This document shows, piece after piece, positions 1 to 64,000 of a stretch of DNA of 64,000 bases (position 1 is its first letter; every line of letters starts with the position of its first letter). The stretch is from Actinotignum timonense (GTDB lineage: Bacteria; Actinomycetota; Actinomycetes; Actinomycetales; Actinomycetaceae), in contig NZ_LT706966.1 of the NCBI RefSeq assembly GCF_900155575.1, positions 1,451,425 through 1,515,424 on the forward strand, read 5' to 3'. The position numbers and the translations under genes were made by a program. The notes beneath the pieces were generated by a model that worked only from the letters and a program-made list of their open reading frames with translations, ran no database searches and was not told the DNA's origin.

Positions 1-3000
1 TGGCCGGAACCGCGCGCGATCTGCTCGCGCGCCTCGGCCACAACGAGCGCCCGGAAGCGCCCGCGGCCGCTGATGACCTGGCCCTGCGCGAAGCGATGAG
101 CGCGGAACTGGGCAGCGGTTGGGAAGACTTCGTGACCCCGCGCTTCGACCCGGCCCAGGCCGTACGCCTGTGCGACCGCTGGGCCACCGCCCGCGAGGAC
201 GTGGCCAAGATCGCCTTCGGGCGCGAAGTGAACGCCAATTTCACCGGCGTTGGGGAAGAAGTGGCCCGCCAGGCCGAATGGCAGGCGGCCCGCAATCCCA
301 AGCTCGCGGCGCGCTTGACGAAGATCGCCCGCGCTGCCCGCGATACCACCCCGGGAATCTACGCCGGGAAGGTCGCGGTGGTGACCGGTATGGCAGAGAA
401 CTCCATCGCGGGTGCGGTGGTGGCCGGGTTGCTGGCCGGCGGGGCAACCGTCGTCGCCACTTCCTCGCGTATCTCCACCACGCGCCTGAACTTCGCGAAG
501 AAGCTCTACCGCGAAAACGCCATTAACGGTGCCGAACTGTGGCTCATCCCCGCCAACCTCGCTTCCTTCCGCGACGTCGACGCGATCACCGCGTGGATCG
601 GCGCCGAACAGCGCGAAACGGTGGGTGCCACCTCGAAGCTCGTCAAGCCGGCCCTCATTCCTGACCTCCTGGTGCCCTTCGCGGCGCCGCGGGTGAGCGG
701 CTACCTCAGCGATGCCGGCCCCGAAGCGGAAAACCAGGCCCGCGTGCTGCTGTGGAGCGTGGAGCGCCTCATCGGCACCCTCGCAAGCCTGGGCACCGAC
801 GCCGCCATCGACCATCGCATGCACGTGATTCTGCCGGGCTCCCCGAACCGGGGCTCCTTCGGTGGGGACGGCGCCTACGGCGAAGTCAAGGCCGCGCTCG
901 ATGCCGTGGTCAATAAGTGGCGCGTGGAGCCGTGGGGCCAGCGCACCACCATCGCGCACGCGAAGATCGGGTGGGTGCGCGGCACCGGCCTCATGGGTGG
1001 GAACGATCCGCTGGTGGAAGCCGTGGAAGCCAAGGGCGTGCATACCTGGTCCACGGCGGAAGCCGGGCGCGAACTGCTCACCCTCTTCACCCCCGAATCG
1101 GTGGCGGCTGCCCGCACCGCGCCGGTCATTCACGATATGACCGGTGGCTTGGGTGATATTAACCTGCCCGAACTGGCCGCGAGCATCACGCCGGCCGCCC
1201 CCGCTCCGGCAGCGCAGGCCGCACCGAGCGTGCGGGCCCTGCCCAGCCCGGTGAGCATCCACCAGCCGACCATGGACCTGGGTGCTTTCGGGAGCGGCAG
1301 CGCCAAGCCCGAGGACCTCGTGGTCATCGTGGGGCTGGGCGAAACCGGCCCGTGGGGCAGCTCGCGTACCCGGTGGGAAGCCGAACTCGGGATTCAAAGC
1401 GACGGCGATGTGGACCTCACCCCTGCCGGGGTGCTGGAGCTGGCCTGGATGATGGGCCTGCTCACCTGGTTCGACACCCCGAAGCCGGGCTGGTACACCC
1501 CCGAAGGCGAGCTGGTTCCCGAAGAGGATATTTTCGAACGCTACCGCGATGAAGTTGTGGCGCGTTCGGGTATCCGCGCCTTCGTGGATGACGGGCCGCT
1601 GGCCGATATCGGAACCACCGATATCGCCCCGGTCTACCTGGAGAAGGACGTGACCTTCACGGTGGGCAGCGAAGCGGAAGCCCTCGCCCACGCCGAAGCG
1701 GATCCGAGCTTCACCAGCTTCTTCGAGGAAGACGGCGAATGGCGGGTGACCCGCAAGGCCGGGGCACTGACCTACATGCCGCGCCGTACCACCCTCACCC
1801 GCCGCGTGGGCGGGCAGTTCCCCACCGATTTCGATCCGGCCAAGTGGGGGATTCCGGCATCGCTGGTGGAGAGCGCGGACCGCATGGCTATCTACAACCT
1901 CATGACGGCGGTGGATGCCTTCCTCTCGGCCGGGTTCTCCCCGGCGGAGCTGCTCGAATACGTGCATCCGGTGGATGTTTCCTCCACGCAGGGCACCGGC
2001 TTCGGCGGGATGACCTCCATGCGCCGCCTGTACGTGGATCGCTTCCTGGGTAAGGATTACCCGCAGGATATCCTCCAGGAAACCCTGCCGAACGTGATCG
2101 CCGCGCATACCATGCAGGCCTATGTGGGCGGGTACGGTTCCATGATTCACCCGATCGGCGCTTGCGCGACCGCCGCGGTGTCCGTGGAAGAAGGCGTGGA
2201 TAAGATCGCCACCGGCAAGGCTCAGTTCGTGGTCTCCGGCGCGATTGATGACGTGCAGGTCGAGTCCCTTATCGGTTTCGGTGATATGAATGCGACGGCG
2301 GATTCTGCCGCTATGGCGAAGAAGGGCATCAACCCGCGCTTCTTCTCCCGCGCTGGCGATCTGCGCCGCGGTGGCTTCGTGGAAGCCTGCGGCGGCGGCA
2401 CGGTGCTGCTGGCCCGCGGTGACGTGGCCGCCCAGATGGGGCTGCCCGTCTACGGGGTGGTGGCCTATATTCGCTCCTTCGCGGACGGTATCCAAACCTC
2501 GATTCCGGCACCGGGCCTGGGAGCGCTGGCCGCCGGCATGGGCGGAGAGAACTCCGTGCTGGCCACGAACCTGCGCAATCTGGGCGTGAGTGTGGACGAC
2601 GTCGCCGTGCTTTCCAAGCACGACACCTCCACCAATGCGAATGACCCGAACGAAGCGGAACTTCACGACCGCCTCTTCACGGCGCTGGGCCGCAGCGCGG
2701 GCAACCCGCTCTACGTGGTTTCCCAGAAGACCCTGACCGGGCATTCCAAGGGCGGGGCGGCGCTCTTCCAGATGGCTGGCATCACCCAGATGTTCGCCAC
2801 CGGGAAGATCCCGGGGAATAAGGCCCTGGACTGCTCCGATCCGGCTTTCGAGGAACGCAGCTACCTGGTGTGGCCGCGCGAGGTCCTCGAGGTGGGCGAT
2901 ATCAAGGCGGCCGTGCTGACCTCGCTCGGCTTCGGGCATGTTTCCGCGCTCATGATGCTCGTGCACCCGGCGGCTTTCGAGGCAGCTATCGCGCGCACCA

Positions 3001-3215
3001 ACGGCGCGAAGGCAGCCCAGCTGTGGTGCGAGAGCGCTGATATGCGCCTGCTGGAAGGTGCACGCCACCTGGTTGCCGGAATGGTTGGCCACGCGCCGCT
3101 CTACACCGAAACCTCGGTGGATGAGCGCTTCGCGGGGGACCGCCACGAAGGCGAAGCAGCGCTGCTCCTCGATCCGCGCTACCGCCTGGTGAACGGAAAG
3201 TACCAGCTGCGCTAA
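1..3215 (+). CDS. fas: Type I fatty acid synthase, C-terminal part (KR + KS), 5' truncated by the window
   Basis: The frame is open from base 3 with no start, so this is the end of a much larger gene; about 1070 residues are visible. The first part carries a Rossmann ketoreductase signature (VVTGMAENSIAG, about nt 378-413). The second part is a ketoacyl synthase: active-site Cys in GACATA (codon 2163-2165), His in SKHDTSTN (2619-2621) and His in LTGHSKGG (2742-2744). KR followed by KS at the C-terminus is the order of fungal and actinobacterial FAS-I. There is no phosphopantetheinyl transferase domain after the KS, which fits the stand-alone acpS at 8098. It makes long-chain acyl-CoA in the cytosol. 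A strong hairpin terminator follows. Confidence 0.95.
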   Translation, partial: AGTARDLLARLGHNERPEAPAAADDLALREAMSAELGSGWEDFVTPRFDPAQAVRLCDRWATAREDVAKIAFGREVNANFTGVGEEVARQAEWQAARNPKLAARLTKIARAARDTTPGIYAGKVAVVTGMAENSIAGAVVAGLLAGGATVVATSSRISTTRLNFAKKLYRENAINGAELWLIPANLASFRDVDAITAWIGAEQRETVGATSKLVKPALIPDLLVPFAAPRVSGYLSDAGPEAENQARVLLWSVERLIGTLASLGTDAAIDHRMHVILPGSPNRGSFGGDGAYGEVKAALDAVVNKWRVEPWGQRTTIAHAKIGWVRGTGLMGGNDPLVEAVEAKGVHTWSTAEAGRELLTLFTPESVAAARTAPVIHDMTGGLGDINLPELAASITPAAPAPAAQAAPSVRALPSPVSIHQPTMDLGAFGSGSAKPEDLVVIVGLGETGPWGSSRTRWEAELGIQSDGDVDLTPAGVLELAWMMGLLTWFDTPKPGWYTPEGELVPEEDIFERYRDEVVARSGIRAFVDDGPLADIGTTDIAPVYLEKDVTFTVGSEAEALAHAEADPSFTSFFEEDGEWRVTRKAGALTYMPRRTTLTRRVGGQFPTDFDPAKWGIPASLVESADRMAIYNLMTAVDAFLSAGFSPAELLEYVHPVDVSSTQGTGFGGMTSMRRLYVDRFLGKDYPQDILQETLPNVIAAHTMQAYVGGYGSMIHPIGACATAAVSVEEGVDKIATGKAQFVVSGAIDDVQVESLIGFGDMNATADSAAMAKKGINPRFFSRAGDLRRGGFVEACGGGTVLLARGDVAAQMGLPVYGVVAYIRSFADGIQTSIPAPGLGALAAGMGGENSVLATNLRNLGVSVDDVAVLSKHDTSTNANDPNEAELHDRLFTALGRSAGNPLYVVSQKTLTGHSKGGAALFQMAGITQMFATGKIPGNKALDCSDPAFEERSYLVWPREVLEVGDIKAAVLTSLGFGHVSALMMLVHPAAFEAAIARTNGAKAAQLWCESADMRLLEGARHLVAGMVGHAPLYTETSVDERFAGDRHEGEAALLLDPRYRLVNGKYQLR

Positions 3216-3262
3216 AGCAGAGCTAAAGCAGGCTAAAGCAGAGCGGATCCATCCCATAAGAG

Positions 3263-3299
3263 CGGGGCGGGGTAGTTCATCACGAACCACCCCGCCCCG
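3263..3299. terminator. Hairpin terminator between convergent fas and TcaA-like gene
   Basis: A 16-bp stem with one mismatch and a 5-nt loop, built on CGGGGCGGGGT and its complement, lies between two genes that converge on it. It probably works in both directions. There is no long T-run, as is common in high-GC actinobacteria. Confidence 0.8.
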
Positions 3300-3335
3300 G
3301 TTGCTGTCTAGCGCGCTTAGTAACTGGAGCCGCTT

Positions 3336-5141
3336 TTACCAGCCGTAATTATCCTTGGAGAAATCCACCGTGATCGCCCCGTCTTTCACTTCGAAGCGCA
3401 GGGTGCGGTTCACCCAGATATTGACCGGCCACTCCGATTCCTTCCAGGGATCCTTCTCGCTGTAGCGCTGCTTGTAATTAATAACGGCCTTGCCCTTGAC
3501 TTTGGCGGTGCCCACGTAGGCGCCATCCTCGTAGCGCAGGCTGGAGGCCTCCACCTCAACCTTGGGTTCTTCCTTCCACGAGCGCCGAATCTCCGTCACC
3601 GCTTGGAAAACAGGATCGCTCATATTCAATTCGGGGCAGTCCTTCACCTCGAAAGTATCGGCGGGCATGCACGCCTCATACCGGGCATTCACCTGCTTCT
3701 GGATTTCCGCGGCCACCTCCGGAGTGAAGCTCGGTTCAATAGCGGCCGAGGAACCCGGGCCAATAACCGGGACGGATACACTCTCCGCCTCCCCGAAAGT
3801 CACGAAGGTGTCACCGCCCTGGGCACCCACCGTGTAGGTCCCCGGGAAAGCGGGCAGCGAATAGTACTCGCTAGCACGCTCGCCCTTCGTGGCCGGGTCC
3901 ACCGTGGTCGAAAGATCGACGTAGACCCCATTAATACTCACCCGCGGCGTGGCGGAACGTAGCTCCACGGTCCCCAGCGGCGCATCAGTGACCTGCCATT
4001 CGGAGAAGAACAGGAATTTCTTGCCGCGTTCGCTGAGCGTGAGATCAACCGGATATTTCTTCATATCGATGGTGAATTCCGCGCTCACGTGCACGGTATT
4101 TTTCCCGCCCGGCTGCGATTGCTTAAACGCGGAAATCACCTCAAAATCGGTGGGCCGATTCGTCGCCTTGCTGTAAATTTCGTCGCTGAGGAGCAGGCGC
4201 TCCCCGGACCGCACATTCGGGTCGTACACCTCGAGCGCGGCGCTGGCCTTACCGTCCACAATCGCGGAGAGATACGCCTCGGCCGTTTTCTCCGGCGCGA
4301 ATTTACTGGCCGTCACCTTAAAACCAATAACACCCGCCACGACGAGCACCAGCAAAACCACCAGGCTGATCCACAATTTCTTATGGGATTTCTTCTCCCG
4401 CGGAAGCGCCGGGGCCGGGGCGGCGGCGTACATTCCGCCCGGCATTCCGCCTGGCATTCCGGGGCCGGCGGCCGGGCTCGGCACGGTGCCGTACCCGCCC
4501 GGAGGCGCGTAACCCTGCGGCGTGGCGCCGTAACCGGGCTGCGGCGCATAGCCGGGAGCGGGCGGGTAACCCGGGGTCGGTACCGTATCCGGAGCTGGTA
4601 GCGCATCCGAGGCCGCGGCGGCACTGGCCGCGCTCGGAATATCCTCGAGCATCCGCGGAAGCGCGGTACGGGTGGGCGCGCCCGCATCAACATCGGCCGT
4701 GATCCACGCTTCAGGCTCGCTTGGTGATAGGGGCGACGGCGCCGCTGCCGCGGGCGAATCCGCCGCGGGGATTTCCGCGGCGAGCGTGGCTTCCGGATCG
4801 GGCTGCGGGGTAGCTTCTTCGGTATGGTGCTCGTCGGGCTGACTGACCTCGGAGAAGTTGGCCTCAGAGAAATCGGCTTCGGGCTGCTCATCTGCGGCAT
4901 GCGCGGGGGCCGGCGGCTCGGAGACCGGTGGCGCGGGAGGCGGGGGAGGAACCGGGACCGCGAGCGGATGCGCCGGGGTAGCCTCGGGCCGGGCTGCCGG
5001 CGCCTCCTCGACGGGCGGAATCGTCCGGGTCAGCTCCGCTTCCGCGGGGCTCGGCGCGGAAGGCGTTGGCGCGGAAGGCGGCGGAGGTGGAGGCGGGGGC
5101 ACCGGCGTGGACGGTGGGAACTGGTCAGGTCCGTTAGTCAT
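3336..5141 (-). CDS. Membrane-anchored protein with Pro-rich cytosolic arm and TcaA/YvbJ-like outer region
   Basis: 601 residues from the ATG at 5141, chosen because AGGAAGGA sits a few bases upstream; an in-frame extension to 5240 has no such site. Residues 1 to about 250 are low-complexity Pro/Ala/Glu-rich, with short PGYAPQPGYG-type repeats near the membrane. One hydrophobic segment (about 255-275, LWISLVVLLVLVVAGVIGF) follows a Lys-rich stretch, so the N-terminus should be inside. The outer region of about 325 residues resembles TcaA/YvbJ-type envelope proteins: an NTF2-like part and a part with LPAFPGTYTV. The exact role is unknown; a cell-wall or stress-sensing role is inference. It is divergent from the LRV-domain gene at 5377. 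Confidence 0.7.
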   Translation of the reverse strand: MTNGPDQFPPSTPVPPPPPPPPSAPTPSAPSPAEAELTRTIPPVEEAPAARPEATPAHPLAVPVPPPPPAPPVSEPPAPAHAADEQPEADFSEANFSEVSQPDEHHTEEATPQPDPEATLAAEIPAADSPAAAAPSPLSPSEPEAWITADVDAGAPTRTALPRMLEDIPSAASAAAASDALPAPDTVPTPGYPPAPGYAPQPGYGATPQGYAPPGGYGTVPSPAAGPGMPGGMPGGMYAAAPAPALPREKKSHKKLWISLVVLLVLVVAGVIGFKVTASKFAPEKTAEAYLSAIVDGKASAALEVYDPNVRSGERLLLSDEIYSKATNRPTDFEVISAFKQSQPGGKNTVHVSAEFTIDMKKYPVDLTLSERGKKFLFFSEWQVTDAPLGTVELRSATPRVSINGVYVDLSTTVDPATKGERASEYYSLPAFPGTYTVGAQGGDTFVTFGEAESVSVPVIGPGSSAAIEPSFTPEVAAEIQKQVNARYEACMPADTFEVKDCPELNMSDPVFQAVTEIRRSWKEEPKVEVEASSLRYEDGAYVGTAKVKGKAVINYKQRYSEKDPWKESEWPVNIWVNRTLRFEVKDGAITVDFSKDNYGW

Positions 5142-5376
5142 AAGAGGTCCTTCCTCACAGATGGAGTACGGTGACGTGGAAGGTGGAACTCGCGTGATGA
5201 GCCCCGCCGTCGTACCTGTAGAGTTTTTCATAAACCCCACGTACCTAGGGTAACTGGGATACTGTTGCTACAGGAGAAAACTCCGTATATTAACCGTAGA
5301 AAGTATTGGTAGCTACACGGGGTTTTCGTCCGCGTTTTTGCGGTACGGAAATTCTATGGGAGAAAGTGGAACCGCT

Positions 5377-6375
5377 ATGATGTACGATCCGCGCACAATG
5401 ACCCTCGAAAACTTAGGCGACCCGCAGATTACCGCGCGGGATCTTGCCGATATTGCGGCCCAGCGCCCCGACCTGTGGGATGCTATCGCGGTTCATCCGC
5501 AGTGCTACCCGGCACTGGTGTCCTGGATTCGCGAACGCCAGGCCGAAGCCCAGGCGCAGCAGGCCCCGCAGTTTGCGCAGACCCAGCAACCGGCAGCGCA
5601 GCCGGCCGCAGAGCCGGAAGAACAGCCCGCCGCGGCGCAGCCGGCTGGTGAATATCAGCAGCCCGAACCCCAGTTCCAGCAGCCCGCCGCGCACGCGCAG
5701 CAGGCCCCGCAGCCCCTCACCGCCGAGCAGTGGCAGGCTCGCTTCCAGCTGGATAACGGCCGCGAACCCACCCTGCGGGAATACCAGGAGGCCGTCGCCC
5801 AGGGCGCGGTAGCCGGGCCGGGCGCTGCGGATAATTCCGTGGGGGATATGAAAGAAGGCCTCAAGCAATTCGCCACCGGGGCCAAGGATTTCGTGAGTAA
5901 CCGGGTGGCTCCGGCGGTCGCCCAGCAGGCCGGTGCGATGCGCCAGAGCTTCGCGGCTGCCTCCGCGGGGCGCGCTTCCAAGTGGAATGTGATTATTCCG
6001 GCGGTGCTCATCGGCGCCCAGGTGCTCGCGATGCTCAGCGTTTTCCTGCCCTTCGCCTCGGCCTTTGGTTTTTCCGCCAGCATGATGACGGGGGATTCCG
6101 AATCGGCGTGGGTGATTATTCTTTGCTACCTCATTGCAGCTGTTTTCTCCACGCTCGCTCTGGTGATCAAGAAGAAGTGGACCATGGCCACCGCCGGCGG
6201 GGTGGGTTTACTTTTCGGGATTCTGCTATTCATCGGTAGCATGAACGCTCTGTCCAAGCTTTCTGAATTCTCTGAGGTTGCCAGCGTCGGTATTGGCTTT
6301 ATTCTCTTCGTCCTCGCCACCATCGTGAATATTGCCTTCTCCATCTGGGCTATCGTAGTGGTGGTCAAAAAGTAG
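5377..6375 (+). CDS. LRV-domain membrane protein with Gln-rich linker
   Basis: 332 residues from the ATG at 5377; in-frame TTG (5338) and ATG (5356) starts exist, but AGTGGA lies 7 nt before 5377. The N-terminus (LGDPQITARDLADIAAQRPDLW...HPQCYPALVSWI) is a variant leucine-rich repeat of the kind found in many actinobacterial proteins. Then comes a Gln/Ala/Pro-rich linker of about 90 residues, a short amphipathic stretch, and four hydrophobic segments that end in positively charged residues. No catalytic motif is visible. Its neighbour across the divergent spacer is also a one-end-disordered membrane protein. Function unknown. Confidence 0.75.
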   Translation: MMYDPRTMTLENLGDPQITARDLADIAAQRPDLWDAIAVHPQCYPALVSWIRERQAEAQAQQAPQFAQTQQPAAQPAAEPEEQPAAAQPAGEYQQPEPQFQQPAAHAQQAPQPLTAEQWQARFQLDNGREPTLREYQEAVAQGAVAGPGAADNSVGDMKEGLKQFATGAKDFVSNRVAPAVAQQAGAMRQSFAAASAGRASKWNVIIPAVLIGAQVLAMLSVFLPFASAFGFSASMMTGDSESAWVIILCYLIAAVFSTLALVIKKKWTMATAGGVGLLFGILLFIGSMNALSKLSEFSEVASVGIGFILFVLATIVNIAFSIWAIVVVVKK

Positions 6376-6421
6376 CAATAACGAGGATATCTTGCGGATA
6401 TCAAGAAAAGTAAAATTATAA

Positions 6422-6459
6422 AAGTGGGGCGGACAGCATAAATAATGTCCGCCCCACTT
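6422..6459. terminator. Bidirectional hairpin terminator
   Basis: A perfect 14-bp stem (AAGTGGGGCGGACA and complement) with an AT-rich 10-nt loop lies between the convergent LRV-domain gene and the NCS1 permease. A/T runs flank it on the left. Confidence 0.85.
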
Positions 6460-6472
6460 GTGTATACGAGCG

Positions 6473-7906
6473 CTAAATCATCTCCGCTTCCTGGCGGCGC
6501 ACCCGCGCTCCGCACAGCCCGTAGTAGGCCACGAAACCAATAATGAGAGCCAGGATCACGCCGATATTACCCGAGCCGAGCGGCCCGTCCACCCCGCCGA
6601 TGAGGGGGAGGAGGTAGCCCTGCCAATCATTGAAGGGAGCATCGGAGAAGCCGTTGACTACCAAACCCCAGCCGATCACGCAGCACACCGCCAGGATGGC
6701 CAGCGAGGTCGCGTTGTACTTGCCGTAGCGGCCGGTGGGGGAGAAGAGTGCGGCGTCGTCGTAATCACGCTTACGCAAAGTAATATCCGCCATCATGATG
6801 CCGGTCCACGCGGCAAGCGGTACCCCCAAAGTGACCAGGAAGGACTGGAAGGGGCCGATAAAGGTCGGCGAGAAGAACGTGACGTAAACAGTTCCCACAG
6901 TGAGAATCACGCCGTCGATGAGGGAGGCGAGGGGGCGTGGAATCCGAATCCCCAGGGTCAGGAGGGTGAGCCCCGAAGAATAAATACCGTTAATCGCGCC
7001 CGAGAGCAGCGAAAGAATCGCGGTGAGGAGGAAGGGGAGGAGGAACCAGGTGGGGAGGATGGTGGCCAGCGCCCCGACCGGGTCGGCGCCGATGGCTTCG
7101 GAGAGCGCGTCGTCCGAACCGGCCAGCATCAGCCCGAAGCTAATGAGGACCACCGGGCCGAGGGAACCACCCAGGGTATTCCAGAAAATAATATGGCTGC
7201 CGCGCGCCTCGCGGCTCTGGTAGCGCGACCAATCCGCCGCGATATTCACCCAGCCCAGGCCCATGCCGGTGAGCACCATGACGAAAGCGCCGAGCATGGC
7301 CGCGACAGAGCCCGAAGAGTGAGAGAAAAGCGCGGAGGCGTCGAGATGTGGGAAAACTAAAATAATATAGATAATCGTGGTGATGCCGGTGATCCAGGTG
7401 AGAACCGCCTGCATTTTCATAATAATGTGATACCCGGCCACCGCGCCCAGCACGATGAGGGTGGCAACAATGGCCGCCGCCACCACTTTGACGGTGGTGG
7501 AATCTTCCCCGGCCCAGCCCAGCCGCGCCAGCACGGTATTAGTGGCTAGAACTGCGGTAATGGCCAGCGAGGTCTCCCAGCCGATGGAAGTCAGCCAGGA
7601 AATAATGCCCGGAACTTTCGCGCCGCTGACCCCGAAAGCCGCGCGCGACATGACCATCGTGGGCACCGAGCCGCGTTTGCCGCCCAGCGCGATTACCCCG
7701 CAAATAGCGAAGGACAGAATCACGGCGATTACCGTGATGACCAGCGCCTGCGGGAAAGAAATACCAAATCCAAGCACCCACGCCCCGTAACTCATCCCGA
7801 AAACGGAGATATTCGAGGCGAACCACGGCAGGAACAGATGCCGGGGTTTCGCGGTGCGCTCACTATCGTCGACTATTTCGATACCGGTTGTCTCTATCGA
7901 TGCCAT
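6473..7906 (-). CDS. NCS1-family nucleobase:cation symporter (cytosine permease-like)
   Basis: 477 residues from the ATG at 7906; an in-frame extension to 7954 is possible, but GGAG lies about 12 nt before 7906. The protein is hydrophobic throughout with about 12 membrane segments. The N-terminal LPWFASNISVFGMSYGAWVL and the GWVNIAADWSRYQSR stretch are typical of the cytosine/purine/allantoin permease family. It should import a nucleobase or related compound with a proton or sodium ion. The substrate cannot be told from the sequence. It stands alone, with no salvage enzyme next to it. Confidence 0.8.
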   Translation of the reverse strand: MASIETTGIEIVDDSERTAKPRHLFLPWFASNISVFGMSYGAWVLGFGISFPQALVITVIAVILSFAICGVIALGGKRGSVPTMVMSRAAFGVSGAKVPGIISWLTSIGWETSLAITAVLATNTVLARLGWAGEDSTTVKVVAAAIVATLIVLGAVAGYHIIMKMQAVLTWITGITTIIYIILVFPHLDASALFSHSSGSVAAMLGAFVMVLTGMGLGWVNIAADWSRYQSREARGSHIIFWNTLGGSLGPVVLISFGLMLAGSDDALSEAIGADPVGALATILPTWFLLPFLLTAILSLLSGAINGIYSSGLTLLTLGIRIPRPLASLIDGVILTVGTVYVTFFSPTFIGPFQSFLVTLGVPLAAWTGIMMADITLRKRDYDDAALFSPTGRYGKYNATSLAILAVCCVIGWGLVVNGFSDAPFNDWQGYLLPLIGGVDGPLGSGNIGVILALIIGFVAYYGLCGARVRRQEAEMI

Positions 7907-8097
7907 AGGGACTATTTTTCTCCAGCTCAGCGGCGAATGGTAGAGGAAAAGCAAAATTCGGGAAGAGCAGACAGGGAGCGGCGGCCTCGTCTACCATAAA
8001 AGGGAAAAGTCACGCGGGAGCTAAAGTCATAGGGAACGACGGCGCCACTTTGGCTCTGAGCTGGCCAAACGGATACGTCACCGGGAAGGAGTGCTCC

Positions 8098-8619
8098 GTG
8101 ATAGCGGGAATTGGAACCGATACCGTGGCCATCGATGCCTTCGCCCAGCAGCTGGATTTACCCGGCTCCCGCTTCCGCAATGTTTTTACCGCGCGGGAAA
8201 TGCGCTACGCGATCCGCCGGGCTCAGCGCCACACCCGCACCGAGGCCGCCGGCGCCTTCGCCACCCCGGCCGCGGAAGAAGCCGGATTTGAGACCGTTAT
8301 CCCGGCCGCGGAGCTCGCCCCGCATCTGGCGGCGCGTTGGGCGGCTAAAGAGGCTTTTATTAAAGCGTGGTCGGCGGCCCTGTACGGTTCTCAGCCGGTG
8401 CTGCCCGAGGGGCATTGGGATGCTATCGAAGTCACCAATGACCGCTGGGGGCGCCCCGCGATTATCCTCGGGGCACCGATAGCCGGGGCGGTCCATAAAA
8501 CCCTCGGGAGCGTGAATATTCATGTGTCGATGAGTCATGATGGCAACGTGGCCAGCGCCGTCGTTCTTATTGAATATCAGAACAATAGCGGGGCGCGGCG
8601 GGCCGCAAGCGCGCACTAA
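8098..8619 (+). CDS. acpS: Holo-[acyl-carrier-protein] synthase
   Basis: 173 residues from the GTG at 8098, chosen over the upstream ATG at 8050 because AAGGAG ends 6 nt before it and the product then begins with the family start IAGIGTDTVAIDAF. The Mg-binding Asp of GIGTD and the RWAAKEAFIKAW motif are present. It transfers phosphopantetheine from CoA to the ACP domain. Here the target should be the FAS-I whose end lies at 3215, since that enzyme has no PPTase domain of its own. An insert of about 30 residues (HTRTEAAG...) makes it longer than the 120-residue bacterial form, as in other actinobacteria. Confidence 0.92.
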   Translation: MIAGIGTDTVAIDAFAQQLDLPGSRFRNVFTAREMRYAIRRAQRHTRTEAAGAFATPAAEEAGFETVIPAAELAPHLAARWAAKEAFIKAWSAALYGSQPVLPEGHWDAIEVTNDRWGRPAIILGAPIAGAVHKTLGSVNIHVSMSHDGNVASAVVLIEYQNNSGARRAASAH

Positions 8620-8848
8620 ACCCGCAGCTACACCCGGCGCTAAACCGCGCTACACCCCGAAGAAGCCGCCACTACACCCCGAACCGGCCGGAAATAGACC
8701 CGCGGCTCGCTGTGTGAGAAGCAATAGCGCCGCGGTGGCAGCGTACACTACCGTGTGCCGGTACGAACGAAGCACTGAGGCGGTGGCGCGGCCACCGCGG
8801 GGAGCGGGCCCGCCCACAGGGGCGCCGCGATGAAGGAGCTGAGAAAAC
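8620..8848. other. Intergenic spacer with short degenerate repeats
   Basis: The spacer between acpS and the permease holds three rough repeats of CTACACCCCG-type sequence (about 8628, 8650 and 8673), the last followed by CCGGCCGGAAATAGACCCG. They resemble the repeats upstream of the tad operon at 35493-35591. No gene is convincing. Confidence 0.4.
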
Positions 8849-10321
8849 GTGGCACCAGAGCAAGCTGGACAAGCTGAGCAATCCGCCGAGCCGCAGCTGC
8901 AACGCGGCCTGCACGCCCGCCACCTCACCATGATCGCGGTGGGCGGGGCGATTGGCACCGGGCTCTTCGTGGCTTCGGGCGAAACAATCAGCCAGGCCGG
9001 CCCGGGCGGGGCCCTGGTGGCCTACGGGCTCATCGGGATGATGGTCTACCTCCTCATGCAATCTCTGGGCGAAATGGCGGCCTACCTGCCGGTGGCCGGC
9101 TCCTTCGAAGAATACGGGCGGCGTTTCGTTTCCCCGTCCTTCGGGTTCGCCACCGGCTGGAATTACTGGTACAACTGGGCAATCACCGTGGCCGCCGAGC
9201 TGTCCGCCGCGGCGCTCGTCATGAAGTACTGGTACCCGGACACCCCCGGCTGGGTGTGGTCCGCGGTCTTTTTAGCCCTCCTCATTTTGCTCAATGCGCT
9301 CTCGGTCCGTACCTACGGAGAAGGCGAATTCTGGTTCGCTCTCATTAAAGTGGTGACCGTCCTGGCCTTTATCGCGGTGGGCCTGCTCATGATCGCCGGC
9401 GTGTTCGGGGCCAGCCCGGGGCTCGCGCACTGGACGGAAGGCGAGGCGCCCTTCGTGAACGGCGGGGCGGGCATCCTCGCGGTCTTCATGGTGGCCGGTT
9501 TCTCCTTCCAGGGCACCGAAATGGTGGGCATCGCCGCGGGGGAGGCCCGCGACCCCGCCACCACCGTCCCGCGCGCCACCCGCACAATTTTCTGGCGCAT
9601 CCTCATCTTCTACATCGGCGCGATCGTGGTGGTGGGCACCCTGGTGGCCTACAGCGACCCGAATCTGCTGCGCACCGACATCTCCGATATCGCCGTCTCG
9701 CCCTTCACCCTGGTATTCGAGCGCGCCGGGGTGGCTTTCGCGGCCGCGGTTATGAACGCCGTTATTCTCACCGCGGTGCTCTCCGCCGGGAACTCCGGAC
9801 TCTACGTATCCACCCGCATGCTTTTCGCACTGGCCGAGCAGGGCAGCGCCCCGAAATTCCTGGCGCGCCTGACCCGCCGCGGCGTCCCGCTCAACGCCAT
9901 GATCATCACGATTCTGGTGGCCACCGCCTGCTTCATCTCCTCCTTCATGGGCGACGGCAAAGCCTACGCCTGGCTCGTTAACGCCTCCGGGCTGGCCGGT
10001 TTTATCACCTGGATGGGCATCGCGTGGAGCCACTACAATTTCCGCCGCGCCTTCATAGCCCAGGGCCGCAGCCTCGACGAACTCCCCTTCAAAGCGCGGT
10101 TCTACCCGGCCGGCCCCATCGTGGCGCTGGTGATGTGCGCGGTGGTGATTGTGGGGCAGAGCTACCTTATTATTACCTCCGGCGGTGGCGCCCTCGACCT
10201 GCTCTCCTCCTATATCGGATTACCGCTGTTCTTCGCCCTGTGGTGGGGCCACAAACTCGTCACGAAGAGCCCCGCCGCGGATTTGGCGCACGCCGATCTA
10301 AGCGCACCCAAGATTTCCTAA
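8849..10321 (+). CDS. APC-family amino acid permease (lysine/GABA/D-Ala type)
   Basis: 490 residues from a GTG preceded by AAGGAG. The start region LHARHLTMIAVGGAIGTGLF is the signature of the amino acid transporter subfamily that includes LysP, GabP and CycA. FSFQGTEMVGIAAGEARDP, a conserved stretch of the same group, is also present. About 12 membrane segments. It should import an amino acid by proton symport. The WNYWYNWAI stretch fits LysP/CycA-like members, but the substrate is not certain. It lies upstream of glyA, with a separate promoter for glyA between them. Confidence 0.85.
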   Translation: MAPEQAGQAEQSAEPQLQRGLHARHLTMIAVGGAIGTGLFVASGETISQAGPGGALVAYGLIGMMVYLLMQSLGEMAAYLPVAGSFEEYGRRFVSPSFGFATGWNYWYNWAITVAAELSAAALVMKYWYPDTPGWVWSAVFLALLILLNALSVRTYGEGEFWFALIKVVTVLAFIAVGLLMIAGVFGASPGLAHWTEGEAPFVNGGAGILAVFMVAGFSFQGTEMVGIAAGEARDPATTVPRATRTIFWRILIFYIGAIVVVGTLVAYSDPNLLRTDISDIAVSPFTLVFERAGVAFAAAVMNAVILTAVLSAGNSGLYVSTRMLFALAEQGSAPKFLARLTRRGVPLNAMIITILVATACFISSFMGDGKAYAWLVNASGLAGFITWMGIAWSHYNFRRAFIAQGRSLDELPFKARFYPAGPIVALVMCAVVIVGQSYLIITSGGGALDLLSSYIGLPLFFALWWGHKLVTKSPAADLAHADLSAPKIS

Positions 10322-10436
10322 GCGCGGCCCTTTTGCGCGGGTGCTCGCTGCTCGCGGGCCGTGCGCCGTCGTTCCCATCCGCGTGCAGCACGACGACGCC
10401 GCAACGGCCCGCGTGGTCCGGAAAGTTTCGCTGCAA

Positions 10437-10464
10437 TTTTTGTGTCGCACCCCCGCGGTAGACT
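10437..10464 (+). promoter_or_regulatory. Predicted glyA promoter
   Basis: TTTTTG (10437) and TAGACT (10459) are spaced by 16 bp. The TANNNT -10 is typical of actinobacterial housekeeping promoters. It leaves a leader of about 35 nt that contains the GGAGGAGA ribosome site of glyA. Confidence 0.5.
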
Positions 10465-10506
10465 GTCGACCTAACAGCGAAGGCGTGGAAGGTGTGGAGG
10501 AGAGAC

Positions 10507-11913
10507 ATGAGTACACCACTGGATGAACCTTTGGCCGTGGCGGACCCGGAAGTTGCCGCGATTCTCACCGGGGAATTGCGCCGCCAGCAAGAAGGCTTGG
10601 AAATGATCGCGTCGGAGAATTTCGTTTCCCGCGCGGTTCTGCAAGCCCAGGGCTCTGTTCTCACCAATAAGTACGCGGAAGGCTATCCCGGGCGGCGCTA
10701 CTACGGGGGCTGCGAATGGGTGGATAAGGCCGAAACCCTCGCCATTGAGCGGGCAAAAAGCCTGTTCGGGGCTGATTACGCGAACGTGCAACCCCATTCG
10801 GGGGCCTCGGCGAATGCCGCCGTGTACCACGCGATGGTGAAACCCGGGGGCAAAGTTTTGGGCATGGCCCTCGATCAGGGCGGGCATCTCACCCACGGCA
10901 TGAAACTCAATTTCTCCGGGCGTAACTATGAGGTAGCCGCCTACCACGTCAATCCGGAAACCTATCTTCTCGATATGGATGAGGTGCGTGAAACTGCGCT
11001 GCGCGAACGCCCCGCCATGATTATCGCCGGGTGGTCCGCCTACCCGCGCCACCTAGATTTCGCGGCTTTCCGCTCCATCGCTGATGAAGTGGGCGCGGTG
11101 CTGTGGACGGATATGGCCCATTTCGCCGGCCTGGTTGCCGCCGGGCTGCACCCCAATCCCCTCCCGTACTCGGATGTGGTCACCACCACTATCCACAAAA
11201 CCCTGGGCGGGCCCCGCTCGGGAATGATTCTCTCCGCCCGCGGGGCAGAATACGGTAAAAAGCTTAATTCCGCGGTGTTCCCGGGCAACCAGGGCGGCCC
11301 GCTCATGCACGTGGTTGCCGCGAAAGCGGTGGCCCTCGGCTACGCGGCTACGGAAGAATTCCGTGAGCGCCAACGCCGCACCCTGGAAGGCGCCCAGATC
11401 CTGGCCGCGCGGCTCACGGAAGCAGATGTGGCTCAGGCCGGCATCTCGATTATTTCCGGGGGTACGGATGTGCACCTGGTCCTCGTGGACCTGCGCAATG
11501 CCGCGATCAACGGCCGAGAAGGGGAGGACCTCCTGGGCAGCATCGGTATCACCGTCAATCGCAACGGGGTTCCCTATGACCCGCGCCCGCCCTTCGTCAC
11601 TTCCGGGCTGCGCATCGGCACCCCGGCCTTGGCCACCCGCGGCTTCGGCCCGGAAGAATTCACGGAAGTTGCCGATATTATCGCCCGCGCCCTCATCGGC
11701 GGGCACTCCGCACCGGTGGAGGAGCTGCGTGCCCGGGTGCGCGCCCTCGCGGACCGTTTCCCGCTCTACGCCGGCCTCGATCAGGTCGGGGGCGGTTCTG
11801 GTGCTCCGGGCGCATCGGGCACTTCGGGCGCATCCGGAAACGGCTGCTGCGGCGGGCACGCAGCTAGTGCCGCCCCTGGAAGCATCTGTGCACAGAGCGG
11901 GGAAGGCGAGTAA
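10507..11913 (+). CDS. glyA: Serine hydroxymethyltransferase
   Basis: 468 residues from the ATG at 10507, placed by GGAGGAGA just upstream. It converts serine and tetrahydrofolate to glycine and methylene-THF with PLP. The PLP lysine is K231 in [20 protein letters not shown] and [12 protein letters not shown] are also standard. The body is of normal length, but after RFPLYAGL there is an unusual tail of about 40 residues rich in Gly/Ser/Ala, with two adjacent Cys in NGCCGGH and a further Cys near the end. The stop overlaps the start of folD (TAATG), so the two are translationally coupled and form a one-carbon operon. Confidence 0.97.
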
Positions 11914-12944
11914 TGGCAGCGCAACTTTTGGACGGGCGCGCGGTTGCCTCCGCTATCAAAGATGAACTGCGGGTGCGGGTGGAAGCTCTGCGCGCTCGCG
12001 GATACACTCCCGGACTTGGCACCGTGCTGGTGGGTGATGACCCGGCCTCCGCGGCGTATGTACGCGGCAAACACCGCGATTGCGCGGAGGTGGGTATCGC
12101 CTCTCTGCAAGTGGAACTGCCGGCGAGCGCCACCGCGGCAGAAGTGGCCGCTGCGCTGCGCGATCTCAATACCAACCCGGCCTGCACCGGGTACATCCTC
12201 CAGCTGCCGCTCCCAGCCGGGCTTCCCGAAGCCCGCCTCATCGAAGCGATTGACCCGGATAAAGATGCCGACGGGCTCCACCCGATCAACCTCGGGCGCT
12301 TGGTGGCAAGCGTGAGCGGCCAGCTCACCTCCCCGCTGCCCTGCACCCCGGCCGGCATCGTGGAGCTCATCGAACGCCACGGGCTCAGCCTTGCCGGCAA
12401 ACACGTGGTGGTCCTCGGGCGCGGAATCACGGTGGGAAGAAGCATCGGCCTCCTCCTCACCCGGAAGAACATCAACGCTACCGTCACGCTCTGCCACACC
12501 GGCACCTCGAATATTCCCGAGCTGTGCCGGCGCGCTGATGTCATTATTGCCGCGGTGGGCCAGGCCGGTTTCGTCCGCCCGGAATGGGTGGCGCCCGGCG
12601 CCGTCGTTATTGACGTGGGAGTGACCCGGGAGCGCACCGCAGAAGGAAAATGGCGCACCCTCGGGGATGTGGACCCGGGCGTACGCGATCACGCATCCTG
12701 GGTATCACCCAATCCCGGCGGGGTGGGCCCGATGACCCGCGTCATGCTGCTCAGCAACGTCGTGGATATGGCCGAACGCTGCGCTGCGGAGCAGGATGGG
12801 GCGAAGCTGCGCAGTGCAGTAGGCGGCGCAGCCGGCCCGGACGCGCCGGCGCAGCGCGCAACCGAACAGCAGGGCTTGGCAGGAGAGCGCGCAGCAGCAC
12901 AGATCCTCCCGGAGCGCTCCGGGGCAGGGCATGAAGGGGAATGA
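11913..12944 (+). CDS. folD: Bifunctional methylene-THF dehydrogenase / methenyl-THF cyclohydrolase
   Basis: 343 residues; the ATG shares its A with the glyA stop. The catalytic Lys is K53 in YVRGKHRDC, the substrate loop is GYILQLPLP, and the NADP site is [14 protein letters not shown]. It oxidises the methylene-THF made by GlyA to formyl-THF. The usual end [18 protein letters not shown] is followed by a low-complexity Ala/Gln/Glu-rich tail of about 55 residues not normally present, similar in style to the tail on GlyA. The exonuclease III gene starts just after the stop. Confidence 0.96.
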
Positions 12945-12945
12945 G

Positions 12946-13782
12946 ATGCGGATAAGCACCGTCAATGTCAATGGAATTCGCGCGGCCGCGCGTAAAGGAA
13001 TCGCGGCCTGGCTAGAAGCCACCGCCGCGGATATCATCCTGCTTCAAGAAGTGCGTGCCCCCGCGGATATCACCGCAGATATTTTCGCGGGCACCGGCTA
13101 CCGGATCTACACGGCCGTTTCCGATATCAAAGGCCGGGCCGGAGTCGCGGTCGCGGTTCGGGAAGGCATCGGTGTGGGTGAGATCCGGGATCACCTGGGC
13201 GTGGACGCGGATGGAAAGCCCGTCAGTGAAGAAGCGCCGGTGGATAGCGGGCGCTGGCTTGAAGTGGAACTCCCGGATGACCAGCTGCGGGTGGTGAGCG
13301 CCTACCTGCATTCAGGAGTGGCGGATAATCCAGAAAAGATGGCGGCAAAATACGCGCATCTGGAACGGGTAAGCGCCCGCTTAGCGCAATTCGATCCGGC
13401 CGCACGCACCCTGGTCGCCGGGGATTTCAATATCGTTCACACCGAAGCTGATATTGAGAACTGGAAGTCTAACCACAACCGCACCTCCGGGGTACTCGAC
13501 GATGAAATCGCCTACTTGGATCGGTGGTTCGGTGGGCCCTGGGTAGATGTGCAACGCGCCCTGCTGGAGCACAACGGGCACGAAGGCAAAGGCCCCTACA
13601 CCTGGTGGAGCCAGCGCGGCAAAGCTTTTGATAACAACGTGGGTTGGCGTATCGACTACCACATGGCCAGCCCCGCATTTGCCGCCACCGCACAAAGCTT
13701 CACCATCGGGCGGGCAGCCTCCTACGCCGAGCGTTGGTCCGACCACGCTCCGCTCACGGTTGACTACCAACTCGAGAGCTAA
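12946..13782 (+). CDS. xth: Exodeoxyribonuclease III / AP endonuclease (EEP family)
   Basis: 278 residues from the ATG at 12946, just after the folD stop and preceded by AAGGGGA. Family motifs are in order: VNVNGIRAA, metal-binding Glu in LLQEVRAP, YLHSG, VAGDFNIVHTEADIENW, and the C-terminal WSDHAPLTVDY. It cuts DNA at abasic sites and removes 3' blocks in base excision repair. It looks co-transcribed with glyA-folD. The gene after it (YihY/BrkB) has its own DNA-damage-type promoter, so this short stretch has a repair theme. Confidence 0.93.
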   Translation: MRISTVNVNGIRAAARKGIAAWLEATAADIILLQEVRAPADITADIFAGTGYRIYTAVSDIKGRAGVAVAVREGIGVGEIRDHLGVDADGKPVSEEAPVDSGRWLEVELPDDQLRVVSAYLHSGVADNPEKMAAKYAHLERVSARLAQFDPAARTLVAGDFNIVHTEADIENWKSNHNRTSGVLDDEIAYLDRWFGGPWVDVQRALLEHNGHEGKGPYTWWSQRGKAFDNNVGWRIDYHMASPAFAATAQSFTIGRAASYAERWSDHAPLTVDYQLES

Positions 13783-13811
13783 GCTCGTTGAGGAATCAAA
13801 AACTTCTGTTT

Positions 13812-13834
13812 TTGTCGTAGGCCTCACGTACCAT
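13812..13834 (+). promoter_or_regulatory. PafBC-type (RecA-independent DNA damage) promoter of the YihY/BrkB gene
   Basis: TTGTCG at 13812-13817, an 11-bp spacer, and TACCAT at 13829-13834. This fits the published mycobacterial consensus TTGTCR-N3-N8-TANNNT in both words and spacing. The -10 lies 6 nt before the GTG at 13841, so the transcript would be leaderless. Over 20 bp it matches the adnA promoter at 27043-27062 at 18 positions. Confidence 0.65.
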
Positions 13835-13840
13835 GGCTAT

Positions 13841-15139
13841 GTGACACAGCAGAACACAGTGATGGATAGGACTTCCCGGGCTTTCGGGGTGGATCAGCGC
13901 GGGCGGCAAGCCGCCCGGCGGGGTGCACCCAGCGGGGCCCGGGTGGCGGAAAGCGGCATGGGCGGCGTCGTACATAAAGGAAAATCCCTGGTTGAATGGG
14001 TGCAAGGCACGCGCATTATGCGGGGGATTGGCCGCTACGGTAAAGCCCGCGGGGGCCTGCTCGCCGGTGGAATCGCCTACTCGGCGCTTTTCGCCATCAC
14101 CGCGGCGCTCACCATTTCCTGGACCGTGTTTATGGCCACCCTCGGCAGGAACGCGCAGCTGCGGGAAACCGTGGTCGATGCCGTCAATGCGGCCCTGCCC
14201 GGCATCCTCCAAGACTCCTCCGGGGAAGGGCTCATCAACCCCGATGACCTCATCCTCTCGGGAACCTCGGTAGTGGCAACCGTCATTGCGGGAGCTGTGC
14301 TGTTGTGGACAGCGATGTCCATTATGGCTGGGCTCGCCACCGCCATCGGAGCCATGTTCGGCGTGAATCAGCGAACCGAAAATGGGGCGGTGAGTATCCT
14401 CTTCCGGCTGGCCGGATTCGTAGTGCTCGCCCTGGGGATCCTCACCTCCGCGATTATCGGCTCTCTCGTCGGCTCGGTAGGAACTCTGCTCCTCACCCAC
14501 CTGGGGCTGGACGGAGCCCTCGTGCAATTCGGAACCAAAATCGCGGTCTTCCTGCTCGCGGCCACCGTCGATGCCCTCGTCATCATGTTCATTATTCGCT
14601 TCACCTCCGGGATTCGGGTACCCCGCCGCGATTTCATTACGGGGGCGGCCCTCGGTGCGCTCCTTCTTTCCATCATTCGAGTGGTCGGTACCTCCGCGGT
14701 ATCCAGCGTGTCCGGGAACCCGCTCCTCGCGCCCTTCGCCGCTATCGCCACCTTGCTGCTCTGGCTCAACCTCGCCTCGCGTATCGTTCTCATGGTCTCC
14801 GCCTATATGGCGAACCCACCGCGGGCCTACGTGGCACAGGACCCGGAAGAACTGCGGGCCACTACCACTCCCAATTACGTCACCCTTTCCGTTCCGGAAA
14901 CACTCACGTGGCCGCATGATCCCATCACGGGTTCCCTGCTGCCCGAACCGGATAACGCCACCGAAGATGAGGAAGAAGAACTGCCCGAATGGGGTGGTTT
15001 GGCCGGGAACCTGGCTCGCCGCCGGGCCGAAAAGCTAGAATCAAAGGCGCGCGAGGCACAGCTCAAAGCTGAGGAAGCTCGCGCACACTACGTGAACGGG
15101 CAACGCGAACTCGCCCGCTCGCAGCGAAAGGACAGCTAG
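13841..15139 (+). CDS. YihY/virulence factor BrkB family membrane protein
   Basis: 432 residues from the GTG at 13841. That start has no Shine-Dalgarno but lies 6 nt after a TACCAT -10, so a leaderless start is likely; ATG 13862 and ATG 13958 are alternatives. GRYGKARGGLLAGGIAYSALFAI opens a six-segment membrane domain that ends near NLASRIVLMVSAYMANPP. A highly charged Glu/Ala/Arg-rich tail of about 100 residues follows, inferred to be cytosolic and helical. Once annotated as RNase BN, this family has no proven enzyme activity. Its PafBC-type promoter suggests damage-induced expression. Confidence 0.85.
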   Translation: MTQQNTVMDRTSRAFGVDQRGRQAARRGAPSGARVAESGMGGVVHKGKSLVEWVQGTRIMRGIGRYGKARGGLLAGGIAYSALFAITAALTISWTVFMATLGRNAQLRETVVDAVNAALPGILQDSSGEGLINPDDLILSGTSVVATVIAGAVLLWTAMSIMAGLATAIGAMFGVNQRTENGAVSILFRLAGFVVLALGILTSAIIGSLVGSVGTLLLTHLGLDGALVQFGTKIAVFLLAATVDALVIMFIIRFTSGIRVPRRDFITGAALGALLLSIIRVVGTSAVSSVSGNPLLAPFAAIATLLLWLNLASRIVLMVSAYMANPPRAYVAQDPEELRATTTPNYVTLSVPETLTWPHDPITGSLLPEPDNATEDEEEELPEWGGLAGNLARRRAEKLESKAREAQLKAEEARAHYVNGQRELARSQRKDS

Positions 15140-15141
15140 GC

Positions 15142-16281
15142 GTGACATTCCATGCGATTATTCCCGCCGGGGGAGCCGGCTCACGGCTGTGGCCACTCTC
15201 GCGGGCCAGCCACCCGAAATTTCTGGTCGATTTTGGATCCGGGCACACCATGATTCACGATACAGTGACCCGGCTCGCCCCGCTCGCATCCAGTATCTAC
15301 ACCGTGACGGGCACTGCCCACGCCGCGGCCGTTCGCGAGCAACTCGTCGATATCCACACGCCCCTCCACTACGTGGTTGAACCGAGCCCGCGCGGCACCA
15401 TGGCTGCCATCGGTATCGCCGCCGCGCTCGCTCACCGCTCCGACCCGGATGCCCTGGTCGGTTCCTTCGCGGCCGATCACCGCATCTCCAATACCGCGGC
15501 CTTCACCGCTGCAGTACGCACCGCGCTGCACGCAGCAGAGCACGGCTACCTGGTTACCCTCGGGATTACCCCGACCGGGCCGGCCACCGGGTTCGGCTAT
15601 ATTCGCGCCGGTGGGCCGCTCGCCGGCGGATTGCTTGGTGGCGAATCGCTCGAGGGTGGGCCGCTCGCGGGCGATACCGCTGCCTTAGCGGTAGAAAAGT
15701 TCGTGGAAAAACCGGATGCGGATACAGCCGCAAGTTACCTCGCGCAGGGTGGCTACTACTGGAACGCCGGGATTTTCGTGGCCCGCGCTGCCACCCTTAT
15801 GGATATGCTCACCGAATACCGCCCTGATATCGCGGCTCCGCTTCGCCAGCTAGCCCAGCTGTGGGATCTGGACTCGGCCCAGCAATCCGCGCAGGTAGAA
15901 GAGATATGGGCCTCTATCCCGAAGGAGGTCATTGACCGGGCGGTAGCTGAACCGGCCGCGGCGGCCGGGCGGGTGGCCGTGGTTCCCGCTGATATGGGCT
16001 GGTCTGATGTGGGGGATTATGATTCCCTCGCCGAAGGCATCCCCGCCGGCGAACTCACCACCCAGCGGGTCCCGGGAAACACGGGCGCTCCGGTGCTCGC
16101 CATTGATGCGCCGGATTCTCTGGTGTACAGCTCGGCGAAGCCCATTGTTGTGGTGGGGGTGCCGGGCGCCGTCGTTATTGATACCGAAAACGCAGTGTTG
16201 GTGACCACGCGGGAGAAAGCACAGGACGTCAAAAAGGCCGTGGACGGTCTGGACGCGGCCGGGCTAGCGGATCTGAGATAG
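15142..16281 (+). CDS. manC: Mannose-1-phosphate guanylyltransferase
   Basis: 379 residues from a GTG preceded by AAGGACA and 2 nt after the previous stop. The nucleotidyltransferase signature is at the N-terminus (IIPAGGAGSRLWPLSR then HPKFL), with DHRI, FVEKPD and YYWNAGIFV further on. It makes GDP-mannose from GTP and mannose-1-phosphate, the donor for phosphatidylinositol mannosides, lipomannan and glycoproteins. It is a single-domain enzyme without a fused isomerase. A small insert repeats LAGG/LEGG (about nt 15615-15675). Co-transcription with the YihY gene is likely from the spacing. Confidence 0.92.
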   Translation: MTFHAIIPAGGAGSRLWPLSRASHPKFLVDFGSGHTMIHDTVTRLAPLASSIYTVTGTAHAAAVREQLVDIHTPLHYVVEPSPRGTMAAIGIAAALAHRSDPDALVGSFAADHRISNTAAFTAAVRTALHAAEHGYLVTLGITPTGPATGFGYIRAGGPLAGGLLGGESLEGGPLAGDTAALAVEKFVEKPDADTAASYLAQGGYYWNAGIFVARAATLMDMLTEYRPDIAAPLRQLAQLWDLDSAQQSAQVEEIWASIPKEVIDRAVAEPAAAAGRVAVVPADMGWSDVGDYDSLAEGIPAGELTTQRVPGNTGAPVLAIDAPDSLVYSSAKPIVVVGVPGAVVIDTENAVLVTTREKAQDVKKAVDGLDAAGLADLR

Positions 16282-16339
16282 TTTTCCGCTCCGCGTAGCG
16301 GGGTGGAAGGCGCGCAGGCAGCGAAGGACAATAGAAACC

Positions 16340-17122
16340 ATGAACACACGCGACTATCGGCGCGGGGCGCAAACCCGGCGCGGCACCCAGATTCCGCCCG
16401 TCACCGCGGATACCAAGCTGCTCTCCAACCGCAGCAACGGGGACTGGACTCTCAGCGACCCGTGGCGAGTGCTGCGCATCCAATCCGAATTCGTGGAAGG
16501 GTTCGGGGCGCTCGCCCACGTGCCGCCCTGCGTCTCGATTTTCGGTTCGGCGCGCACCGGGCGCGACTCCCGCTACTACCGGGTAGCCGAAGAAACCGCC
16601 GATATCCTCAGCCAGCAGGGCTTCGGGATTATTACCGGGGGCGGGCCGGGGATTATGGAAGCCGCCAATAAGGGCGCCGCAGCTAATGACGGCCTCTCCA
16701 TCGGCCTCGGGATCGAACTCCCGCACGAACAGGGCCTCAACGAATACGTCAATCTCGGCATTGAATTCCGCTACTTCTTCGTGCGCAAAACAATGTTCCT
16801 CAAGTATTCCCAAGGTTTCGTGGTGCTCCCGGGCGGTTTCGGCACCCTCGACGAACTCTTCGAAGCACTCACCCTGGTACAAACCGGTAAAGTTGCGGGA
16901 TTCCCGGTGGTGCTGGTGGGCAGTGATTTCTGGGGTGGCCTTGTGGAGTGGATCCGCGGGCGCCTGGTCAGCGAAGGTATGATTTCGCCCGCAGATCCGA
17001 ATATTTTCACCGTGGTGGATACCGCTCGCGAGGCTGTGGATGCTCTTATCGCAGGTCAGCGCTCCCTCACGGCGGAACAAGCCACGCGACAAGCTCGCCG
17101 CGAACAGGTGGCAGACTTCTAG
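16340..17122 (+). CDS. TIGR00730/LOG-family Rossmann protein (cytokinin riboside monophosphate phosphoribohydrolase-like)
   Basis: 260 residues from ATG 16340, preceded by GAAGGA. The two family motifs are clear: GGGPGIMEAANKGA and PGGFGTLDELFE, and SIFGSARTGRDSRYY opens the fold. Characterised members split N6-modified adenosine monophosphates into base and ribose-5-phosphate. The true substrate in this organism is not known. The N-terminus has an Arg-rich stretch. The next gene, DUF3117, is a frequent neighbour in actinobacteria. Confidence 0.88.
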   Translation: MNTRDYRRGAQTRRGTQIPPVTADTKLLSNRSNGDWTLSDPWRVLRIQSEFVEGFGALAHVPPCVSIFGSARTGRDSRYYRVAEETADILSQQGFGIITGGGPGIMEAANKGAAANDGLSIGLGIELPHEQGLNEYVNLGIEFRYFFVRKTMFLKYSQGFVVLPGGFGTLDELFEALTLVQTGKVAGFPVVLVGSDFWGGLVEWIRGRLVSEGMISPADPNIFTVVDTAREAVDALIAGQRSLTAEQATRQARREQVADF

Positions 17123-17177
17123 TAGAATTAGGGGTGACGTTAGTCGCATAGTTGCGGCGAACAGGAAGGAAACCACT

Positions 17178-17345
17178 ATGGCAGCTATGAAGCCACGCAC
17201 AGGTGATGGGCCGCTGGAAGTCGAACGTGAAGCGCGCGGAATCGTGGTTCGTATTCCGGTGGATGGCGGCGGACGCCTCGTCCTGGAACTCAACGACGAA
17301 GAATGCGTCAGCCTCAAAGAAGCTCTCGCAAGCGTGGAGAAGTAA
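17178..17345 (+). CDS. DUF3117 family small protein
   Basis: 55 residues from ATG 17178, with AAGGAAA upstream. The sequence (AAMKPRTGDGPLEVEREARG, then RIPVDGGGRLVLELN) matches the short DUF3117 proteins that are conserved and nearly invariant in actinobacteria. No function is known. A perfect 12-bp hairpin follows the gene. Confidence 0.9.
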   Translation: MAAMKPRTGDGPLEVEREARGIVVRIPVDGGGRLVLELNDEECVSLKEALASVEK

Positions 17346-17374
17346 CCACCACCAACGTACCTGTACCTACTACC

Positions 17375-17411
17375 TATCCGGGGGCCAGCCAGCGGGCGCG
17401 GCCCCCGGATA
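17375..17411 (+). terminator. Hairpin terminator after DUF3117
   Basis: A perfect 12-bp stem (TATCCGGGGGCC and complement) with a 13-nt loop starts 29 nt after the DUF3117 stop. The 3' arm runs into a short region of imperfect repeats. Confidence 0.65.
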
Positions 17412-17512
17412 CTATGCGTCCGGAGTGTTCGGAGTGCTCGGAAACCGGCGGAAACTATGTGTTCAGGAACCAGCGGATAGTATGTGTTCGGAAACCGGCG
17501 TGCTCAAACATG
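17412..17512. repeat. Imperfect short repeats downstream of DUF3117
   Basis: GTGCTCGGAAACCGGCG and GTGTTCGGAAACCGGCG occur about 50 bp apart, each near an ACTATG[C/T]GT-type or AGTATGTGT-type stretch. Together they look like a decayed tandem repeat in the space between two convergent genes. Confidence 0.45.
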
Positions 17513-17539
17513 CCCGGTTAGATCCGGAGGGCGGTTCGG

Positions 17540-18163
17540 TTAGCGCAGCCGGCAAACCAGCACGCCATCGCCGAGGGGCACCAGGCTGCTATCGAGTTCT
17601 TCGGCGCGCATAAGCGCCTTAATGAGGTGCCGTATAGCGACGACGGGTTCTTCGCGGCGCGCCGGATCAGCCACTTTGCCGCCCTGGAGGGCGCCAGCCA
17701 CCACCAGGAGGCCACCAGGTCGCAAAATCCGCAAGGCTTCTTCACAGTCGCCGGCAGCCTCGAGAGGATCGCCGTCGACAAGAACCATATCGTAGGAGCG
17801 GGCCGCTAGCCGCGGCAAAATATCTGCACTGCGCCCGTTAATAATGCGTACTTTCCCGGGGCGGGCCCCGGCCCGAGCGAAAAGCGAGCGGGCCACGTGC
17901 TGGGATTCGGACTCCACGTCAATCGTGGTGAGGTGAATATCCCCGGCCCGCAGTAGGTAGAGGCCGGAAACTCCACTGCCCGTCCCGATTTCCACCGCGT
18001 TCGTGACCTTCGCGCAGGCCGCCAGCACGGTGAGGAAGTTCCCGCAGGCCGGGCTCACGCAGCGAATAGAGAATTCAGCGGCGGTGGCGCGGGCCGCCCG
18101 GGTAATATCCCCCTCGATAACGGCGTCTTCAGCGTATGTCCACGCCAGGGTCCGATCGGACAT
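17540..18163 (-). CDS. Class I SAM-dependent O-methyltransferase
   Basis: 207 residues. The SAM site is EIGTGSGVSGLYLLRAG, followed by IDVESESQHVA and DMVLVDGDPL (metal/SAM-binding in the catechol/caffeoyl-CoA O-methyltransferase family). ALMRAEELDSSLVPLGDGV at the C-terminus is usual for the actinobacterial group. The substrate is unknown. It is read in the same direction as the Mrp gene upstream, with a gap of about 100 nt. Confidence 0.85.
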   Translation of the reverse strand: MSDRTLAWTYAEDAVIEGDITRAARATAAEFSIRCVSPACGNFLTVLAACAKVTNAVEIGTGSGVSGLYLLRAGDIHLTTIDVESESQHVARSLFARAGARPGKVRIINGRSADILPRLAARSYDMVLVDGDPLEAAGDCEEALRILRPGGLLVVAGALQGGKVADPARREEPVVAIRHLIKALMRAEELDSSLVPLGDGVLVCRLR

Positions 18164-18270
18164 AAGCCTCCTCCAAAACAGGGATAGTGCGCAGCAGTGT
18201 TTCTATCATAGTGCGCTGTGCCATGACGCGGGGTATGCGCGCCGGGCTAGCTGGCCGGAGCGCATGCACG

Positions 18271-19428
18271 CTAGTCAGCTGGCGCCCCGCGCCGCGGTAG
18301 CTCTTGGATGCGCGCTGCTAGGCCACGCAGAATATCACGCGCGGGGGAGTCCACCATATCGAGGACGAACGGTGTTCCCGCGTCGCAGCCTTCCCGCAAC
18401 GCGGGCTCCAGCGGAATCTGGGCGAGAAGCTCAACCGGGTACCCGAGGGTCGCACTGAGATTCGTAGCGACGAGCTGCCCGCCACCGGAACCAAAAATAG
18501 TATTTTTTGTTCCGTCCGGTAGTTCCAGGTAGGACATATTTTCGACGACGCCGATAACGGTCTGCTCAGTTTGCTTAGAAACTGCACCGGCCCGTTCAGC
18601 CACGTCCGCGGCGGCAGTTTGCGGCGTCGTGACAACGAGGATATCCGCGCGGGGCAGCATCTGAGCCAAAGAAATAGCGACGTCGCCCGTTCCCGGCGGT
18701 AAATCGAGGAAAACGAAATCTAGATCTCCCCAGTAGACGTCCGCGAAGAATTGTTCGAGAGCCTTGTGGAGCATGGGGCCGCGCCACACCACCGGGGTAT
18801 TCCCGGGCACAAACATACCGATGGACATGACTTTCACGCCGTGGGCGACCGGGGGGATGATCATGCCGTTGAGCTGCTGGGCGGGGGTATCCACTCCCAT
18901 CATCCCGGGGATGGAAAAACCGTAAATATCGGCGTCGATGAGGCCTACGCGTTGGCCGGTGGCGGCCAGGGCAACCGCAAGATTCGCCGCAACGGAGGAT
19001 TTACCAACCCCACCTTTTCCGGAGGCCACCGCGATAACGCGGGTGGGGGAGTCGGGGCGCGCGAAAGAGATCTCCCGGGTGGTGCGCCCCCCGCGCAGCT
19101 TCTGCTGGAGGTGTTGCACCTGGAGGGGGGTCATGGCACCCATGGTGATGGTGATAGTACCCACGCCCTCAAGCGCGGAGATGGCTTCGCGGACTTCCTT
19201 TTCGATAACGTCTTGGCGCGGGCAGTGCACGGTGGTGAGAAGCACCGTGAGGGTGACATCACCTTCGGGGCTCACCCGCAGCCCGTGGATCATATCCAGT
19301 TCGGTAATCGGGTGGCGTAGCTCCGGGTCGATAACCCCGGAGAGGGCTTCTAGCACCCGATCCTTGGTGAGGGCAGTGGCCGCGGGTGAGCGCGGCACCG
19401 AATCGGAAACAGGATCACTCGTGGGCAC
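18271..19428 (-). CDS. mrp: Mrp/NBP35-family P-loop ATPase (iron-sulfur carrier type)
   Basis: 385 residues from the GTG at 19428, chosen because GGAGGAG lies 4-5 nt before it and it overlaps the DUF1003 stop by only 14 nt; the in-frame ATG at 19473 would overlap by 59 nt. An N-terminal DUF59 domain (VIDPELRHPITELDMI) is followed by the deviant Walker A VASGKGGVGKSSVAANLA. The family holds and delivers Fe-S clusters. The CxxC pair usually found after ENMSY is missing here (ENMSYLELPDG), so a cluster-carrier role by that motif cannot be claimed. Confidence 0.9.
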   Translation of the reverse strand: MPTSDPVSDSVPRSPAATALTKDRVLEALSGVIDPELRHPITELDMIHGLRVSPEGDVTLTVLLTTVHCPRQDVIEKEVREAISALEGVGTITITMGAMTPLQVQHLQQKLRGGRTTREISFARPDSPTRVIAVASGKGGVGKSSVAANLAVALAATGQRVGLIDADIYGFSIPGMMGVDTPAQQLNGMIIPPVAHGVKVMSIGMFVPGNTPVVWRGPMLHKALEQFFADVYWGDLDFVFLDLPPGTGDVAISLAQMLPRADILVVTTPQTAAADVAERAGAVSKQTEQTVIGVVENMSYLELPDGTKNTIFGSGGGQLVATNLSATLGYPVELLAQIPLEPALREGCDAGTPFVLDMVDSPARDILRGLAARIQELPRRGAPAD

Positions 19429-20056
19429 CGGGCTCCTCCCTAGGGCGGTCAAGCGCGGCGCGGGCGTGGTCATCTCCCGGATCAACCGGGACATCACGGG
19501 CTTCGCGCTGGGCTTTGACCGCATCGAGTTCTTCTTGCAATTCGCGGATACGTTCTTCGCGTTCGGCAGCGCGGTCAATATTGCGGTCATCAAGCTCGTG
19601 GAGCAAATCGCGCAATTCCGAACGCACAAAATCACGGGTGGCCATATCGCCGACCGCATCGCGCAAACCCGCAATTTCACGCATGAGGTATTCGGTATCC
19701 GCTAGGTTGCGATCAGCACGCTGGCGATCCTGTTCAGCGCTCACCTTATCCCGGGCATCCTGGCGGTTCTGGGCCAGCAGGATGAGGGGCGAGGCGTAGG
19801 AGGCCTGCAAGGAAAGCATGAGCGTGAGCGCGGTGAAACCAAATTCAGCGGAATCGAATTGCCATTTTTCGGGGGCCATGGTGTTCCACGCCAGCCACGC
19901 CACCACGAAAATGGTCAGGTAAACCAGAAAACTCGCGGTGCCCTGGAAGCGGGCGATGCTTTCCGCGGCGCGCCCGGCAGCCTCCGGGTCCTTGCGGCGT
20001 CGGCGCCGAAACAAGCGGCTGCGGCGTTCGAGTGGTTCATTGAAATCATTAGCCAC
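19415..20056 (-). CDS. DUF1003 membrane protein
   Basis: 213 residues, GTG start, overlapping the end of the preceding MgtE-like gene by 8 nt. A basic N-terminus (SRLFRRRRRKDPEA) is followed by two hydrophobic segments with the DUF1003 stretch FGFTALTLMLSLQASYASPLILLAQNRQ. The C-terminal half is an acidic and basic coiled-coil (DRQRADRNLADTEYLMREIA, LDDRNIDRAAEREERIRELQ). Function unknown. In actinobacteria it is often next to MgtE-N/CBS proteins, as here. Confidence 0.88.
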   Translation of the reverse strand: MANDFNEPLERRSRLFRRRRRKDPEAAGRAAESIARFQGTASFLVYLTIFVVAWLAWNTMAPEKWQFDSAEFGFTALTLMLSLQASYASPLILLAQNRQDARDKVSAEQDRQRADRNLADTEYLMREIAGLRDAVGDMATRDFVRSELRDLLHELDDRNIDRAAEREERIRELQEELDAVKAQREARDVPVDPGDDHARAALDRPREEPGAHE

Positions 20057-21338
20057 GGTTCACCTCGTTCGTCGTGGATGCGGCGGCGCTCTCAGAATCC
20101 GCGCCCTCCCAGGAATCATCCATATCGCGCCAATCCTCGGGGAGGAGGTGGTCGAGCACGTCGTCAACGGAGACCGCCCCGAGGAGGAGCCCCTGGTCTA
20201 CTACCGGGACAGCGGTGAGGTTATAGGTGGCTAATTCGCGGGTGACCGAACCGATGGGGGCTTCCGGATCCACACCTTCGGTATTGCGATCCAGAATAGA
20301 GCCCAGCATCGTGGTCGGGGGTTCGCGCAGCGCCCGCTGGATATGTACCGCGCCCAGATACCTCCCCGTGGGAGTTTCCAAAGGCGGGCGGCACACAAAA
20401 GCTACCGCGGCCAGCGCCGGCGGAATATCCGGGCGGGAGGCTGCGGCCAGGGCTTGGGCGACCGTATCATCCGGGCCGAGGATCACCGGATTGGGGGTCA
20501 TGAGACCACCGGCGGTGCGTTCGTCATAGGTGAGGAGGCGGCGCACATCTTGCGCTTCGCCCTCACTCATGGAGTCGAGGAGGATCGCGGCCGTTTCAGA
20601 AGGCAGATCGGCCATGAGGTCGGCCGCGTCGTCGGGCTGCATCACGTCTAGAACGTCACCGGCACGTTCCACATCCAAGCCAGCCAATACCGTGACGCGG
20701 TCCTCATCACCGAGTTCTTCCAGGACGTCCGCGAGCTTTTCGTCCGTGAGCTCCCGGGCGACCGATTGCATGCGTTCTTCGGGTAAATCACGCAAAATTT
20801 CCGCAATATCCCACGGCTTGAGATCCACCAGCTGGGAGACTATTGAAGCGGCTCCCTGGGTGTGGCTCGCGGTGGACAGGCCGGCCACTTCGCTCACCTT
20901 GAGGATTTCCGAATGGCGCGAATTCGTGCCGATTCCGCGCACATACACCTGGGTGAGGCCCCATTCGCGCCCGCGCAGCGGCTCAATGGCCGCGTCCACG
21001 ACGCTCATGCGGGTGCCGGTTTCCCGCACCACCACTTCGCGGTCAATGAGCTGGGCCATGACGAGTGTTTCCGAACTGCGCTGCTGGAAGCGCCGCATAT
21101 TGAGCACACCCGTAATGATGACCTGGCCGTTTGCGATGGAGGTGACGCGGGTAATGGGCAGGAAGACCCGCCGCCGGCCCACCACATCAATGGTGAGCCC
21201 AACCGCGGACGGTACCCCTTTGACGCGGAACACCACGACGACATCGTGGACGGTACCCACCTGGTCGCCAATGGGATCGTAGACGGGGGTACCGGCCAGC
21301 CGCCCAATAAAAACGCGAGAATTTTGCGAGGTTTTCAT
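20049..21338 (-). CDS. MgtE intracellular-domain protein with CBS pair, no channel domain
   Basis: 429 residues from the ATG at 21338, which shares a base with the aminopeptidase P stop (TAATG). A PRC-barrel-like N-terminus (VFIGRLAGTPVYDPIGDQVG) precedes MgtE N-domain helical repeats (DLPEERMQSVARELTDEK, MQPDDAADLMADLP) and a CBS pair (RTAGGLMTPNPV to AVPVVDQGLLLGAVSVDDVL). The five-helix Mg2+ channel domain of true MgtE is absent, so it is a sensor or regulator rather than a transporter. The adjacent DUF1003 membrane protein may be its partner (inference from overlap). Confidence 0.88.
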   Translation of the reverse strand: MKTSQNSRVFIGRLAGTPVYDPIGDQVGTVHDVVVVFRVKGVPSAVGLTIDVVGRRRVFLPITRVTSIANGQVIITGVLNMRRFQQRSSETLVMAQLIDREVVVRETGTRMSVVDAAIEPLRGREWGLTQVYVRGIGTNSRHSEILKVSEVAGLSTASHTQGAASIVSQLVDLKPWDIAEILRDLPEERMQSVARELTDEKLADVLEELGDEDRVTVLAGLDVERAGDVLDVMQPDDAADLMADLPSETAAILLDSMSEGEAQDVRRLLTYDERTAGGLMTPNPVILGPDDTVAQALAAASRPDIPPALAAVAFVCRPPLETPTGRYLGAVHIQRALREPPTTMLGSILDRNTEGVDPEAPIGSVTRELATYNLTAVPVVDQGLLLGAVSVDDVLDHLLPEDWRDMDDSWEGADSESAAASTTNEVNRG

Positions 21339-22864
21339 TAGCGCTGCACCCGCGTGAACCATTCTTCGATATCAGCGATGGTCCGCGGTATATCTTCTGA
21401 GAGGCGCTCAGCGCCGTTTTCTGTGATGAGGATATCGTCCTCGATACGCACCCCGATGCCGCGGAAACGTTCGGGAACCTTAAGGTCATCTTCGCGGAAG
21501 TAGAGCCCCGGTTCGATGGTGAAGACCATCCCCGGTTTGAGTTCCGCATCCAGGTACATATCCCGGCGGGCGGCCGCGCAATCATGCACGTCCAAGCCGA
21601 GGTGATGGGAGGTGCCGTGCGGCATCCAGCGCCGGTGGTACTGGCCTTCGGGGGCTAGGGACTGCGCGGCAGTGCCCGGGAGCATACCCCACTTTTCCAG
21701 GTACGCGGCAATAACTTCCATGGCGGCAGCGTGCACATCCTTGAATTTCACGCCGGGGGTGCCGGCCACTTCCAGGGCGCGCTCAGCAGCTTCCAGCACG
21801 GCGTTATAGACCTCCGCTTGTTCTTCCGTGAAGGTGCCGGTGACCGGGAGGGTGCGGGTGATATCCGCGGTGTAGAGCGAATCGAGTTCCACCCCGGCAT
21901 CCACGAGGATGAGATCGCCTTCGCGGACCTCGCCATCATTCGTCATCCAATGGAGGGTATTGGCGTGGTTGCCGGAGGCGGCGATGGTGTCATATCCCAG
22001 GCCGTTGCCTTCTTCGCGGGCGCGGGCGAAGAACGCCCCTTCCACCACGCGTTCCCCGCGATGGTGGGCAACCGCGCGCGGCAGGCTACGAATAATCTCA
22101 TCGAAACCGGAGTAGGTGGCTGCCACCGCCTTGCGCATTTCCCGCACTTCAAAATCATCTTTAATGAGGCGAAGTTCGGAGAGGGCCTGGGCCAGCTCCA
22201 CATCTTGGGCGGAATCCTGCGAGAGCCCGGCCGCGGCACGCAAGTCACTTACCTGCGCGGTGATCTGCTCCGATGCTTCGGCGAGCACCCGGATACTCAC
22301 CTGGCCTTCCCCGAGGTCCTTCGCGAGGGCATCGGGAAGATTATCTAGGGAATCGGTGGCCAAGCCGGTGGCGCGGCTGACTTCCTCCAGGGAGGGACGC
22401 GCCCCCACCCAGAATTCCCCGTGGGCCGGATCCGAATAAAACTCTTCCGAGGAACGCGAGGCGCGCGGGTAGAAGTAGAGGGTGACATCATGCCCGCCTT
22501 CTTCACGCGGATTGAAAACAAGGACCGCGCCGGGTTCTTGTTCCCCGCCCAGGCCTGTCATATGCGAGAAAGCAGAATGGGCGCGGAAGCGGTAATCGGT
22601 GTCATTAGCGCGGACTTTCGTTTCCCCGGCCGGGATCACGAGGCGTTCACCGGGGAAAAGCGCGGAAAGGGCGGCGTGGCGGGCCGGTAAATAATCTGCC
22701 ACTTCCGTGCGCGGTGCCGGTTCGGGCCGGGGCCCCCAATCCGAGCCCATGAACTCCCGAAACTCGAGGTTACTGGGCTGCTGAGAACGGTTATTTCCGC
22801 GGGCGCGCAAATTTTGCTGCGCAGTATCCTGATCGTGCTGTCCCTTGGTAGTCATACCGTCCAT
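21338..22864 (-). CDS. pepP: Xaa-Pro aminopeptidase (aminopeptidase P family)
   Basis: 508 residues from the ATG at 22864, which has AAAGGG upstream; ATG 22885 and 22855 are also in frame. The metal ligands of the pita-bread fold are visible: both Asp in LVDAGVELDSLYTADITRT, His in GTSHHLGLDVHD, Glu in FTIEPGLYF and Glu in GVRIEDDILIT. It removes N-terminal residues before proline. It is the first gene of an overlapping chain with the MgtE-like, DUF1003 and mrp genes. The N-terminus is Gln/Asn-rich. Confidence 0.92.
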   Translation of the reverse strand: MDGMTTKGQHDQDTAQQNLRARGNNRSQQPSNLEFREFMGSDWGPRPEPAPRTEVADYLPARHAALSALFPGERLVIPAGETKVRANDTDYRFRAHSAFSHMTGLGGEQEPGAVLVFNPREEGGHDVTLYFYPRASRSSEEFYSDPAHGEFWVGARPSLEEVSRATGLATDSLDNLPDALAKDLGEGQVSIRVLAEASEQITAQVSDLRAAAGLSQDSAQDVELAQALSELRLIKDDFEVREMRKAVAATYSGFDEIIRSLPRAVAHHRGERVVEGAFFARAREEGNGLGYDTIAASGNHANTLHWMTNDGEVREGDLILVDAGVELDSLYTADITRTLPVTGTFTEEQAEVYNAVLEAAERALEVAGTPGVKFKDVHAAAMEVIAAYLEKWGMLPGTAAQSLAPEGQYHRRWMPHGTSHHLGLDVHDCAAARRDMYLDAELKPGMVFTIEPGLYFREDDLKVPERFRGIGVRIEDDILITENGAERLSEDIPRTIADIEEWFTRVQR

Positions 22865-22963
22865 TATCGCACCCTTTGCCGACATAAAAAGCCCCGCGAA
22901 CTTTTTCCGTGCCCCGGTCGGCTGCTACCCGCGCCCCGCCCGGCCCCGACTAAGCTGAAGAAC

Positions 22964-23803
22964 ATGGCTATCGATACCCACACTCATTCCACCGCCTCCG
23001 ATTCCACGGTCACTCCGCGCGAACTCGTGGAGGAAGCCAGGAGTATCGGCCTGACCGGAATTGCGCTCACCGACCACGATACGGTGGCCGGATGGGAGGA
23101 GGCCGCCGCTGCGGCGGCCTCCTGCGCCGTCGTACTTATCCGTGGCATGGAGTTGTCCACGAAATGGGAAGGGATCACCTGCCATATCCTCGGGTATCTT
23201 TTCGATCCGCATGACCGTGCGATCCAGGAGCATATCGCTACCACGCGGGCGTCGCGGCTCACCCGCACCCGCGCCATTGTGGAGAAGCTCAGCGCGGACG
23301 TGCCTATCACCTGGGATGATGTAGTGGCTCATACGCCTCCGGGGGCGACCGTCGGGCGGCCCCATATTGCCGACGCCCTGGTGGCGGCCGGTGTGGTTCC
23401 CACCCGGAGCGCGGCTTTTACCCACTATCTTTCCGTGCACGGACCCTACTATGTGTCGCATTACGCGCCGCAGGCCTGCGAGGCCATTCGGATGATCACG
23501 GCGGCGGGCGGGAAAGCGGTGCTGGCCCACCCGGTGGCCCCCGCGCGCAATAAAGTGGTGCCCGAGCGCGCTTTTGAGGAGATGGCCGCGGCCGGGCTAT
23601 TCGGCGTGGAGCTGCGCCATCCGGAAAACGATCCGGCGCTGGTGCCGGGCCTGGAACGCATTGCCGAGCGTTTGCAACTGCGCGGTTTTGGGGCGAGTGA
23701 TTACCACGGGCGCGGGAAAACGAATCGGCTCGGGCAGTACACCACGAGCCCGGATATTATCGCCGAGCTGGTCGACGGTACCGCGTTGCCTGTGCTAGGT
23801 TAA
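22964..23803 (+). CDS. PHP-domain phosphoesterase
   Basis: 279 residues from ATG 22964. Metal-binding motifs are IDTHTHSTASDSTVTP, ALTDHDTVAGW and GASDYHG, as in the RNase AM/YciV-like PHP group. It should hydrolyse a phosphoester, possibly 3',5'-nucleoside bisphosphate or short RNA. The start has no good ribosome site, but TAAGCT lies 7 nt upstream, so a leaderless start is likely. It is divergent from pepP. Confidence 0.85.
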   Translation: MAIDTHTHSTASDSTVTPRELVEEARSIGLTGIALTDHDTVAGWEEAAAAAASCAVVLIRGMELSTKWEGITCHILGYLFDPHDRAIQEHIATTRASRLTRTRAIVEKLSADVPITWDDVVAHTPPGATVGRPHIADALVAAGVVPTRSAAFTHYLSVHGPYYVSHYAPQACEAIRMITAAGGKAVLAHPVAPARNKVVPERAFEEMAAAGLFGVELRHPENDPALVPGLERIAERLQLRGFGASDYHGRGKTNRLGQYTTSPDIIAELVDGTALPVLG

Positions 23804-23946
23804 AACGCGCTTCACTGCCGTAGCGTTCCGGCGGGAGCCGGGTACCTGCGAGCGCCATTCCTACCCGGCGCGGGCGCGGCCGTGAACATTTTCAGGATGT
23901 CTTTTCGATTCTCGCGGGGATGTCCTAGGATGGTGTCGTTATAAGT

Positions 23947-23996
23947 CCGGCTCGGTGTAAAACCGCTCCTGCGGATGTGGAGGACCTGGTCGCCGG
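23947..23996 (+). promoter_or_regulatory. Possible structured leader of marC
   Basis: Outer arms CCGGC (23947-23951) and GCCGG (23992-23996) enclose CGGT/ACCG and CTCC/GGAG hairpins, which could make a small junction between a likely TAGGAT -10 (about 23929) and the ribosome site. The arms are short and it matches no riboswitch I recognise. Confidence 0.2.
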
Positions 23997-24019
23997 GGAG
24001 AATCAGGAGGTACTGCCCC

Positions 24020-24646
24020 GTGGCCGTCTTTGATGTCACGATCTTCTTGTCCACCTTCATGACCCTGTTCGTTATCGCCGACCCGCTAGGTAACCTCCCG
24101 GTTTTCATCGCGCTCACCGCGCGTAATACCAATAAGGAACGCAATCGCGCGGCCTGGCAGTCGGTCCTCACCTCCGCGATTGTGCTGGCGATTTTCGCGG
24201 TTTTCGGTAAATACATTCTGGATTTGCTGGGTATTACCACCGCCGCCATGCAGATTTCGGGCGGTATTTTGCTGTTGCTCGTCGCCCTCCAGCTCATGCA
24301 GGACGAATCCAATCCGCAAGAAGAAGAGGCGAAGGCTTCCTCGGTGAATATCGCCCTGGTGCCCATGGGAATTCCGCTGCTGGCCGGGCCCGGCGCGATC
24401 GTTGCCATCATGATTAAGGTGGAGGAATCCGGCGATACCCTGGGCGGCATCCTCGCGATTATCGCGGCTTTTATTCTGCTGCACATCATTGAATGGGTGG
24501 TATTGCGTTTCGCCTCGCCCATGCACCGGCTCCTCGGCGAAGGCGGCACGGTGTTCCTCACCCGCATTGCCGGGATGCTGCTGGCCGCTATTTCGGTGCA
24601 GCTTATTATTGCCGGTGCGGTTTCGGTGTGGCCGGGCGCCGCGTAG
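24020..24646 (+). CDS. MarC-family integral membrane protein
   Basis: 208 residues from the GTG at 24020, with AGGAGG 9 nt upstream. Six hydrophobic segments with the family stretches LFVIADPLGNLPVF, ISGGILLLLVALQLM and PMGIPLLAGPGAIVAIM. The family was once linked to multiple antibiotic resistance but has no proven function. A strong terminator follows between it and the helicase. Confidence 0.9.
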   Translation: MAVFDVTIFLSTFMTLFVIADPLGNLPVFIALTARNTNKERNRAAWQSVLTSAIVLAIFAVFGKYILDLLGITTAAMQISGGILLLLVALQLMQDESNPQEEEAKASSVNIALVPMGIPLLAGPGAIVAIMIKVEESGDTLGGILAIIAAFILLHIIEWVVLRFASPMHRLLGEGGTVFLTRIAGMLLAAISVQLIIAGAVSVWPGAA

Positions 24647-24674
24647 GTTCTTTTTCCGCGCAATTCTTAAAGTC

Positions 24675-24713
24675 CAGGCGGGCACCTCCGGGAAATATGG
24701 AGGCGCCCGCCTG
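24675..24713. terminator. Hairpin terminator between convergent marC and DEAD-box helicase
   Basis: A stem of about 15 bp with one mismatch (CAGGCGGGC...CTCC and complement) and a 9-nt loop lies between two convergent genes, so it may serve both. Confidence 0.8.
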
Positions 24714-24729
24714 AGCCTGTTAATCCGCC

Positions 24730-26421
24730 TTAGTCCAGTTTGCGGGAGAGTTTACGACGCCGCCGCTGCGTTCCTGCCTGCTCGCTAGCCGCGGGAGTTT
24801 CGGCCCGCGTGCGAGGGGTGCCGAGCTTGCGGCGGGTACGCCCGGAAGTACTGTGCTGTTCTTTTTCTTCAGTACGACGACGCCCGCTTCCCGAGCGCTG
24901 CCCCTCCGTCTTCGTGGCCGTGGATGTGGCACGGCGCGATCCACGGGTCGAAGAAGAACGCCGTTCGCTCCCGCGTTCGCGCGGGCCGCGGCGCCCGCCC
25001 TGGCGGGCCGAGCGACGCTGAGAATTCCTGCGCCCGCCCCGCGAGTGCCCGGTTTCACCCAGGTCTTCAATCTCTTCGGCATCCAGACCGGCCAGCACCC
25101 GCTGGGATTCGGGGAGGGTGGAGCCGGCATCGGTGGGAATATCAAGATCGGTGTAGAGGTGATCCGAGGTGTGGTAGGTCTCTACCGGATCGGCCATCCC
25201 GAGGTTGAGCTGCTTGCTGATAAGTGACCAGCGGGGCATATCTTCCCAGTCCACGAAGGTGACCGCGGTGCCCTTATTTCCGGCGCGGCCGGTGCGCCCA
25301 ATACGGTGAATGTAGATCTTTTCATCTTCGGGGCACTGGTAGTTGACGACGTGGGTGACATCGTCCACGTCAATACCGCGGGCGGCAACATCGGTTGCAA
25401 CAAGCACGTCAATCTTGCCTTTACGGAAGGCCCGCAGGGTTTGTTCCCGGGCTCCCTGGCCCAGATCCCCGTGCAGGGATCCCACCGCGAATCCGCGGTC
25501 GCGCAAGGTATCGGCCAGGCGGGCCGCATTGCGCTTGGTGCGGCAGAAAATAATGGAGCGATCCCGGCCCCGGGCCTGGAGGATGCGCGCAACCACTTCG
25601 TCTTTATTCAGGGCGTGGACGCGGTAGGCAACCTGGCGAATATTTTTCACGGTGGCGCTGTCATCGCCGGGGGTATGGGCGCGAATATGCGTCGGTTTCG
25701 TCATATAGCGGCGCGCCATGGTGATGACGGGACCGGGCATGGTTGCCGAGAAAAGCATGGTGTGGCGGGTAGGTGGAACGGCGGAGAGGATTTTTTCGAC
25801 GTCGTCCAAAAAACCGAGGTCAAGCATTTCATCGGCCTCATCGAGGACCACGGTGCGAACCCGGCTGAGCACGAGGGTACCGTGTTTCATGAGGTCGATG
25901 ATGCGGCCCGGGGTGCCCACCACGATTTCGACGCCCTTGGCCAGCGCTTCTTGCTGGGGTTCATAGGCGCGCCCGCCGTAAATATCGACGATACGCAAGC
26001 TGCGGTGGGCAGCGGCGTTACGCAGCTCCAAAGCAACCTGTTTGGCCAGTTCACGGGTAGGAAGCACGACGAGTGCCTGGGGCTTACCCTGATCTGCCGG
26101 CGGGATATTCTCCCAGCCTTCTTCTCCCGGACCTATCGAGACTTCGAGGAGCGGGATACCGAAACCAAGAGTTTTCCCGGTGCCTGTTTTTGCCTGCCCG
26201 ATAATGTCGTGCCCGGTCAGGGCAACGGGAAGGGTGAGTGCCTGGATCGGGAACGGGTGGGTAATGCCGTGCTCTTCCAGGGCACGAACGATAGGTTCGG
26301 AAACTCCGAAATCCGCGAAAGACTTGGTTTCGAGGCCTTCACCTGTGCCGGTGATATCCGCGGCGGGGGAAGTATCGGTGGGTTCATGAGCGCGGGAGGA
26401 ATCAATCACTCCGGAAGCCAT
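24730..26421 (-). CDS. DEAD-box ATP-dependent RNA helicase
   Basis: 563 residues. Motifs run in order: Q-motif near HPFPIQALTL, Walker A AKTGTGKT, PTREL, DEADEMLDLGF, SAT, HGDLGQGAREQTL and HRIGRTGRAG. The last 130 residues are an Arg/Ser/Gly-rich basic tail (RRNSQRRSARQGGRRG and similar), typical of RNA-binding tails of RhlE/CsdA-like actinobacterial helicases. It probably remodels structured RNA or assembling ribosomes in the cytosol. It is minus strand, with DUF3107 further upstream on the same strand. Confidence 0.93.
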   Translation of the reverse strand: MASGVIDSSRAHEPTDTSPAADITGTGEGLETKSFADFGVSEPIVRALEEHGITHPFPIQALTLPVALTGHDIIGQAKTGTGKTLGFGIPLLEVSIGPGEEGWENIPPADQGKPQALVVLPTRELAKQVALELRNAAAHRSLRIVDIYGGRAYEPQQEALAKGVEIVVGTPGRIIDLMKHGTLVLSRVRTVVLDEADEMLDLGFLDDVEKILSAVPPTRHTMLFSATMPGPVITMARRYMTKPTHIRAHTPGDDSATVKNIRQVAYRVHALNKDEVVARILQARGRDRSIIFCRTKRNAARLADTLRDRGFAVGSLHGDLGQGAREQTLRAFRKGKIDVLVATDVAARGIDVDDVTHVVNYQCPEDEKIYIHRIGRTGRAGNKGTAVTFVDWEDMPRWSLISKQLNLGMADPVETYHTSDHLYTDLDIPTDAGSTLPESQRVLAGLDAEEIEDLGETGHSRGGRRNSQRRSARQGGRRGPRERGSERRSSSTRGSRRATSTATKTEGQRSGSGRRRTEEKEQHSTSGRTRRKLGTPRTRAETPAASEQAGTQRRRRKLSRKLD

Positions 26422-26680
26422 ATGCTGTCCTTTCTGCGTGCGCTAAGGGGCACGAGCTAGGGGTGGGTGCAGCAGTTGCGATATATGCCACATCAGCCGG
26501 TTACGCACCGGCGACCGAGCACACCACCCGAGGTAGCAGCCGATCGCGACAATCCCCAGCGACCGGGCAGCTACACATATCAATCACGCCTGGAGGCGGC
26601 GTACACGGCCTCAGGCTCCCGGCTATTCTACGGCACGAACCCGGCCGGGCCGCCGCGACCTCCCGTGCACCACGAATTTC

Positions 26681-26905
26681 CTAGAGACCGAAGCCAACCC
26701 GGCGGGTATCCTGTTCGCGGATTTCCACGAAAGCAATAGCATCGGCGGGAATGGTTACCTCACGATTCTTCTTCGCGGTAATACGCAAAGGCTTGCCTTC
26801 TCCACCCAGGCTGGCATCGACAAGCGCGCGCAATTCCTCAACCGAGGCATCCGTTTCCAAAATCAGATCGCGGGTAGTTTCACGAAAACCAATAACGATT
26901 TCCAT
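26681..26905 (-). CDS. DUF3107 family small protein
   Basis: 74 residues from the ATG at 26905, with AAGGAGA just upstream; the frame stays open to 27016 but no upstream start has a ribosome site. MEIVIGFRETTRDLILET and ITIPADAIAFVEI-type strands match DUF3107, a family of small actinobacterial proteins (mycobacterial TB9.4 is one). Function unknown. It is divergent from adnA, and a PafBC-type promoter points at it from 27037, which would give a leader of about 100 nt. Confidence 0.88.
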   Translation of the reverse strand: MEIVIGFRETTRDLILETDASVEELRALVDASLGGEGKPLRITAKKNREVTIPADAIAFVEIREQDTRRVGFGL

Positions 26906-27014
26906 ATCTTTCTCCTTGAATACTCTAGGGATGCGGGGCCGTAAGGCACCGCCGTGAAAGAGCCTGAATAGCTCATCTTCGCTATGCTTCCGCAGTAGCG
27001 TTCGCGATGCCTCC

Positions 27015-27037
27015 ACAGTAGCGGCCCCTTACGACAA
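27015..27037 (-). promoter_or_regulatory. PafBC-type promoter reading toward DUF3107
   Basis: On the minus strand: TTGTCG (27037-27032), TAA plus GGGGCCGC as an 11-bp spacer, then TACTGT (27020-27015). Words and spacing match TTGTCR-N11-TANNNT. Its -35 is the left arm of the 26-bp palindrome at 27028-27053, whose right arm is the -35 of the adnA promoter. Confidence 0.55.
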
Positions 27038-27053
27038 AAAAATTTGTCGTAAG
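27028..27053. promoter_or_regulatory. 26-bp palindrome joining two divergent -35 elements
   Basis: CTTACGACAAA and TTTGTCGTAAG are perfect 11-bp inverted arms around four A. Each arm holds a TTGTCG -35 word, so the palindrome looks like a shared activator site for divergent transcription rather than a terminator, since both flanking genes read away from it. Confidence 0.6.
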
Positions 27054-27066
27054 CCTCTCGTATGGT
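27044..27066 (+). promoter_or_regulatory. PafBC-type (RecA-independent DNA damage) promoter of adnA
   Basis: TTGTCG (27044-27049), an 11-bp spacer, and TATGGT (27061-27066). Same pattern as at 13812. The predicted start near 27073 leaves a short leader with GAAAGGA before the GTG at 27100. Confidence 0.7.
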
Positions 27067-27099
27067 TAATCCTAACAACGCACCTGCGAAGAAAGGATC

Positions 27100-30000
27100 G
27101 TGGTGGACAGGATCGTCGAACAACTCGATGCCTCACAAGAGGCAGCGGTCAGCGCGGCTCTGGCACGGTCTGCGGGCGGATTAGCCCCGGGCACCCTGAG
27201 CATTATTGGTGCGCCCGGAAGTGGGAAAACCACCGTCCTCGCCCATATTGCCCGCGCGGCTCTCCATGAAGGAAATATTGCGGTCATCACCCAGGATCGG
27301 CGCGCCGCAGCGCGCCTCCAACACCTGCTCACCTTGGCGGCCGGGGTGCGCCCCGAAAACCTGGAGGTCCGTACCCTTTCTGCCTTCGCCTACGCCATTG
27401 TGCAGCGCTATGCCCAAGCCCTGGGGCGGGAAAAACCCGAATTGATCTCCGGTCCTGATGAGGATCGCATCGTGCGTGAGATTCTCAGTGATGAATACTC
27501 GGGTATCCATTTCCCTGATTTTGTTACCGAGGATGTGCGTGATCTTCCCGGATTACGCCAAGAGCTGCGTAACCTTATTACCCGCGCTCGCGAACTCGGT
27601 CTGGATGCCGGCCAGTTGGAAGCCTGGGCGGAAAACGGGAGCGTGCCCGAACTCCAAGCACAGATGTGGCGCCTGGCCGGCGCGCTTATGCGCCGGTACG
27701 ATGAGGTGCGCACCTTGGGGGATGCGCTGGCAGGTTCGGCCGCTAGCCCGGATCGTCTTGATCACAGCCAGCTCGTCGGTGCGGCTACCCATATGCTCTC
27801 GGATTGGGAAGAACACCTGGCGGCAGCGGGCCGCACGGTCCCGGTACCGCGCCCGCGCTGGGCAATGGTCCTTGTTGATGATGCCCAGAACGCACCGCGG
27901 TCCATGCTTCCCCTCTTGCGGGTAATGCGCGATCAGGGAACCCGGATTATCGTGGCCGGTGATCCCGATAGTGCGGTTCAGGGATTTCGCGGCGGGGTGC
28001 ATTCCCTCCCGGGTGATCTTGCTTATCCCGCTCCGCGCGGCTTGGATGCTGATCTTGTTTACCTCAACGTCCGGCATCGCGGTGGTTCCGTTCTTATTAG
28101 CCAAGCTCAGCGCATCGAGCAGGCCCTCCCGGTGGGCGGGGGTGTGCATGCCCACCGCGCTGCCGGGCCGGCGCTCTCGGAGTATGGCAGCGGTCATACC
28201 AGTGGCAATGGTGACGGCGCCAGGGTGGATGCAGAAGCGGCAAGTTCGCATATATCCGATCAATTGCCCTGCGGGCCAACCGATCCGTGGAATGATGCGT
28301 TGCGCGGGGCCAGCTTCGCCCACATGGAAGAAGAAATCGCCTACGTGGCTTCCTACCTGGAAGAAGTACATCTACGCACCGGTGCCCCCTACGCGCAGAT
28401 GGCGGTATTTACCCGTGCGCGCAGTGAACACGGGCTGATCCGCGATGCACTCGTGCGGCGCGGAATACCGGTAGCGCCCCTGGCTAGTGATGAGCCCCTG
28501 CATCGCGAACCGGCAGTCGCCGCACTCTTTGACCTCATCCGCGCTGCCTTCACCAGCGGCCCGCACGCCTTCGCCACCCCGGAGGGCGTTAATATCCCGG
28601 CATTACTCGCCTCACCCATCATCGGAATGGACCCCCTCGAAATCAAAAGGGTAGGCAGGTGGCTGCGTGCCCAAGCCCTCCTCTCCGGGCAGCGTGGCAG
28701 TGAAGCGGAACTTCTTACCGGAGCAGTCCTAGGGAGCGGTGGGCCTACCGCAGCGGAACTCGAACCCCTGCGCGCTCTACTCGCCCGGATTCGGGAAGCG
28801 GGGGAGGCCTGCGCCATGCAAGCGGAAGAAGTGCTGTGGGCCGCGTGGGAGGGAGCTGGAAAATCCGAAGAATGGCAACAATTAGCCCTCGGGCACGGCC
28901 CGGATGCCGACCGGGCCAACCGGAATCTCGATGCGGTTATTTCCCTCTTCCGGGTGGCGCAACGCATGGCTGATCGTGACCCGGCTGTCACGGTGGATAC
29001 TCTCCTGGAAGAAGTGAGCTCCCAAGAACTCCCCGAAGATTCCATCGCGCGGGGTGGGGCGGAAGCTGATAGCGTTTCCCTCCTTACTCCCGCGGGAGCC
29101 CAAGGGCGCGAATGGGACCATATTGTCCTCATGCACGTGGTGGATGGCGTATGGCCTAATCCGCGCCCGCGTGATGCCCTCACGGGTACCGGACTCCTGA
29201 GTGAACTTGTGACCGGAAGGTTCGCCGGTGGATCCAGTTCGGGCTCCGGGGTCAGTTCGGCTGCCACGGCTGGCGGAGGTGCGGTCTATCGCGATTCCAC
29301 ATCCACGGTCATCGCTGATGAACTACGCCAATTACATTTCGCGGTTACGCGCTCCCGGCGCAGTCTCCTCGTGACCACCACGGACAGCATGGGAGATACC
29401 CCTTCGCGCTTCTTCCCCCTGCTCGGCTTTGATATCTCGGAAAACTCAGCCGGAGCAGGTGCTAGCGCAGGCACGGGTGCAGGAGTAGGAACGGGAGCCG
29501 GTGGGAGCGGTCCCAATCTTCCACGTACCGTGCGCTCGCTCAGCGATCCGCGTTGGGGTATGGCCCTTCCCCTCGGGCGCCGGCCCCTTGTTGCCCAACC
29601 GATCCCACCCGCGCTCCTCAGCAGTGAGGAAACCGTTGGGGTACTGCGCCGGGCACTACGTGCCGGGGGAGAATCCAGCGATTTCGCCCGGGCGGCTCTG
29701 GAGAAAATGCGTGGCGCCGGATTTAGCGCGGCGGATCCGCACACCTGGATGGATGAGCTCGCCACCTCAACCGAAGCAGCGGTACCCGGCCCGGTCTACG
29801 TGAGTCCCTCAGCGGTGGAATCCCTCCTTGCCTGCCCGCTTGACGGATTCTGTTCCGCGGTGGGCCTGCGCTCGGAAGAAGGCACTGAGAGCGCCTCCAT
29901 CGGAACCCTAGTTCACCGCATCGCGGAAGAATTCGCTGAGGAACCCAACCAGGAGCAGATGCACGCCCGCCTGGTAGAACTCTGGCCTGAAAAACTATCC

Positions 30001-30546
30001 GAAACTCCCACCCATTACGACAAACTCCTCTTCGACCAAGCCAGTGACATGGTCGATAACCTCTATATTTACCTTGATTCCCACCGGGATGACACCTTGC
30101 TAGGCGTAGAACACCGGATTAGTCGCGAGCTTCCCGGCACCCCGCCCGTACGGGTATCCGGTTCCATTGACCGCCTCGTCAACCGCGGGGAAGGCGCCCG
30201 GGTCATTGACCTGAAAACCGGAAAATATAAGCCTAGCGAGGCACAGGCTGAGGACCACGCCCAGCTCCAGGTCTACCAGTGGGCACTCAACGAAAAACAC
30301 ACGCCTGCCGGTGCGGAACTCGTGTACGTCCACCCGCACAATTTCCTGAAGAAACAGCACAGCCCCTCCGTTCTCACCCAAGAACCCCTTGATGAGGTGA
30401 GTGCAGCTCGAGCGGAAGATCGCGTGCGCAGCGCCGCCCAGATCGCGGTGAGCGGCTTCGTACCGGTCTCGCCCAGTTTGGAAGAAGCCAATGACCGGGT
30501 TCAATCCATTAGTCCCCTCACGCAAGAAGGACGGATTTTCTCATGA
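27100..30546 (+). CDS. adnA: AdnA subunit of the AdnAB helicase-nuclease
   Basis: 1148 residues from GTG 27100. An N-terminal UvrD-like motor has Walker A GAPGSGKTT (K43); motif II reads LVDDAQN (about residue 260), with Asp where most family motors have Glu. A C-terminal RecB-type nuclease has GTLVHRIAEEF, GSIDRL, VIDLKTGK (about residue 1036) and QLQVYQWAL. AdnAB replaces RecBCD in many actinobacteria: it unwinds and resects double-strand breaks. Gly/Ser/Ala-rich inserts occur at about 710-725 and 782-805. The stop overlaps adnB by ATGA, so the subunits are coupled. The upstream PafBC-type promoter fits damage induction. Confidence 0.92.
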   Translation: MVDRIVEQLDASQEAAVSAALARSAGGLAPGTLSIIGAPGSGKTTVLAHIARAALHEGNIAVITQDRRAAARLQHLLTLAAGVRPENLEVRTLSAFAYAIVQRYAQALGREKPELISGPDEDRIVREILSDEYSGIHFPDFVTEDVRDLPGLRQELRNLITRARELGLDAGQLEAWAENGSVPELQAQMWRLAGALMRRYDEVRTLGDALAGSAASPDRLDHSQLVGAATHMLSDWEEHLAAAGRTVPVPRPRWAMVLVDDAQNAPRSMLPLLRVMRDQGTRIIVAGDPDSAVQGFRGGVHSLPGDLAYPAPRGLDADLVYLNVRHRGGSVLISQAQRIEQALPVGGGVHAHRAAGPALSEYGSGHTSGNGDGARVDAEAASSHISDQLPCGPTDPWNDALRGASFAHMEEEIAYVASYLEEVHLRTGAPYAQMAVFTRARSEHGLIRDALVRRGIPVAPLASDEPLHREPAVAALFDLIRAAFTSGPHAFATPEGVNIPALLASPIIGMDPLEIKRVGRWLRAQALLSGQRGSEAELLTGAVLGSGGPTAAELEPLRALLARIREAGEACAMQAEEVLWAAWEGAGKSEEWQQLALGHGPDADRANRNLDAVISLFRVAQRMADRDPAVTVDTLLEEVSSQELPEDSIARGGAEADSVSLLTPAGAQGREWDHIVLMHVVDGVWPNPRPRDALTGTGLLSELVTGRFAGGSSSGSGVSSAATAGGGAVYRDSTSTVIADELRQLHFAVTRSRRSLLVTTTDSMGDTPSRFFPLLGFDISENSAGAGASAGTGAGVGTGAGGSGPNLPRTVRSLSDPRWGMALPLGRRPLVAQPIPPALLSSEETVGVLRRALRAGGESSDFARAALEKMRGAGFSAADPHTWMDELATSTEAAVPGPVYVSPSAVESLLACPLDGFCSAVGLRSEEGTESASIGTLVHRIAEEFAEEPNQEQMHARLVELWPEKLSETPTHYDKLLFDQASDMVDNLYIYLDSHRDDTLLGVEHRISRELPGTPPVRVSGSIDRLVNRGEGARVIDLKTGKYKPSEAQAEDHAQLQVYQWALNEKHTPAGAELVYVHPHNFLKKQHSPSVLTQEPLDEVSAARAEDRVRSAAQIAVSGFVPVSPSLEEANDRVQSISPLTQEGRIFS

Positions 30547-33500
30547 CACCCACACCCCACGAATACGTTGAAGCACAGACGCCAGCGGAACCCGATGCCG
30601 CTCTAGACCGCATCCTCGCCGGCCAAGAACACCCACCCACCGCGGAACAACGCCGGGTCATCACCTCCACCGCCCCGGCCATACTCGTGGTTGCCGGAGC
30701 CGGATCGGGCAAAACAAAAACCATGGTGGACCGGATCGCTTACCACCTCGCCTGCGGCAACGTGAGCCCGGATGAAGTCCTTGGACTCACCTTCACCCGG
30801 AAAGCCGCCGGAGAACTAGCTGAACGAGTTAACACCAGCTTAGAAAAACTCGGCCTCCTCGCCCCGGAAGGAAGCAACGCGGGGAGCGCCATGCGCCGGC
30901 CCGTCATATCCACCTACAACTCTTTCGCGAACGACATCGCCGGAGCCTACGGCATGCTGGTCGGAGCCGATCCCACCGCCCGCCTCATCACCGATGCCGA
31001 ACGCGTCCAGCTCATGGACCAGGTCGTCAGCGCCCTGCCCAGCAGCGCTAGCACCGCGGTCCTGGCCGAACGCAGCCGCTCCAGCCTCATCAACGACGCC
31101 CTCACCTTCGCTCAAGGAATCCTCACCAACGGCGTGGAGCTAGCAGAAGCCCGCGCTTTCCTCACCGCCCAAGATCACGCCCTGGAAACTCTGTGTGCCG
31201 ACTCAACACGCATCATGAGCGCGCGCTGCTGGTACCCGGATGCCTCCAAGAAATTCACCAATTTGAAAGGGGGAGCGGCAGTACCCAAACAACAACAGGT
31301 CGTACTTGGGCTAGTGGAGTCCTACCTGCAGCTCAAAAAAGAACTCAACGTCACCGAATTCGCCGACCAAGTCGCTATCGCCGGGCGCATCATGACCCGC
31401 TATCCCCAAATCGCCAAGGAAATTTCCTCCCGGTATCGCCTCATCCTGCTCGACGAATACCAAGACACCGACGAAAACCAAGCACAATTCCTCCTGGGCG
31501 CCCTCACCGCGAAACGAGACGGCTTCCTATCCATCACCGCGGTAGGCGATCCGAACCAGGCCATCTACGGGTGGCGAGGCGCCAGCGCCGCCGCCCTGAC
31601 CAACTTCGCACGTCACACCACCCGCATTTTCGGGCACGTAGAGAAACTCCAGCTCTCCACCGCTTTCCGTAATGATCGAGCCGTGCTCGCCGCAGGCAAC
31701 GCCGTCGCCACTCCCTTAGAACGCGACACGTTCCTACGCGAAGATCGTGACCACCCGAATTTCCCACCCGAATTCAGGCCCGCCCCAACAAGCGCGGGAA
31801 CCGCGGGGAGCGCGGGGGAAAGTACCGATATCGCGCCACTGCGGCTGCGTGAACGCCCCGGAGCGGGAGCCGGGCGCGTCAGCGAAATCCGTACCCTCCT
31901 TCGCGAAGACTCCTACCGGAGTATCGCCCGGCATATCCTCGCGGTACGCGAGCGGGTGGCCGCGGAAAACGAAGAGCGGCGCGCTCGCGGTGAAGCACCG
32001 CGCGGGGCCGAGATCGCCGTCCTGTGCCGCAAACGCTCCTATATCGATATGATGGCCGCCGCACTGCGCGAACTCAACAGCCAGCTCGCCAGGGAATCTG
32101 CCGCTCACCCTGGCGGTGCCACGCCTCAGCCCCTCGCCTTTGAGATCGTGGGCGGGGAATCGCTGGTGGCGCGCCCGGAAATCATTACCCTGCGGGCCGC
32201 CCTCGGCCTGGCCGCCAACCCGGCCCGCGGCGACCTCCTCGCGCGCTTACTCGCCCACTGGAATATTGGGGTGGCGGATATCCGCGCGCTCTCACGCTGG
32301 GCGCGTCGCTACGCGGCCGCGGCTGTCACCAAAGTCGATAGCGACGTGCGTGCCAGTTTTATTAACGACGACGCCGCACCCGGCCACGAGGGCGCGTCTG
32401 GCGCCGCGGGTGAATTGGCTACCGCGCAACCCCTTCTCAACAGTCGTGACGAAGCCAATCTGGGCGAGGCGCTCCACGCGCTTATGCTCCTGGTGAGCAC
32501 CCCAAGCACCCCTGGCATGTATGAGGATGGGGATGGACATCTCGATGCGCATGCGGATGGCAACTCGGGTGAACACGGGGGCGAGTGCCCAGGTGAGCGC
32601 GCGGATGCGGCGGAGCTGGCGGGAACGGGCGAAGCTGAGCTCAGGCAAGCAGCCCGATCCGCACGCGGCGAATTCTCCAGCATTGGCTGGGAACGCCTGC
32701 GGCGCTTGAATGCCACCCTCGCGTCCTTGCGTTCCGGTTTGCATAACGCTTTGGCCGATCAGATTGATCGGGCCGTTCACCTGCTCGGCCTGGATACCGC
32801 GGCTGCTACCCGCAGTGAAGGCGGGCAGCGAGTCCGTACCTCCATCGACCAATTCATCTCCCTGGCCCGCACCTATGCGCACGGTGATAGCCAGCGGGGC
32901 ATGCGCGAATTCGTGGAATGGCTCGATGTGGTGGAAACAGAAGAACACGGCGGGGAAGAAGAATCCGGGGCAGATATTCCGCGGGTAGAGAGCGCGGTCG
33001 ATGTTACCCCCGGGGTTATCCAATTGATGACCGTTCATGCTGCCAAAGGTTTGGAATGGCGTGACCTCGTCGTCGTACCTGAACTCGTGAAAGGCCAGTT
33101 CTCCGAAGTGACCGAAGGAGTGAAAGCCTGGCCGCGCAATACCGGTATTTTCCCGTACCCCCTGCGGACCGACTATCCGTACCTACCCCAATTCACACTG
33201 GCCGGAGCGCGCAATCTCGATAAAATCACCGTCGCGAATACTTACGCGCGGTTCCTTGACGAATTGGCGTACCACGAAAGTGAAGAAATGCGGCGCCTCG
33301 CCTACGTGGCCTTTACCCGATCCACTCGGGAGCTCCTGCTAGCCGGATACTGTTTCCAAGATGATAAAGATGTGTCCGGCCGGGTACAGAAAGCAGAAAA
33401 GCAAGCAAAGAAAAACGCCGCCGAAACCCCGGAAGATGGGGGCGATAACGCGCTGGGCGTTGAAACACGGCCGCCCTCCTGCTTCCTGAGCGCGGTGCGA

Positions 33501-34451
33501 GAAGCTGCCGCCCGCGGGGAGCTCACGCTGGCTGCCTCGCCCGCCACGGTTTCCTCCGTGAAGCTGCCGGAAGGATTCCCGGATATTGCACCGGACAGCT
33601 TGAGCGTGGATGAGCTCGTCGACATTTTCGGCGAAAAAGTTGTGTACCCGCCGGTCCTCGAACCGGTACCGCATTATTTCGAGGCGCCCGATCTGCTTGC
33701 CTGGCCGCGTGACCTGGCCCGCAGCCTCCCTATCGAGGCGGAAACTCTCGATGCTGACCAGCGCGCCGAACTCACCCAGGTCATCGGCCGGCTTATTGCA
33801 CGCAAACAGCAAGCCGAAACGTCCGAGTACACCGAGGCCGGCGGGCATTACACCGCCACCGAGCTCGTCTACCGGGCTGAACACCGCGAAGAATACCTGC
33901 TCAATAAACGCCGCCCGGTTCCCCGCCAGCCCTCGCGAGCTGCGCGTTTGGGAACGATCCTGCACGAAAAAATCGCTGATAGTTACGCGAGCGCCGCCGT
34001 GCTCAATATTGATAGCGAGGATCCGCTCGATCATGATCCCGTTCTCAGCGCAGAAGAAATTGCGCGTATGTATGAGAATTACGAAGCGTCCGAATGGGCT
34101 AGCTACCCGCCGCTCGCCATCGAGCAGCAACTCGGCGTGGTCATCGGGGGGCATGTTGTCCACTGCGCACTCGACGCTGTTTTCGACACCTCACAGGTAC
34201 CCGGGCGTGCCCCGGTGACTATCGTGGACTGGAAATCCGGGCGGCGCCCCTACGGGGAAACGAAGGCTGCCCGGGAACTCCAGCTCGCCCTCTACCGGCT
34301 TGCCTGGTCCCGGGCCCACAGCATCCCCCTCGCGGAAATTGATGCGTCCTTCGTCTACCTGCGGGGAAATAGGGCTGAAGAACTACGGGCTGGGAAGCTC
34401 AGCGAGGAGGAAATTCTGCTTCGTGCGGGTCTGCCCAATCAGGAGCAGTAA
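30543..34451 (+). CDS. adnB: AdnB subunit of the AdnAB helicase-nuclease
   Basis: 1302 residues. Full UvrD-type motor: VVAGAGSGKTKTM (K57), LTFTRKAAGEL, LLDEYQDTDENQ (about residue 302), VGDPNQAIYGWRG, MTVHAAKGLEW and YVAFTRS. The C-terminal nuclease has LGTILHEKIADSY, LDAVFD, IVDWKSGR (about 1226) and LQLALYRLAW. Unlike AdnA, the DExx box is canonical, so this should be the stronger motor. A low-complexity His/Asp/Gly/Glu-rich insert (about 658-700) is unusual. The last 53 bp overlap the end of the opposite-strand gene at 34399. Confidence 0.93.
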   Translation: MTPTPHEYVEAQTPAEPDAALDRILAGQEHPPTAEQRRVITSTAPAILVVAGAGSGKTKTMVDRIAYHLACGNVSPDEVLGLTFTRKAAGELAERVNTSLEKLGLLAPEGSNAGSAMRRPVISTYNSFANDIAGAYGMLVGADPTARLITDAERVQLMDQVVSALPSSASTAVLAERSRSSLINDALTFAQGILTNGVELAEARAFLTAQDHALETLCADSTRIMSARCWYPDASKKFTNLKGGAAVPKQQQVVLGLVESYLQLKKELNVTEFADQVAIAGRIMTRYPQIAKEISSRYRLILLDEYQDTDENQAQFLLGALTAKRDGFLSITAVGDPNQAIYGWRGASAAALTNFARHTTRIFGHVEKLQLSTAFRNDRAVLAAGNAVATPLERDTFLREDRDHPNFPPEFRPAPTSAGTAGSAGESTDIAPLRLRERPGAGAGRVSEIRTLLREDSYRSIARHILAVRERVAAENEERRARGEAPRGAEIAVLCRKRSYIDMMAAALRELNSQLARESAAHPGGATPQPLAFEIVGGESLVARPEIITLRAALGLAANPARGDLLARLLAHWNIGVADIRALSRWARRYAAAAVTKVDSDVRASFINDDAAPGHEGASGAAGELATAQPLLNSRDEANLGEALHALMLLVSTPSTPGMYEDGDGHLDAHADGNSGEHGGECPGERADAAELAGTGEAELRQAARSARGEFSSIGWERLRRLNATLASLRSGLHNALADQIDRAVHLLGLDTAAATRSEGGQRVRTSIDQFISLARTYAHGDSQRGMREFVEWLDVVETEEHGGEEESGADIPRVESAVDVTPGVIQLMTVHAAKGLEWRDLVVVPELVKGQFSEVTEGVKAWPRNTGIFPYPLRTDYPYLPQFTLAGARNLDKITVANTYARFLDELAYHESEEMRRLAYVAFTRSTRELLLAGYCFQDDKDVSGRVQKAEKQAKKNAAETPEDGGDNALGVETRPPSCFLSAVREAAARGELTLAASPATVSSVKLPEGFPDIAPDSLSVDELVDIFGEKVVYPPVLEPVPHYFEAPDLLAWPRDLARSLPIEAETLDADQRAELTQVIGRLIARKQQAETSEYTEAGGHYTATELVYRAEHREEYLLNKRRPVPRQPSRAARLGTILHEKIADSYASAAVLNIDSEDPLDHDPVLSAEEIARMYENYEASEWASYPPLAIEQQLGVVIGGHVVHCALDAVFDTSQVPGRAPVTIVDWKSGRRPYGETKAARELQLALYRLAWSRAHSIPLAEIDASFVYLRGNRAEELRAGKLSEEEILLRAGLPNQEQ

Positions 34452-35457
34452 CCGCGGTCTCCCCGGTCAGCTCATCCGCACCGCTCGCCTCGGCATCGGA
34501 AGCACTTTCCGTGAAAGCCGGCTCCGATGCCGGGGTAGCGGGGAGCAAATCCGGGGCCTCACGTACGTCCTCGGCCAGCGCGCCGAGCATCTGGACGGCG
34601 TCGTTCCTAATCTCCATGCTGCCCGTACGAATCCCGTACATGAGCCAGCGAATAATCGCGAACTCCGACGTGAAAATAATACGGGTGTAATCCGCTTCCC
34701 TCAGCTCAACCGAGCGCGCATTCTCATAAGAAGTAATAAAACTCGGCCACTGTTCATCATCAAGAACAAGCATCGCCGCTAAATCCCGGGCCGGGTCGCC
34801 CACGTGTGCCTCACCGAAACCGAGCACGCTCGCAACCGAGCCATTCGACCACAAGAAATTATCGGACGCCACATCACCGTGGACAACCGTTTCCTCAAAA
34901 TCCCACACCTCATCACTATCCAGCACATCCATCCAGCGCTGGCGCAAAATCGTGGGAAGGGACGTTTCCTGATCTGCTGCCTCCAGTTCGGCCCGCACCC
35001 GCGCGCGCCACTGCCCAGCCGTATAAACAGGCAACCCGGAACGAGCCACCACATCCCGGTCAATGCTGTGAATCGCGGCGAGAGTACGGCCCATCTCCCG
35101 CACTTCTTCCTCACCGAGAGCCTCGAAAACCAGCGCCCGCCCAAAAGGCTCCGGGTAGACCACCGCGCGACCCCCGGTATCAGCATCAACAAAACCGGCC
35201 GGCCGCATAATATCGAAAGGCAGGCGACCGGCCCGCAATTCCTCCAAAAGCTGGGGAGCCAGAGCCGCTTCGGCTTCTAGCGACGTCGCCGCCGTGCCAT
35301 TCTGAGGAACTTTGACCATCCAGTGGCGCCCCTGAGAATCAAGGACACACCCGGAAACAAAATCTTCCGTCTCAACAAACGGTTGGCGCGTGGAGACAAT
35401 CTCGACGCCGAGAGCCCCGACGGCAAGCGCAGCAAGATAGAGCGGAGAAGTAGTCAC
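34399..35457 (-). CDS. Aminoglycoside/macrolide phosphotransferase-like protein
   Basis: 352 residues. The kinase-like fold is shown by MVKVPQNGT, MGRTLAAIHSID and the catalytic-loop motif HGDVASDNF. The metal-binding Asp expected about 15 residues later (IDW or DFG in active enzymes) is replaced by Gly in VLGFGEAHVGDPARDLA. Activity as an antibiotic kinase is therefore doubtful, and no resistance call should be made. It converges on adnB with a 53-bp overlap of coding ends. Such genes are commonly found next to adnB in actinobacteria. An Ala/Glu/Thr-rich tail follows residue 315. Confidence 0.75.
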   Translation of the reverse strand: MTTSPLYLAALAVGALGVEIVSTRQPFVETEDFVSGCVLDSQGRHWMVKVPQNGTAATSLEAEAALAPQLLEELRAGRLPFDIMRPAGFVDADTGGRAVVYPEPFGRALVFEALGEEEVREMGRTLAAIHSIDRDVVARSGLPVYTAGQWRARVRAELEAADQETSLPTILRQRWMDVLDSDEVWDFEETVVHGDVASDNFLWSNGSVASVLGFGEAHVGDPARDLAAMLVLDDEQWPSFITSYENARSVELREADYTRIIFTSEFAIIRWLMYGIRTGSMEIRNDAVQMLGALAEDVREAPDLLPATPASEPAFTESASDAEASGADELTGETAVTAPDWADPHEAEFPPR

Positions 35458-35492
35458 CCCCTCAATTTATCCGAAAACTCAGCCACGTGCTT

Positions 35493-35591
35493 GCCTACAC
35501 CCCGGATATAGGCCGGCTGCCACGGCCCGATAAGTCTGGTGCTGCGTCCAGATAGGTCTGTCGCTATGCCCGGATATAGACCGGCCGCCGG
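35493..35591. repeat. Three degenerate ~25-bp repeats upstream of the tad operon
   Basis: CTACACCCCGGATATAGGCC (35494) and CTATGCCCGGATATAGACC (35564) are clear copies; TGCGTCCAGATAGGTC (35543) is a weaker one. They lie in the 265-bp spacer between the phosphotransferase-like gene and tadA. Similar words occur at about 8650-8690 and 17403. Confidence 0.45.
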
Positions 35592-35722
35592 AACTATCCA
35601 CATGATCGCGAAATGCATCCCCTATCCACAGCCAGCCGGCTAGGTGCTATTCCCACACGCGGGAGACCCTACAGTGAGAGCAGCTCACCACGATCACCAC
35701 CCGACTATCCAAAGGAGGCGCC

Positions 35723-36928
35723 ATGCACGAAACGGCATATCCGGGGCCCGCGGGCCTCGCCTCGGCTCGCTCAGCGCACGTGGCCAGTCGTGCCTATCGC
35801 CCTGCCTCCGCCAACCGGCAGGCCATAGAAGAGCGAGTTCGGGCAACGATTCGGCACCGCGGAATTGATCCGCGCCGTGATGCCGCCTTCCTGGCAAACA
35901 TCGTGGGAGAAACCCTTAGTACTTTTAATGACGAATCAGTGCGCGGGGAGCACGCGGCCCTGGCGGATACGGAGAGCGTACGCTCCCACCTCATCTCCCA
36001 GCTGAGCGGATACGGACCGCTACAGAAATTCTTTGACGATCCACAGGTAGAAGAAATCTGGATCAATGCGCCCGATAAGATCTTTGTGGCCCGCTCGGGT
36101 GTTTCCACTCGTATTGATCTCACGATGACCGAAGATGAGATCCACACCTTGGTGGAGCGGATGCTCTACGCTTCCGGGCGGCGCCTGGACCTTTCCACCC
36201 CGTTTGTTGATGCCCAGCTGCCTACCGGGGAACGCCTCCACGTGGCCATCCCCGATATCACCGCGCGACACTGGGCGATCAATATCAGAAAATACACGGT
36301 GCGGGCCCGCCAGCTCAGCGATTTGGTAAATGTGCAGATGCTGGAAGAAGCGCAAGCAGACTACCTAAGCGCAGCCATGAGCGCCGGGCGCAATATTTTG
36401 GTATCGGGATCAACCGGGGCTGGCAAAACCACCCTCCTACGTGCTCTCCTCGGAGGGATAGCAACAACTGAGCGTCTTATCAGCGCGGAAGAAGTTTTTG
36501 AGCTGGGTATCGACCTTCCCGATGTTGTTGCGATGCAAACGCGCCCGCCGTCCCTGGAAGGGCGCGGCGCGGTGACGCTCCGCGACCTCGTGCGCGAAAG
36601 CCTGCGCATGCGCCCGGACCGCATCGTTATCGGAGAAGTACGCGGTGCGGAAGCCTTCGATCTTCTTGTGGCCCTCAATGCGGGCATTCCCGGGGCCTGC
36701 ACTATTCACGCCAATAGCGCGCGGGAAGCCCTCACGAAATTGGAGATCCTCCCGCTCCTCGCCGGTGAAAATATCACCCCGAACTTTGTGACGCCCACTG
36801 TTGCCGCCACTATTAACCTCGTCATCCACGTAAGCCGGGCGGCCAGCGGGCAGCGTAAGGTCGCTCAAATCCTGGAGGTCATGGGCCTTGGGCCAGATGG
36901 AAGTATTCTTACCCGGGCGGTGAGCTGA
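35723..36928 (+). CDS. tadA: TadA/CpaF-family secretion ATPase
   Basis: 401 residues, ATG preceded by AAAGGAGG. Walker A is GSTGAGKTTLLRAL, followed by Walker B region MRPDRIVIGEVRGAEAFDLL and GCTIHANS. The N-terminal part (DPQVEEIWINAPDKIFVARSG) is typical of CpaF. It is the cytosolic hexameric motor for Flp/Tad pilus assembly. It heads an operon with two TadB/TadC platform proteins, a pilin-like gene and three TadE/G-like genes. No CpaE/TadZ or Ssd-like gene precedes it. Confidence 0.92.
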   Translation: MHETAYPGPAGLASARSAHVASRAYRPASANRQAIEERVRATIRHRGIDPRRDAAFLANIVGETLSTFNDESVRGEHAALADTESVRSHLISQLSGYGPLQKFFDDPQVEEIWINAPDKIFVARSGVSTRIDLTMTEDEIHTLVERMLYASGRRLDLSTPFVDAQLPTGERLHVAIPDITARHWAINIRKYTVRARQLSDLVNVQMLEEAQADYLSAAMSAGRNILVSGSTGAGKTTLLRALLGGIATTERLISAEEVFELGIDLPDVVAMQTRPPSLEGRGAVTLRDLVRESLRMRPDRIVIGEVRGAEAFDLLVALNAGIPGACTIHANSAREALTKLEILPLLAGENITPNFVTPTVAATINLVIHVSRAASGQRKVAQILEVMGLGPDGSILTRAVS

Positions 36929-36930
36929 TC

Positions 36931-37962
36931 ATGGGACTGATCGTTGGAGCTTTACTCACCACCGGGATTCTCACGGTTATCCGCGCTCTGTGCGGTTCGG
37001 CGGTGGTGGGCGGTTCGGATCGCCCGCGCTACGCTGGCGATTCGCGCTGGTCGGGACTGCCGGGGCGCCTCGGATCGGCTCGCGTCGCGATTTCCTGGCG
37101 CCGGCTCGGGATAAGTATCTGCTGCGGCCTCGGCCTGGCCTTAGCTGCCGTGCTCGGCACCGGGCATCCTTTCCTCGTCGCCGCCGGGGGAGTAATAGGG
37201 CTCTGGCTGCCGGTCTGGCATGCCCGTCACGCAGGTCGGAAAGCGAGGGATATACAGCGCCTCGCCTGGCCCGACCGCATCGATAAGCTGCTGTCCTCCC
37301 TCCGGGCCGGGCGCACTATCCCCGAAGCTCTTCTCTATCTCGCCACCCGGCCAGATGCCCCTCCTGCGCTGCGCTCCTTCGCCACCCACCTGGAAACAGC
37401 CGGAAGCTTTGACACCTCCCTAACCCGTCTCAAAGATTCCTTCCACGACCCGGTATCAGACCGGGTCCTCGAAATTCTCCGACTCGCGGTGCGCCACGGC
37501 GGCCACGATCTACCCCGCGTCCTGGAATCCCTCGCGGTATCCCTGCGAGCAGAAAACCGGGCCCGGGGCGAACTCCTCGCCCGGCAATCCTGGACCGTTA
37601 ACGCGGCACGGGTGGCCGCACTCGCCCCGTGGCTCGTCCTCCTGCTGCTCTCCACCAGGCCGGGCACGATGGACGCCTTCACCTCGCCAACCGGCACCCT
37701 CATCCTGCTGGTTGGCCTGGCCGCCACACTGCTCGCCTACGGACTCATGCTCCACCTGGGCCGACTCCCCGAAGAACAACGAGTCCTGGCCGGCTCCCCG
37801 GGATTTGCGCCGGGATCAGCGCCGGGAGCCTCAGCGGGAGTATCCCCGGGAGCCTCACCGGAAGCCCCGCCGGGAGCCTCGGCGGCTGCTGTGCCAGGCG
37901 CCGCAATGGCCGGCCAGCACTCGCCTCCCCGTCCCAGTCGCGCCCGACGCGCCGCCGTATAG
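36931..37962 (+). CDS. tadB: TadB-like type II secretion F protein
   Basis: 343 residues, 2 nt after tadA. Membrane segments near residues 60-90 and at 230-280 flank the GspF core (DKLLSSLRAGRTIPEALLYL, LRLAVRHGGHDLPRVLESLA). It forms the inner-membrane platform on which the TadA motor acts. The C-terminus is a low-complexity Pro/Gly/Ala/Ser repeat (PGFAPGSAPGASAGVSPGAS), encoded by a simple GGGAGCCTC-type DNA repeat at about 37800-37890. Confidence 0.85.
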   Translation: MGLIVGALLTTGILTVIRALCGSAVVGGSDRPRYAGDSRWSGLPGRLGSARVAISWRRLGISICCGLGLALAAVLGTGHPFLVAAGGVIGLWLPVWHARHAGRKARDIQRLAWPDRIDKLLSSLRAGRTIPEALLYLATRPDAPPALRSFATHLETAGSFDTSLTRLKDSFHDPVSDRVLEILRLAVRHGGHDLPRVLESLAVSLRAENRARGELLARQSWTVNAARVAALAPWLVLLLLSTRPGTMDAFTSPTGTLILLVGLAATLLAYGLMLHLGRLPEEQRVLAGSPGFAPGSAPGASAGVSPGASPEAPPGASAAAVPGAAMAGQHSPPRPSRARRAAV

Positions 37963-37977
37963 GAAGGGACCGCTCCT

Positions 37978-38883
37978 ATGCTTCTTCCCCTTCCCATGCT
38001 CGTTCCCGCACCCCTCCCCGCACTGACCGGGAGTCTCTGCGCGGCGGGCCTCGTGCTCCTCGGCTGGTGGTGGCTCTGGCCGGGCCCCGCACTGGTCTCA
38101 CGCATCGCGCCCTACCTGGGCGGTGCCCGCCCGCGCCTGCCCCATCGCATCATCCGGATGGTGCTGCGCGGCGCGGAAAAATTCGGTTCCACTCATGCAT
38201 CGGTCACGGGCCGTCTCCACCGTTTAGGGGAGGGCGACGTCGCAGACTTCCGCTTTGCCCAATTACGCGCGGGAGTACTCGCCGGAGCAGCCGGTATCGC
38301 GCTCGGGCTAGCCTGCCTGGCCCGCGGATTACCCGCGGCGCTCGCGGCCGCCTGCCCCGTGCTCTTCCTCATTGGTGCCATCCTCGCCGTGGACTCTCAG
38401 CTCACCGCACGCCTGCGCCGCCGCGACAGCGCTATCACCGCCGAACTTCCTGATATCGCCCACCTCCTGAGCATCGCGGTGGGGGCGGGCACCAGCATCG
38501 TGGGAGCTATCGAATACGTTGCGAGCTTTGCCGGCGGAGCCCTGGGAAAAGAACTGAGGCGAACCCTCGGAGATGTCTATGCCGGTGACCCGCTCACCAC
38601 GGCCCTGCGCCGCCTCAACGAACGGGTACACAACCCGGCCTTGCAAAGCCTATGCGAAGCCTTACTTGCTGCTCTCGCCCACGGTTCCCCACTCGCAGAC
38701 ACCTTGCGGGTACAGGCCGAAGAAGCACGAGATTACGCGCGCCGCCAACTCCTTGAACGCGGAGGACGCCGCGAAATCCTCATGATGATTCCCGTTGTTT
38801 TCCTCATTTTGCCCTTCATCGTGGTCATCGCCCTCTACCCGGGCCTGGCCCGACTCACCTTCCTTCCTCTCACCTCCCCATAA
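37978..38883 (+). CDS. tadC: TadC-like type II secretion F protein
   Basis: 301 residues, ATG preceded by GGAAGGGA. GspF core: LPDIAHLLSIAVGAGTSIVG, ALRRLNERVHNPALQSLCEA and RGGRREILMMIPVVFLILPF. Hydrophobic segments at the N-terminus, at about 95-140 and at the C-terminus. It should form the second half of the Tad platform with TadB. Confidence 0.87.
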   Translation: MLLPLPMLVPAPLPALTGSLCAAGLVLLGWWWLWPGPALVSRIAPYLGGARPRLPHRIIRMVLRGAEKFGSTHASVTGRLHRLGEGDVADFRFAQLRAGVLAGAAGIALGLACLARGLPAALAAACPVLFLIGAILAVDSQLTARLRRRDSAITAELPDIAHLLSIAVGAGTSIVGAIEYVASFAGGALGKELRRTLGDVYAGDPLTTALRRLNERVHNPALQSLCEALLAALAHGSPLADTLRVQAEEARDYARRQLLERGGRREILMMIPVVFLILPFIVVIALYPGLARLTFLPLTSP

Positions 38884-38924
38884 ACCACCGCCACAACCAA
38901 CCTATCTAGCGAAAGGAACTACTT

Positions 38925-39137
38925 ATGTCAGTGAGTACGCACGGCGCGCTTATCCACTCTGATCTACCAGACTCAACGTGGACCGCTCCGGATTCCGGCG
39001 AACGCGGAGACGTGCCCGGCTGGGTACTTGTCACCCTCATGACCGTCGGCCTGGTGCTCGCCATCTGGGCAGTAGCCGGCCCGGCTCTCACGAATCTCTT
39101 CTCCACCGCCATCGAACGCATCTCGAGTTTTTCATGA
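38925..39137 (+). CDS. Flp-type pilin-like small protein
   Basis: 70 residues, ATG preceded by GAAAGGAA. A hydrophilic leader of about 29 residues ends in ERG, followed by DVPGWVLVTLMTVGLVLAIW, a single hydrophobic helix as in type IVb pilins of actinobacteria. The position after tadC supports a pilin role. No prepilin peptidase gene is in the window. The stop overlaps the next start (ATGA). Confidence 0.75.
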   Translation: MSVSTHGALIHSDLPDSTWTAPDSGERGDVPGWVLVTLMTVGLVLAIWAVAGPALTNLFSTAIERISSFS

Positions 39138-39568
39138 GAAAGACACGTGATCCCTGTGCTCCCACTTCCGAACGCGGCAGTGCAGTCGTCGATTTTTGCC
39201 TGCTCGCCGGGGTGGTGGTACTAGCTGCCCTGGCGCTCGCGGTTCTCGGATCCCGCGTCTTTGCAATCGAACAGATACGTGATTGCGCAGTACGGGCCGC
39301 TCGCGCGGGAGCGGTACGCCAGCTCAGCCTGCCCGAGATAGCCGCGCAGGCCACCGCGGACATCACCGCGCGGGTCCCCGCCTGCCAGTGCGCAGCCAGC
39401 GCGAGCACGATCCGCATCGGGGAAGAGGACTTCCTACGAGTCGAGATCACCGGAACATATTCCTCCCTCCTGGGAACACACCCGGTCAAGCTGCGATCCC
39501 ACGCACACGTCCTCACCGCTCGCGGGGCGCACACCCACCCGCCACCCGCGAAAGGAGCACGGTTATGA
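39134..39568 (+). CDS. TadE-like pilus assembly protein
   Basis: 144 residues; ATG overlaps the pilin stop. ERGSAVVDFCLLAGVVVLAALALAV-type N-terminal helix is TadE-like, although the usual Glu before Phe is Asp. Two close Cys (ACQCA) lie in the outer part. It is a minor pseudopilin candidate. Overlaps the next gene by ATGA. Confidence 0.8.
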   Translation: MRKTRDPCAPTSERGSAVVDFCLLAGVVVLAALALAVLGSRVFAIEQIRDCAVRAARAGAVRQLSLPEIAAQATADITARVPACQCAASASTIRIGEEDFLRVEITGTYSSLLGTHPVKLRSHAHVLTARGAHTHPPPAKGARL

Positions 39569-40005
39569 AAAACCAGGTGAACCACCGAAGCATCCGCGAA
39601 AAGGGAAACGGCACTCTGGAAGCCCTCGCTATCCTCGTCATGCTTGTTCTCCCGCTCCTCATGTTTACCGTGGAAAGCACCGGGATTACCCGCGCCCGGG
39701 CGGTCGCCGCGCAGGCAGCTCAGGAAGCAGCCCGCAGTTTCGCAACCGCGGACAACACAGCCAGCGGAACAGCGCGAGCACGGGCGGTTGTCCACGCCGC
39801 GGTAAGCGATGCTGCGGTTAGCGGCGCCGCCCTAAGCGGTGCGCCCCCGCGGATCTCCTGTTCCGCCCACCCGTGCCTAAGCCCGGGAGCACGTATCACC
39901 GTCACGGTCGAGGTCTCGGTTCCGCTCGCTTATTTTGGGCGCACTGTTCTTATAGAGCAGAGCGCCTCAACAACCGTGGACCGTTTTCGAGAGGCGCGGC
40001 CGTGA
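39565..40005 (+). CDS. Second TadE-like protein
   Basis: 146 residues, translationally coupled to the previous gene. KGNGTLEALAILVMLVLPLL is the pseudopilin-type start; the middle is Ala/Val-rich with short repeats (AVSDAAVSGAALSGA). A Cys pair (ISCSAHPCLS) may form a disulfide outside the membrane. Its last codons lie inside the first copy of the 36-bp tandem repeat at 39976. Confidence 0.78.
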   Translation: MKNQVNHRSIREKGNGTLEALAILVMLVLPLLMFTVESTGITRARAVAAQAAQEAARSFATADNTASGTARARAVVHAAVSDAAVSGAALSGAPPRISCSAHPCLSPGARITVTVEVSVPLAYFGRTVLIEQSASTTVDRFREARP

Positions 40006-40047
40006 ACAAGCGTGGATCGTTTCCGAGAGGCGCGGCCGTGCACACCC
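39976..40047 (+). repeat. 36-bp tandem duplication across a stop/start junction
   Basis: Unit 1 (39976-40011) and unit 2 (40012-40047) match at 27 of the first 29 bases. Each contains GAGAGGCGCGGCCGTG, that is a ribosome-site-like GAGAGG and a GTG codon. Unit 1 supplies the end of the TadE-like gene and the GTG at 40002; unit 2 supplies a second in-frame GTG at 40038. Confidence 0.85.
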
Positions 40048-40469
40048 TGGTGAAATCTCCGGCACTGCGGGCACGAGCAGCACCCCGGGAACGCGGCAAT
40101 ATCCTCATCCTGGGCCTGGGAACCTGGGCGCTCAGTGCCGTGCTGTGCTTAGGCTTCGTCTACCTCGCCACCGTCCTCACCGCCCGGCACACACTCCAGG
40201 GGCAAGCCGATTCCGCCGCGCTCGCGATCAGCCAAGAGATCACCCGCGAATGTTATTTCAGCAGCGCCACCCTGAGCGATTGCCATCCCAGCCCGGCCAC
40301 CGTGCGCCAGCTCGCCGCTGCAACATGTCCCGCGGAGCGCGTGCTGCCAGATACCGGCGCGGATAGCGCCGGCGTCGTCGTCGCCCTGGAAAAAACGGTG
40401 CGGCTTCCGGTACTGGACCTTCCCGTGCCGATACGTGCGCAGGCCCGGGCGCGCCTTGACCTGAGGTAG
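40002..40469 (+). CDS. Rv3654c/TadG-like pilus-associated protein
   Basis: 155 residues from the GTG at 40002 (GTGA overlap with the previous stop), or 143 from the GTG at 40038. After a basic leader, ERGNILILGLGTWALSAVLC starts a hydrophobic helix, then ARHTLQGQADSAALAIS, as in the mycobacterial Rv3654c family of TadE-like proteins. Cys at ECYF, DCHP and TCPAE could form disulfides. Last gene of the tad operon. The 12-residue peptide encoded by the repeat (VNKRGSFPRGAA) appears only if the upstream start is used. Confidence 0.75.
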   Translation: MNKRGSFPRGAAVHTLVKSPALRARAAPRERGNILILGLGTWALSAVLCLGFVYLATVLTARHTLQGQADSAALAISQEITRECYFSSATLSDCHPSPATVRQLAAATCPAERVLPDTGADSAGVVVALEKTVRLPVLDLPVPIRAQARARLDLR

Positions 40470-40478
40470 CCTTATGCC

Positions 40479-41678
40479 GTGAGTGATTTTTCCGAACGTC
40501 TTGACCATCTGCGCAGTGTTTTTCACCAAATCGAAGCGGTGACCGATGTGGAGGGCCTCACCGCGCGTATCGCCGCGCTGACGGAAGAATCCTCCGCGCC
40601 CGGGCTCTGGGATGATACTGCCCGCGCCCAAGAGGTCACCTCGAAACTCTCCCATGCCCAAAGCGAACTGGAGAAACTCGAGAAAATGCGCGTCCGTATT
40701 GACGATGCTGGTGCGCTCCTTGAGATCGCGCAGGAAGAAGAACTTTCGGATCCGGCTTCGGCTCGGGAACTCTACGAAGCGCTCGGCGAAGAGATGACGA
40801 GCACCGAAAAAGCGCTGGAAGAACTCCAGATCCGCACCCTGCTCTCCGGCAAATACGATGAGCGCGATGCGGTGGTGACGATTCGGTCCGGGGCCGGGGG
40901 AGTGGACGCGGCCGATTTCGCGCAGATGCTTCAGCGCATGTACCTGCGCTGGGCTGAACGCAGCGGCTACGCCACCAAGGTGCTCGATACCTCCTACGCG
41001 GAAGAAGCCGGGCTGAAATCAACCACCTTTGAGGTGAGTGCTCCCTACGCTTATGGCACGCTCTCGGTGGAAGCCGGGACCCACCGGCTGGTGCGCATCT
41101 CGCCTTTCGATAACCAGGGGCGGCGCCAGACCTCCTTCGCCGCCGTCGAAGTTATTCCGCTGATCGAACAAACCGACCATATCGATATCCCCGATACCGA
41201 TATTCGCATCGATGTGTTCCGTTCCTCCGGGCCGGGCGGGCAGTCCGTGAATACCACCGATTCCGCGGTGCGCATCACCCACCTTCCCACCGGGATCGTG
41301 GTCTCCATGCAGGATGAGAAATCGCAGATCCAAAACCGCGCCGCCGCGATGCGGGTCCTACAATCGCGCCTGCTCCTCCTCAAACAGGAAGAGGAAGCGC
41401 GCGAAAAGAAAGAATTGCGCGGAGATATCAAAGCCTCGTGGGGCGACCAGATGCGTTCCTATGTGCTTCAGCCCTACCAGATGGTCAAGGATCTGCGCAC
41501 CGGGTACGAATCGGGGAATACCGACGCGATTTTCGACGGCGATATTGACGGTTTCATCGATGCCGGTATCCGCTGGCGCGCCACCGGCGAAAAAGCCGGA
41601 GAAAAAGCCGGCGAAAAGAGCAGCGACAAAACCGGCAGCAAGACCAGCGACAAGGCAGGCGAAAAAACCGGTGACTAA
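40479..41678 (+). CDS. prfB: Peptide chain release factor 2
   Basis: 399 residues from GTG 40479. The GGQ loop is [20 protein letters not shown], and ISPFDNQG carries the SPF tripeptide that reads UAA/UGA stops. The early frame is continuous, so there is no programmed frameshift. The start lies 6 nt after TAGCCT without a ribosome site, suggesting a leaderless transcript. Beyond the normal end ([10 protein letters not shown]) is a tail of about 30 residues made of [14 protein letters not shown] repeats, which RF2 usually lacks. Confidence 0.97.
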
Positions 41679-41795
41679 GTGGGGAAAGCGGGGGAGGAAA
41701 CGCATGAATTTCCCCGGGTACGCGGCGCGTCCCGCGCGATTTTACGGCCTGTTCCGTAGGGTAAAGCACGATAGTAGTAATCTAAGGGCAAGTTT

Positions 41796-42488
41796 ATGAT
41801 CACATTTACCAAGGTGACGAAGCTCTACCAGAAGGGCGCGAAACCCGCGCTGGACTCGGTGAGCGCGGATATTGACCGCGGCGAATTCGTTTTCCTCGTG
41901 GGCCCCTCCGGTTCGGGAAAATCAACGATGCTTTCGCTCATCAACGTTGCCGAACGGCCAACATCCGGAAAAATCGAGGTGCTCGGCAAGGATCTCGCCA
42001 CTGTTTCCCAGCGGCGCGTCCCCTTCCTGCGGCGCCGCATCGGCACGGTGTTCCAAGATTTCCGGCTCCTTCCCGATAAGAACGTGCACGATAACGTGGC
42101 GCTCGCGCTCCAGGTCATCGGCGCGCCCCGCCACCGCATCCGCACCGAAGTGCCGGAAGTGCTGGAAATGGTGGGCCTGGACGGCAAGGAACGCCGCCGC
42201 ATGAACGAGCTTTCGGGCGGGGAGCAGCAGCGCGTGGCCATCGCCCGCGCCATGGTCAATCGCCCCGAAATCCTTCTCGCCGACGAACCGACCGGCAACC
42301 TGGACCAAAACACCGGGCTGTCGATTATGCGCCTCCTGGATCGCATCAACCGCTCGGGAACCACGGTGGTTATGGCCACCCATGATGCCACCGTGGTCAA
42401 CCAGATGCGTAAACGCGTTATTGAGCTGGCCAACGGCGTGATCGTCCGCGATCAGGATCGCGGCCAGTACGGAGGAGGGCAACACTAA
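41796..42488 (+). CDS. ftsE: Cell division ABC transporter ATP-binding protein FtsE
   Basis: 230 residues. Walker [12 protein letters not shown]-loop VFQDFRLL, signature [15 protein letters not shown] and Walker [13 protein letters not shown]. With FtsX it senses division and drives wall hydrolase activation rather than transport. The stop overlaps the ftsX start (TAATG). A TAATCT -10-like word lies about 20 nt before the ATG. Confidence 0.97.
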
Positions 42489-43402
42489 TGCGCAGTCGTT
42501 TCGTCCTGTCCCAAACATTCAAGGGACTTATCAATAACAAGGCGATGGCTGCCTCGGTTTCCCTCGTCACTTTCGTTTCCCTGCTTTTCGTGGGCGCGGC
42601 CGCGCTGCTCCAAACCCAGATCAGCCACCTGCGTGCCGATTGGTACAGCCAGGTGGAAGTCTCGGTGTTTATGTGCGCGGCGAATGACGCCACCGAACCC
42701 TGCGCCGGTAACGAAGCCACCGACGAGCAAATCAAGGCCATCGATACCGCCCTGACCACCGAACCGCTCGCCTCCCAAGTGGAGCGCTACGAATTCGAAA
42801 CCAAAGAAGAAGCCTTCGCGAACTACCGCGAACAAATGGGCGATTCGGTGTGGCGTGACACGGTGACCGCCGACCAGATGCAGGTTTCCTTCCGCGTCAA
42901 ATTGCACGACCCGGAAAAGTACCAGGTGCTCGTGGAAGACCTCGGCAACCGCCCCGGGGTGCAGAGCGTGTACGACCAGCGCGAACAAATCGAGCCGGTT
43001 TTCGCCACCCTCAACCGCTTCACCGCGATTGCCGGCGGACTGGCCGCGGTCATGATCCTCACGGCGCTCCTCCTCATCCCCACCACGATCCGCCTCTCGG
43101 CAATGTCGCGGCGTAACGAAACGGGGATTATGCGCTACGTGGGCGCCTCGAATTTCTTCATCGAGTTGCCCTTTATTCTCGAGGGAATTATCGCCTCGCT
43201 CGTCGGCGCGATTTTCGCGGTCGGCGGGCTGTGGCTGGCAGCGAAATTCCTGCTCGAGGACTGGATTTCCCAATCTCTGCCGTGGATTCGCGTGATCGGC
43301 GTGAGCGAAGCCCTCCAGGTAGCACCCTGGCTGCTCATCGGCTCGGTGGTGGTGTCCGGCCTGGCATCCTGGATCGCTTTGCGCAGGTACGCACGCGTGT
43401 AG
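42488..43402 (+). CDS. ftsX: Cell division permease FtsX
   Basis: 304 residues, ATG overlapping the ftsE stop. One N-terminal membrane segment (ASVSLVTFVSLLFVGAAALL), an extracellular domain of about 130 residues with two Cys (MCAANDATEPCAG), then three C-terminal segments. RLSAMSRRNETGIMRYVGAS is the typical intracellular loop. The outer domain should bind the coiled coil of the hydrolase encoded next. Confidence 0.96.
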   Translation: MRSRFVLSQTFKGLINNKAMAASVSLVTFVSLLFVGAAALLQTQISHLRADWYSQVEVSVFMCAANDATEPCAGNEATDEQIKAIDTALTTEPLASQVERYEFETKEEAFANYREQMGDSVWRDTVTADQMQVSFRVKLHDPEKYQVLVEDLGNRPGVQSVYDQREQIEPVFATLNRFTAIAGGLAAVMILTALLLIPTTIRLSAMSRRNETGIMRYVGASNFFIELPFILEGIIASLVGAIFAVGGLWLAAKFLLEDWISQSLPWIRVIGVSEALQVAPWLLIGSVVVSGLASWIALRRYARV

Positions 43403-43488
43403 TGAAAGTGGGGCGACGGCGCCGCGGCGTCGTCGCCAATCCTGACGGTACGGCCGCTGGAACAGATATACATAGGAAAGGTGAACCG

Positions 43489-44802
43489 GTGAGAATCGGG
43501 AGCAGACGATGGTTGGGAGCGCTGGCTGCGGGGGCGCTGGGCGTTGCCGGGTTAGCGACGCCGGCGCGTGCCGATGACCGCGACGACCTCGTCCGCCAGC
43601 AAGAACAGCAGGAAGCTGAAATTGAGAATCTGCGTTCCTCCCTCGAGGGCGTGGACGTGGATTTGCAGAACGTCTACCTCAAGCTGCAGGAGACGCAGGC
43701 GCAGGTCCCCGGGGCGCAGGCCGCGTTATTGCAGGCGCAGAACGACGCCGCAGCAGCCCAGCGCGAACAGGAAAAGATCGGTGCGCGCCTGGACGCGGCC
43801 GAGGGAGAGCTCGATTCCATCACCACCTCGATTGCCCAGGGGGAGAAGAAACTGAGCGAAACGCGCGATAACCTCGGCGAGATTGCGCGTTCCGAATACC
43901 GCGGCGATAACCGGGTTTCCACCGTGGAGCTTCTGATCGGTGCGAAGTCGAGCGCGGATTTCTTCAATGCGCTCTCCGCGAACCAGGCGATTACCCGGGT
44001 GCAATCCCAAACTCTCACCGACGTCACCCAAACAACGGCCGCGAACCGGACCCGCGCCCAGCGGCAAAAGGCCGTGCAAGGGGAGATCTCCCAGCTCAAG
44101 AGCCAGGCCGATGCCGCGGTGGCGGAAAAGAAATCGAAAGAAGCGCAGGCCGCGGCCCGCACCAAGGAGCTCGCGGACCTGGAAGCTTCCGTCACCCAGC
44201 AATCTCAGGCTTTGGAGGCCCGGCGCGGGGAATTCCAGAACTCGCTGTCGGCCATGAACGCGGCCCGCGATGATACCGCCGCGCAGATCGCGCGCATTGA
44301 TGAAGAAAACCGGCGGCGCGCCGCGGAAGCGGCAGCTCAGGGCGGTGGGGGAGGTGCCCCGGCGGCGCCCCCGGCAGCTTCGGGCGCGCTCATTCCGCCC
44401 GTTCCGGCCCCGCTGTACGTGACTTCGCCCTTCGGGATGCGGGTCTATCCCTTCGACGGCGGCTGGTGGATGCACGAGGGCGTGGACTTGCGTTCTGCCT
44501 GCGGTAATCCGCAATACGCGGCGGCCGCCGGGGTGGTCGCGGCGGTGCGCCCGGCCTCCGGCAACGGCACGCACGGCAACCAGGTCATTCTCAACCTCGG
44601 CTATATCAACGGTTCGTCCTACGTGGTGGTCTACAACCACCTCTCCGGCTTCAATGTATCCGTGGGGCAGAGCGTGGGCCAGGGCGATGTGATCGGCTGG
44701 ACCGGCATGACGGGCATGGTCACCGGTTGCCACGTACACTTTGAGGTGTGGCAGGACGGCGTGGTCATCGACCCGATGTCCCTGCCCGGATTCTACGAAT
44801 AG
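43489..44802 (+). CDS. Coiled-coil M23 peptidoglycan hydrolase, FtsEX-linked (EnvC/RipC type)
   Basis: 437 residues from the GTG at 43489, with AGGAAAGG upstream. A signal peptide ends near residue 28 (GLATPARA). Residues 30-280 form a long coiled coil, then a Gly/Ala/Pro linker, then a LytM/M23 domain with HEGVDLRSACGN (HxxxD) and GCHVHFEVW (HxH) zinc ligands, all present. The gene follows ftsEX directly. By analogy with EnvC in E. coli and RipC in mycobacteria it should be the FtsEX-controlled wall hydrolase at the septum; here the domain is a metallopeptidase with complete ligands, so it may be active itself. Confidence 0.92.
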   Translation: MRIGSRRWLGALAAGALGVAGLATPARADDRDDLVRQQEQQEAEIENLRSSLEGVDVDLQNVYLKLQETQAQVPGAQAALLQAQNDAAAAQREQEKIGARLDAAEGELDSITTSIAQGEKKLSETRDNLGEIARSEYRGDNRVSTVELLIGAKSSADFFNALSANQAITRVQSQTLTDVTQTTAANRTRAQRQKAVQGEISQLKSQADAAVAEKKSKEAQAAARTKELADLEASVTQQSQALEARRGEFQNSLSAMNAARDDTAAQIARIDEENRRRAAEAAAQGGGGGAPAAPPAASGALIPPVPAPLYVTSPFGMRVYPFDGGWWMHEGVDLRSACGNPQYAAAAGVVAAVRPASGNGTHGNQVILNLGYINGSSYVVVYNHLSGFNVSVGQSVGQGDVIGWTGMTGMVTGCHVHFEVWQDGVVIDPMSLPGFYE

Positions 44803-44884
44803 CGCGGCGTACCCGTTCGCCTCGCCGCGGCCGAATGGCCCGGCGCCAGGAGGGGCCTGACGCGAAGTTGACGAAGAGGATGTC

Positions 44885-45640
44885 ATGACACAAGCACACG
44901 GCTCAACCGATCCCGCTCCCACCACCGACGCAGCCTCAACCGTACGTGACACCGCGCCGGGCGTTTCTAGTACGACGACGCCGCAACGGCCGGGCAGCTT
45001 GCCTAGTGCGGAGAAGCCGGCCGGGGAAGCTGCCCAGCCCGGGGCGGCTGGGGCGGCCGGGACGACTAGTCAGCCCGGTGCCGCTACCCAGCCCGGGGAA
45101 ACCGAGAAGGTAGTTTCGGCTGGCGCGGGCGCAGGTGCTTCGGCCTCCGCGGAAGCATCCGTGCCGGCGAAGAAGAAGCAGAAAACTGATGTGAGCGAGT
45201 ATTCGCGCCGGCAATTAGAGAAGCGTTACGCGCGCGGGCAGCGCAAAGCCACCGCCTACGAAGTGCTCACAGGGGTGCTGGGATTGGTGCTTGCCTGGTT
45301 TGTGTGGGATCGGGCTGCTATTACCGATTCGCCTTACGCGGTGGGAACGCTGCTTTTCGCGGTCGGTTTCGCGGCGCTCATTGTGCTGGCGATGGTACGC
45401 CGCATGATTAATACGATTGCCACGCGGCGGGGAATCGCGGTAGCCGGGGTAGCTACCGGCGTGACTACTTTTGTTATTGGATTGATTATCACCTTGACGG
45501 TGAATACCGATGCGGCAGCTGCGCCGTCGTTCTTCACCGATCATTTGCTGGACGTGAGCGCGCCGGCGGTGGTGCTGCTGGCAGGAACCCTGATTTTTGT
45601 ATGGTTCCTCATCACTGACCAGCGCGAACTCAAGGATTAG
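44885..45640 (+). CDS. Membrane protein of unknown function with disordered N-terminus
   Basis: 251 residues; ATG after a GA-rich stretch (GAAGAGGATGTC). Residues 1-95 are low-complexity Ala/Pro/Thr/Gly, then a Lys-rich stretch (PAKKKQKTDVSEYSRRQLEK) and four hydrophobic segments ending with RELKD. No catalytic motif is visible. It lies between the FtsEX-linked hydrolase and smpB and could be part of either unit. Confidence 0.75.
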   Translation: MTQAHGSTDPAPTTDAASTVRDTAPGVSSTTTPQRPGSLPSAEKPAGEAAQPGAAGAAGTTSQPGAATQPGETEKVVSAGAGAGASASAEASVPAKKKQKTDVSEYSRRQLEKRYARGQRKATAYEVLTGVLGLVLAWFVWDRAAITDSPYAVGTLLFAVGFAALIVLAMVRRMINTIATRRGIAVAGVATGVTTFVIGLIITLTVNTDAAAAPSFFTDHLLDVSAPAVVLLAGTLIFVWFLITDQRELKD

Positions 45641-45655
45641 AACGGAGAAGCCCGC

Positions 45656-46186
45656 GTGGCGAAGAAAAAAGAAGGAAAGCTGAGCGCGGCCCAGCAGGCG
45701 AAAGCCGCGGCCGATGCGCATCAGGTGATCGCGCGCAATAAGAAGGCGCGCCACGATTATTTCATCGAGGACACCTTTGAGGCGGGGATGTCGCTATCCG
45801 GGACCGAGGTGAAGGCGCTGCGCATGGGGCGTGCTTCGCTGGTGGACGGCTGGATTGAGGTGGATCGCGGGCAGGTGTACGCGCACGGGATTAATATCCC
45901 GATTTACGCGATGGGGACGTGGACGAATCACGCGCCTACCCGCAAGCGCCGCCTGCTGCTGCACAAATCGGAGATCGAGAAGCTGGCGCGGGCGGTCGAG
46001 GCGAAGGGCTATACGATTGTGCCCCTCGAGCTGTATTTCGTGCGCGGGCTGGCCAAGCTGGAAATCGCGGTGGCCAAGGGCAAGCAGGAATGGGATAAGC
46101 GCGAAACAATCCGCCGGCGCGAGGCGGACCGGGAGGCGCAGCGGGCGATGTCTGCTGCACGGCGCCGCGAAGGGCTGGTGCGGTAG
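45656..46186 (+). CDS. smpB: SsrA-binding protein
   Basis: 176 residues from GTG 45656. ARHDYFIEDTFEAGMSLSGTEVKALRMGRASL is family-diagnostic (positions about 29-61), with the KGYTIVPLELYF strand and a basic C-terminal tail that inserts in the ribosome. It binds tmRNA for trans-translation of stalled ribosomes. No tmRNA gene is seen immediately downstream, where a CRISPR array begins instead. Confidence 0.97.
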   Translation: MAKKKEGKLSAAQQAKAAADAHQVIARNKKARHDYFIEDTFEAGMSLSGTEVKALRMGRASLVDGWIEVDRGQVYAHGINIPIYAMGTWTNHAPTRKRRLLLHKSEIEKLARAVEAKGYTIVPLELYFVRGLAKLEIAVAKGKQEWDKRETIRRREADREAQRAMSAARRREGLVR

Positions 46187-46307
46187 CGTTTCCGCGCAAT
46201 GAGTGGCACGGCTTGAAGCTGTAGATCTCGGGGTTGGTGAAGTTACCAATCTGCCGCAAACGAAATTGCACGTCGTTTACTTTAGGTGAGTGGTGTGGGG
46301 TAGCAGC

Positions 46308-46702
46308 GGAGTTGCCCCCGCTCGTGCGGGGAAGAGTCGCTAAAGAATCCCTTAACCGTTTCGATGGCGGAATTACCCCCACGTACGCGGGGAAGAGATT
46401 GCTGTTTCCAGATCGAGGCGCAACTCCTTGGAATTACCCCCACGTACGCGGGGAAGAGGATCTCACTACCCCTCGGGATTATGCCAGGCCGGAATTACCC
46501 CCACGTACGCGGGGAAGAGGCGTGAGGGGTTGCGCTGCGTGTAGGATCATCAGAATTACCCCCACGTACGCGGGGAAGAGTTTCGGCGCCCTCACTCCAA
46601 TCATTTACCCATGGAATTACCCCCACGTACGCGGGGAAGAGCTTAAGCGCCGGTACCACTTTTTCCTGAATCCAGAATTACCCCCACGTACGCGGGGAAG
46701 AG
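46308..46702 (-). CRISPR. Type I-E-like CRISPR array, 7 repeats and 6 spacers, no cas genes in the window
   Basis: Repeats of 29 bp begin at 46308, 46369, 46430, 46491, 46552, 46613 and 46674, with 32-bp spacers and an exact 61-bp period. The core CCCCCACGTACGCGGGG is palindrome-like. Six repeats are identical except that the first base on the plus strand is G in four and A in two. The repeat at 46308 differs at 7 positions, as expected of the trailer-end repeat. On the minus strand the repeat reads CTCTTCCCCGCG...GGGGGTAATTC[C/T], the orientation of known I-E repeats, so the array should be transcribed leftward with its leader to the right of 46702. Confidence 0.97.
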
Positions 46703-47160
46703 CCTGCCTGACCTGGTTGTTTACTCGCGGCAGATCCGGAAATCTGACTGGAATAGAGTTCCAAATTTACGGTTCGCTGCGAGAAATTCCCGGTACGCCA
46801 GTGCTCCGCGTGTCACGAGCATGTCAGTTCCCACACCTCAAATTTAGCTTATTACGTCCTGCCTGTCGTTATCGGACACAAGGGGGGCGCTTCTGATTAC
46901 CAGGTTTGACTATGGTGACAGAGCGCTTACCAGACCGGCGGTGCCCCAGTATGACGGGGCATGTGTATCTTCTTCGCCTGGTTCTTTGCCCTTAACATGC
47001 TGTCTGTCAAGCGCAAGTTAAAACTGCACGGCTAGCGTAACCGAAACTGCACGCCCTCACCGAACAGGCAATCTTGCCCGGCGCTATGTGGCCAAGCAGC
47101 GGTGAGATGTGCTGGTGACCGGGTTCCTTTGGAGATCTGGTTCCTGCGGAAAGCAGGTTC
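46703..47160. other. Gene-free region: CRISPR leader candidate and IS-end-like debris
   Basis: Contains the presumed CRISPR leader next to 46702 (about 46703-46900, moderately AT-rich), a small TGCCCC/GGGGCA hairpin at about 46940, and the IS-end-like repeat at 47005-47084. No cas gene or convincing coding frame is present. Confidence 0.6.
47005..47084 (-). mobile_element. Solo IS-end-like element, copy A (2 internal units)
   Basis: Read on the minus strand it matches 60633-60757: GCGCCGGGC[A/G]AGATTGCCT, TTCGGTGAGGG, then GTGCAGTTT units and a final AACTTGCG[C/T]TTGACA. Copy A has two GTGCAGTTT-type units, copy B four. Multiple subterminal repeats ending in TGACA/TGTCA are reminiscent of IS21-like ends; the family is not certain and no transposase remains. 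Confidence 0.55.
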
Positions 47161-47505
47161 CTAAGCGTCAGTAGCGTGCTCCTTGCCGTCGGCAATATCG
47201 GTGAGGGCGAAATGTTCGTAAATACGCTGCTGTTGGTCCTCGGTCAGGCCGTCCTCCACCGACCAGGCCGGAGCGCTGGCCACTGCTTCTGCGGAAACCG
47301 AGAGGATGAGCCTGCCCTCAACCAGGCGCGAACCGCGCAGCGGAACCAGGGCGGAGCGAAGATTGAATAATCCCCGCCCGATGAGAGCGAAAGTGGGTTG
47401 CCCGCTGGCATCATCGAGAAAAACCTCGCGCACCGGCCCAATCTCCGCTTCGGAGCGGTCATAAGCGGTGGCATCCATAATGTCGCGGACGGTTACCTCA
47501 GCCAT
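47161..47505 (-). CDS. Small PRC-barrel domain protein
   Basis: 114 residues. A PRC-barrel (DIMDATAYDRSEAEIGPVREVFLDDASGQPTFA...LVPLRGSRL) fills the protein, followed by a short acidic tail. It resembles the first 110 residues of the next protein upstream (47606-48415), so the two look like tandem paralogues with the DUF2382 part missing here. Likely a general-stress protein; no enzyme activity is predicted. Confidence 0.82.
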   Translation of the reverse strand: MAEVTVRDIMDATAYDRSEAEIGPVREVFLDDASGQPTFALIGRGLFNLRSALVPLRGSRLVEGRLILSVSAEAVASAPAWSVEDGLTEDQQQRIYEHFALTDIADGKEHATDA

Positions 47506-47605
47506 TCTTCCTCTTTCCCTAGCTTCGCTGCGCGGCTGACGTGCCTGCGCGGCTCACGTTCCTGCCTGGCTGTCTGCCTAGCAGGCCAGGTTTTTCACGA
47601 GCCTA

Positions 47606-48415
47606 CTACTTGGTGGAGCGACCCGTTTTATCTTCGATTTCGATCTGTTCCTTGGCTACATCTTCGGAGACCGTTTCGGTATCCTGCACGACATCCTTAT
47701 GGAGAGATACCCGCTCAACGGGTACGGTTTCCTTCTCTACATTGACGCGTTCTTCATGAAGGGTGACAGCGGCGCCCCCTTCAGAAATTTCACCAACGTA
47801 CTCTTCACCTTCCTTGATAGGGGTGCGTTCCACCCGCACTTCTTCGCGAGTCACGGGCACCTCCACCGTTTCGGTGTCATGCACAACGTACTTGTGCAGC
47901 CGCACGGTACCGGTCGCCACATTGTCCTTAGAAACATTGAGGCGCTCTTCAGAACGAACCACGGAATGATCATCCGCGTCAGTTACCGGGGCGGGATGCT
48001 CGGCCGCAGTGCGGGGTGTGCCCTCTGAAGCGCCGCCGGCCGTCTCCGGTACACCGGCACCTACCGGCGGAACCTCGGTGGAGTACCGGTCACCTTCGCG
48101 TGCATCCGTGAGGTGGTAGTGGGCGAGCAGGCGGTCCTGCTCTTCGGGGGTGATGCCCTGTTCCACATCGAAATCAGGGGCATCCTTAATCGCATCCTTG
48201 ACGAAAGCCAGGTGGAGTTCTTCACCCTCGAGGTGCGAACCGCGCAGCGGAACGAGACTGGAGGACATACCGAAGAGCCCGTGGCCCACTTCCACGAAGA
48301 AGGGCTGGCCCGTCTCGGCGTCAAGGAATACCTCCTTTACTCCGCCGAGCTTATCGTTATGGGAATCAAATGCGGTGGCGTTCAGGAGATCCTGAACATT
48401 CTTGTTCTCGGCCAT
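47606..48415 (-). CDS. PRC-barrel plus DUF2382 (YsnF/AvaK-like) stress protein
   Basis: 269 residues, ATG at 48415. Residues 1-110 are a PRC-barrel (DLLNATAFDSHNDKLGGVKE, FLDAETGQPFFVEVG). After a linker, two DUF2382 repeats follow (SEERLNVSKDNVATGTVRLH and HEERVNVEKETVPVERVSLH), each with a conserved VVxDTETV strand. Such proteins are induced by general stress in several Gram-positive bacteria. It lies upstream of its shorter paralogue on the same strand. Confidence 0.87.
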   Translation of the reverse strand: MAENKNVQDLLNATAFDSHNDKLGGVKEVFLDAETGQPFFVEVGHGLFGMSSSLVPLRGSHLEGEELHLAFVKDAIKDAPDFDVEQGITPEEQDRLLAHYHLTDAREGDRYSTEVPPVGAGVPETAGGASEGTPRTAAEHPAPVTDADDHSVVRSEERLNVSKDNVATGTVRLHKYVVHDTETVEVPVTREEVRVERTPIKEGEEYVGEISEGGAAVTLHEERVNVEKETVPVERVSLHKDVVQDTETVSEDVAKEQIEIEDKTGRSTK

Positions 48416-48703
48416 ATGTGGTGTGCCTTCCTGATAGAAAATGTAGAACCGAGGCCAGGTAGCCGAAGCTAACTGCTCACGTGTGGTGGTGACACCTACT
48501 TCCCAGCCACGGCCGGAGAGTTTGGCCCCTACGCGGCGTGGGCGGTGCGGGAAGAACGCAATCTGCCTGGGAACTCTGGCGAGTTCACTTGCAGCCTACC
48601 GTGATGCAGGTCATATAGCTGGGTGTTTAGCTCACGGAATAACTCTCGCTGCTGGCCGTGCGGTACCCTCATCCATGACGCAGGAAGGGAAGAAGGGAAG
48701 CAT

Positions 48704-49957
48704 ATGGCGGAGAATGCCGCATGGCCGGCGATTCAGCTGGGCGATCTGACTCTGGCCACGCCGGTCATGCTCGCGCCGATGGCCGGCGTGACCAACCCGC
48801 CTTTCCGCCAGCTCTGCCGTGAAGAAGCCGAAGCGGGAATTCGGCGCGCGATGGCCAGCAGTGCACCGGATGCGCCCTCCCCAGAACCCCACGCGCCCGG
48901 CTCCTACGCCCCAGCCGGGCTGTGGGTGTGCGAAATGATTACCTCCCGGGCACTGCTGGAACGCACCCCGGAAACCATGACCATGATCCAGCCCGATCCG
49001 AGCGATCCGGTGCGATCCATCCAGCTCTACGGGGTGGAACCCAAGGTGGTGGCCGCGGCGGTGCGGCTCCTCATCGAGGAAAACCGCGCGGACCACATCG
49101 ATATTAACTTCGGCTGCCCGGCCCCCAAAGTCACCCGCAAAGGGGGCGGTTCGGCCCTGCCGTGGAAACTGGATTTGTACGAGGACCTCGTGCGAGAGGC
49201 CACCGCAGCAGCGAGCGCCGCGAACCGCGGGCGCGATCACGCCGTACCCATCACCGTGAAATTCCGGATCGGGATCGACGCCGCCCACGAAACTTTCCGG
49301 GACGTGGCCCGCATCTCCGAAGATTACGGGGTCGCCGGGCTCACCTTGCACGCGCGCACCACCGCGCAGCATTACGCCGGCCACGCGAACTGGGATTTTA
49401 TTGCAGAGCTCGTAGACTCCACGGACCTGCCCGTCTTTGGTAACGGTGATGTTTTCGACGCCGCAGATGCCGCCGCGCTGCGCGCCCATACCGGCTGCGC
49501 CGGGGTGGCTGTCGGGCGCGGCTGCCAGGGCCGGCCCTGGATTTTCTATGATCTGGCTGCTCTCATGCACGGGGCTAGCGCCCAGCGCCGCCCCACGTTG
49601 CGCGAAGTCGCCGCGATGATCGAGCGCCATGCCCGCCTCTCGGTGGAGCATTTCGGAAGCGAAAATAAAGCCATGCGGGAGCTGCGCAAGCACATCACCT
49701 GGTATCTCAAGGGCTTCGCGGTGGGTGGGGAAACCCGCCACTCGCTGGGGCTGGTCTCCACCCTGGAGGAACTCCACGAACGCCTCCAGGCCCTGGACTT
49801 GGATCAGCCTTATCCGGCGGCTGCGGAAGGTAAACGCGGGCGCGCAGGCGGGGAAAAACGCCCGCATCTTCCCGATGGCTGGCTCGATTCGCGCGAGCTT
49901 ACCCCGGAGCAAGCGGCCCGAATCCACGAAGCCGAACTCGATATTTCCGGCGGCTAA
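48704..49957 (+). CDS. dusB: tRNA-dihydrouridine synthase
   Basis: 417 residues from the ATG at 48704, preceded by GAAGGGA; a TACCCT -10 lies at 48664. FMN-binding TIM barrel: PVMLAPMAGVTNPPFRQLC, HIDINFGCPAPKVTRKGGGS (catalytic Cys region), LTLHARTTAQHYAG, VFGNGDVFDA and GVAVGRGCQGRPW. It reduces uridines in tRNA D-loops. An insert of about 25 residues (ASSAPDAPSPEPHAPG) follows the first motif. Confidence 0.95.
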   Translation: MAENAAWPAIQLGDLTLATPVMLAPMAGVTNPPFRQLCREEAEAGIRRAMASSAPDAPSPEPHAPGSYAPAGLWVCEMITSRALLERTPETMTMIQPDPSDPVRSIQLYGVEPKVVAAAVRLLIEENRADHIDINFGCPAPKVTRKGGGSALPWKLDLYEDLVREATAAASAANRGRDHAVPITVKFRIGIDAAHETFRDVARISEDYGVAGLTLHARTTAQHYAGHANWDFIAELVDSTDLPVFGNGDVFDAADAAALRAHTGCAGVAVGRGCQGRPWIFYDLAALMHGASAQRRPTLREVAAMIERHARLSVEHFGSENKAMRELRKHITWYLKGFAVGGETRHSLGLVSTLEELHERLQALDLDQPYPAAAEGKRGRAGGEKRPHLPDGWLDSRELTPEQAARIHEAELDISGG

Positions 49958-50059
49958 ACCAACCACGCCGCGGCGCTTGCCTCAGGCCCGGTGCCCCGCC
50001 CGTCACGACCGCACCGCTCGCCGCCACCGCACCGCCCGCGGGCTTGGTACCCTCTAGCT

Positions 50060-51310
50060 GTGACGGATTTATTTGGGGCGGCCGAAGTTTACGGGCCGGA
50101 TGACCGCGAGCGCTGGGTGCATGAACCACCCAAATCCCGTTCGCGTACCGATTTTGAACGCGACCGCGCGCGGGTGCTGCATTCTTCGGCGCTGCGCCGC
50201 CTGGGCGCGAAAACTCAGGTGCTCGGGCCTGAATCGGATGATTTTGTGCGCACCCGCCTCACCCATTCCCTCGAAGTGGCCCAAATTGGGCGCTCGCTGG
50301 CGAAAAACTTTGGATGCGACCCGGATATCGTGGAAACCGCGTGTTTGTGCCATGACCTCGGGCACCCGCCCTTCGGGCACAACGGGGAGCGGGCCCTCGC
50401 GGAAGTGGGGGAGGAGATCGGCGGTTTCGAAGGCAATGCCCAAACCCTGCGCATCCTCACCCGCCTGGAACCGAAACGCACTACCCGCACTGGGCGCCCG
50501 GCGGGCCTCAACCTCACCCGCGCCACCCTGGATGCGGTGATCAAATACCCGTGGGGTAATAACGAAGGCCCGGGCGGCACCCCGAAATTCAATTACTACC
50601 GCGATGATGCTGATATTTTCGAGTGGATCCACGGAGAACACGGGCACAACCGCTGCGTCGAAGCCCAAATCATGGATCTGGCCGATGATATTGCCTATAG
50701 CGTCCACGATGTTGAAGATGCGATCGCCCGCGGATTCTTCGACCCGTCCTGCCTGACCGACCCGGGGGAGCGCCAGAAAGTCGTGGAGGATACCCTGGCC
50801 TGGTATGGCGAACCGAGCGCGGGCGAGCTTTCTGATGCGCTTGACCGCCTGCTGCGCGAAGAAGCCTGGCCGGTGCACTTCGGTGGCAACTACCGTGATT
50901 TTGCCCGCATGAAGGACCTCACCTCCGACCTCATCGGCCGTTTTGTTTCCGCCGTATGCCAGGCAACCTGGGCGCAGTCCGGGCATGGCAAATTGGTGCG
51001 CTACAACGGTAACGTCGTCGTACCACCAGAAACTTTTGCCGAAATTACGGTTCTCAAAGGGATCGCGGTGGCCTATGTTATGGCTCCGCGCGAACACGAA
51101 CCGCATTACGTGGAGCAGCGCGCCATTATTTTCGACCTCGTCGAGGCGCTCTTGGAGAATCCGGATGAGTTGGAGCCGCATCTGGCGGAATTGTGGGCGA
51201 GCAGCGATAAGGACGCGCGGCTGCGTTTGGTGATTGACCAGGTTGCTTCGCTCACCGATCTCTCGGCGCGGCAGTGGCACGCGCACCTGTGCGGGATGCT
51301 GCGGCACTGA
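50060..51310 (+). CDS. dgt: Deoxyguanosinetriphosphate triphosphohydrolase-like HD protein
   Basis: 416 residues from GTG 50060. RVLHSSALRRLGAKTQV, TRLTHSLEVAQIGR and CLCHDLGHPPFGHNGE carry the HD metal ligands. It hydrolyses dNTPs to nucleoside and triphosphate. TACCCT ends 6 nt before the GTG and there is no ribosome site, so the mRNA is probably leaderless. In many actinobacteria dgt is followed by dnaG, as here, linking dNTP control with replication. Confidence 0.93.
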   Translation: MTDLFGAAEVYGPDDRERWVHEPPKSRSRTDFERDRARVLHSSALRRLGAKTQVLGPESDDFVRTRLTHSLEVAQIGRSLAKNFGCDPDIVETACLCHDLGHPPFGHNGERALAEVGEEIGGFEGNAQTLRILTRLEPKRTTRTGRPAGLNLTRATLDAVIKYPWGNNEGPGGTPKFNYYRDDADIFEWIHGEHGHNRCVEAQIMDLADDIAYSVHDVEDAIARGFFDPSCLTDPGERQKVVEDTLAWYGEPSAGELSDALDRLLREEAWPVHFGGNYRDFARMKDLTSDLIGRFVSAVCQATWAQSGHGKLVRYNGNVVVPPETFAEITVLKGIAVAYVMAPREHEPHYVEQRAIIFDLVEALLENPDELEPHLAELWASSDKDARLRLVIDQVASLTDLSARQWHAHLCGMLRH

Positions 51311-51438
51311 TGTTCCGGCACTGATGTTCCGGCGCCCGCGGCCCCGGCGTGCGCCGCGGTTCGCGCGTGCGGAACGCGGTGAGCGCGTGAAACGGTTCGA
51401 GCGTGCGCTGCGCGGCGGGCTCGCTTAGACTAGGCGGC

Positions 51439-53535
51439 ATGGCCGGGCTCATCAAAAGGGAAGACATCGATCGGGTGCGCGCCGCGGTGCGGATCGACGA
51501 CGTCGCCTCCCAGTACGTGGTCCTGCGCCCCGGTGGGGTGGACTCCCTCAAAGGCCTGTGCCCCTTCCATGACGAGAAAACTCCGTCCTTCCACGTGCGC
51601 CCGAACCTGGGGCGCTGGCATTGCTTTGGCTGCGGGGAAGGCGGCGACGTTTTCGCTTTCGTGCAGCGGGCCGAAAGTATTGATTTTGTGGAGGCGGTTG
51701 AGCTGCTGGCGCGGCGCGCCGGAATCGAGCTGCATTACGAGGGCGCGCGTGAACGGCGGCCGGGGGAGCCGTCCAAGCGGCGGCTCATCGATGCGCACCG
51801 GGTTGCCGTGCAGTTCTATCGCGCCCAATTCGATACCCCGGCGGCGGCCCCGGCCCGCACGCTCCTGGCCGAACGTGGTTTTGAGCGGGCGGCCGTTGAC
51901 CATTTTGAATGCGGCTACGCCCCGGACTCCTGGGACGCGCTCTATACGCACCTGCGCAGCCACGGCTTTTCCGACCGGGAAATCGAAACGGCGGGCCTGG
52001 CCACCCGGGGCAACCGCGGGCTCTACGACCGTTTCCGCGGGCGGCTCATGTGGCCGATTTTCTCCATCACCGGCGAACCTATCGGCTTCGGGGCGCGCCG
52101 CCTCGGGGAGGATGACCGCGGCCCGAAATACCTCAATACCCCCGAAACACCGATCTACAAAAAATCGCAGGTGCTGTACGGCCTCAACCTCGCGAAAAAG
52201 GAGATCGCGACCTCGCGTTCCGTGGTCATCGTGGAGGGCTATACGGACGTCATGGCCGCGCACCTGGCCGGAATCACCACGGCGGTAGCAACGTGTGGTA
52301 CAGCTTTCGGGGCGGAGCACGTCAAAATTGTGCGGCGGCTTTTGGGCGACGGCGCCAATCCGGCCGCCGGGGTGGTGCTCTCCTCCGGGAAGGCTTACGG
52401 CGGCGAGGTTATTTTTACGTTCGACGGCGATAGTGCCGGCCAGAAGGCAGCTTTGCGTGCTTTCGGGGAAGATCAGGCTTTCGCCACCCAAACCTACGTG
52501 GCGATTGCGCCGGATAATCTGGATCCCTGCGATGTGCGGCTCCAGCGCGGGGATGAGGCGCTGCGCGAGGTAATCGCCGGGCGGCGCCCCCTTTTCGAAT
52601 TCGCGATTCGCTCCCTGATTGAGGACCTTCCGCTCACCACCGCGGAGGGCCGCAGCGCCGGGCTACGGGTGAGCGCGCCGATTGTGGCGGGGATTAGAGA
52701 TCGGGTACTGCGCGGGGAATACACCCGGAATCTGGCCGGCTGGCTCGGCATGGATGAGCACGTGGTGCGCCAGGCGGTGGCGGAAGCCGGGCGCCAGGGG
52801 CGAGCCCAGGCGCGCGCGGTGCTGGAGGCAGCCAGCGAGCACACCCCGAGGGCGCTAGCGGCCGGCGGTGCGCAGCAGGCGGGAGTCGCGGTGCAGCCGG
52901 GGAATGCGCCGTCGTACCAGGCGGCAGCGCAAAGGACGGGTACAGTGCAGGGGAGTGCGGCCGATGCCGGTACCCACCGGGCGGCGACCTTGCCGCCGGT
53001 GTCGCAGCTGCGTGACCCTACCGAAAAAGTCGAGCGGGCTGCGCTGGAGATTTATCTTCAGCTTCCGGCTTTTGCGGCACGGGCGGAGATGGATAATCTG
53101 CCTCCGCATACGTTCACCCATCCGGTGCACCACGCCATTCATACGGCGATTCGGGCGGCGGGCGGAACCCGAGTATTTGCCGAGCGCTTCGCGCAGCTGA
53201 CCGGCGCGGGTATGGACGTAGAACACGCCGAGCCCCAGGCGAGTGCCGCTTACGTGGAGGCGGTGATTGCGGCCGGTGGCCCGGAGCTAGCCGGAGTGAT
53301 TTCCCAGCTCGCCGCCGAGCCGCTCCCGGAGACCGATGTGCAGCGCCTCCCGCACTATGTGTGGGGGATTGCCCTCGCGCTCATTCGGCTAGGTGTGCTA
53401 CGCCAAATCGAGGACGTGCGTTCCGCGCTCCAGCGCACCAATCCGGAAGATGCCGCCTACCAGCAGCACTTCGCCCGCCTCATGGAACTCGAGGCGCAGC
53501 GCCGCACATGTGAGGAGCGCATGGAGCTGGGGTAG
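51439..53535 (+). CDS. dnaG: DNA primase
   Basis: 698 residues from the ATG at 51439; TAGACT ends 7 nt upstream with no ribosome site, so leaderless initiation is likely. Zinc-finger ligands C41, H44, C62 and C65 (CPFHDEKTPSFH, WHCFGCG), then the primase core with VVIVEGYTDVMAAHLAG (toprim) and FTFDGDSAGQKAA. A low-complexity Ala/Gln-rich linker (about 485-520) separates the C-terminal helicase-binding domain. It makes RNA primers at the fork. Confidence 0.97.
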   Translation: MAGLIKREDIDRVRAAVRIDDVASQYVVLRPGGVDSLKGLCPFHDEKTPSFHVRPNLGRWHCFGCGEGGDVFAFVQRAESIDFVEAVELLARRAGIELHYEGARERRPGEPSKRRLIDAHRVAVQFYRAQFDTPAAAPARTLLAERGFERAAVDHFECGYAPDSWDALYTHLRSHGFSDREIETAGLATRGNRGLYDRFRGRLMWPIFSITGEPIGFGARRLGEDDRGPKYLNTPETPIYKKSQVLYGLNLAKKEIATSRSVVIVEGYTDVMAAHLAGITTAVATCGTAFGAEHVKIVRRLLGDGANPAAGVVLSSGKAYGGEVIFTFDGDSAGQKAALRAFGEDQAFATQTYVAIAPDNLDPCDVRLQRGDEALREVIAGRRPLFEFAIRSLIEDLPLTTAEGRSAGLRVSAPIVAGIRDRVLRGEYTRNLAGWLGMDEHVVRQAVAEAGRQGRAQARAVLEAASEHTPRALAAGGAQQAGVAVQPGNAPSYQAAAQRTGTVQGSAADAGTHRAATLPPVSQLRDPTEKVERAALEIYLQLPAFAARAEMDNLPPHTFTHPVHHAIHTAIRAAGGTRVFAERFAQLTGAGMDVEHAEPQASAAYVEAVIAAGGPELAGVISQLAAEPLPETDVQRLPHYVWGIALALIRLGVLRQIEDVRSALQRTNPEDAAYQQHFARLMELEAQRRTCEERMELG

Positions 53536-53563
53536 TTCACTCCAAATACTCGGTTGATTATTC

Positions 53564-54322
53564 TCAGGATTCTTTAGCACCAAGAGAACGCGAGATCTTT
53601 GCTGCGGTTTGTTTAACTTGAGGAACCAAGGCAATGACTTCGTCCATGCTTTTCTCCAATGTTAAAGTCGTGATTGATAATGCATGGTTCACCCGTCCAA
53701 GATGGTTGCGAATAGGGACGGCAACACATCGAATTCCGGGAACATTCTCTTCGTCGTCAATAGCGAACCCGCGGTCACGAACTGTGTCGATTTCTTTTAT
53801 CAGTTCAGCGGTTGTCGAAATAGTTCGGGGTGTATGTTTAGGGAGTTGCATCTCTGCCACGTAACGAATGATCGCCTCATCCTCTTCCTCGGCGAGGAAA
53901 CACTTACCAATTGAAGTTGAATGGAGAGGAAGCCGATCCCCAATTCGTGATGGTATGCGGTACGGGGTATCAGTTTCTTGTATGGCAACATAAACGGCAT
54001 CTTTACCGTTCCTCGCCCCAATGTGCACTTGGCACCCAACTTCGCGGGCAAGTTGTCGGATGTAGGGTTTCGTTTGTTGAGAGATGTCGATTCTTTCGAA
54101 TGCTGTTGCGGCGAGTGACAAAGCAGCCGGTCCGGCGTAATAGTTTCCGTCAGGGCTTACCGCAATGAACTCGTACTTCACCAAAGTTTGGAGAAGGCGA
54201 TGCACACTAGATTTTGCCAGGCCGGTCGCGTTAACGATGTCGGTAAAACGGGGGTGTTGCAGTGCTGCCTGAAGAACAATGAGAGTTTTATCGGCTGCGC
54301 TCGGGCTCTGTTTGGTACTCAA
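53564..54322 (-). CDS. IclR-family transcriptional regulator
   Basis: 252 residues. N-terminal winged helix (VLQAALQHPRFTDIVNATGLAKSSVHRLLQTLVKYEFI) and an IclR effector domain (LAREVGCQVHIGARNGKDAVYVAIQE, LPLHSTSIGKCFLAEEEDEA, RGFAIDDEENVPGIRCVAVPI). It is divergent from the fuconate dehydratase gene, across a spacer that holds palindromes of the AGTTCC-N7-GGAACT type. It probably represses or activates that operon in response to a sugar acid. GC content here is visibly lower than in the preceding core genes. Confidence 0.9.
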   Translation of the reverse strand: MSTKQSPSAADKTLIVLQAALQHPRFTDIVNATGLAKSSVHRLLQTLVKYEFIAVSPDGNYYAGPAALSLAATAFERIDISQQTKPYIRQLAREVGCQVHIGARNGKDAVYVAIQETDTPYRIPSRIGDRLPLHSTSIGKCFLAEEEDEAIIRYVAEMQLPKHTPRTISTTAELIKEIDTVRDRGFAIDDEENVPGIRCVAVPIRNHLGRVNHALSITTLTLEKSMDEVIALVPQVKQTAAKISRSLGAKES

Positions 54323-54357
54323 GAGAAGAACCTTCTTCTAGATCGATACGGACCACC

Positions 54358-54376
54358 AGTTCCATTTTATGGAACT
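54358..54376. promoter_or_regulatory. Candidate IclR operator, near the regulator's own start
   Basis: Perfect palindrome AGTTCCATTTTATGGAACT (7-bp arms), 36 bp upstream of the regulator start. Position suggests autoregulation. Confidence 0.55.
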
Positions 54377-54622
54377 CAATTGTAGATGGTTGACTGTTGC
54401 TTGTGCGCCTCCTCTCGTAAGGAGCCTTGAGGAACCGGAAACGATTCAAAGTCATGCGGGAAGAGTCGCCCCGCATTTGTTTTGAACCTGAAATTATTAT
54501 TTCCTGTAGCTTTGGCGAGATTATGAGAATGTGTGAAGGGTGTCATACCTAAATACTAAACCCGCGTATTTGTGCAGTTTTACGCACTGGGTGCAAATCT
54601 TGGTCGCAAAAGGTCCTAGGAT

Positions 54623-54640
54623 AGTTCCCCAAATGGGACT
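54623..54640. promoter_or_regulatory. Candidate IclR operator in front of the fuconate dehydratase gene
   Basis: AGTTCCCCAAATGGGACT shares the AGTTCC/GGRACT arms with the site at 54358, with one imperfect pair. It lies 56 bp upstream of the GTG. Confidence 0.45.
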
Positions 54641-54651
54641 AGGGTTCATGA

Positions 54652-54666
54652 CGTGGAACTTCCACG
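54652..54666. promoter_or_regulatory. Third operator-like palindrome
   Basis: CGTGGAACTTCCACG has 6-bp arms and contains the GGAAC/TTCC halves. It lies 30 bp before the fuconate dehydratase start. Confidence 0.35.
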
Positions 54667-54695
54667 GTGGGTAACTAAAACAAAGGAGTTTACTC

Positions 54696-55979
54696 GTGAG
54701 TAAGATTACCGGCGTAAAAACGTACGATTTTCGATTCCCCACATCTAACACGCTCTCTGGCTCGGATGCGATGAATCCCGACCCTGACTACTCGTCGGCT
54801 TATGTGGAGATTTCTACTGATGCTGATGATGGAATTATCGGTGTTGGGTTTGTGTTCACCATTGGTCGTGGAAATGATGTTGTTTGCGCGGCAATGAACT
54901 CTATGGCTCACACGCTCGTCGGGCGTAATGTTGAAGAGCTGCTCGACAATATGCGACTCGCGTGGGATCTGCTCGTAGGGGATTCCCAACTGCGGTGGCT
55001 TGGTCCCGAGAAGGGCGTGGAGCATATGGCTATCGGTGCATTGCTCTCAGCGCTTTGGGATATTAAAGCCAAGCGTGCTGGAAAGCCTCTGTGGCGCCTG
55101 CTGGGTGAAATGGAACCGGAAGAGTTGGTCGCAACTCTTGATTTCCGTTATCTTTCTGATGCGCTTCGTCCTGAAGAAGCTATTGAGTTCCTAAAGGACG
55201 GTCAGCGTGGTAAGCAAGAAAGAATTGCCAACCTTCTTGAAAATGGCTACCCCGGGTATTCCACTGCCGCGGGTTGGCTAGGGTACTCAGATGAAAAGAT
55301 GGTCTCGCTGTGTAAGGAAGAGACTCAAGAAAAAGGGTTTAAGCTTATCAAGCTGAAGGTGGGGCGCCGCGTCGAGGATGATATTCGGCGTCTTGGGTTA
55401 GCTCGCGAAGCGATTGGTCCCGATGTAAAGTTGGCTGTTGATGCTAACCAGGTGTGGGACGTTCCTGATGCGATTTCTTGGATTAACGAATTCCATGATT
55501 TCGATTTGGCTTGGGTTGAAGAGCCGACTTCGCCGGATGATGTGGTGGGACACGCAACCATTGCACGCGCTATTAATCCGATTCCTGTAGCAACTGGCGA
55601 ACATATGCAGAACAGGATCATGTTCAAGCAGTATCTCCAAATGAATGCGTTTGGAATCATGCAGATTGATGCAACCCGTGTTGCGGGCCCGCAGGAACTG
55701 GTTATCGAATACCTGCTTGCCAAGAAGTTTAATAAGCCTGTCTGCCCGCACGCTGGCGGCGTTGGCCTATGCGAAGCTGTGGCGCACTTTGCGATGTTTG
55801 ATTACGTCGCGGTATCCGGAACTATGGAGAACCGGTTGATTGAGTACGTTGATAACCAACATGAACACTTTGTGCACCCGACAGTTATCAAGAATGGCAA
55901 CTATATGCCGCAAACGGCTCCCGGCAACGGTGCTGAGATGACTCAGGCAACCGCTGAAAAGTACCTCTACCGAGGCTAA
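54696..55979 (+). CDS. L-fuconate dehydratase (enolase superfamily)
   Basis: 427 residues from GTG 54696, with AAAGGAG upstream. Enolase-superfamily residues: KLIKLKVGRRVEDD (catalytic Lys, about 220), AVDANQVWD (about 247), AWVEEPTSPDD (about 273), ATGEHMQNR (about 300), and PHAGGVGLCE near the C-terminus. These, and the length, fit the fuconate dehydratase group (related to human ENOSF1), which forms 2-keto-3-deoxy-L-fuconate. Divergent from the IclR gene; a GntP permease follows. Codon use is AT-richer than the housekeeping genes, which suggests acquisition. Confidence 0.85.
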   Translation: MSKITGVKTYDFRFPTSNTLSGSDAMNPDPDYSSAYVEISTDADDGIIGVGFVFTIGRGNDVVCAAMNSMAHTLVGRNVEELLDNMRLAWDLLVGDSQLRWLGPEKGVEHMAIGALLSALWDIKAKRAGKPLWRLLGEMEPEELVATLDFRYLSDALRPEEAIEFLKDGQRGKQERIANLLENGYPGYSTAAGWLGYSDEKMVSLCKEETQEKGFKLIKLKVGRRVEDDIRRLGLAREAIGPDVKLAVDANQVWDVPDAISWINEFHDFDLAWVEEPTSPDDVVGHATIARAINPIPVATGEHMQNRIMFKQYLQMNAFGIMQIDATRVAGPQELVIEYLLAKKFNKPVCPHAGGVGLCEAVAHFAMFDYVAVSGTMENRLIEYVDNQHEHFVHPTVIKNGNYMPQTAPGNGAEMTQATAEKYLYRG

Positions 55980-56001
55980 TTCTCCCGGGAAAACCACGTT
56001 C

Positions 56002-56081
56002 CACTGCCGCACGCGGGCTAAATAAATAGCTGTCGCTGCTTGCTATTGGTAATCCATTTGGATTCCCCGCGTGCGGCAGTG
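56002..56081 (+). promoter_or_regulatory. Long-range hairpin in the dehydratase-permease spacer
   Basis: Perfect 16-bp arms (CACTGCCGCACGCGGG and complement; 56002-56017 and 56066-56081) enclose a 48-nt AT-rich loop. It follows the dehydratase stop by 22 nt and ends 34 nt before the permease ATG. There is no T-run, so an mRNA stability or partial termination element is more likely than a full stop. Confidence 0.55.
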
Positions 56082-56115
56082 CGGACGCTGCACTCGTCAG
56101 AAAAAGGAAATATAG

Positions 56116-57573
56116 ATGAATGCTTTACTTGTAGGTGTGAGTCAGCTACAAAGCTCAATACCCCAGGGACTTTTACCTTTCGCTCGCGATATCCCGGAAG
56201 TAAGTCTTAACCCGGCAGCGCTTCTCATCAGTATCGTAACCGGCGTTGCCATCCTCATTATTTTGGTTAGCTGGGCGAAAGTTCACCCCTTCCTCGCGAT
56301 TATGCTTGCGGCCCTGATTACCGGAATTGGGTCCGGGTTCGGGCTGATGAACACCGTCCACGCCTTCCTTGACGGCTTTGGAGACACCACTAAAAGTGTC
56401 GGTATCTTAGTCGGTATCGGTGCAATGCTGGGTGCGGTTTTGATGGTAACGGGAGCGACCGGCGTTTTAGTTGACGTTCTGATTTCGAAGTCGTCTCGCA
56501 AGATGCTCCCTTGGACTATGGCTCTCATCGGGTCTCTTATTGGGTTGCCCCTGTTCTTTGATGTTGGACTGATCATCATGGCTCCGGTGATCATCATGGT
56601 TACGCGGAAATCTAAGATGCCCCTTATGATGATCGCGATGCCAGCCCTGGCGGGCCTTTGTGCGATGCAGGCACTCGTTCCTCCACACCCCGGGCCCACC
56701 GCCGCTCTCCAAACCTTTGAGAATGGTTCCATGGGTATCACGATGGGTATGGGCATTGTCCTTGCTATTCCTCTCGTTATTATCTGCGGACCGCTGTTCG
56801 CGAAGTACTCGACGCGTATCGTGCCGCGTGGTGCGCCGGACACGTTCGCTATGGCGGATAAAGAGGACGGTGTTGAAGGTCGTCGTAAGCCTTCCTTCGG
56901 GTTGTCTCTGCTTTGTGTCACCATGCCGGCCATTCTTCTCTTGATCACTTCAATTATCATGATGGTCCGCCCTGACCTTCACGATTCCAAGGAAATGGGT
57001 GCTCAGATTTTGCAGTTTATCGGGAATCCCGAGATTGCCCTTCTGATTTCACTGGTATTTGCATCTCTCACGCTTTTCGTTACGACAAGGTACCCGTGGG
57101 AAAAGCTCAACGATGAAGCCGGGAAATCGTTACGTCCCATTGCTGGAATTGTATTTATCCTCGGAGCTGGTGGCGGTTTCAAGAACCTTCTGATTGATAC
57201 CGGCATTGGAGATATGATCACTAAGTTTGTAGAAAACACAAATATATCGATCATCTTGATCGCTTGGGTGATTGCGGTGTTCGTGCGTGTGGCTACAGGA
57301 TCCTCGACCGTTTCGGCCATTACTACGGCCGGCATTCTGGAGCCGACAGCCACTGCGCTTGCTTATGATCCGATCCAAACAGGTCTTCTTGTCCTTGCAA
57401 TCGGTGCTGGGTCGTTTATTTTCTCCTTCGTAAACGATGCGGGCCTTTGGCTGGTAAAGGAATACTTCGGGTTCACTCTTCCCGAGATGTTTAAGACCTG
57501 GACAGTGATGACATGTTTGATCTCCATTGTTGGGCTAGTTCTGGTTTGGGGTCTTGGACTCTTCCTGTTGTAG
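56116..57573 (+). CDS. GntP-family sugar acid:H+ symporter
   Basis: 485 residues, AAAAGGAAA upstream. About 12-13 membrane segments with family stretches LIGSLIGLPLFFDVGLIIMAP, MQALVPPHPGPTAAL, VFILGAGGGFKNLLIDTGIG and RVATGSSTVSAITTAG. It should import gluconate or, from its neighbours, fuconate. A strong terminator follows. It has an N-terminal extension of about 30 residues before the first membrane segment. Confidence 0.9.
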   Translation: MNALLVGVSQLQSSIPQGLLPFARDIPEVSLNPAALLISIVTGVAILIILVSWAKVHPFLAIMLAALITGIGSGFGLMNTVHAFLDGFGDTTKSVGILVGIGAMLGAVLMVTGATGVLVDVLISKSSRKMLPWTMALIGSLIGLPLFFDVGLIIMAPVIIMVTRKSKMPLMMIAMPALAGLCAMQALVPPHPGPTAALQTFENGSMGITMGMGIVLAIPLVIICGPLFAKYSTRIVPRGAPDTFAMADKEDGVEGRRKPSFGLSLLCVTMPAILLLITSIIMMVRPDLHDSKEMGAQILQFIGNPEIALLISLVFASLTLFVTTRYPWEKLNDEAGKSLRPIAGIVFILGAGGGFKNLLIDTGIGDMITKFVENTNISIILIAWVIAVFVRVATGSSTVSAITTAGILEPTATALAYDPIQTGLLVLAIGAGSFIFSFVNDAGLWLVKEYFGFTLPEMFKTWTVMTCLISIVGLVLVWGLGLFLL

Positions 57574-57612
57574 TGTAAATTCAATAATTTGAATTGGTCC
57601 TAACGTAGGGCT

Positions 57613-57657
57613 ATCGCTGGCCGGCGTGTTCAATGATTCAGCGCGCCGGTCAGCGAT
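57613..57657 (+). terminator. Hairpin terminator after the GntP permease
   Basis: A 14-bp stem with one G-T pair (ATCGCTGGCCGGCG and partner) and a 17-nt loop, followed by GTTTCC. It ends 18 bp before the IS3-family element. Confidence 0.8.
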
Positions 57658-57675
57658 GTTTCCTACGGTACTTAT

Positions 57676-59159
57676 GGGGGTGCGGACGGTTTCCTAGAGA
57701 TTTTTAAGGAGAACGTTCAATGAGTAAGCGTACGTACACGAGAGAGCAGATCCGTAAAGCCCTCACCACCTACCAACGCACGCAATCGGTAACCGCCACA
57801 GTCCGTAAACTGGGCTACCCAGGCCGAGACACGCTCTACAAATGGATCCGGAATAGCAACGAGAAACCAGAGCAGAGAAAACCGAAGAAACACGCCCCTA
57901 ACCAGAAAATATCAACGGACGTGAAAGTAACTGCCTGCAAGCGATTCCGCAGCGGGGAAAACGCCTACACTATCGCCCAGGATCTAGGAATCGTGAACTG
58001 CACAAACATCTATGCTTGGGTTAAAAAGTGGGATGCGGAAGGCAGTCTAGGACTCATGAACGAGAAAGAATGCGACCAGATCAAAGCGAAAACCCGCCAC
58101 CAACTGGAAGCCCAGCTACCCCAAGACCCGGAAGAATTACGTGCTCTTGTAGCCGATTTAATCGTGCAGAAACGCGTCTTGAAAGCCCAGCTCGAGCTAG
58201 CAAAAAAAGGAAAAGCCCGCACAGGCGGGCGCAGTGAAGCGGTAGAGAAAACACGGGTAGCTAACCAGCTACGCTCTACCACGCCGCTAGCCATGGTCTT
58301 AGATACCTTGGATTTGCCGGCAAGCTCGTACTATTACACCGCTAAACAGCTAGAGCGGCCTGACAAGCATGCTCGCTTGCGTGAGTTGATCGCTCAGATC
58401 GCGCGCGAGGGCTTGTATACGTATGGGTATCGGCGTATCCGTTTAGCGCTTAGAAAGCTTGGGTATGTGGTCTCGGAGAAAGTCATCCAGCGCTTGATGC
58501 GGGAAGAGGAAATCCCGGTCAGGTATGCCAAAGCACGCCGGAAGTACTCTAGTTACGGCGGGGAGATCAGCCCGGCACCGGAAAACCTAGTCGAGCGTGA
58601 CTTCCACGCTGATGAGCCCGGACGGCTTTGGCTCACGGATATCAGCGAGTTCCACGCAGCTAACGGGAAGGTTTATCTCTCCCCGATTATTGACTGTTAT
58701 GACGGGAAAGTCGTGGCGTATACGAGGGGATTACACCCAACCTCAGTGTTGGCTGATTCCTCCCTTGAAAACGCCCTGGCAACCCTCCCGCACCAGCGTC
58801 TAAACGAGCTACAAGCCGGCCAGAGTGAGCATCCACTCGTGATCCATTCGGATCGGGGAGTCCACTACCGGTCTGTGTCCTGGATTGAGCTTACGCGGCG
58901 TTACGGGTTGACGCGGTCGATGTCGAAGAAGGGGTGTAGTCCGGATAATTCTGCTTGTGAGGGGTTTTTCGGGCGGATGAAAACCGAGATTTATCACGGG
59001 AAGAAGTGGGCTACAACCGATGAGTTATGCGAGGCGATAGACGAGTATATGTTCTTCTATAACCAGAAGCGTATTACCTTGAAGTTCGATGGTTTAACGA
59101 TTGTGGAGCATCGTCAAGCGGTTTTAAGCGATAATGTCCAATAAACAGTCCGCAGCCCC
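57676..59159 (+). mobile_element. Complete IS3-family insertion sequence, 1484 bp
   Basis: Imperfect inverted ends GGGGGTGCGGACGGTTT (left) and the complement of GGGGCTGCGGACTGTTT (right) flank one transposase frame. A 3-bp direct repeat TAT lies on both sides (57673-57675 and 59160-59162), the target duplication size usual for IS3. The element appears intact and recent. Confidence 0.8.
57720..59144 (+). CDS. IS3-family transposase, single uninterrupted frame
   Basis: 474 residues, AAGGAG before the ATG. N-terminal helix-turn-helix regions (SVTATVRKLGYPGRDTLYKW, NAYTIAQDLGIVNCTNIYAW) and a coiled/zipper region are followed by an HTH_21 domain (YTYGYRRIRLALRKLGY) and an rve catalytic core with the DDE residues in WLTDISEF, IHSDRGVHY and CEGFFGRMKTE. 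Most IS3 members split this into two frames joined by frameshifting; here it is one frame, as in some IS150/IS3411-like relatives. Confidence 0.92.
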   Translation: MSKRTYTREQIRKALTTYQRTQSVTATVRKLGYPGRDTLYKWIRNSNEKPEQRKPKKHAPNQKISTDVKVTACKRFRSGENAYTIAQDLGIVNCTNIYAWVKKWDAEGSLGLMNEKECDQIKAKTRHQLEAQLPQDPEELRALVADLIVQKRVLKAQLELAKKGKARTGGRSEAVEKTRVANQLRSTTPLAMVLDTLDLPASSYYYTAKQLERPDKHARLRELIAQIAREGLYTYGYRRIRLALRKLGYVVSEKVIQRLMREEEIPVRYAKARRKYSSYGGEISPAPENLVERDFHADEPGRLWLTDISEFHAANGKVYLSPIIDCYDGKVVAYTRGLHPTSVLADSSLENALATLPHQRLNELQAGQSEHPLVIHSDRGVHYRSVSWIELTRRYGLTRSMSKKGCSPDNSACEGFFGRMKTEIYHGKKWATTDELCEAIDEYMFFYNQKRITLKFDGLTIVEHRQAVLSDNVQ

Positions 59160-59288
59160 TATTGTCTTCTAGTGTTTTGCGCGGGTATGGATTCGCATTC
59201 CTCCTGTTATCGTTCGAAGTAAGTCGCAATGATGCGTGAGACATGGAAATGGGTAGCTTTTATTTGCCCAAACCTGGAAGGGGTTGGA

Positions 59289-60179
59289 ATGTTTTCTGGT
59301 GTGTATTGCCCGTCGGTCACGTTGATCGACGATTCGGGTGCGATTGATTATCCGGCGATGGCTGCCCATATTGATCGTCTTGCCGAGTCCGGGCTCAACG
59401 GGGTGCTCTTCTTCGGCTCGATTGGGGAGTTTTTCTCTTTCTCCACTGAGGAGAAGGCCGAGTTCTTGAAGTTCGCGGTCAAGCAGGCCGCGGGGCGTTT
59501 CCAGGTGTTGGCCGGTGTGAGCGCGGCGCGTTTGGGTGAGGTGCTGGAGAATATCGCGGCTGCTGAGGCGGCTGGTGTGGATGGGGTGGTGGCCCTCCCG
59601 CCGTTCTATTTCGGGCATTCGCACGGGCGGGCGCTTGATTTTTATGACGCTGTTGCGGGCGCGACGGCCCTTCCTGTTATGCTCTATAACTTCCCGGAGC
59701 GCACGGGTGCGGATTTAACTCCGGAATTGGTGGCTGAGCTGGCTGCCCGGCACGAAAATATTGTGGCGCTCAAGGATACGGTGGATACCCAGAGTCATAC
59801 GCGGCGGGTGATTCGCGAGGTGCGGAAGGTGCGCCCGGATTTCGCGGTGCTTTCTGGTTTTGATGAGTATTACATTGGGAATCGGGTGTGTGGCGGGGCC
59901 GGGGTGCTCTCTGGCTTGACGAATTTGATTCCGGAGGTGTTTGCGGCGATGCATGCGGCGTATGAGGCCGGGGATGTTACGCGCGCGGCTGCGGAGCTCG
60001 AAAAGATTACGCGTTTGGCTGCGGTGTATGAGATTGGTGATATTTTCATTGCTGCGATTAAGGAGGGTGTGCGTTTGTGCGGGGTGGAGTGCTCGCCGTT
60101 GATGCGTGCCCCGCAGGTCCCGTTGAGTGCGGAGGATTCGGAGAAAATCGCGACGCTGCTGCGCGACGTACGCGCATAG
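59289..60179 (+). CDS. DapA-superfamily aldolase/lyase, probably for 2-keto-3-deoxy sugar acids
   Basis: 296 residues from the ATG at 59289, which has AAGGGG upstream; an in-frame ATG at 59229 lacks a site. The Schiff-base Lys is K162 (VALKDTVD) and the partner Tyr is Y133 (LYNFPERTG), both at the classical DapA positions. GSIGEFFSF replaces the GTTGE motif of true dihydrodipicolinate synthases, so a sugar-acid aldolase is more likely. With the fuconate dehydratase it could cleave the dehydrated product; the IS3 element and a terminator now separate them, so it needs its own promoter. Confidence 0.85.
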   Translation: MFSGVYCPSVTLIDDSGAIDYPAMAAHIDRLAESGLNGVLFFGSIGEFFSFSTEEKAEFLKFAVKQAAGRFQVLAGVSAARLGEVLENIAAAEAAGVDGVVALPPFYFGHSHGRALDFYDAVAGATALPVMLYNFPERTGADLTPELVAELAARHENIVALKDTVDTQSHTRRVIREVRKVRPDFAVLSGFDEYYIGNRVCGGAGVLSGLTNLIPEVFAAMHAAYEAGDVTRAAAELEKITRLAAVYEIGDIFIAAIKEGVRLCGVECSPLMRAPQVPLSAEDSEKIATLLRDVRA

Positions 60180-60212
60180 ATTTAGCCGACAAGTTTCTAT
60201 TTTTCAAAAGCT

Positions 60213-60252
60213 GGGCGTTCCGGTCTGACGCACTCTAAAGGCCGGAACGCCC
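60213..60252 (+). terminator. Hairpin terminator after the DapA-family gene
   Basis: Perfect 11-bp stem (GGGCGTTCCGG and complement), 18-nt loop, followed by TTGTATTC. Confidence 0.8.
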
Positions 60253-60339
60253 TTGTATTCTACCTGTTTTCTTGGATGTGAAAGATGAGCCTGATGATTG
60301 GGGCTCAGACCAATTAGGAGCTGTTAGAATTTACGCGCT

Positions 60340-60413
60340 GCCCCCGTAGCTCAGCAGGTTAGAGCAGTGGACTCATAATCCATCGGTCGCGGGTTCAAGT
60401 CCTGCCGGGGGCA
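60340..60413 (+). tRNA. tRNA with CAU anticodon (elongator Met or Ile2)
   Basis: All arms pair: acceptor GCCCCCG/CGGGGGC, D-stem GCTC/GAGC, anticodon stem GTGGA/TCCAT around loop CTCATAA, T-stem GCGGG/CCTGC with loop TTCAAGT, discriminator A. CCA is not encoded. C4-G69 and C5-G68 are features TilS uses to pick tRNA-Ile2, so the Ile2(k2CAU) assignment is a real alternative to elongator Met. Confidence 0.93.
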
Positions 60414-60632
60414 CTATGTGATGTCCCGCGTCATAGTTCCGCCAGCTACGTGGGATTTTCGTGTATTTGGACTTGGAGTTCATTGACTTTTTAGACGAGG
60501 AGTCCAGTAGCTTCTTCGACAATATATCCACCTACTTTTGACACGGTTACCCGGCCAGTGGTCGGCCTGTGGGGTGGCAGTAACGCCGACCGCCGGCGAG
60601 TGTTGAGTGGTGGTATCGGTAGGGATGCTTGG

Positions 60633-60757
60633 GCGCCGGGCGAGATTGCCTGTTCGGTGAGGGGGTGCAGTTTTGGTTGCGCTGGGTGTGCATTTTCCTT
60701 GCGCTAGGCATGCAATTCGTATTGCGCTAGGCGTGCAGTTTTAACTTGCGTTTGACA
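60633..60757 (+). mobile_element. Solo IS-end-like element, copy B (4 internal units)
   Basis: Matches the element at 47005-47084 in opposite orientation. Units start at GTGCAGTTTTGG, GTGCATTTTCC, TGCAATTCGTA and GTGCAGTTTTAAC, each followed by TTGCG(CTRGG), about 23 bp apart. The end is TTGCGTTTGACA. No transposase nearby. Confidence 0.6.
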
Positions 60758-60840
60758 ATCGCGTAAGACGCGCGGATTTAACTCGTGCTTGACGCCCACG
60801 GAAGCATTTCATTCAGGGGGGTGCGTGAGGAAGTTAAACA

Positions 60841-60886
60841 TGTACGCACCCGTGGTGGGTGTAGATCCAGCCCGCGGGTGCGTACA
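60841..60886 (-). terminator. Hairpin terminator downstream of the second GntP gene
   Basis: A 15-bp stem with one G-T pair (TGTACGCACCCG core) and a 16-nt loop, 25 bp past the stop of the minus-strand permease. Confidence 0.75.
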
Positions 60887-60910
60887 CGTGGTTTTGTGAG
60901 TTTGAGTTTT

Positions 60911-62278
60911 CTAGACGATGAGGTAGACCAGGGAGCAGAAACCGAAGGATACGAGGGATATTACTGAGGTGAACGTGGTCCACATCTTCAGATTCGTTTT
61001 CGTATCTACTTGCAGGAAGCCACCTACTAGCCAGAACCCGGAATCGTTGACGTGGGAAGCGAAGAAGGATCCTGCTCCCATCGCCACCACGACGAGCGCG
61101 GTTTGGATGTCATTGAGTCCGGCACCCGACACGGTAGCCGCGAGCAAGGCCGCGGTGGTTTGGATGGCCACGGTTGCTGAGCCTTGCGCGACTCGTAGTG
61201 CCAGGGAGATAAGGTAGGCAGCCAGGAGCAAGGGAATACCAAGATCGGCTAGCGTGTTAGCAAGCGCGGTACCGATACCGGTTTCGCGTAACACGGAACC
61301 GAACATGCCACCAGCACCGGCGACCATGACGATCGCGGCTACTGATTTGAACCCGGCGTCGTTGATCTTATCGATATTCTTCCAGGGTACTTTACGTACA
61401 TAACCCAAAATGATTGAAGCTACGAGTGCGGTAACGAACAGGGCGACAGCGGTTTCACCGAAGAATTTCAGGGCGCTTGCCCAGGCAGCGTTTTCCGGGA
61501 TGATTCCAGCTGATTGAAGGGTACTGGTGACCGTGTTACCGGTAATCAACAAGATCGGGAGCATGAGGATGAAGAGAACGGTCGCGAAGGCGGGTTCTTT
61601 CCCGGGTAGTTCACGCCCGGATTCTTTCGATCCGAGAACGTTAGGGATGGGAACATCAAACCGCTTGGAGAGCCACAATGCGAAGCGGTAGCCGGCCAGG
61701 TACCAGGTGGGAATCGCGACGATCAAACCAACCAGGAGCACGGTCCCGATGTTGATGTTCATTGTGGTAGCGGCGGCTACTGGTCCGGGGTGGGGTGGCA
61801 TGAGTCCGTGCATGACCTGGAATGCGCCGGCTGCTGGTAGGGCATACAGCAAGACTGGTCCGCCCAGGCGGCGGGCAACGGAGAAGATGATCGGGAACAT
61901 GACGATGAGCCCGGCGTCGAAGAAAATCGGGAAGCCGAACAAGAGCGAGGCTACCGAGAGGGCGAGGGGTGCTCGTTTCTCACCGAACCAACGTAGCAGG
62001 GTTTGGGCGAGTACTTCAGCGCCTCCGGATTGTTCGAGCATACGCCCGATGATTGCTCCGAACCCGATAATGAGAGCGAGTTTGCCAACGGTGCCTGAGA
62101 ACCCGGTGAGCAGCATATCGAATAGTTCGCTGACTGGGACTCCGGTAGCGATAGCAGTCAGAGCTGATACGAGGATAAGCGCAACTGTGGCGTTGACTTT
62201 GAATACGATGATGAGGAAGAGTAAAACGGCTATCGCTGCTAGAGCGATACCGAGGAGGCCTCCTGTTGTGAGAGTCAT
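60911..62278 (-). CDS. GntP-family permease, inositol-cluster linked
   Basis: 455 residues, AAGGAG before the ATG at 62278. Family stretches LLFGFPIFFDAGLIVMFPIIF, MHGLMPPHPGPVAAATTMN and RVAQGSATVAIQTTAA. It resembles the permease at 56116 in architecture but not in close sequence, so it is not a recent duplicate. Its place beside iolC and the Cgl0159-type gene suggests uptake of a sugar acid or a related polyol-derived substrate; inositol itself is usually carried by other families. Confidence 0.88.
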   Translation of the reverse strand: MTLTTGGLLGIALAAIAVLLFLIIVFKVNATVALILVSALTAIATGVPVSELFDMLLTGFSGTVGKLALIIGFGAIIGRMLEQSGGAEVLAQTLLRWFGEKRAPLALSVASLLFGFPIFFDAGLIVMFPIIFSVARRLGGPVLLYALPAAGAFQVMHGLMPPHPGPVAAATTMNINIGTVLLVGLIVAIPTWYLAGYRFALWLSKRFDVPIPNVLGSKESGRELPGKEPAFATVLFILMLPILLITGNTVTSTLQSAGIIPENAAWASALKFFGETAVALFVTALVASIILGYVRKVPWKNIDKINDAGFKSVAAIVMVAGAGGMFGSVLRETGIGTALANTLADLGIPLLLAAYLISLALRVAQGSATVAIQTTAALLAATVSGAGLNDIQTALVVVAMGAGSFFASHVNDSGFWLVGGFLQVDTKTNLKMWTTFTSVISLVSFGFCSLVYLIV

Positions 62279-62305
62279 GAGTGCTCCTTGGATATGTGGG
62301 CTTCT

Positions 62306-63169
62306 CTAGGAGAGAAGCTGGGCGGCGTTGGCCACGGCGCCTTGAACGTCGCCTGATTGTGGATAGAGCAATGACCGGCCAATGACCAGGCCGATCACGT
62401 TAGGGATCTCCAAGAGGAGAGCCCACCTGTGCAGGGTTTTAGCAGCGTCGTTGCTGACTTCCCCGCCGAGGATAACGATGGGTAGGGTAGTAGCCCGAGC
62501 GAAGCGTTCCAGGTCTGGGGTATCGGGGAGTTTGAGGACCGTGTAGGAACTATTAGCCCCCAAACCTGAAGCGATTGCTATCGAGCGGGTGACAGCATCG
62601 GTAGAAACATCATTGACGACCTGGCTGCCTTCACGCCGTGAGATGAAGGGTTCGACCATGGCGATGCGTTGGCGCCGGGCAAGGTCGGTGACTACTTTCC
62701 CGGCCATCTCTAACGTGCCAACGGTTTGTGTTTCCTGGTAGGCGATACGGAGCAGGATTTTCCCTCCTTGCAGGCCTGCTTTAGCTATCCCTTTGGCCGT
62801 ATAGCCCGTGATACGATCATCGAGTTCCCACGCGGCGCCGGCCAGTCCTGCCCGGTTCATGGACCCGTATACCCATTTGCCGTCCAGGGCTCTCAGGAGT
62901 GCGAGGTCTTCAATGATGTCGGCTGTTCCTAACAGGCCGGAAACCCCGGGCACGGCAAGCGCGTCACACAGGCGTGCGAGCAGGTCGAAACGGTCTTCCA
63001 TAGCGCGGGGGTTAGCGCCAGCCGCGAACGCGCCCCGGGCGGGGTGGTCAGCGGCCATGATAAGGAATTTCCCATTGGGTAGGAGGCTGGCGGGTTGCTC
63101 GCGTGTGAGCAAGGCTTGGTGAGCAGTGCCCGGGCAACGCCGTCCTGCAATAAGCCTGGCAATATCCAT
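62306..63169 (-). CDS. Cgl0159-type (beta/alpha)8 aldolase-like protein of inositol clusters
   Basis: 287 residues, ATG at 63169, 2 nt after the iolC stop. The sequence (FLIMAADHPARGAFAAG, VPGVSGLLGTADIIEDL, GKILLRIAYQETQT) matches the family next to iolC in the Corynebacterium glutamicum iol cluster. Related folds are the LacD/class I aldolases. It probably acts on 2-deoxy-5-keto-gluconate 6-phosphate made by IolC, in the place of IolJ (inference). The Lys-based chemistry is not certain: GGEVSNDAAKTLHRW lies near the phosphate-binding end. Confidence 0.82.
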   Translation of the reverse strand: MDIARLIAGRRCPGTAHQALLTREQPASLLPNGKFLIMAADHPARGAFAAGANPRAMEDRFDLLARLCDALAVPGVSGLLGTADIIEDLALLRALDGKWVYGSMNRAGLAGAAWELDDRITGYTAKGIAKAGLQGGKILLRIAYQETQTVGTLEMAGKVVTDLARRQRIAMVEPFISRREGSQVVNDVSTDAVTRSIAIASGLGANSSYTVLKLPDTPDLERFARATTLPIVILGGEVSNDAAKTLHRWALLLEIPNVIGLVIGRSLLYPQSGDVQGAVANAAQLLS

Positions 63170-63171
63170 GG

Positions 63172-64000
63172 TTACTGGTTGCTTTCTACTGATTTGGGTG
63201 TATCGAGTAGCGCGTCGGTGTGGTTAGCGGCCAGTACTTGCTCGATTTCATCCTGGGTGGGCATCGCGGTAGAGCATTCGATACGCGAGGTCACGATCGC
63301 GCCGGCAGTGTTGGCATACCGGATTGTTTTCTCCAGGCTCCAGCCCTGTAAAAGCCCGTGGACAAGGGACCCACCGAAAGCATCCCCGGCTCCAGCCCCG
63401 TTGACCACGGTCGTGTTCATCGCGGGGATAAAGAATTCTTCCGCGCTCGATTTCGCGAGGGTGCCCTTGCTGCCTTGCTTGACCACAGCGATCTGGACCC
63501 CGCGTTCCAGTAGTGCTGTTGCAGCCGCGTGTGGATCAGTTTCCCCGACCGCGATTTCACATTCTTCCACGTTACCCACCGCGACTGTCGCATACTCAAG
63601 AACTTCCGCATAACGCTGACGTGCCAGATCAACTGACTCCCAGAACATTGGACGCCAGTCCATATCGAAAACGGTATGGTCTTTACGCCCCCGCATGGCA
63701 AGCGCGCTCATATGGGTGGAATACGAGGGGTCCTCGCACAGGCCCGTCCCGGATACCCACAAGAGTTTAGCCTCGCGTACCTGGTCTTCATCCAGATCAC
63801 TGTCCTTGATCTGGAGGTCAGGGGCGGAGGGTTCACGGTAGAAGAAGAACGGGAAATGTTCGGGTGGGATAATCTCGCAGAAAGTAACAGGCGTGTTCAG
63901 GGTATCGTCAACGATCACGTATTCATCTGATACGCCGAGCCGGCGCATTTCCAGGCGGACCCACCGCCCGAAAGGATCATCACCTACCCCGGTGAGGGTG
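63172..64000 (-). CDS. iolC: 5-dehydro-2-deoxygluconokinase, N-terminus outside the window
   Basis: 276 residues are visible; the frame runs off the right edge (LTGVGDDPFGRWVRLEMRRL at the edge), so the start is missing. PfkB-family kinase: the C-terminal signature VNGAGAGDAFGGSLVHGLL has the catalytic Asp. CEIIPPEHFPFFFYREPSAP and DMDWRPMFW are typical of IolC. It phosphorylates 2-deoxy-5-keto-D-gluconate in myo-inositol breakdown. It is the first visible gene of a minus-strand operon with the aldolase-like gene and the GntP permease. Confidence 0.9.
   Translation of the reverse strand, partial: TLTGVGDDPFGRWVRLEMRRLGVSDEYVIVDDTLNTPVTFCEIIPPEHFPFFFYREPSAPDLQIKDSDLDEDQVREAKLLWVSGTGLCEDPSYSTHMSALAMRGRKDHTVFDMDWRPMFWESVDLARQRYAEVLEYATVAVGNVEECEIAVGETDPHAAATALLERGVQIAVVKQGSKGTLAKSSAEEFFIPAMNTTVVNGAGAGDAFGGSLVHGLLQGWSLEKTIRYANTAGAIVTSRIECSTAMPTQDEIEQVLAANHTDALLDTPKSVESNQ

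Follow-up and report, generated by a model that had tools for sequence, protein, structure and literature searches.

The closest described counterparts of this locus are the PafBC-dependent RecA-NDp/P1 promoters of mycobacteria, which consist of TTGTCR, 11 nt and TANNNT and drive recA, adnAB and other repair genes. Their published consensus is tTGTCRgtg-N8-TAnnnT, in which gtg is written in lower case and so is not strictly required (PMC5656591), and adnAB is a known member of the mycobacterial PafBC regulon (PMC8223512, PMC8151990). The mechanistic basis of activation by PafBC, a heterodimeric WYL activator of known structure (PDB 6sj9, 7p5x, 9fnd), has also been described (PMC11804915, PMC6789036). 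The PafBC damage regulon has been studied almost only in mycobacteria; the present analysis adds a further actinobacterial family, for which a readable list of sites is given.

The predicted promoter pair between adnAB and DUF3107

In Actinotignum timonense (genome 2.30 Mb), the motif TTGTCGTAA-N8-TANNNT is found on both strands at 27015-27066 of the window, i.e., the whole stretch of 64,000 nucleotides that was analysed (61% G+C), and its two copies point away from each other. The plus-strand copy at 27044-27066 is TTGTCGTAAGCCTCTCGTATGGT, directed toward adnAB, with the -26 element TTGTCGTAA at 27044-27052 and the -10 TATGGT at 27061-27066; the minus-strand copy at 27037-27015 is TTGTCGTAAGGGGCCGCTACTGT, directed toward the DUF3107 gene, with the same -26 element at 27037-27029 and the -10 TACTGT at 27020-27015. 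The opposed TTGTCG-N11-TATGGT and TTGTCG-N11-TACTGT words described in the first-pass annotation are thus borne out, and the core TTGTCR-N11-TANNNT is present on both strands as in the mycobacterial promoters. However, the mycobacterial gtg after TTGTCR is replaced by TAA/TAG in A. timonense and by GAG in related genera, that is to say, the form is TGTCGTAR-N8-TANNNT here and TGTCGGAG in sister genera. A second difference is that the two promoters of A. timonense overlap back to back: the two TTGTCG words are 6 bp apart, and the -26 elements together build an inverted repeat at 27028-27053 with arms CTTACGACAAA/TTTGTCGTAAG (11/11 inverted) and a 4-bp AAAA centre. The same 26 bp had been called a perfect palindrome, which holds for the 11-bp arms and slightly overstates the whole, because the centre, which also differs among species, is non-palindromic and the 26-mer agrees with its own reverse complement at 22/26 positions.

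The probable reading of this arrangement is that two divergent, overlapping PafBC-dependent sigma-A promoters lie between adnAB and DUF3107. After DNA damage, ssDNA-activated PafBC would join RNA polymerase-sigmaA, and the complex would engage the -26 element and the -10 of only one orientation at any moment. Of the two promoters, the right-hand one would drive the adnAB repair operon and form the conserved, ancestral part, and the left-hand, genus-specific one would add damage control to the DUF3107 gene. Transcription starts are predicted at ~27073 on the adnAB side and ~27008 on the DUF3107 side, so that each -35 region would overlap the -26 element of the other promoter, which suggests mutual exclusion; with the -26 elements 6 bp apart, the initiation complexes should compete, and no common bound activator would be involved.

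Genome-wide sites and the PafBC genes

By itself, TTGTCRN11TANNNT proves nothing in this genome, since it gives 14 matches and the backward control gives 13. TGTCGTAR, not TTGTCR, forms the true core: TAR is conserved after TGTCG, and the initial T can be dispensed with. When spacers of 2-18 (17 in all) were allowed genome-wide between TGTCGTAR and TANNNT, 27 of the 37 matches had exactly N8 (binomial P ~1e-25), i.e., the spacing to the -10 is rigid across the regulon. If K is permitted at the sixth base, there are 32 sites genome-wide, and random placement of these would give about 0.007 divergent pairs as close as that at 27015-27066. In the window, the refined motif has three matches, all exact and two of them being the promoter pair, where 0.39 would be expected if one mismatch is permitted. 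Among the 27 TGTCGTAR sites, at least 15 stand 6-7 nt ahead of a start codon, as do 2/5 TGTCGGAG sites, so that leaderless mRNAs are predicted.

The gene context, read from the genome stretches around the motif matches, is that of a DNA-repair regulon: recA, sbcD, priA, radA, dnaX, thyA, a RecB-like nuclease, adnAB and two exonucleases, one DnaQ-like (DnaQ-type) and one DEDDh/UvrC-like, stand downstream of the motif. Other genes in this position include leuS, argS, a pepO-like gene and genes for a mechanosensitive channel and a BrkB-like protein; among them, leuS, argS and the pepO-like gene have no repair role, which counts against the model. One match (L011), probably due to chance, falls within the coding sequence of a DivIVA-like protein.

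Several individual loci were also observed. The further regulon site in the window, at 13812-13834 on the plus strand, predicts a leaderless start for a BrkB/YihY-family membrane protein (13841-15136, plus), a protein that one would not expect in a repair regulon. A second divergent PafBC-type pair (L210; G000:C1:990132 minus, 990377 plus; ~245 bp apart) faces dnaX on one side and an acyl-CoA-dehydrogenase-like gene on the other and is also present in G002, G003 and G004. At L014:2857-3159 (minus), a regulon-type site precedes a RelB-type antitoxin gene by ~70 nt. Locus L020 holds genes that, by their sequence, appear to resemble mevalonate-pathway kinases, which are unusual in Actinomycetota.

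The regulator presupposed by the first-pass annotation is encoded in the genome. The pafB and pafC genes are both present and, as in the PafBC systems of known structure, adjacent (L010); the gene after them is putatively a helY-like helicase, judging from position and sequence. The PafB family profile matches the solved proteins at 1e-44 and 6e-37 and the PafC profile at 6e-14 (A. aurescens 6sj9; M. smegmatis 7p5x, 9fnd), and the wHTH-WYL-WCX architecture is seen in the family profiles. These matches came with the family profiles, and the single A. timonense PafB and PafC sequences gave no phmmer match in PDB. HTH_PafC was detected in 5/11 family members. Across 41 family genomes, motif counts are high in most of those with a strong PafB and 0-3 where PafB is absent, and the count tracks the presence of a strong PafB (Mann-Whitney P 6e-4, computed without the genus of A. 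timonense). The motif is not universal, however: zero matches were obtained in two genomes despite a strong PafB. The PafBC-dependent promoter class at 27015-27066, which had been proposed from the letters of the pair, is well supported by the core motif, the rigid N8, the repair regulon and the pafBC genes.

The two sides of the pair and the competing readings

On the right, adnA (27100-30546, plus) encodes a UvrD-like helicase with a PD-(D/E)XK nuclease (Pfam; PDB 6ppj/7sjr chain A, E 3e-60) and adnB follows at 30543-34451, plus (Pfam; PDB 6ppu/6ppr chain B, E 1e-83). This two-gene operon matches the AdnA/AdnB helicase-nuclease structures of M. smegmatis, and differs in its divergent orientation relative to DUF3107, which many genomes of the family share. 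The start of adnA is GTG 27100, behind AGAAAGGA. Its promoter is invariant in five species of the genus, and an adnA-direction promoter occurs in several other genera as TGTCGGAG, TGTCGGAC or TGTCGGTC + N8-TANNNT (L047, L057, L063, L069, L106, L108, L109, L111-L115), where the GGAG form of the motif stands upstream of adnA. The adnAB side is an expected member of the genome-wide repair regulon and agrees with the known PafBC regulon; the claimed membership of adnAB is upheld both by this cross-genus conservation and by the mycobacterial precedent (PMC8223512, PMC8151990).

On the left, the DUF3107 protein of 74 aa (26681-26905, minus; PF11305, E 1.3e-20) starts at ATG 26905 behind AAGGAG, ~100 nt from the predicted transcription start. 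The predicted 5′ leader (26906-27008, minus) is poorly conserved in the alignment of five species, with 19 substituted and 26 gapped of 97 columns. In all five, the -26 element and the TANNNT word are kept on either strand, and the changes fall in the centre, in one spacer base and in one N of the DUF3107 -10 (TACTGT/TACGGT). Compared with the leader, the DUF3107-side 23-mer shows 2/23 against 19/71 changes when only substitutions are counted (P 0.09, not significant) and P 0.0007 when indels are counted, in five closely related species that give limited independent evidence for conservation. Since the species do not share the same leader indels, an N-terminally extended DUF3107 from GTG 27016 was rejected. 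In G000, G002 and G004, the leader (window 26950-27020) holds a -10 region duplicated in tandem (CGCTACTG.GGAGGCATCGCGAA-like), a copy that is absent from G001 and G003.

The DUF3107-direction site is found in five species of the genus, A. timonense included, and in one other candidate, L063 (TGTCGGACCGCCCGGTTAGGAT); the distant sixth species (G005) has no DUF3107-side motif, and the promoter is absent from most other genera and family genomes examined. A mycobacterial DUF3107 probe sequence retrieved genuine homologues (47-86% identity) at 80 loci of Mycobacterium and its relatives, Corynebacterium, Kribbella and Propionibacteriales, and 0/80 have a PafBC motif within 300 nt upstream, with 0.6 expected by chance. 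Conservation upstream of adnA and DUF3107 is split, across genera on the first side and in five close species plus L063 on the second. DUF3107 had been suggested as a candidate damage-response protein; the motif conserved in close species makes it a candidate regulon member at the level of the genus and not actinobacteria-wide, a distribution that weakens the claim and points to a lineage-specific regulon candidate, not to a general DNA-damage protein. Acquisition of the DUF3107-side promoter as a local event is plausible but unproven. Damage control of this kind would be confined locally and could not be taken to indicate what this widespread small protein does in general.

Conservation of another kind was noted between adnA and DUF3107 in other genera. 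The box TTTCGGCC-NNN-GATGAA is conserved upstream of DUF3107 (L106, L108, L109, L111 and others; ~1 copy/genome) and was not found in the genus of A. timonense, where the second PafBC arm occupies its place. The box TTYGGCYNNNRATGAA, likewise located between adnA and DUF3107 and missing from the genus of A. timonense, was rejected as a regulon element, because a family-wide search gave at most ~1 copy/genome in most.

A possible but rather unlikely alternative is that the adnA promoter alone is functional, the inverted arm being a palindromic accessory that helps PafBC/polymerase at adnA and the minus-strand TANNNT being incidental. It would fit the position of DUF3107 outside the regulon elsewhere, the ~100-nt leader among sites that mostly give leaderless or short-leader mRNAs, and genus G041, which has inverted TCCGACA/TGTCGGA arms with just one -10 (inverted CCGACA/TGTCGG pairs were also sought elsewhere, with mostly noise as the result). 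However, the minus-strand -10 retains TANNNT in 5/5 species despite the change of an unspecified base, nearly all other regulon sites are single-armed, and a consensus sigma-70 promoter for DUF3107 was not found. The first-pass view, in which one site bound by the activator drives the two sides together, is improbable: the arms do abut symmetrically, but PafBC binds promoter dsDNA only together with RNA polymerase, the -26 element read by PafB is directional (PMC11804915), and elements 6 bp apart leave no space for two polymerases. Control by another regulator, such as ClgR or LexA, is similarly hard to credit. According to a report cited in PMC5656591, ClgR recognises the P1 consensus in M. 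smegmatis, but the rigid spacing to the -10 fits sigma adaptation, the motif count follows PafB, and a close SOS box sought near the pair was not found. A chance match, which has only the degeneracy of TANNNT in its favour, is practically negligible given the N8 bias, the five-species conservation and the low expected counts for window matches and close pairs; for the adnA side, the conservation across genera refutes it.

Drift of the recognition word

The PafBC recognition word is seen drifting between genera. It is TGTCGGAG (TGTCG-G-AG) in the sister genera and mostly TGTCGTAG (TGTCG-T-AG) in the genus of A. timonense, and G and T interchange at orthologous sites between species of the genus, for example, at radA, leuS and thyA. 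In M. smegmatis, joint replacement of PafB Arg46 and Arg50 by alanine gives the pafBC-deletion phenotype (PMC6789036). Both recognition-helix arginines are kept in A. timonense PafB, whereas residue 49 between them is Gln in the five close species and Glu in all other PafB aligned, including M. smegmatis, A. aurescens and the sister genera. The PafB of G005 has Ser at 46, and one motif match occurs in G005. It is tentatively suggested that the genus-wide -26 shift from TGTCGGAG to TGTCGTAG may have gone with Glu49-to-Gln (a Glu:C to Gln:A type swap), together with an either/or promoter pair that pulls DUF3107 into the damage response; the link between residue 49 and the motif is hypothetical, drawn from one clade and one exception, and singles out this one residue for testing.
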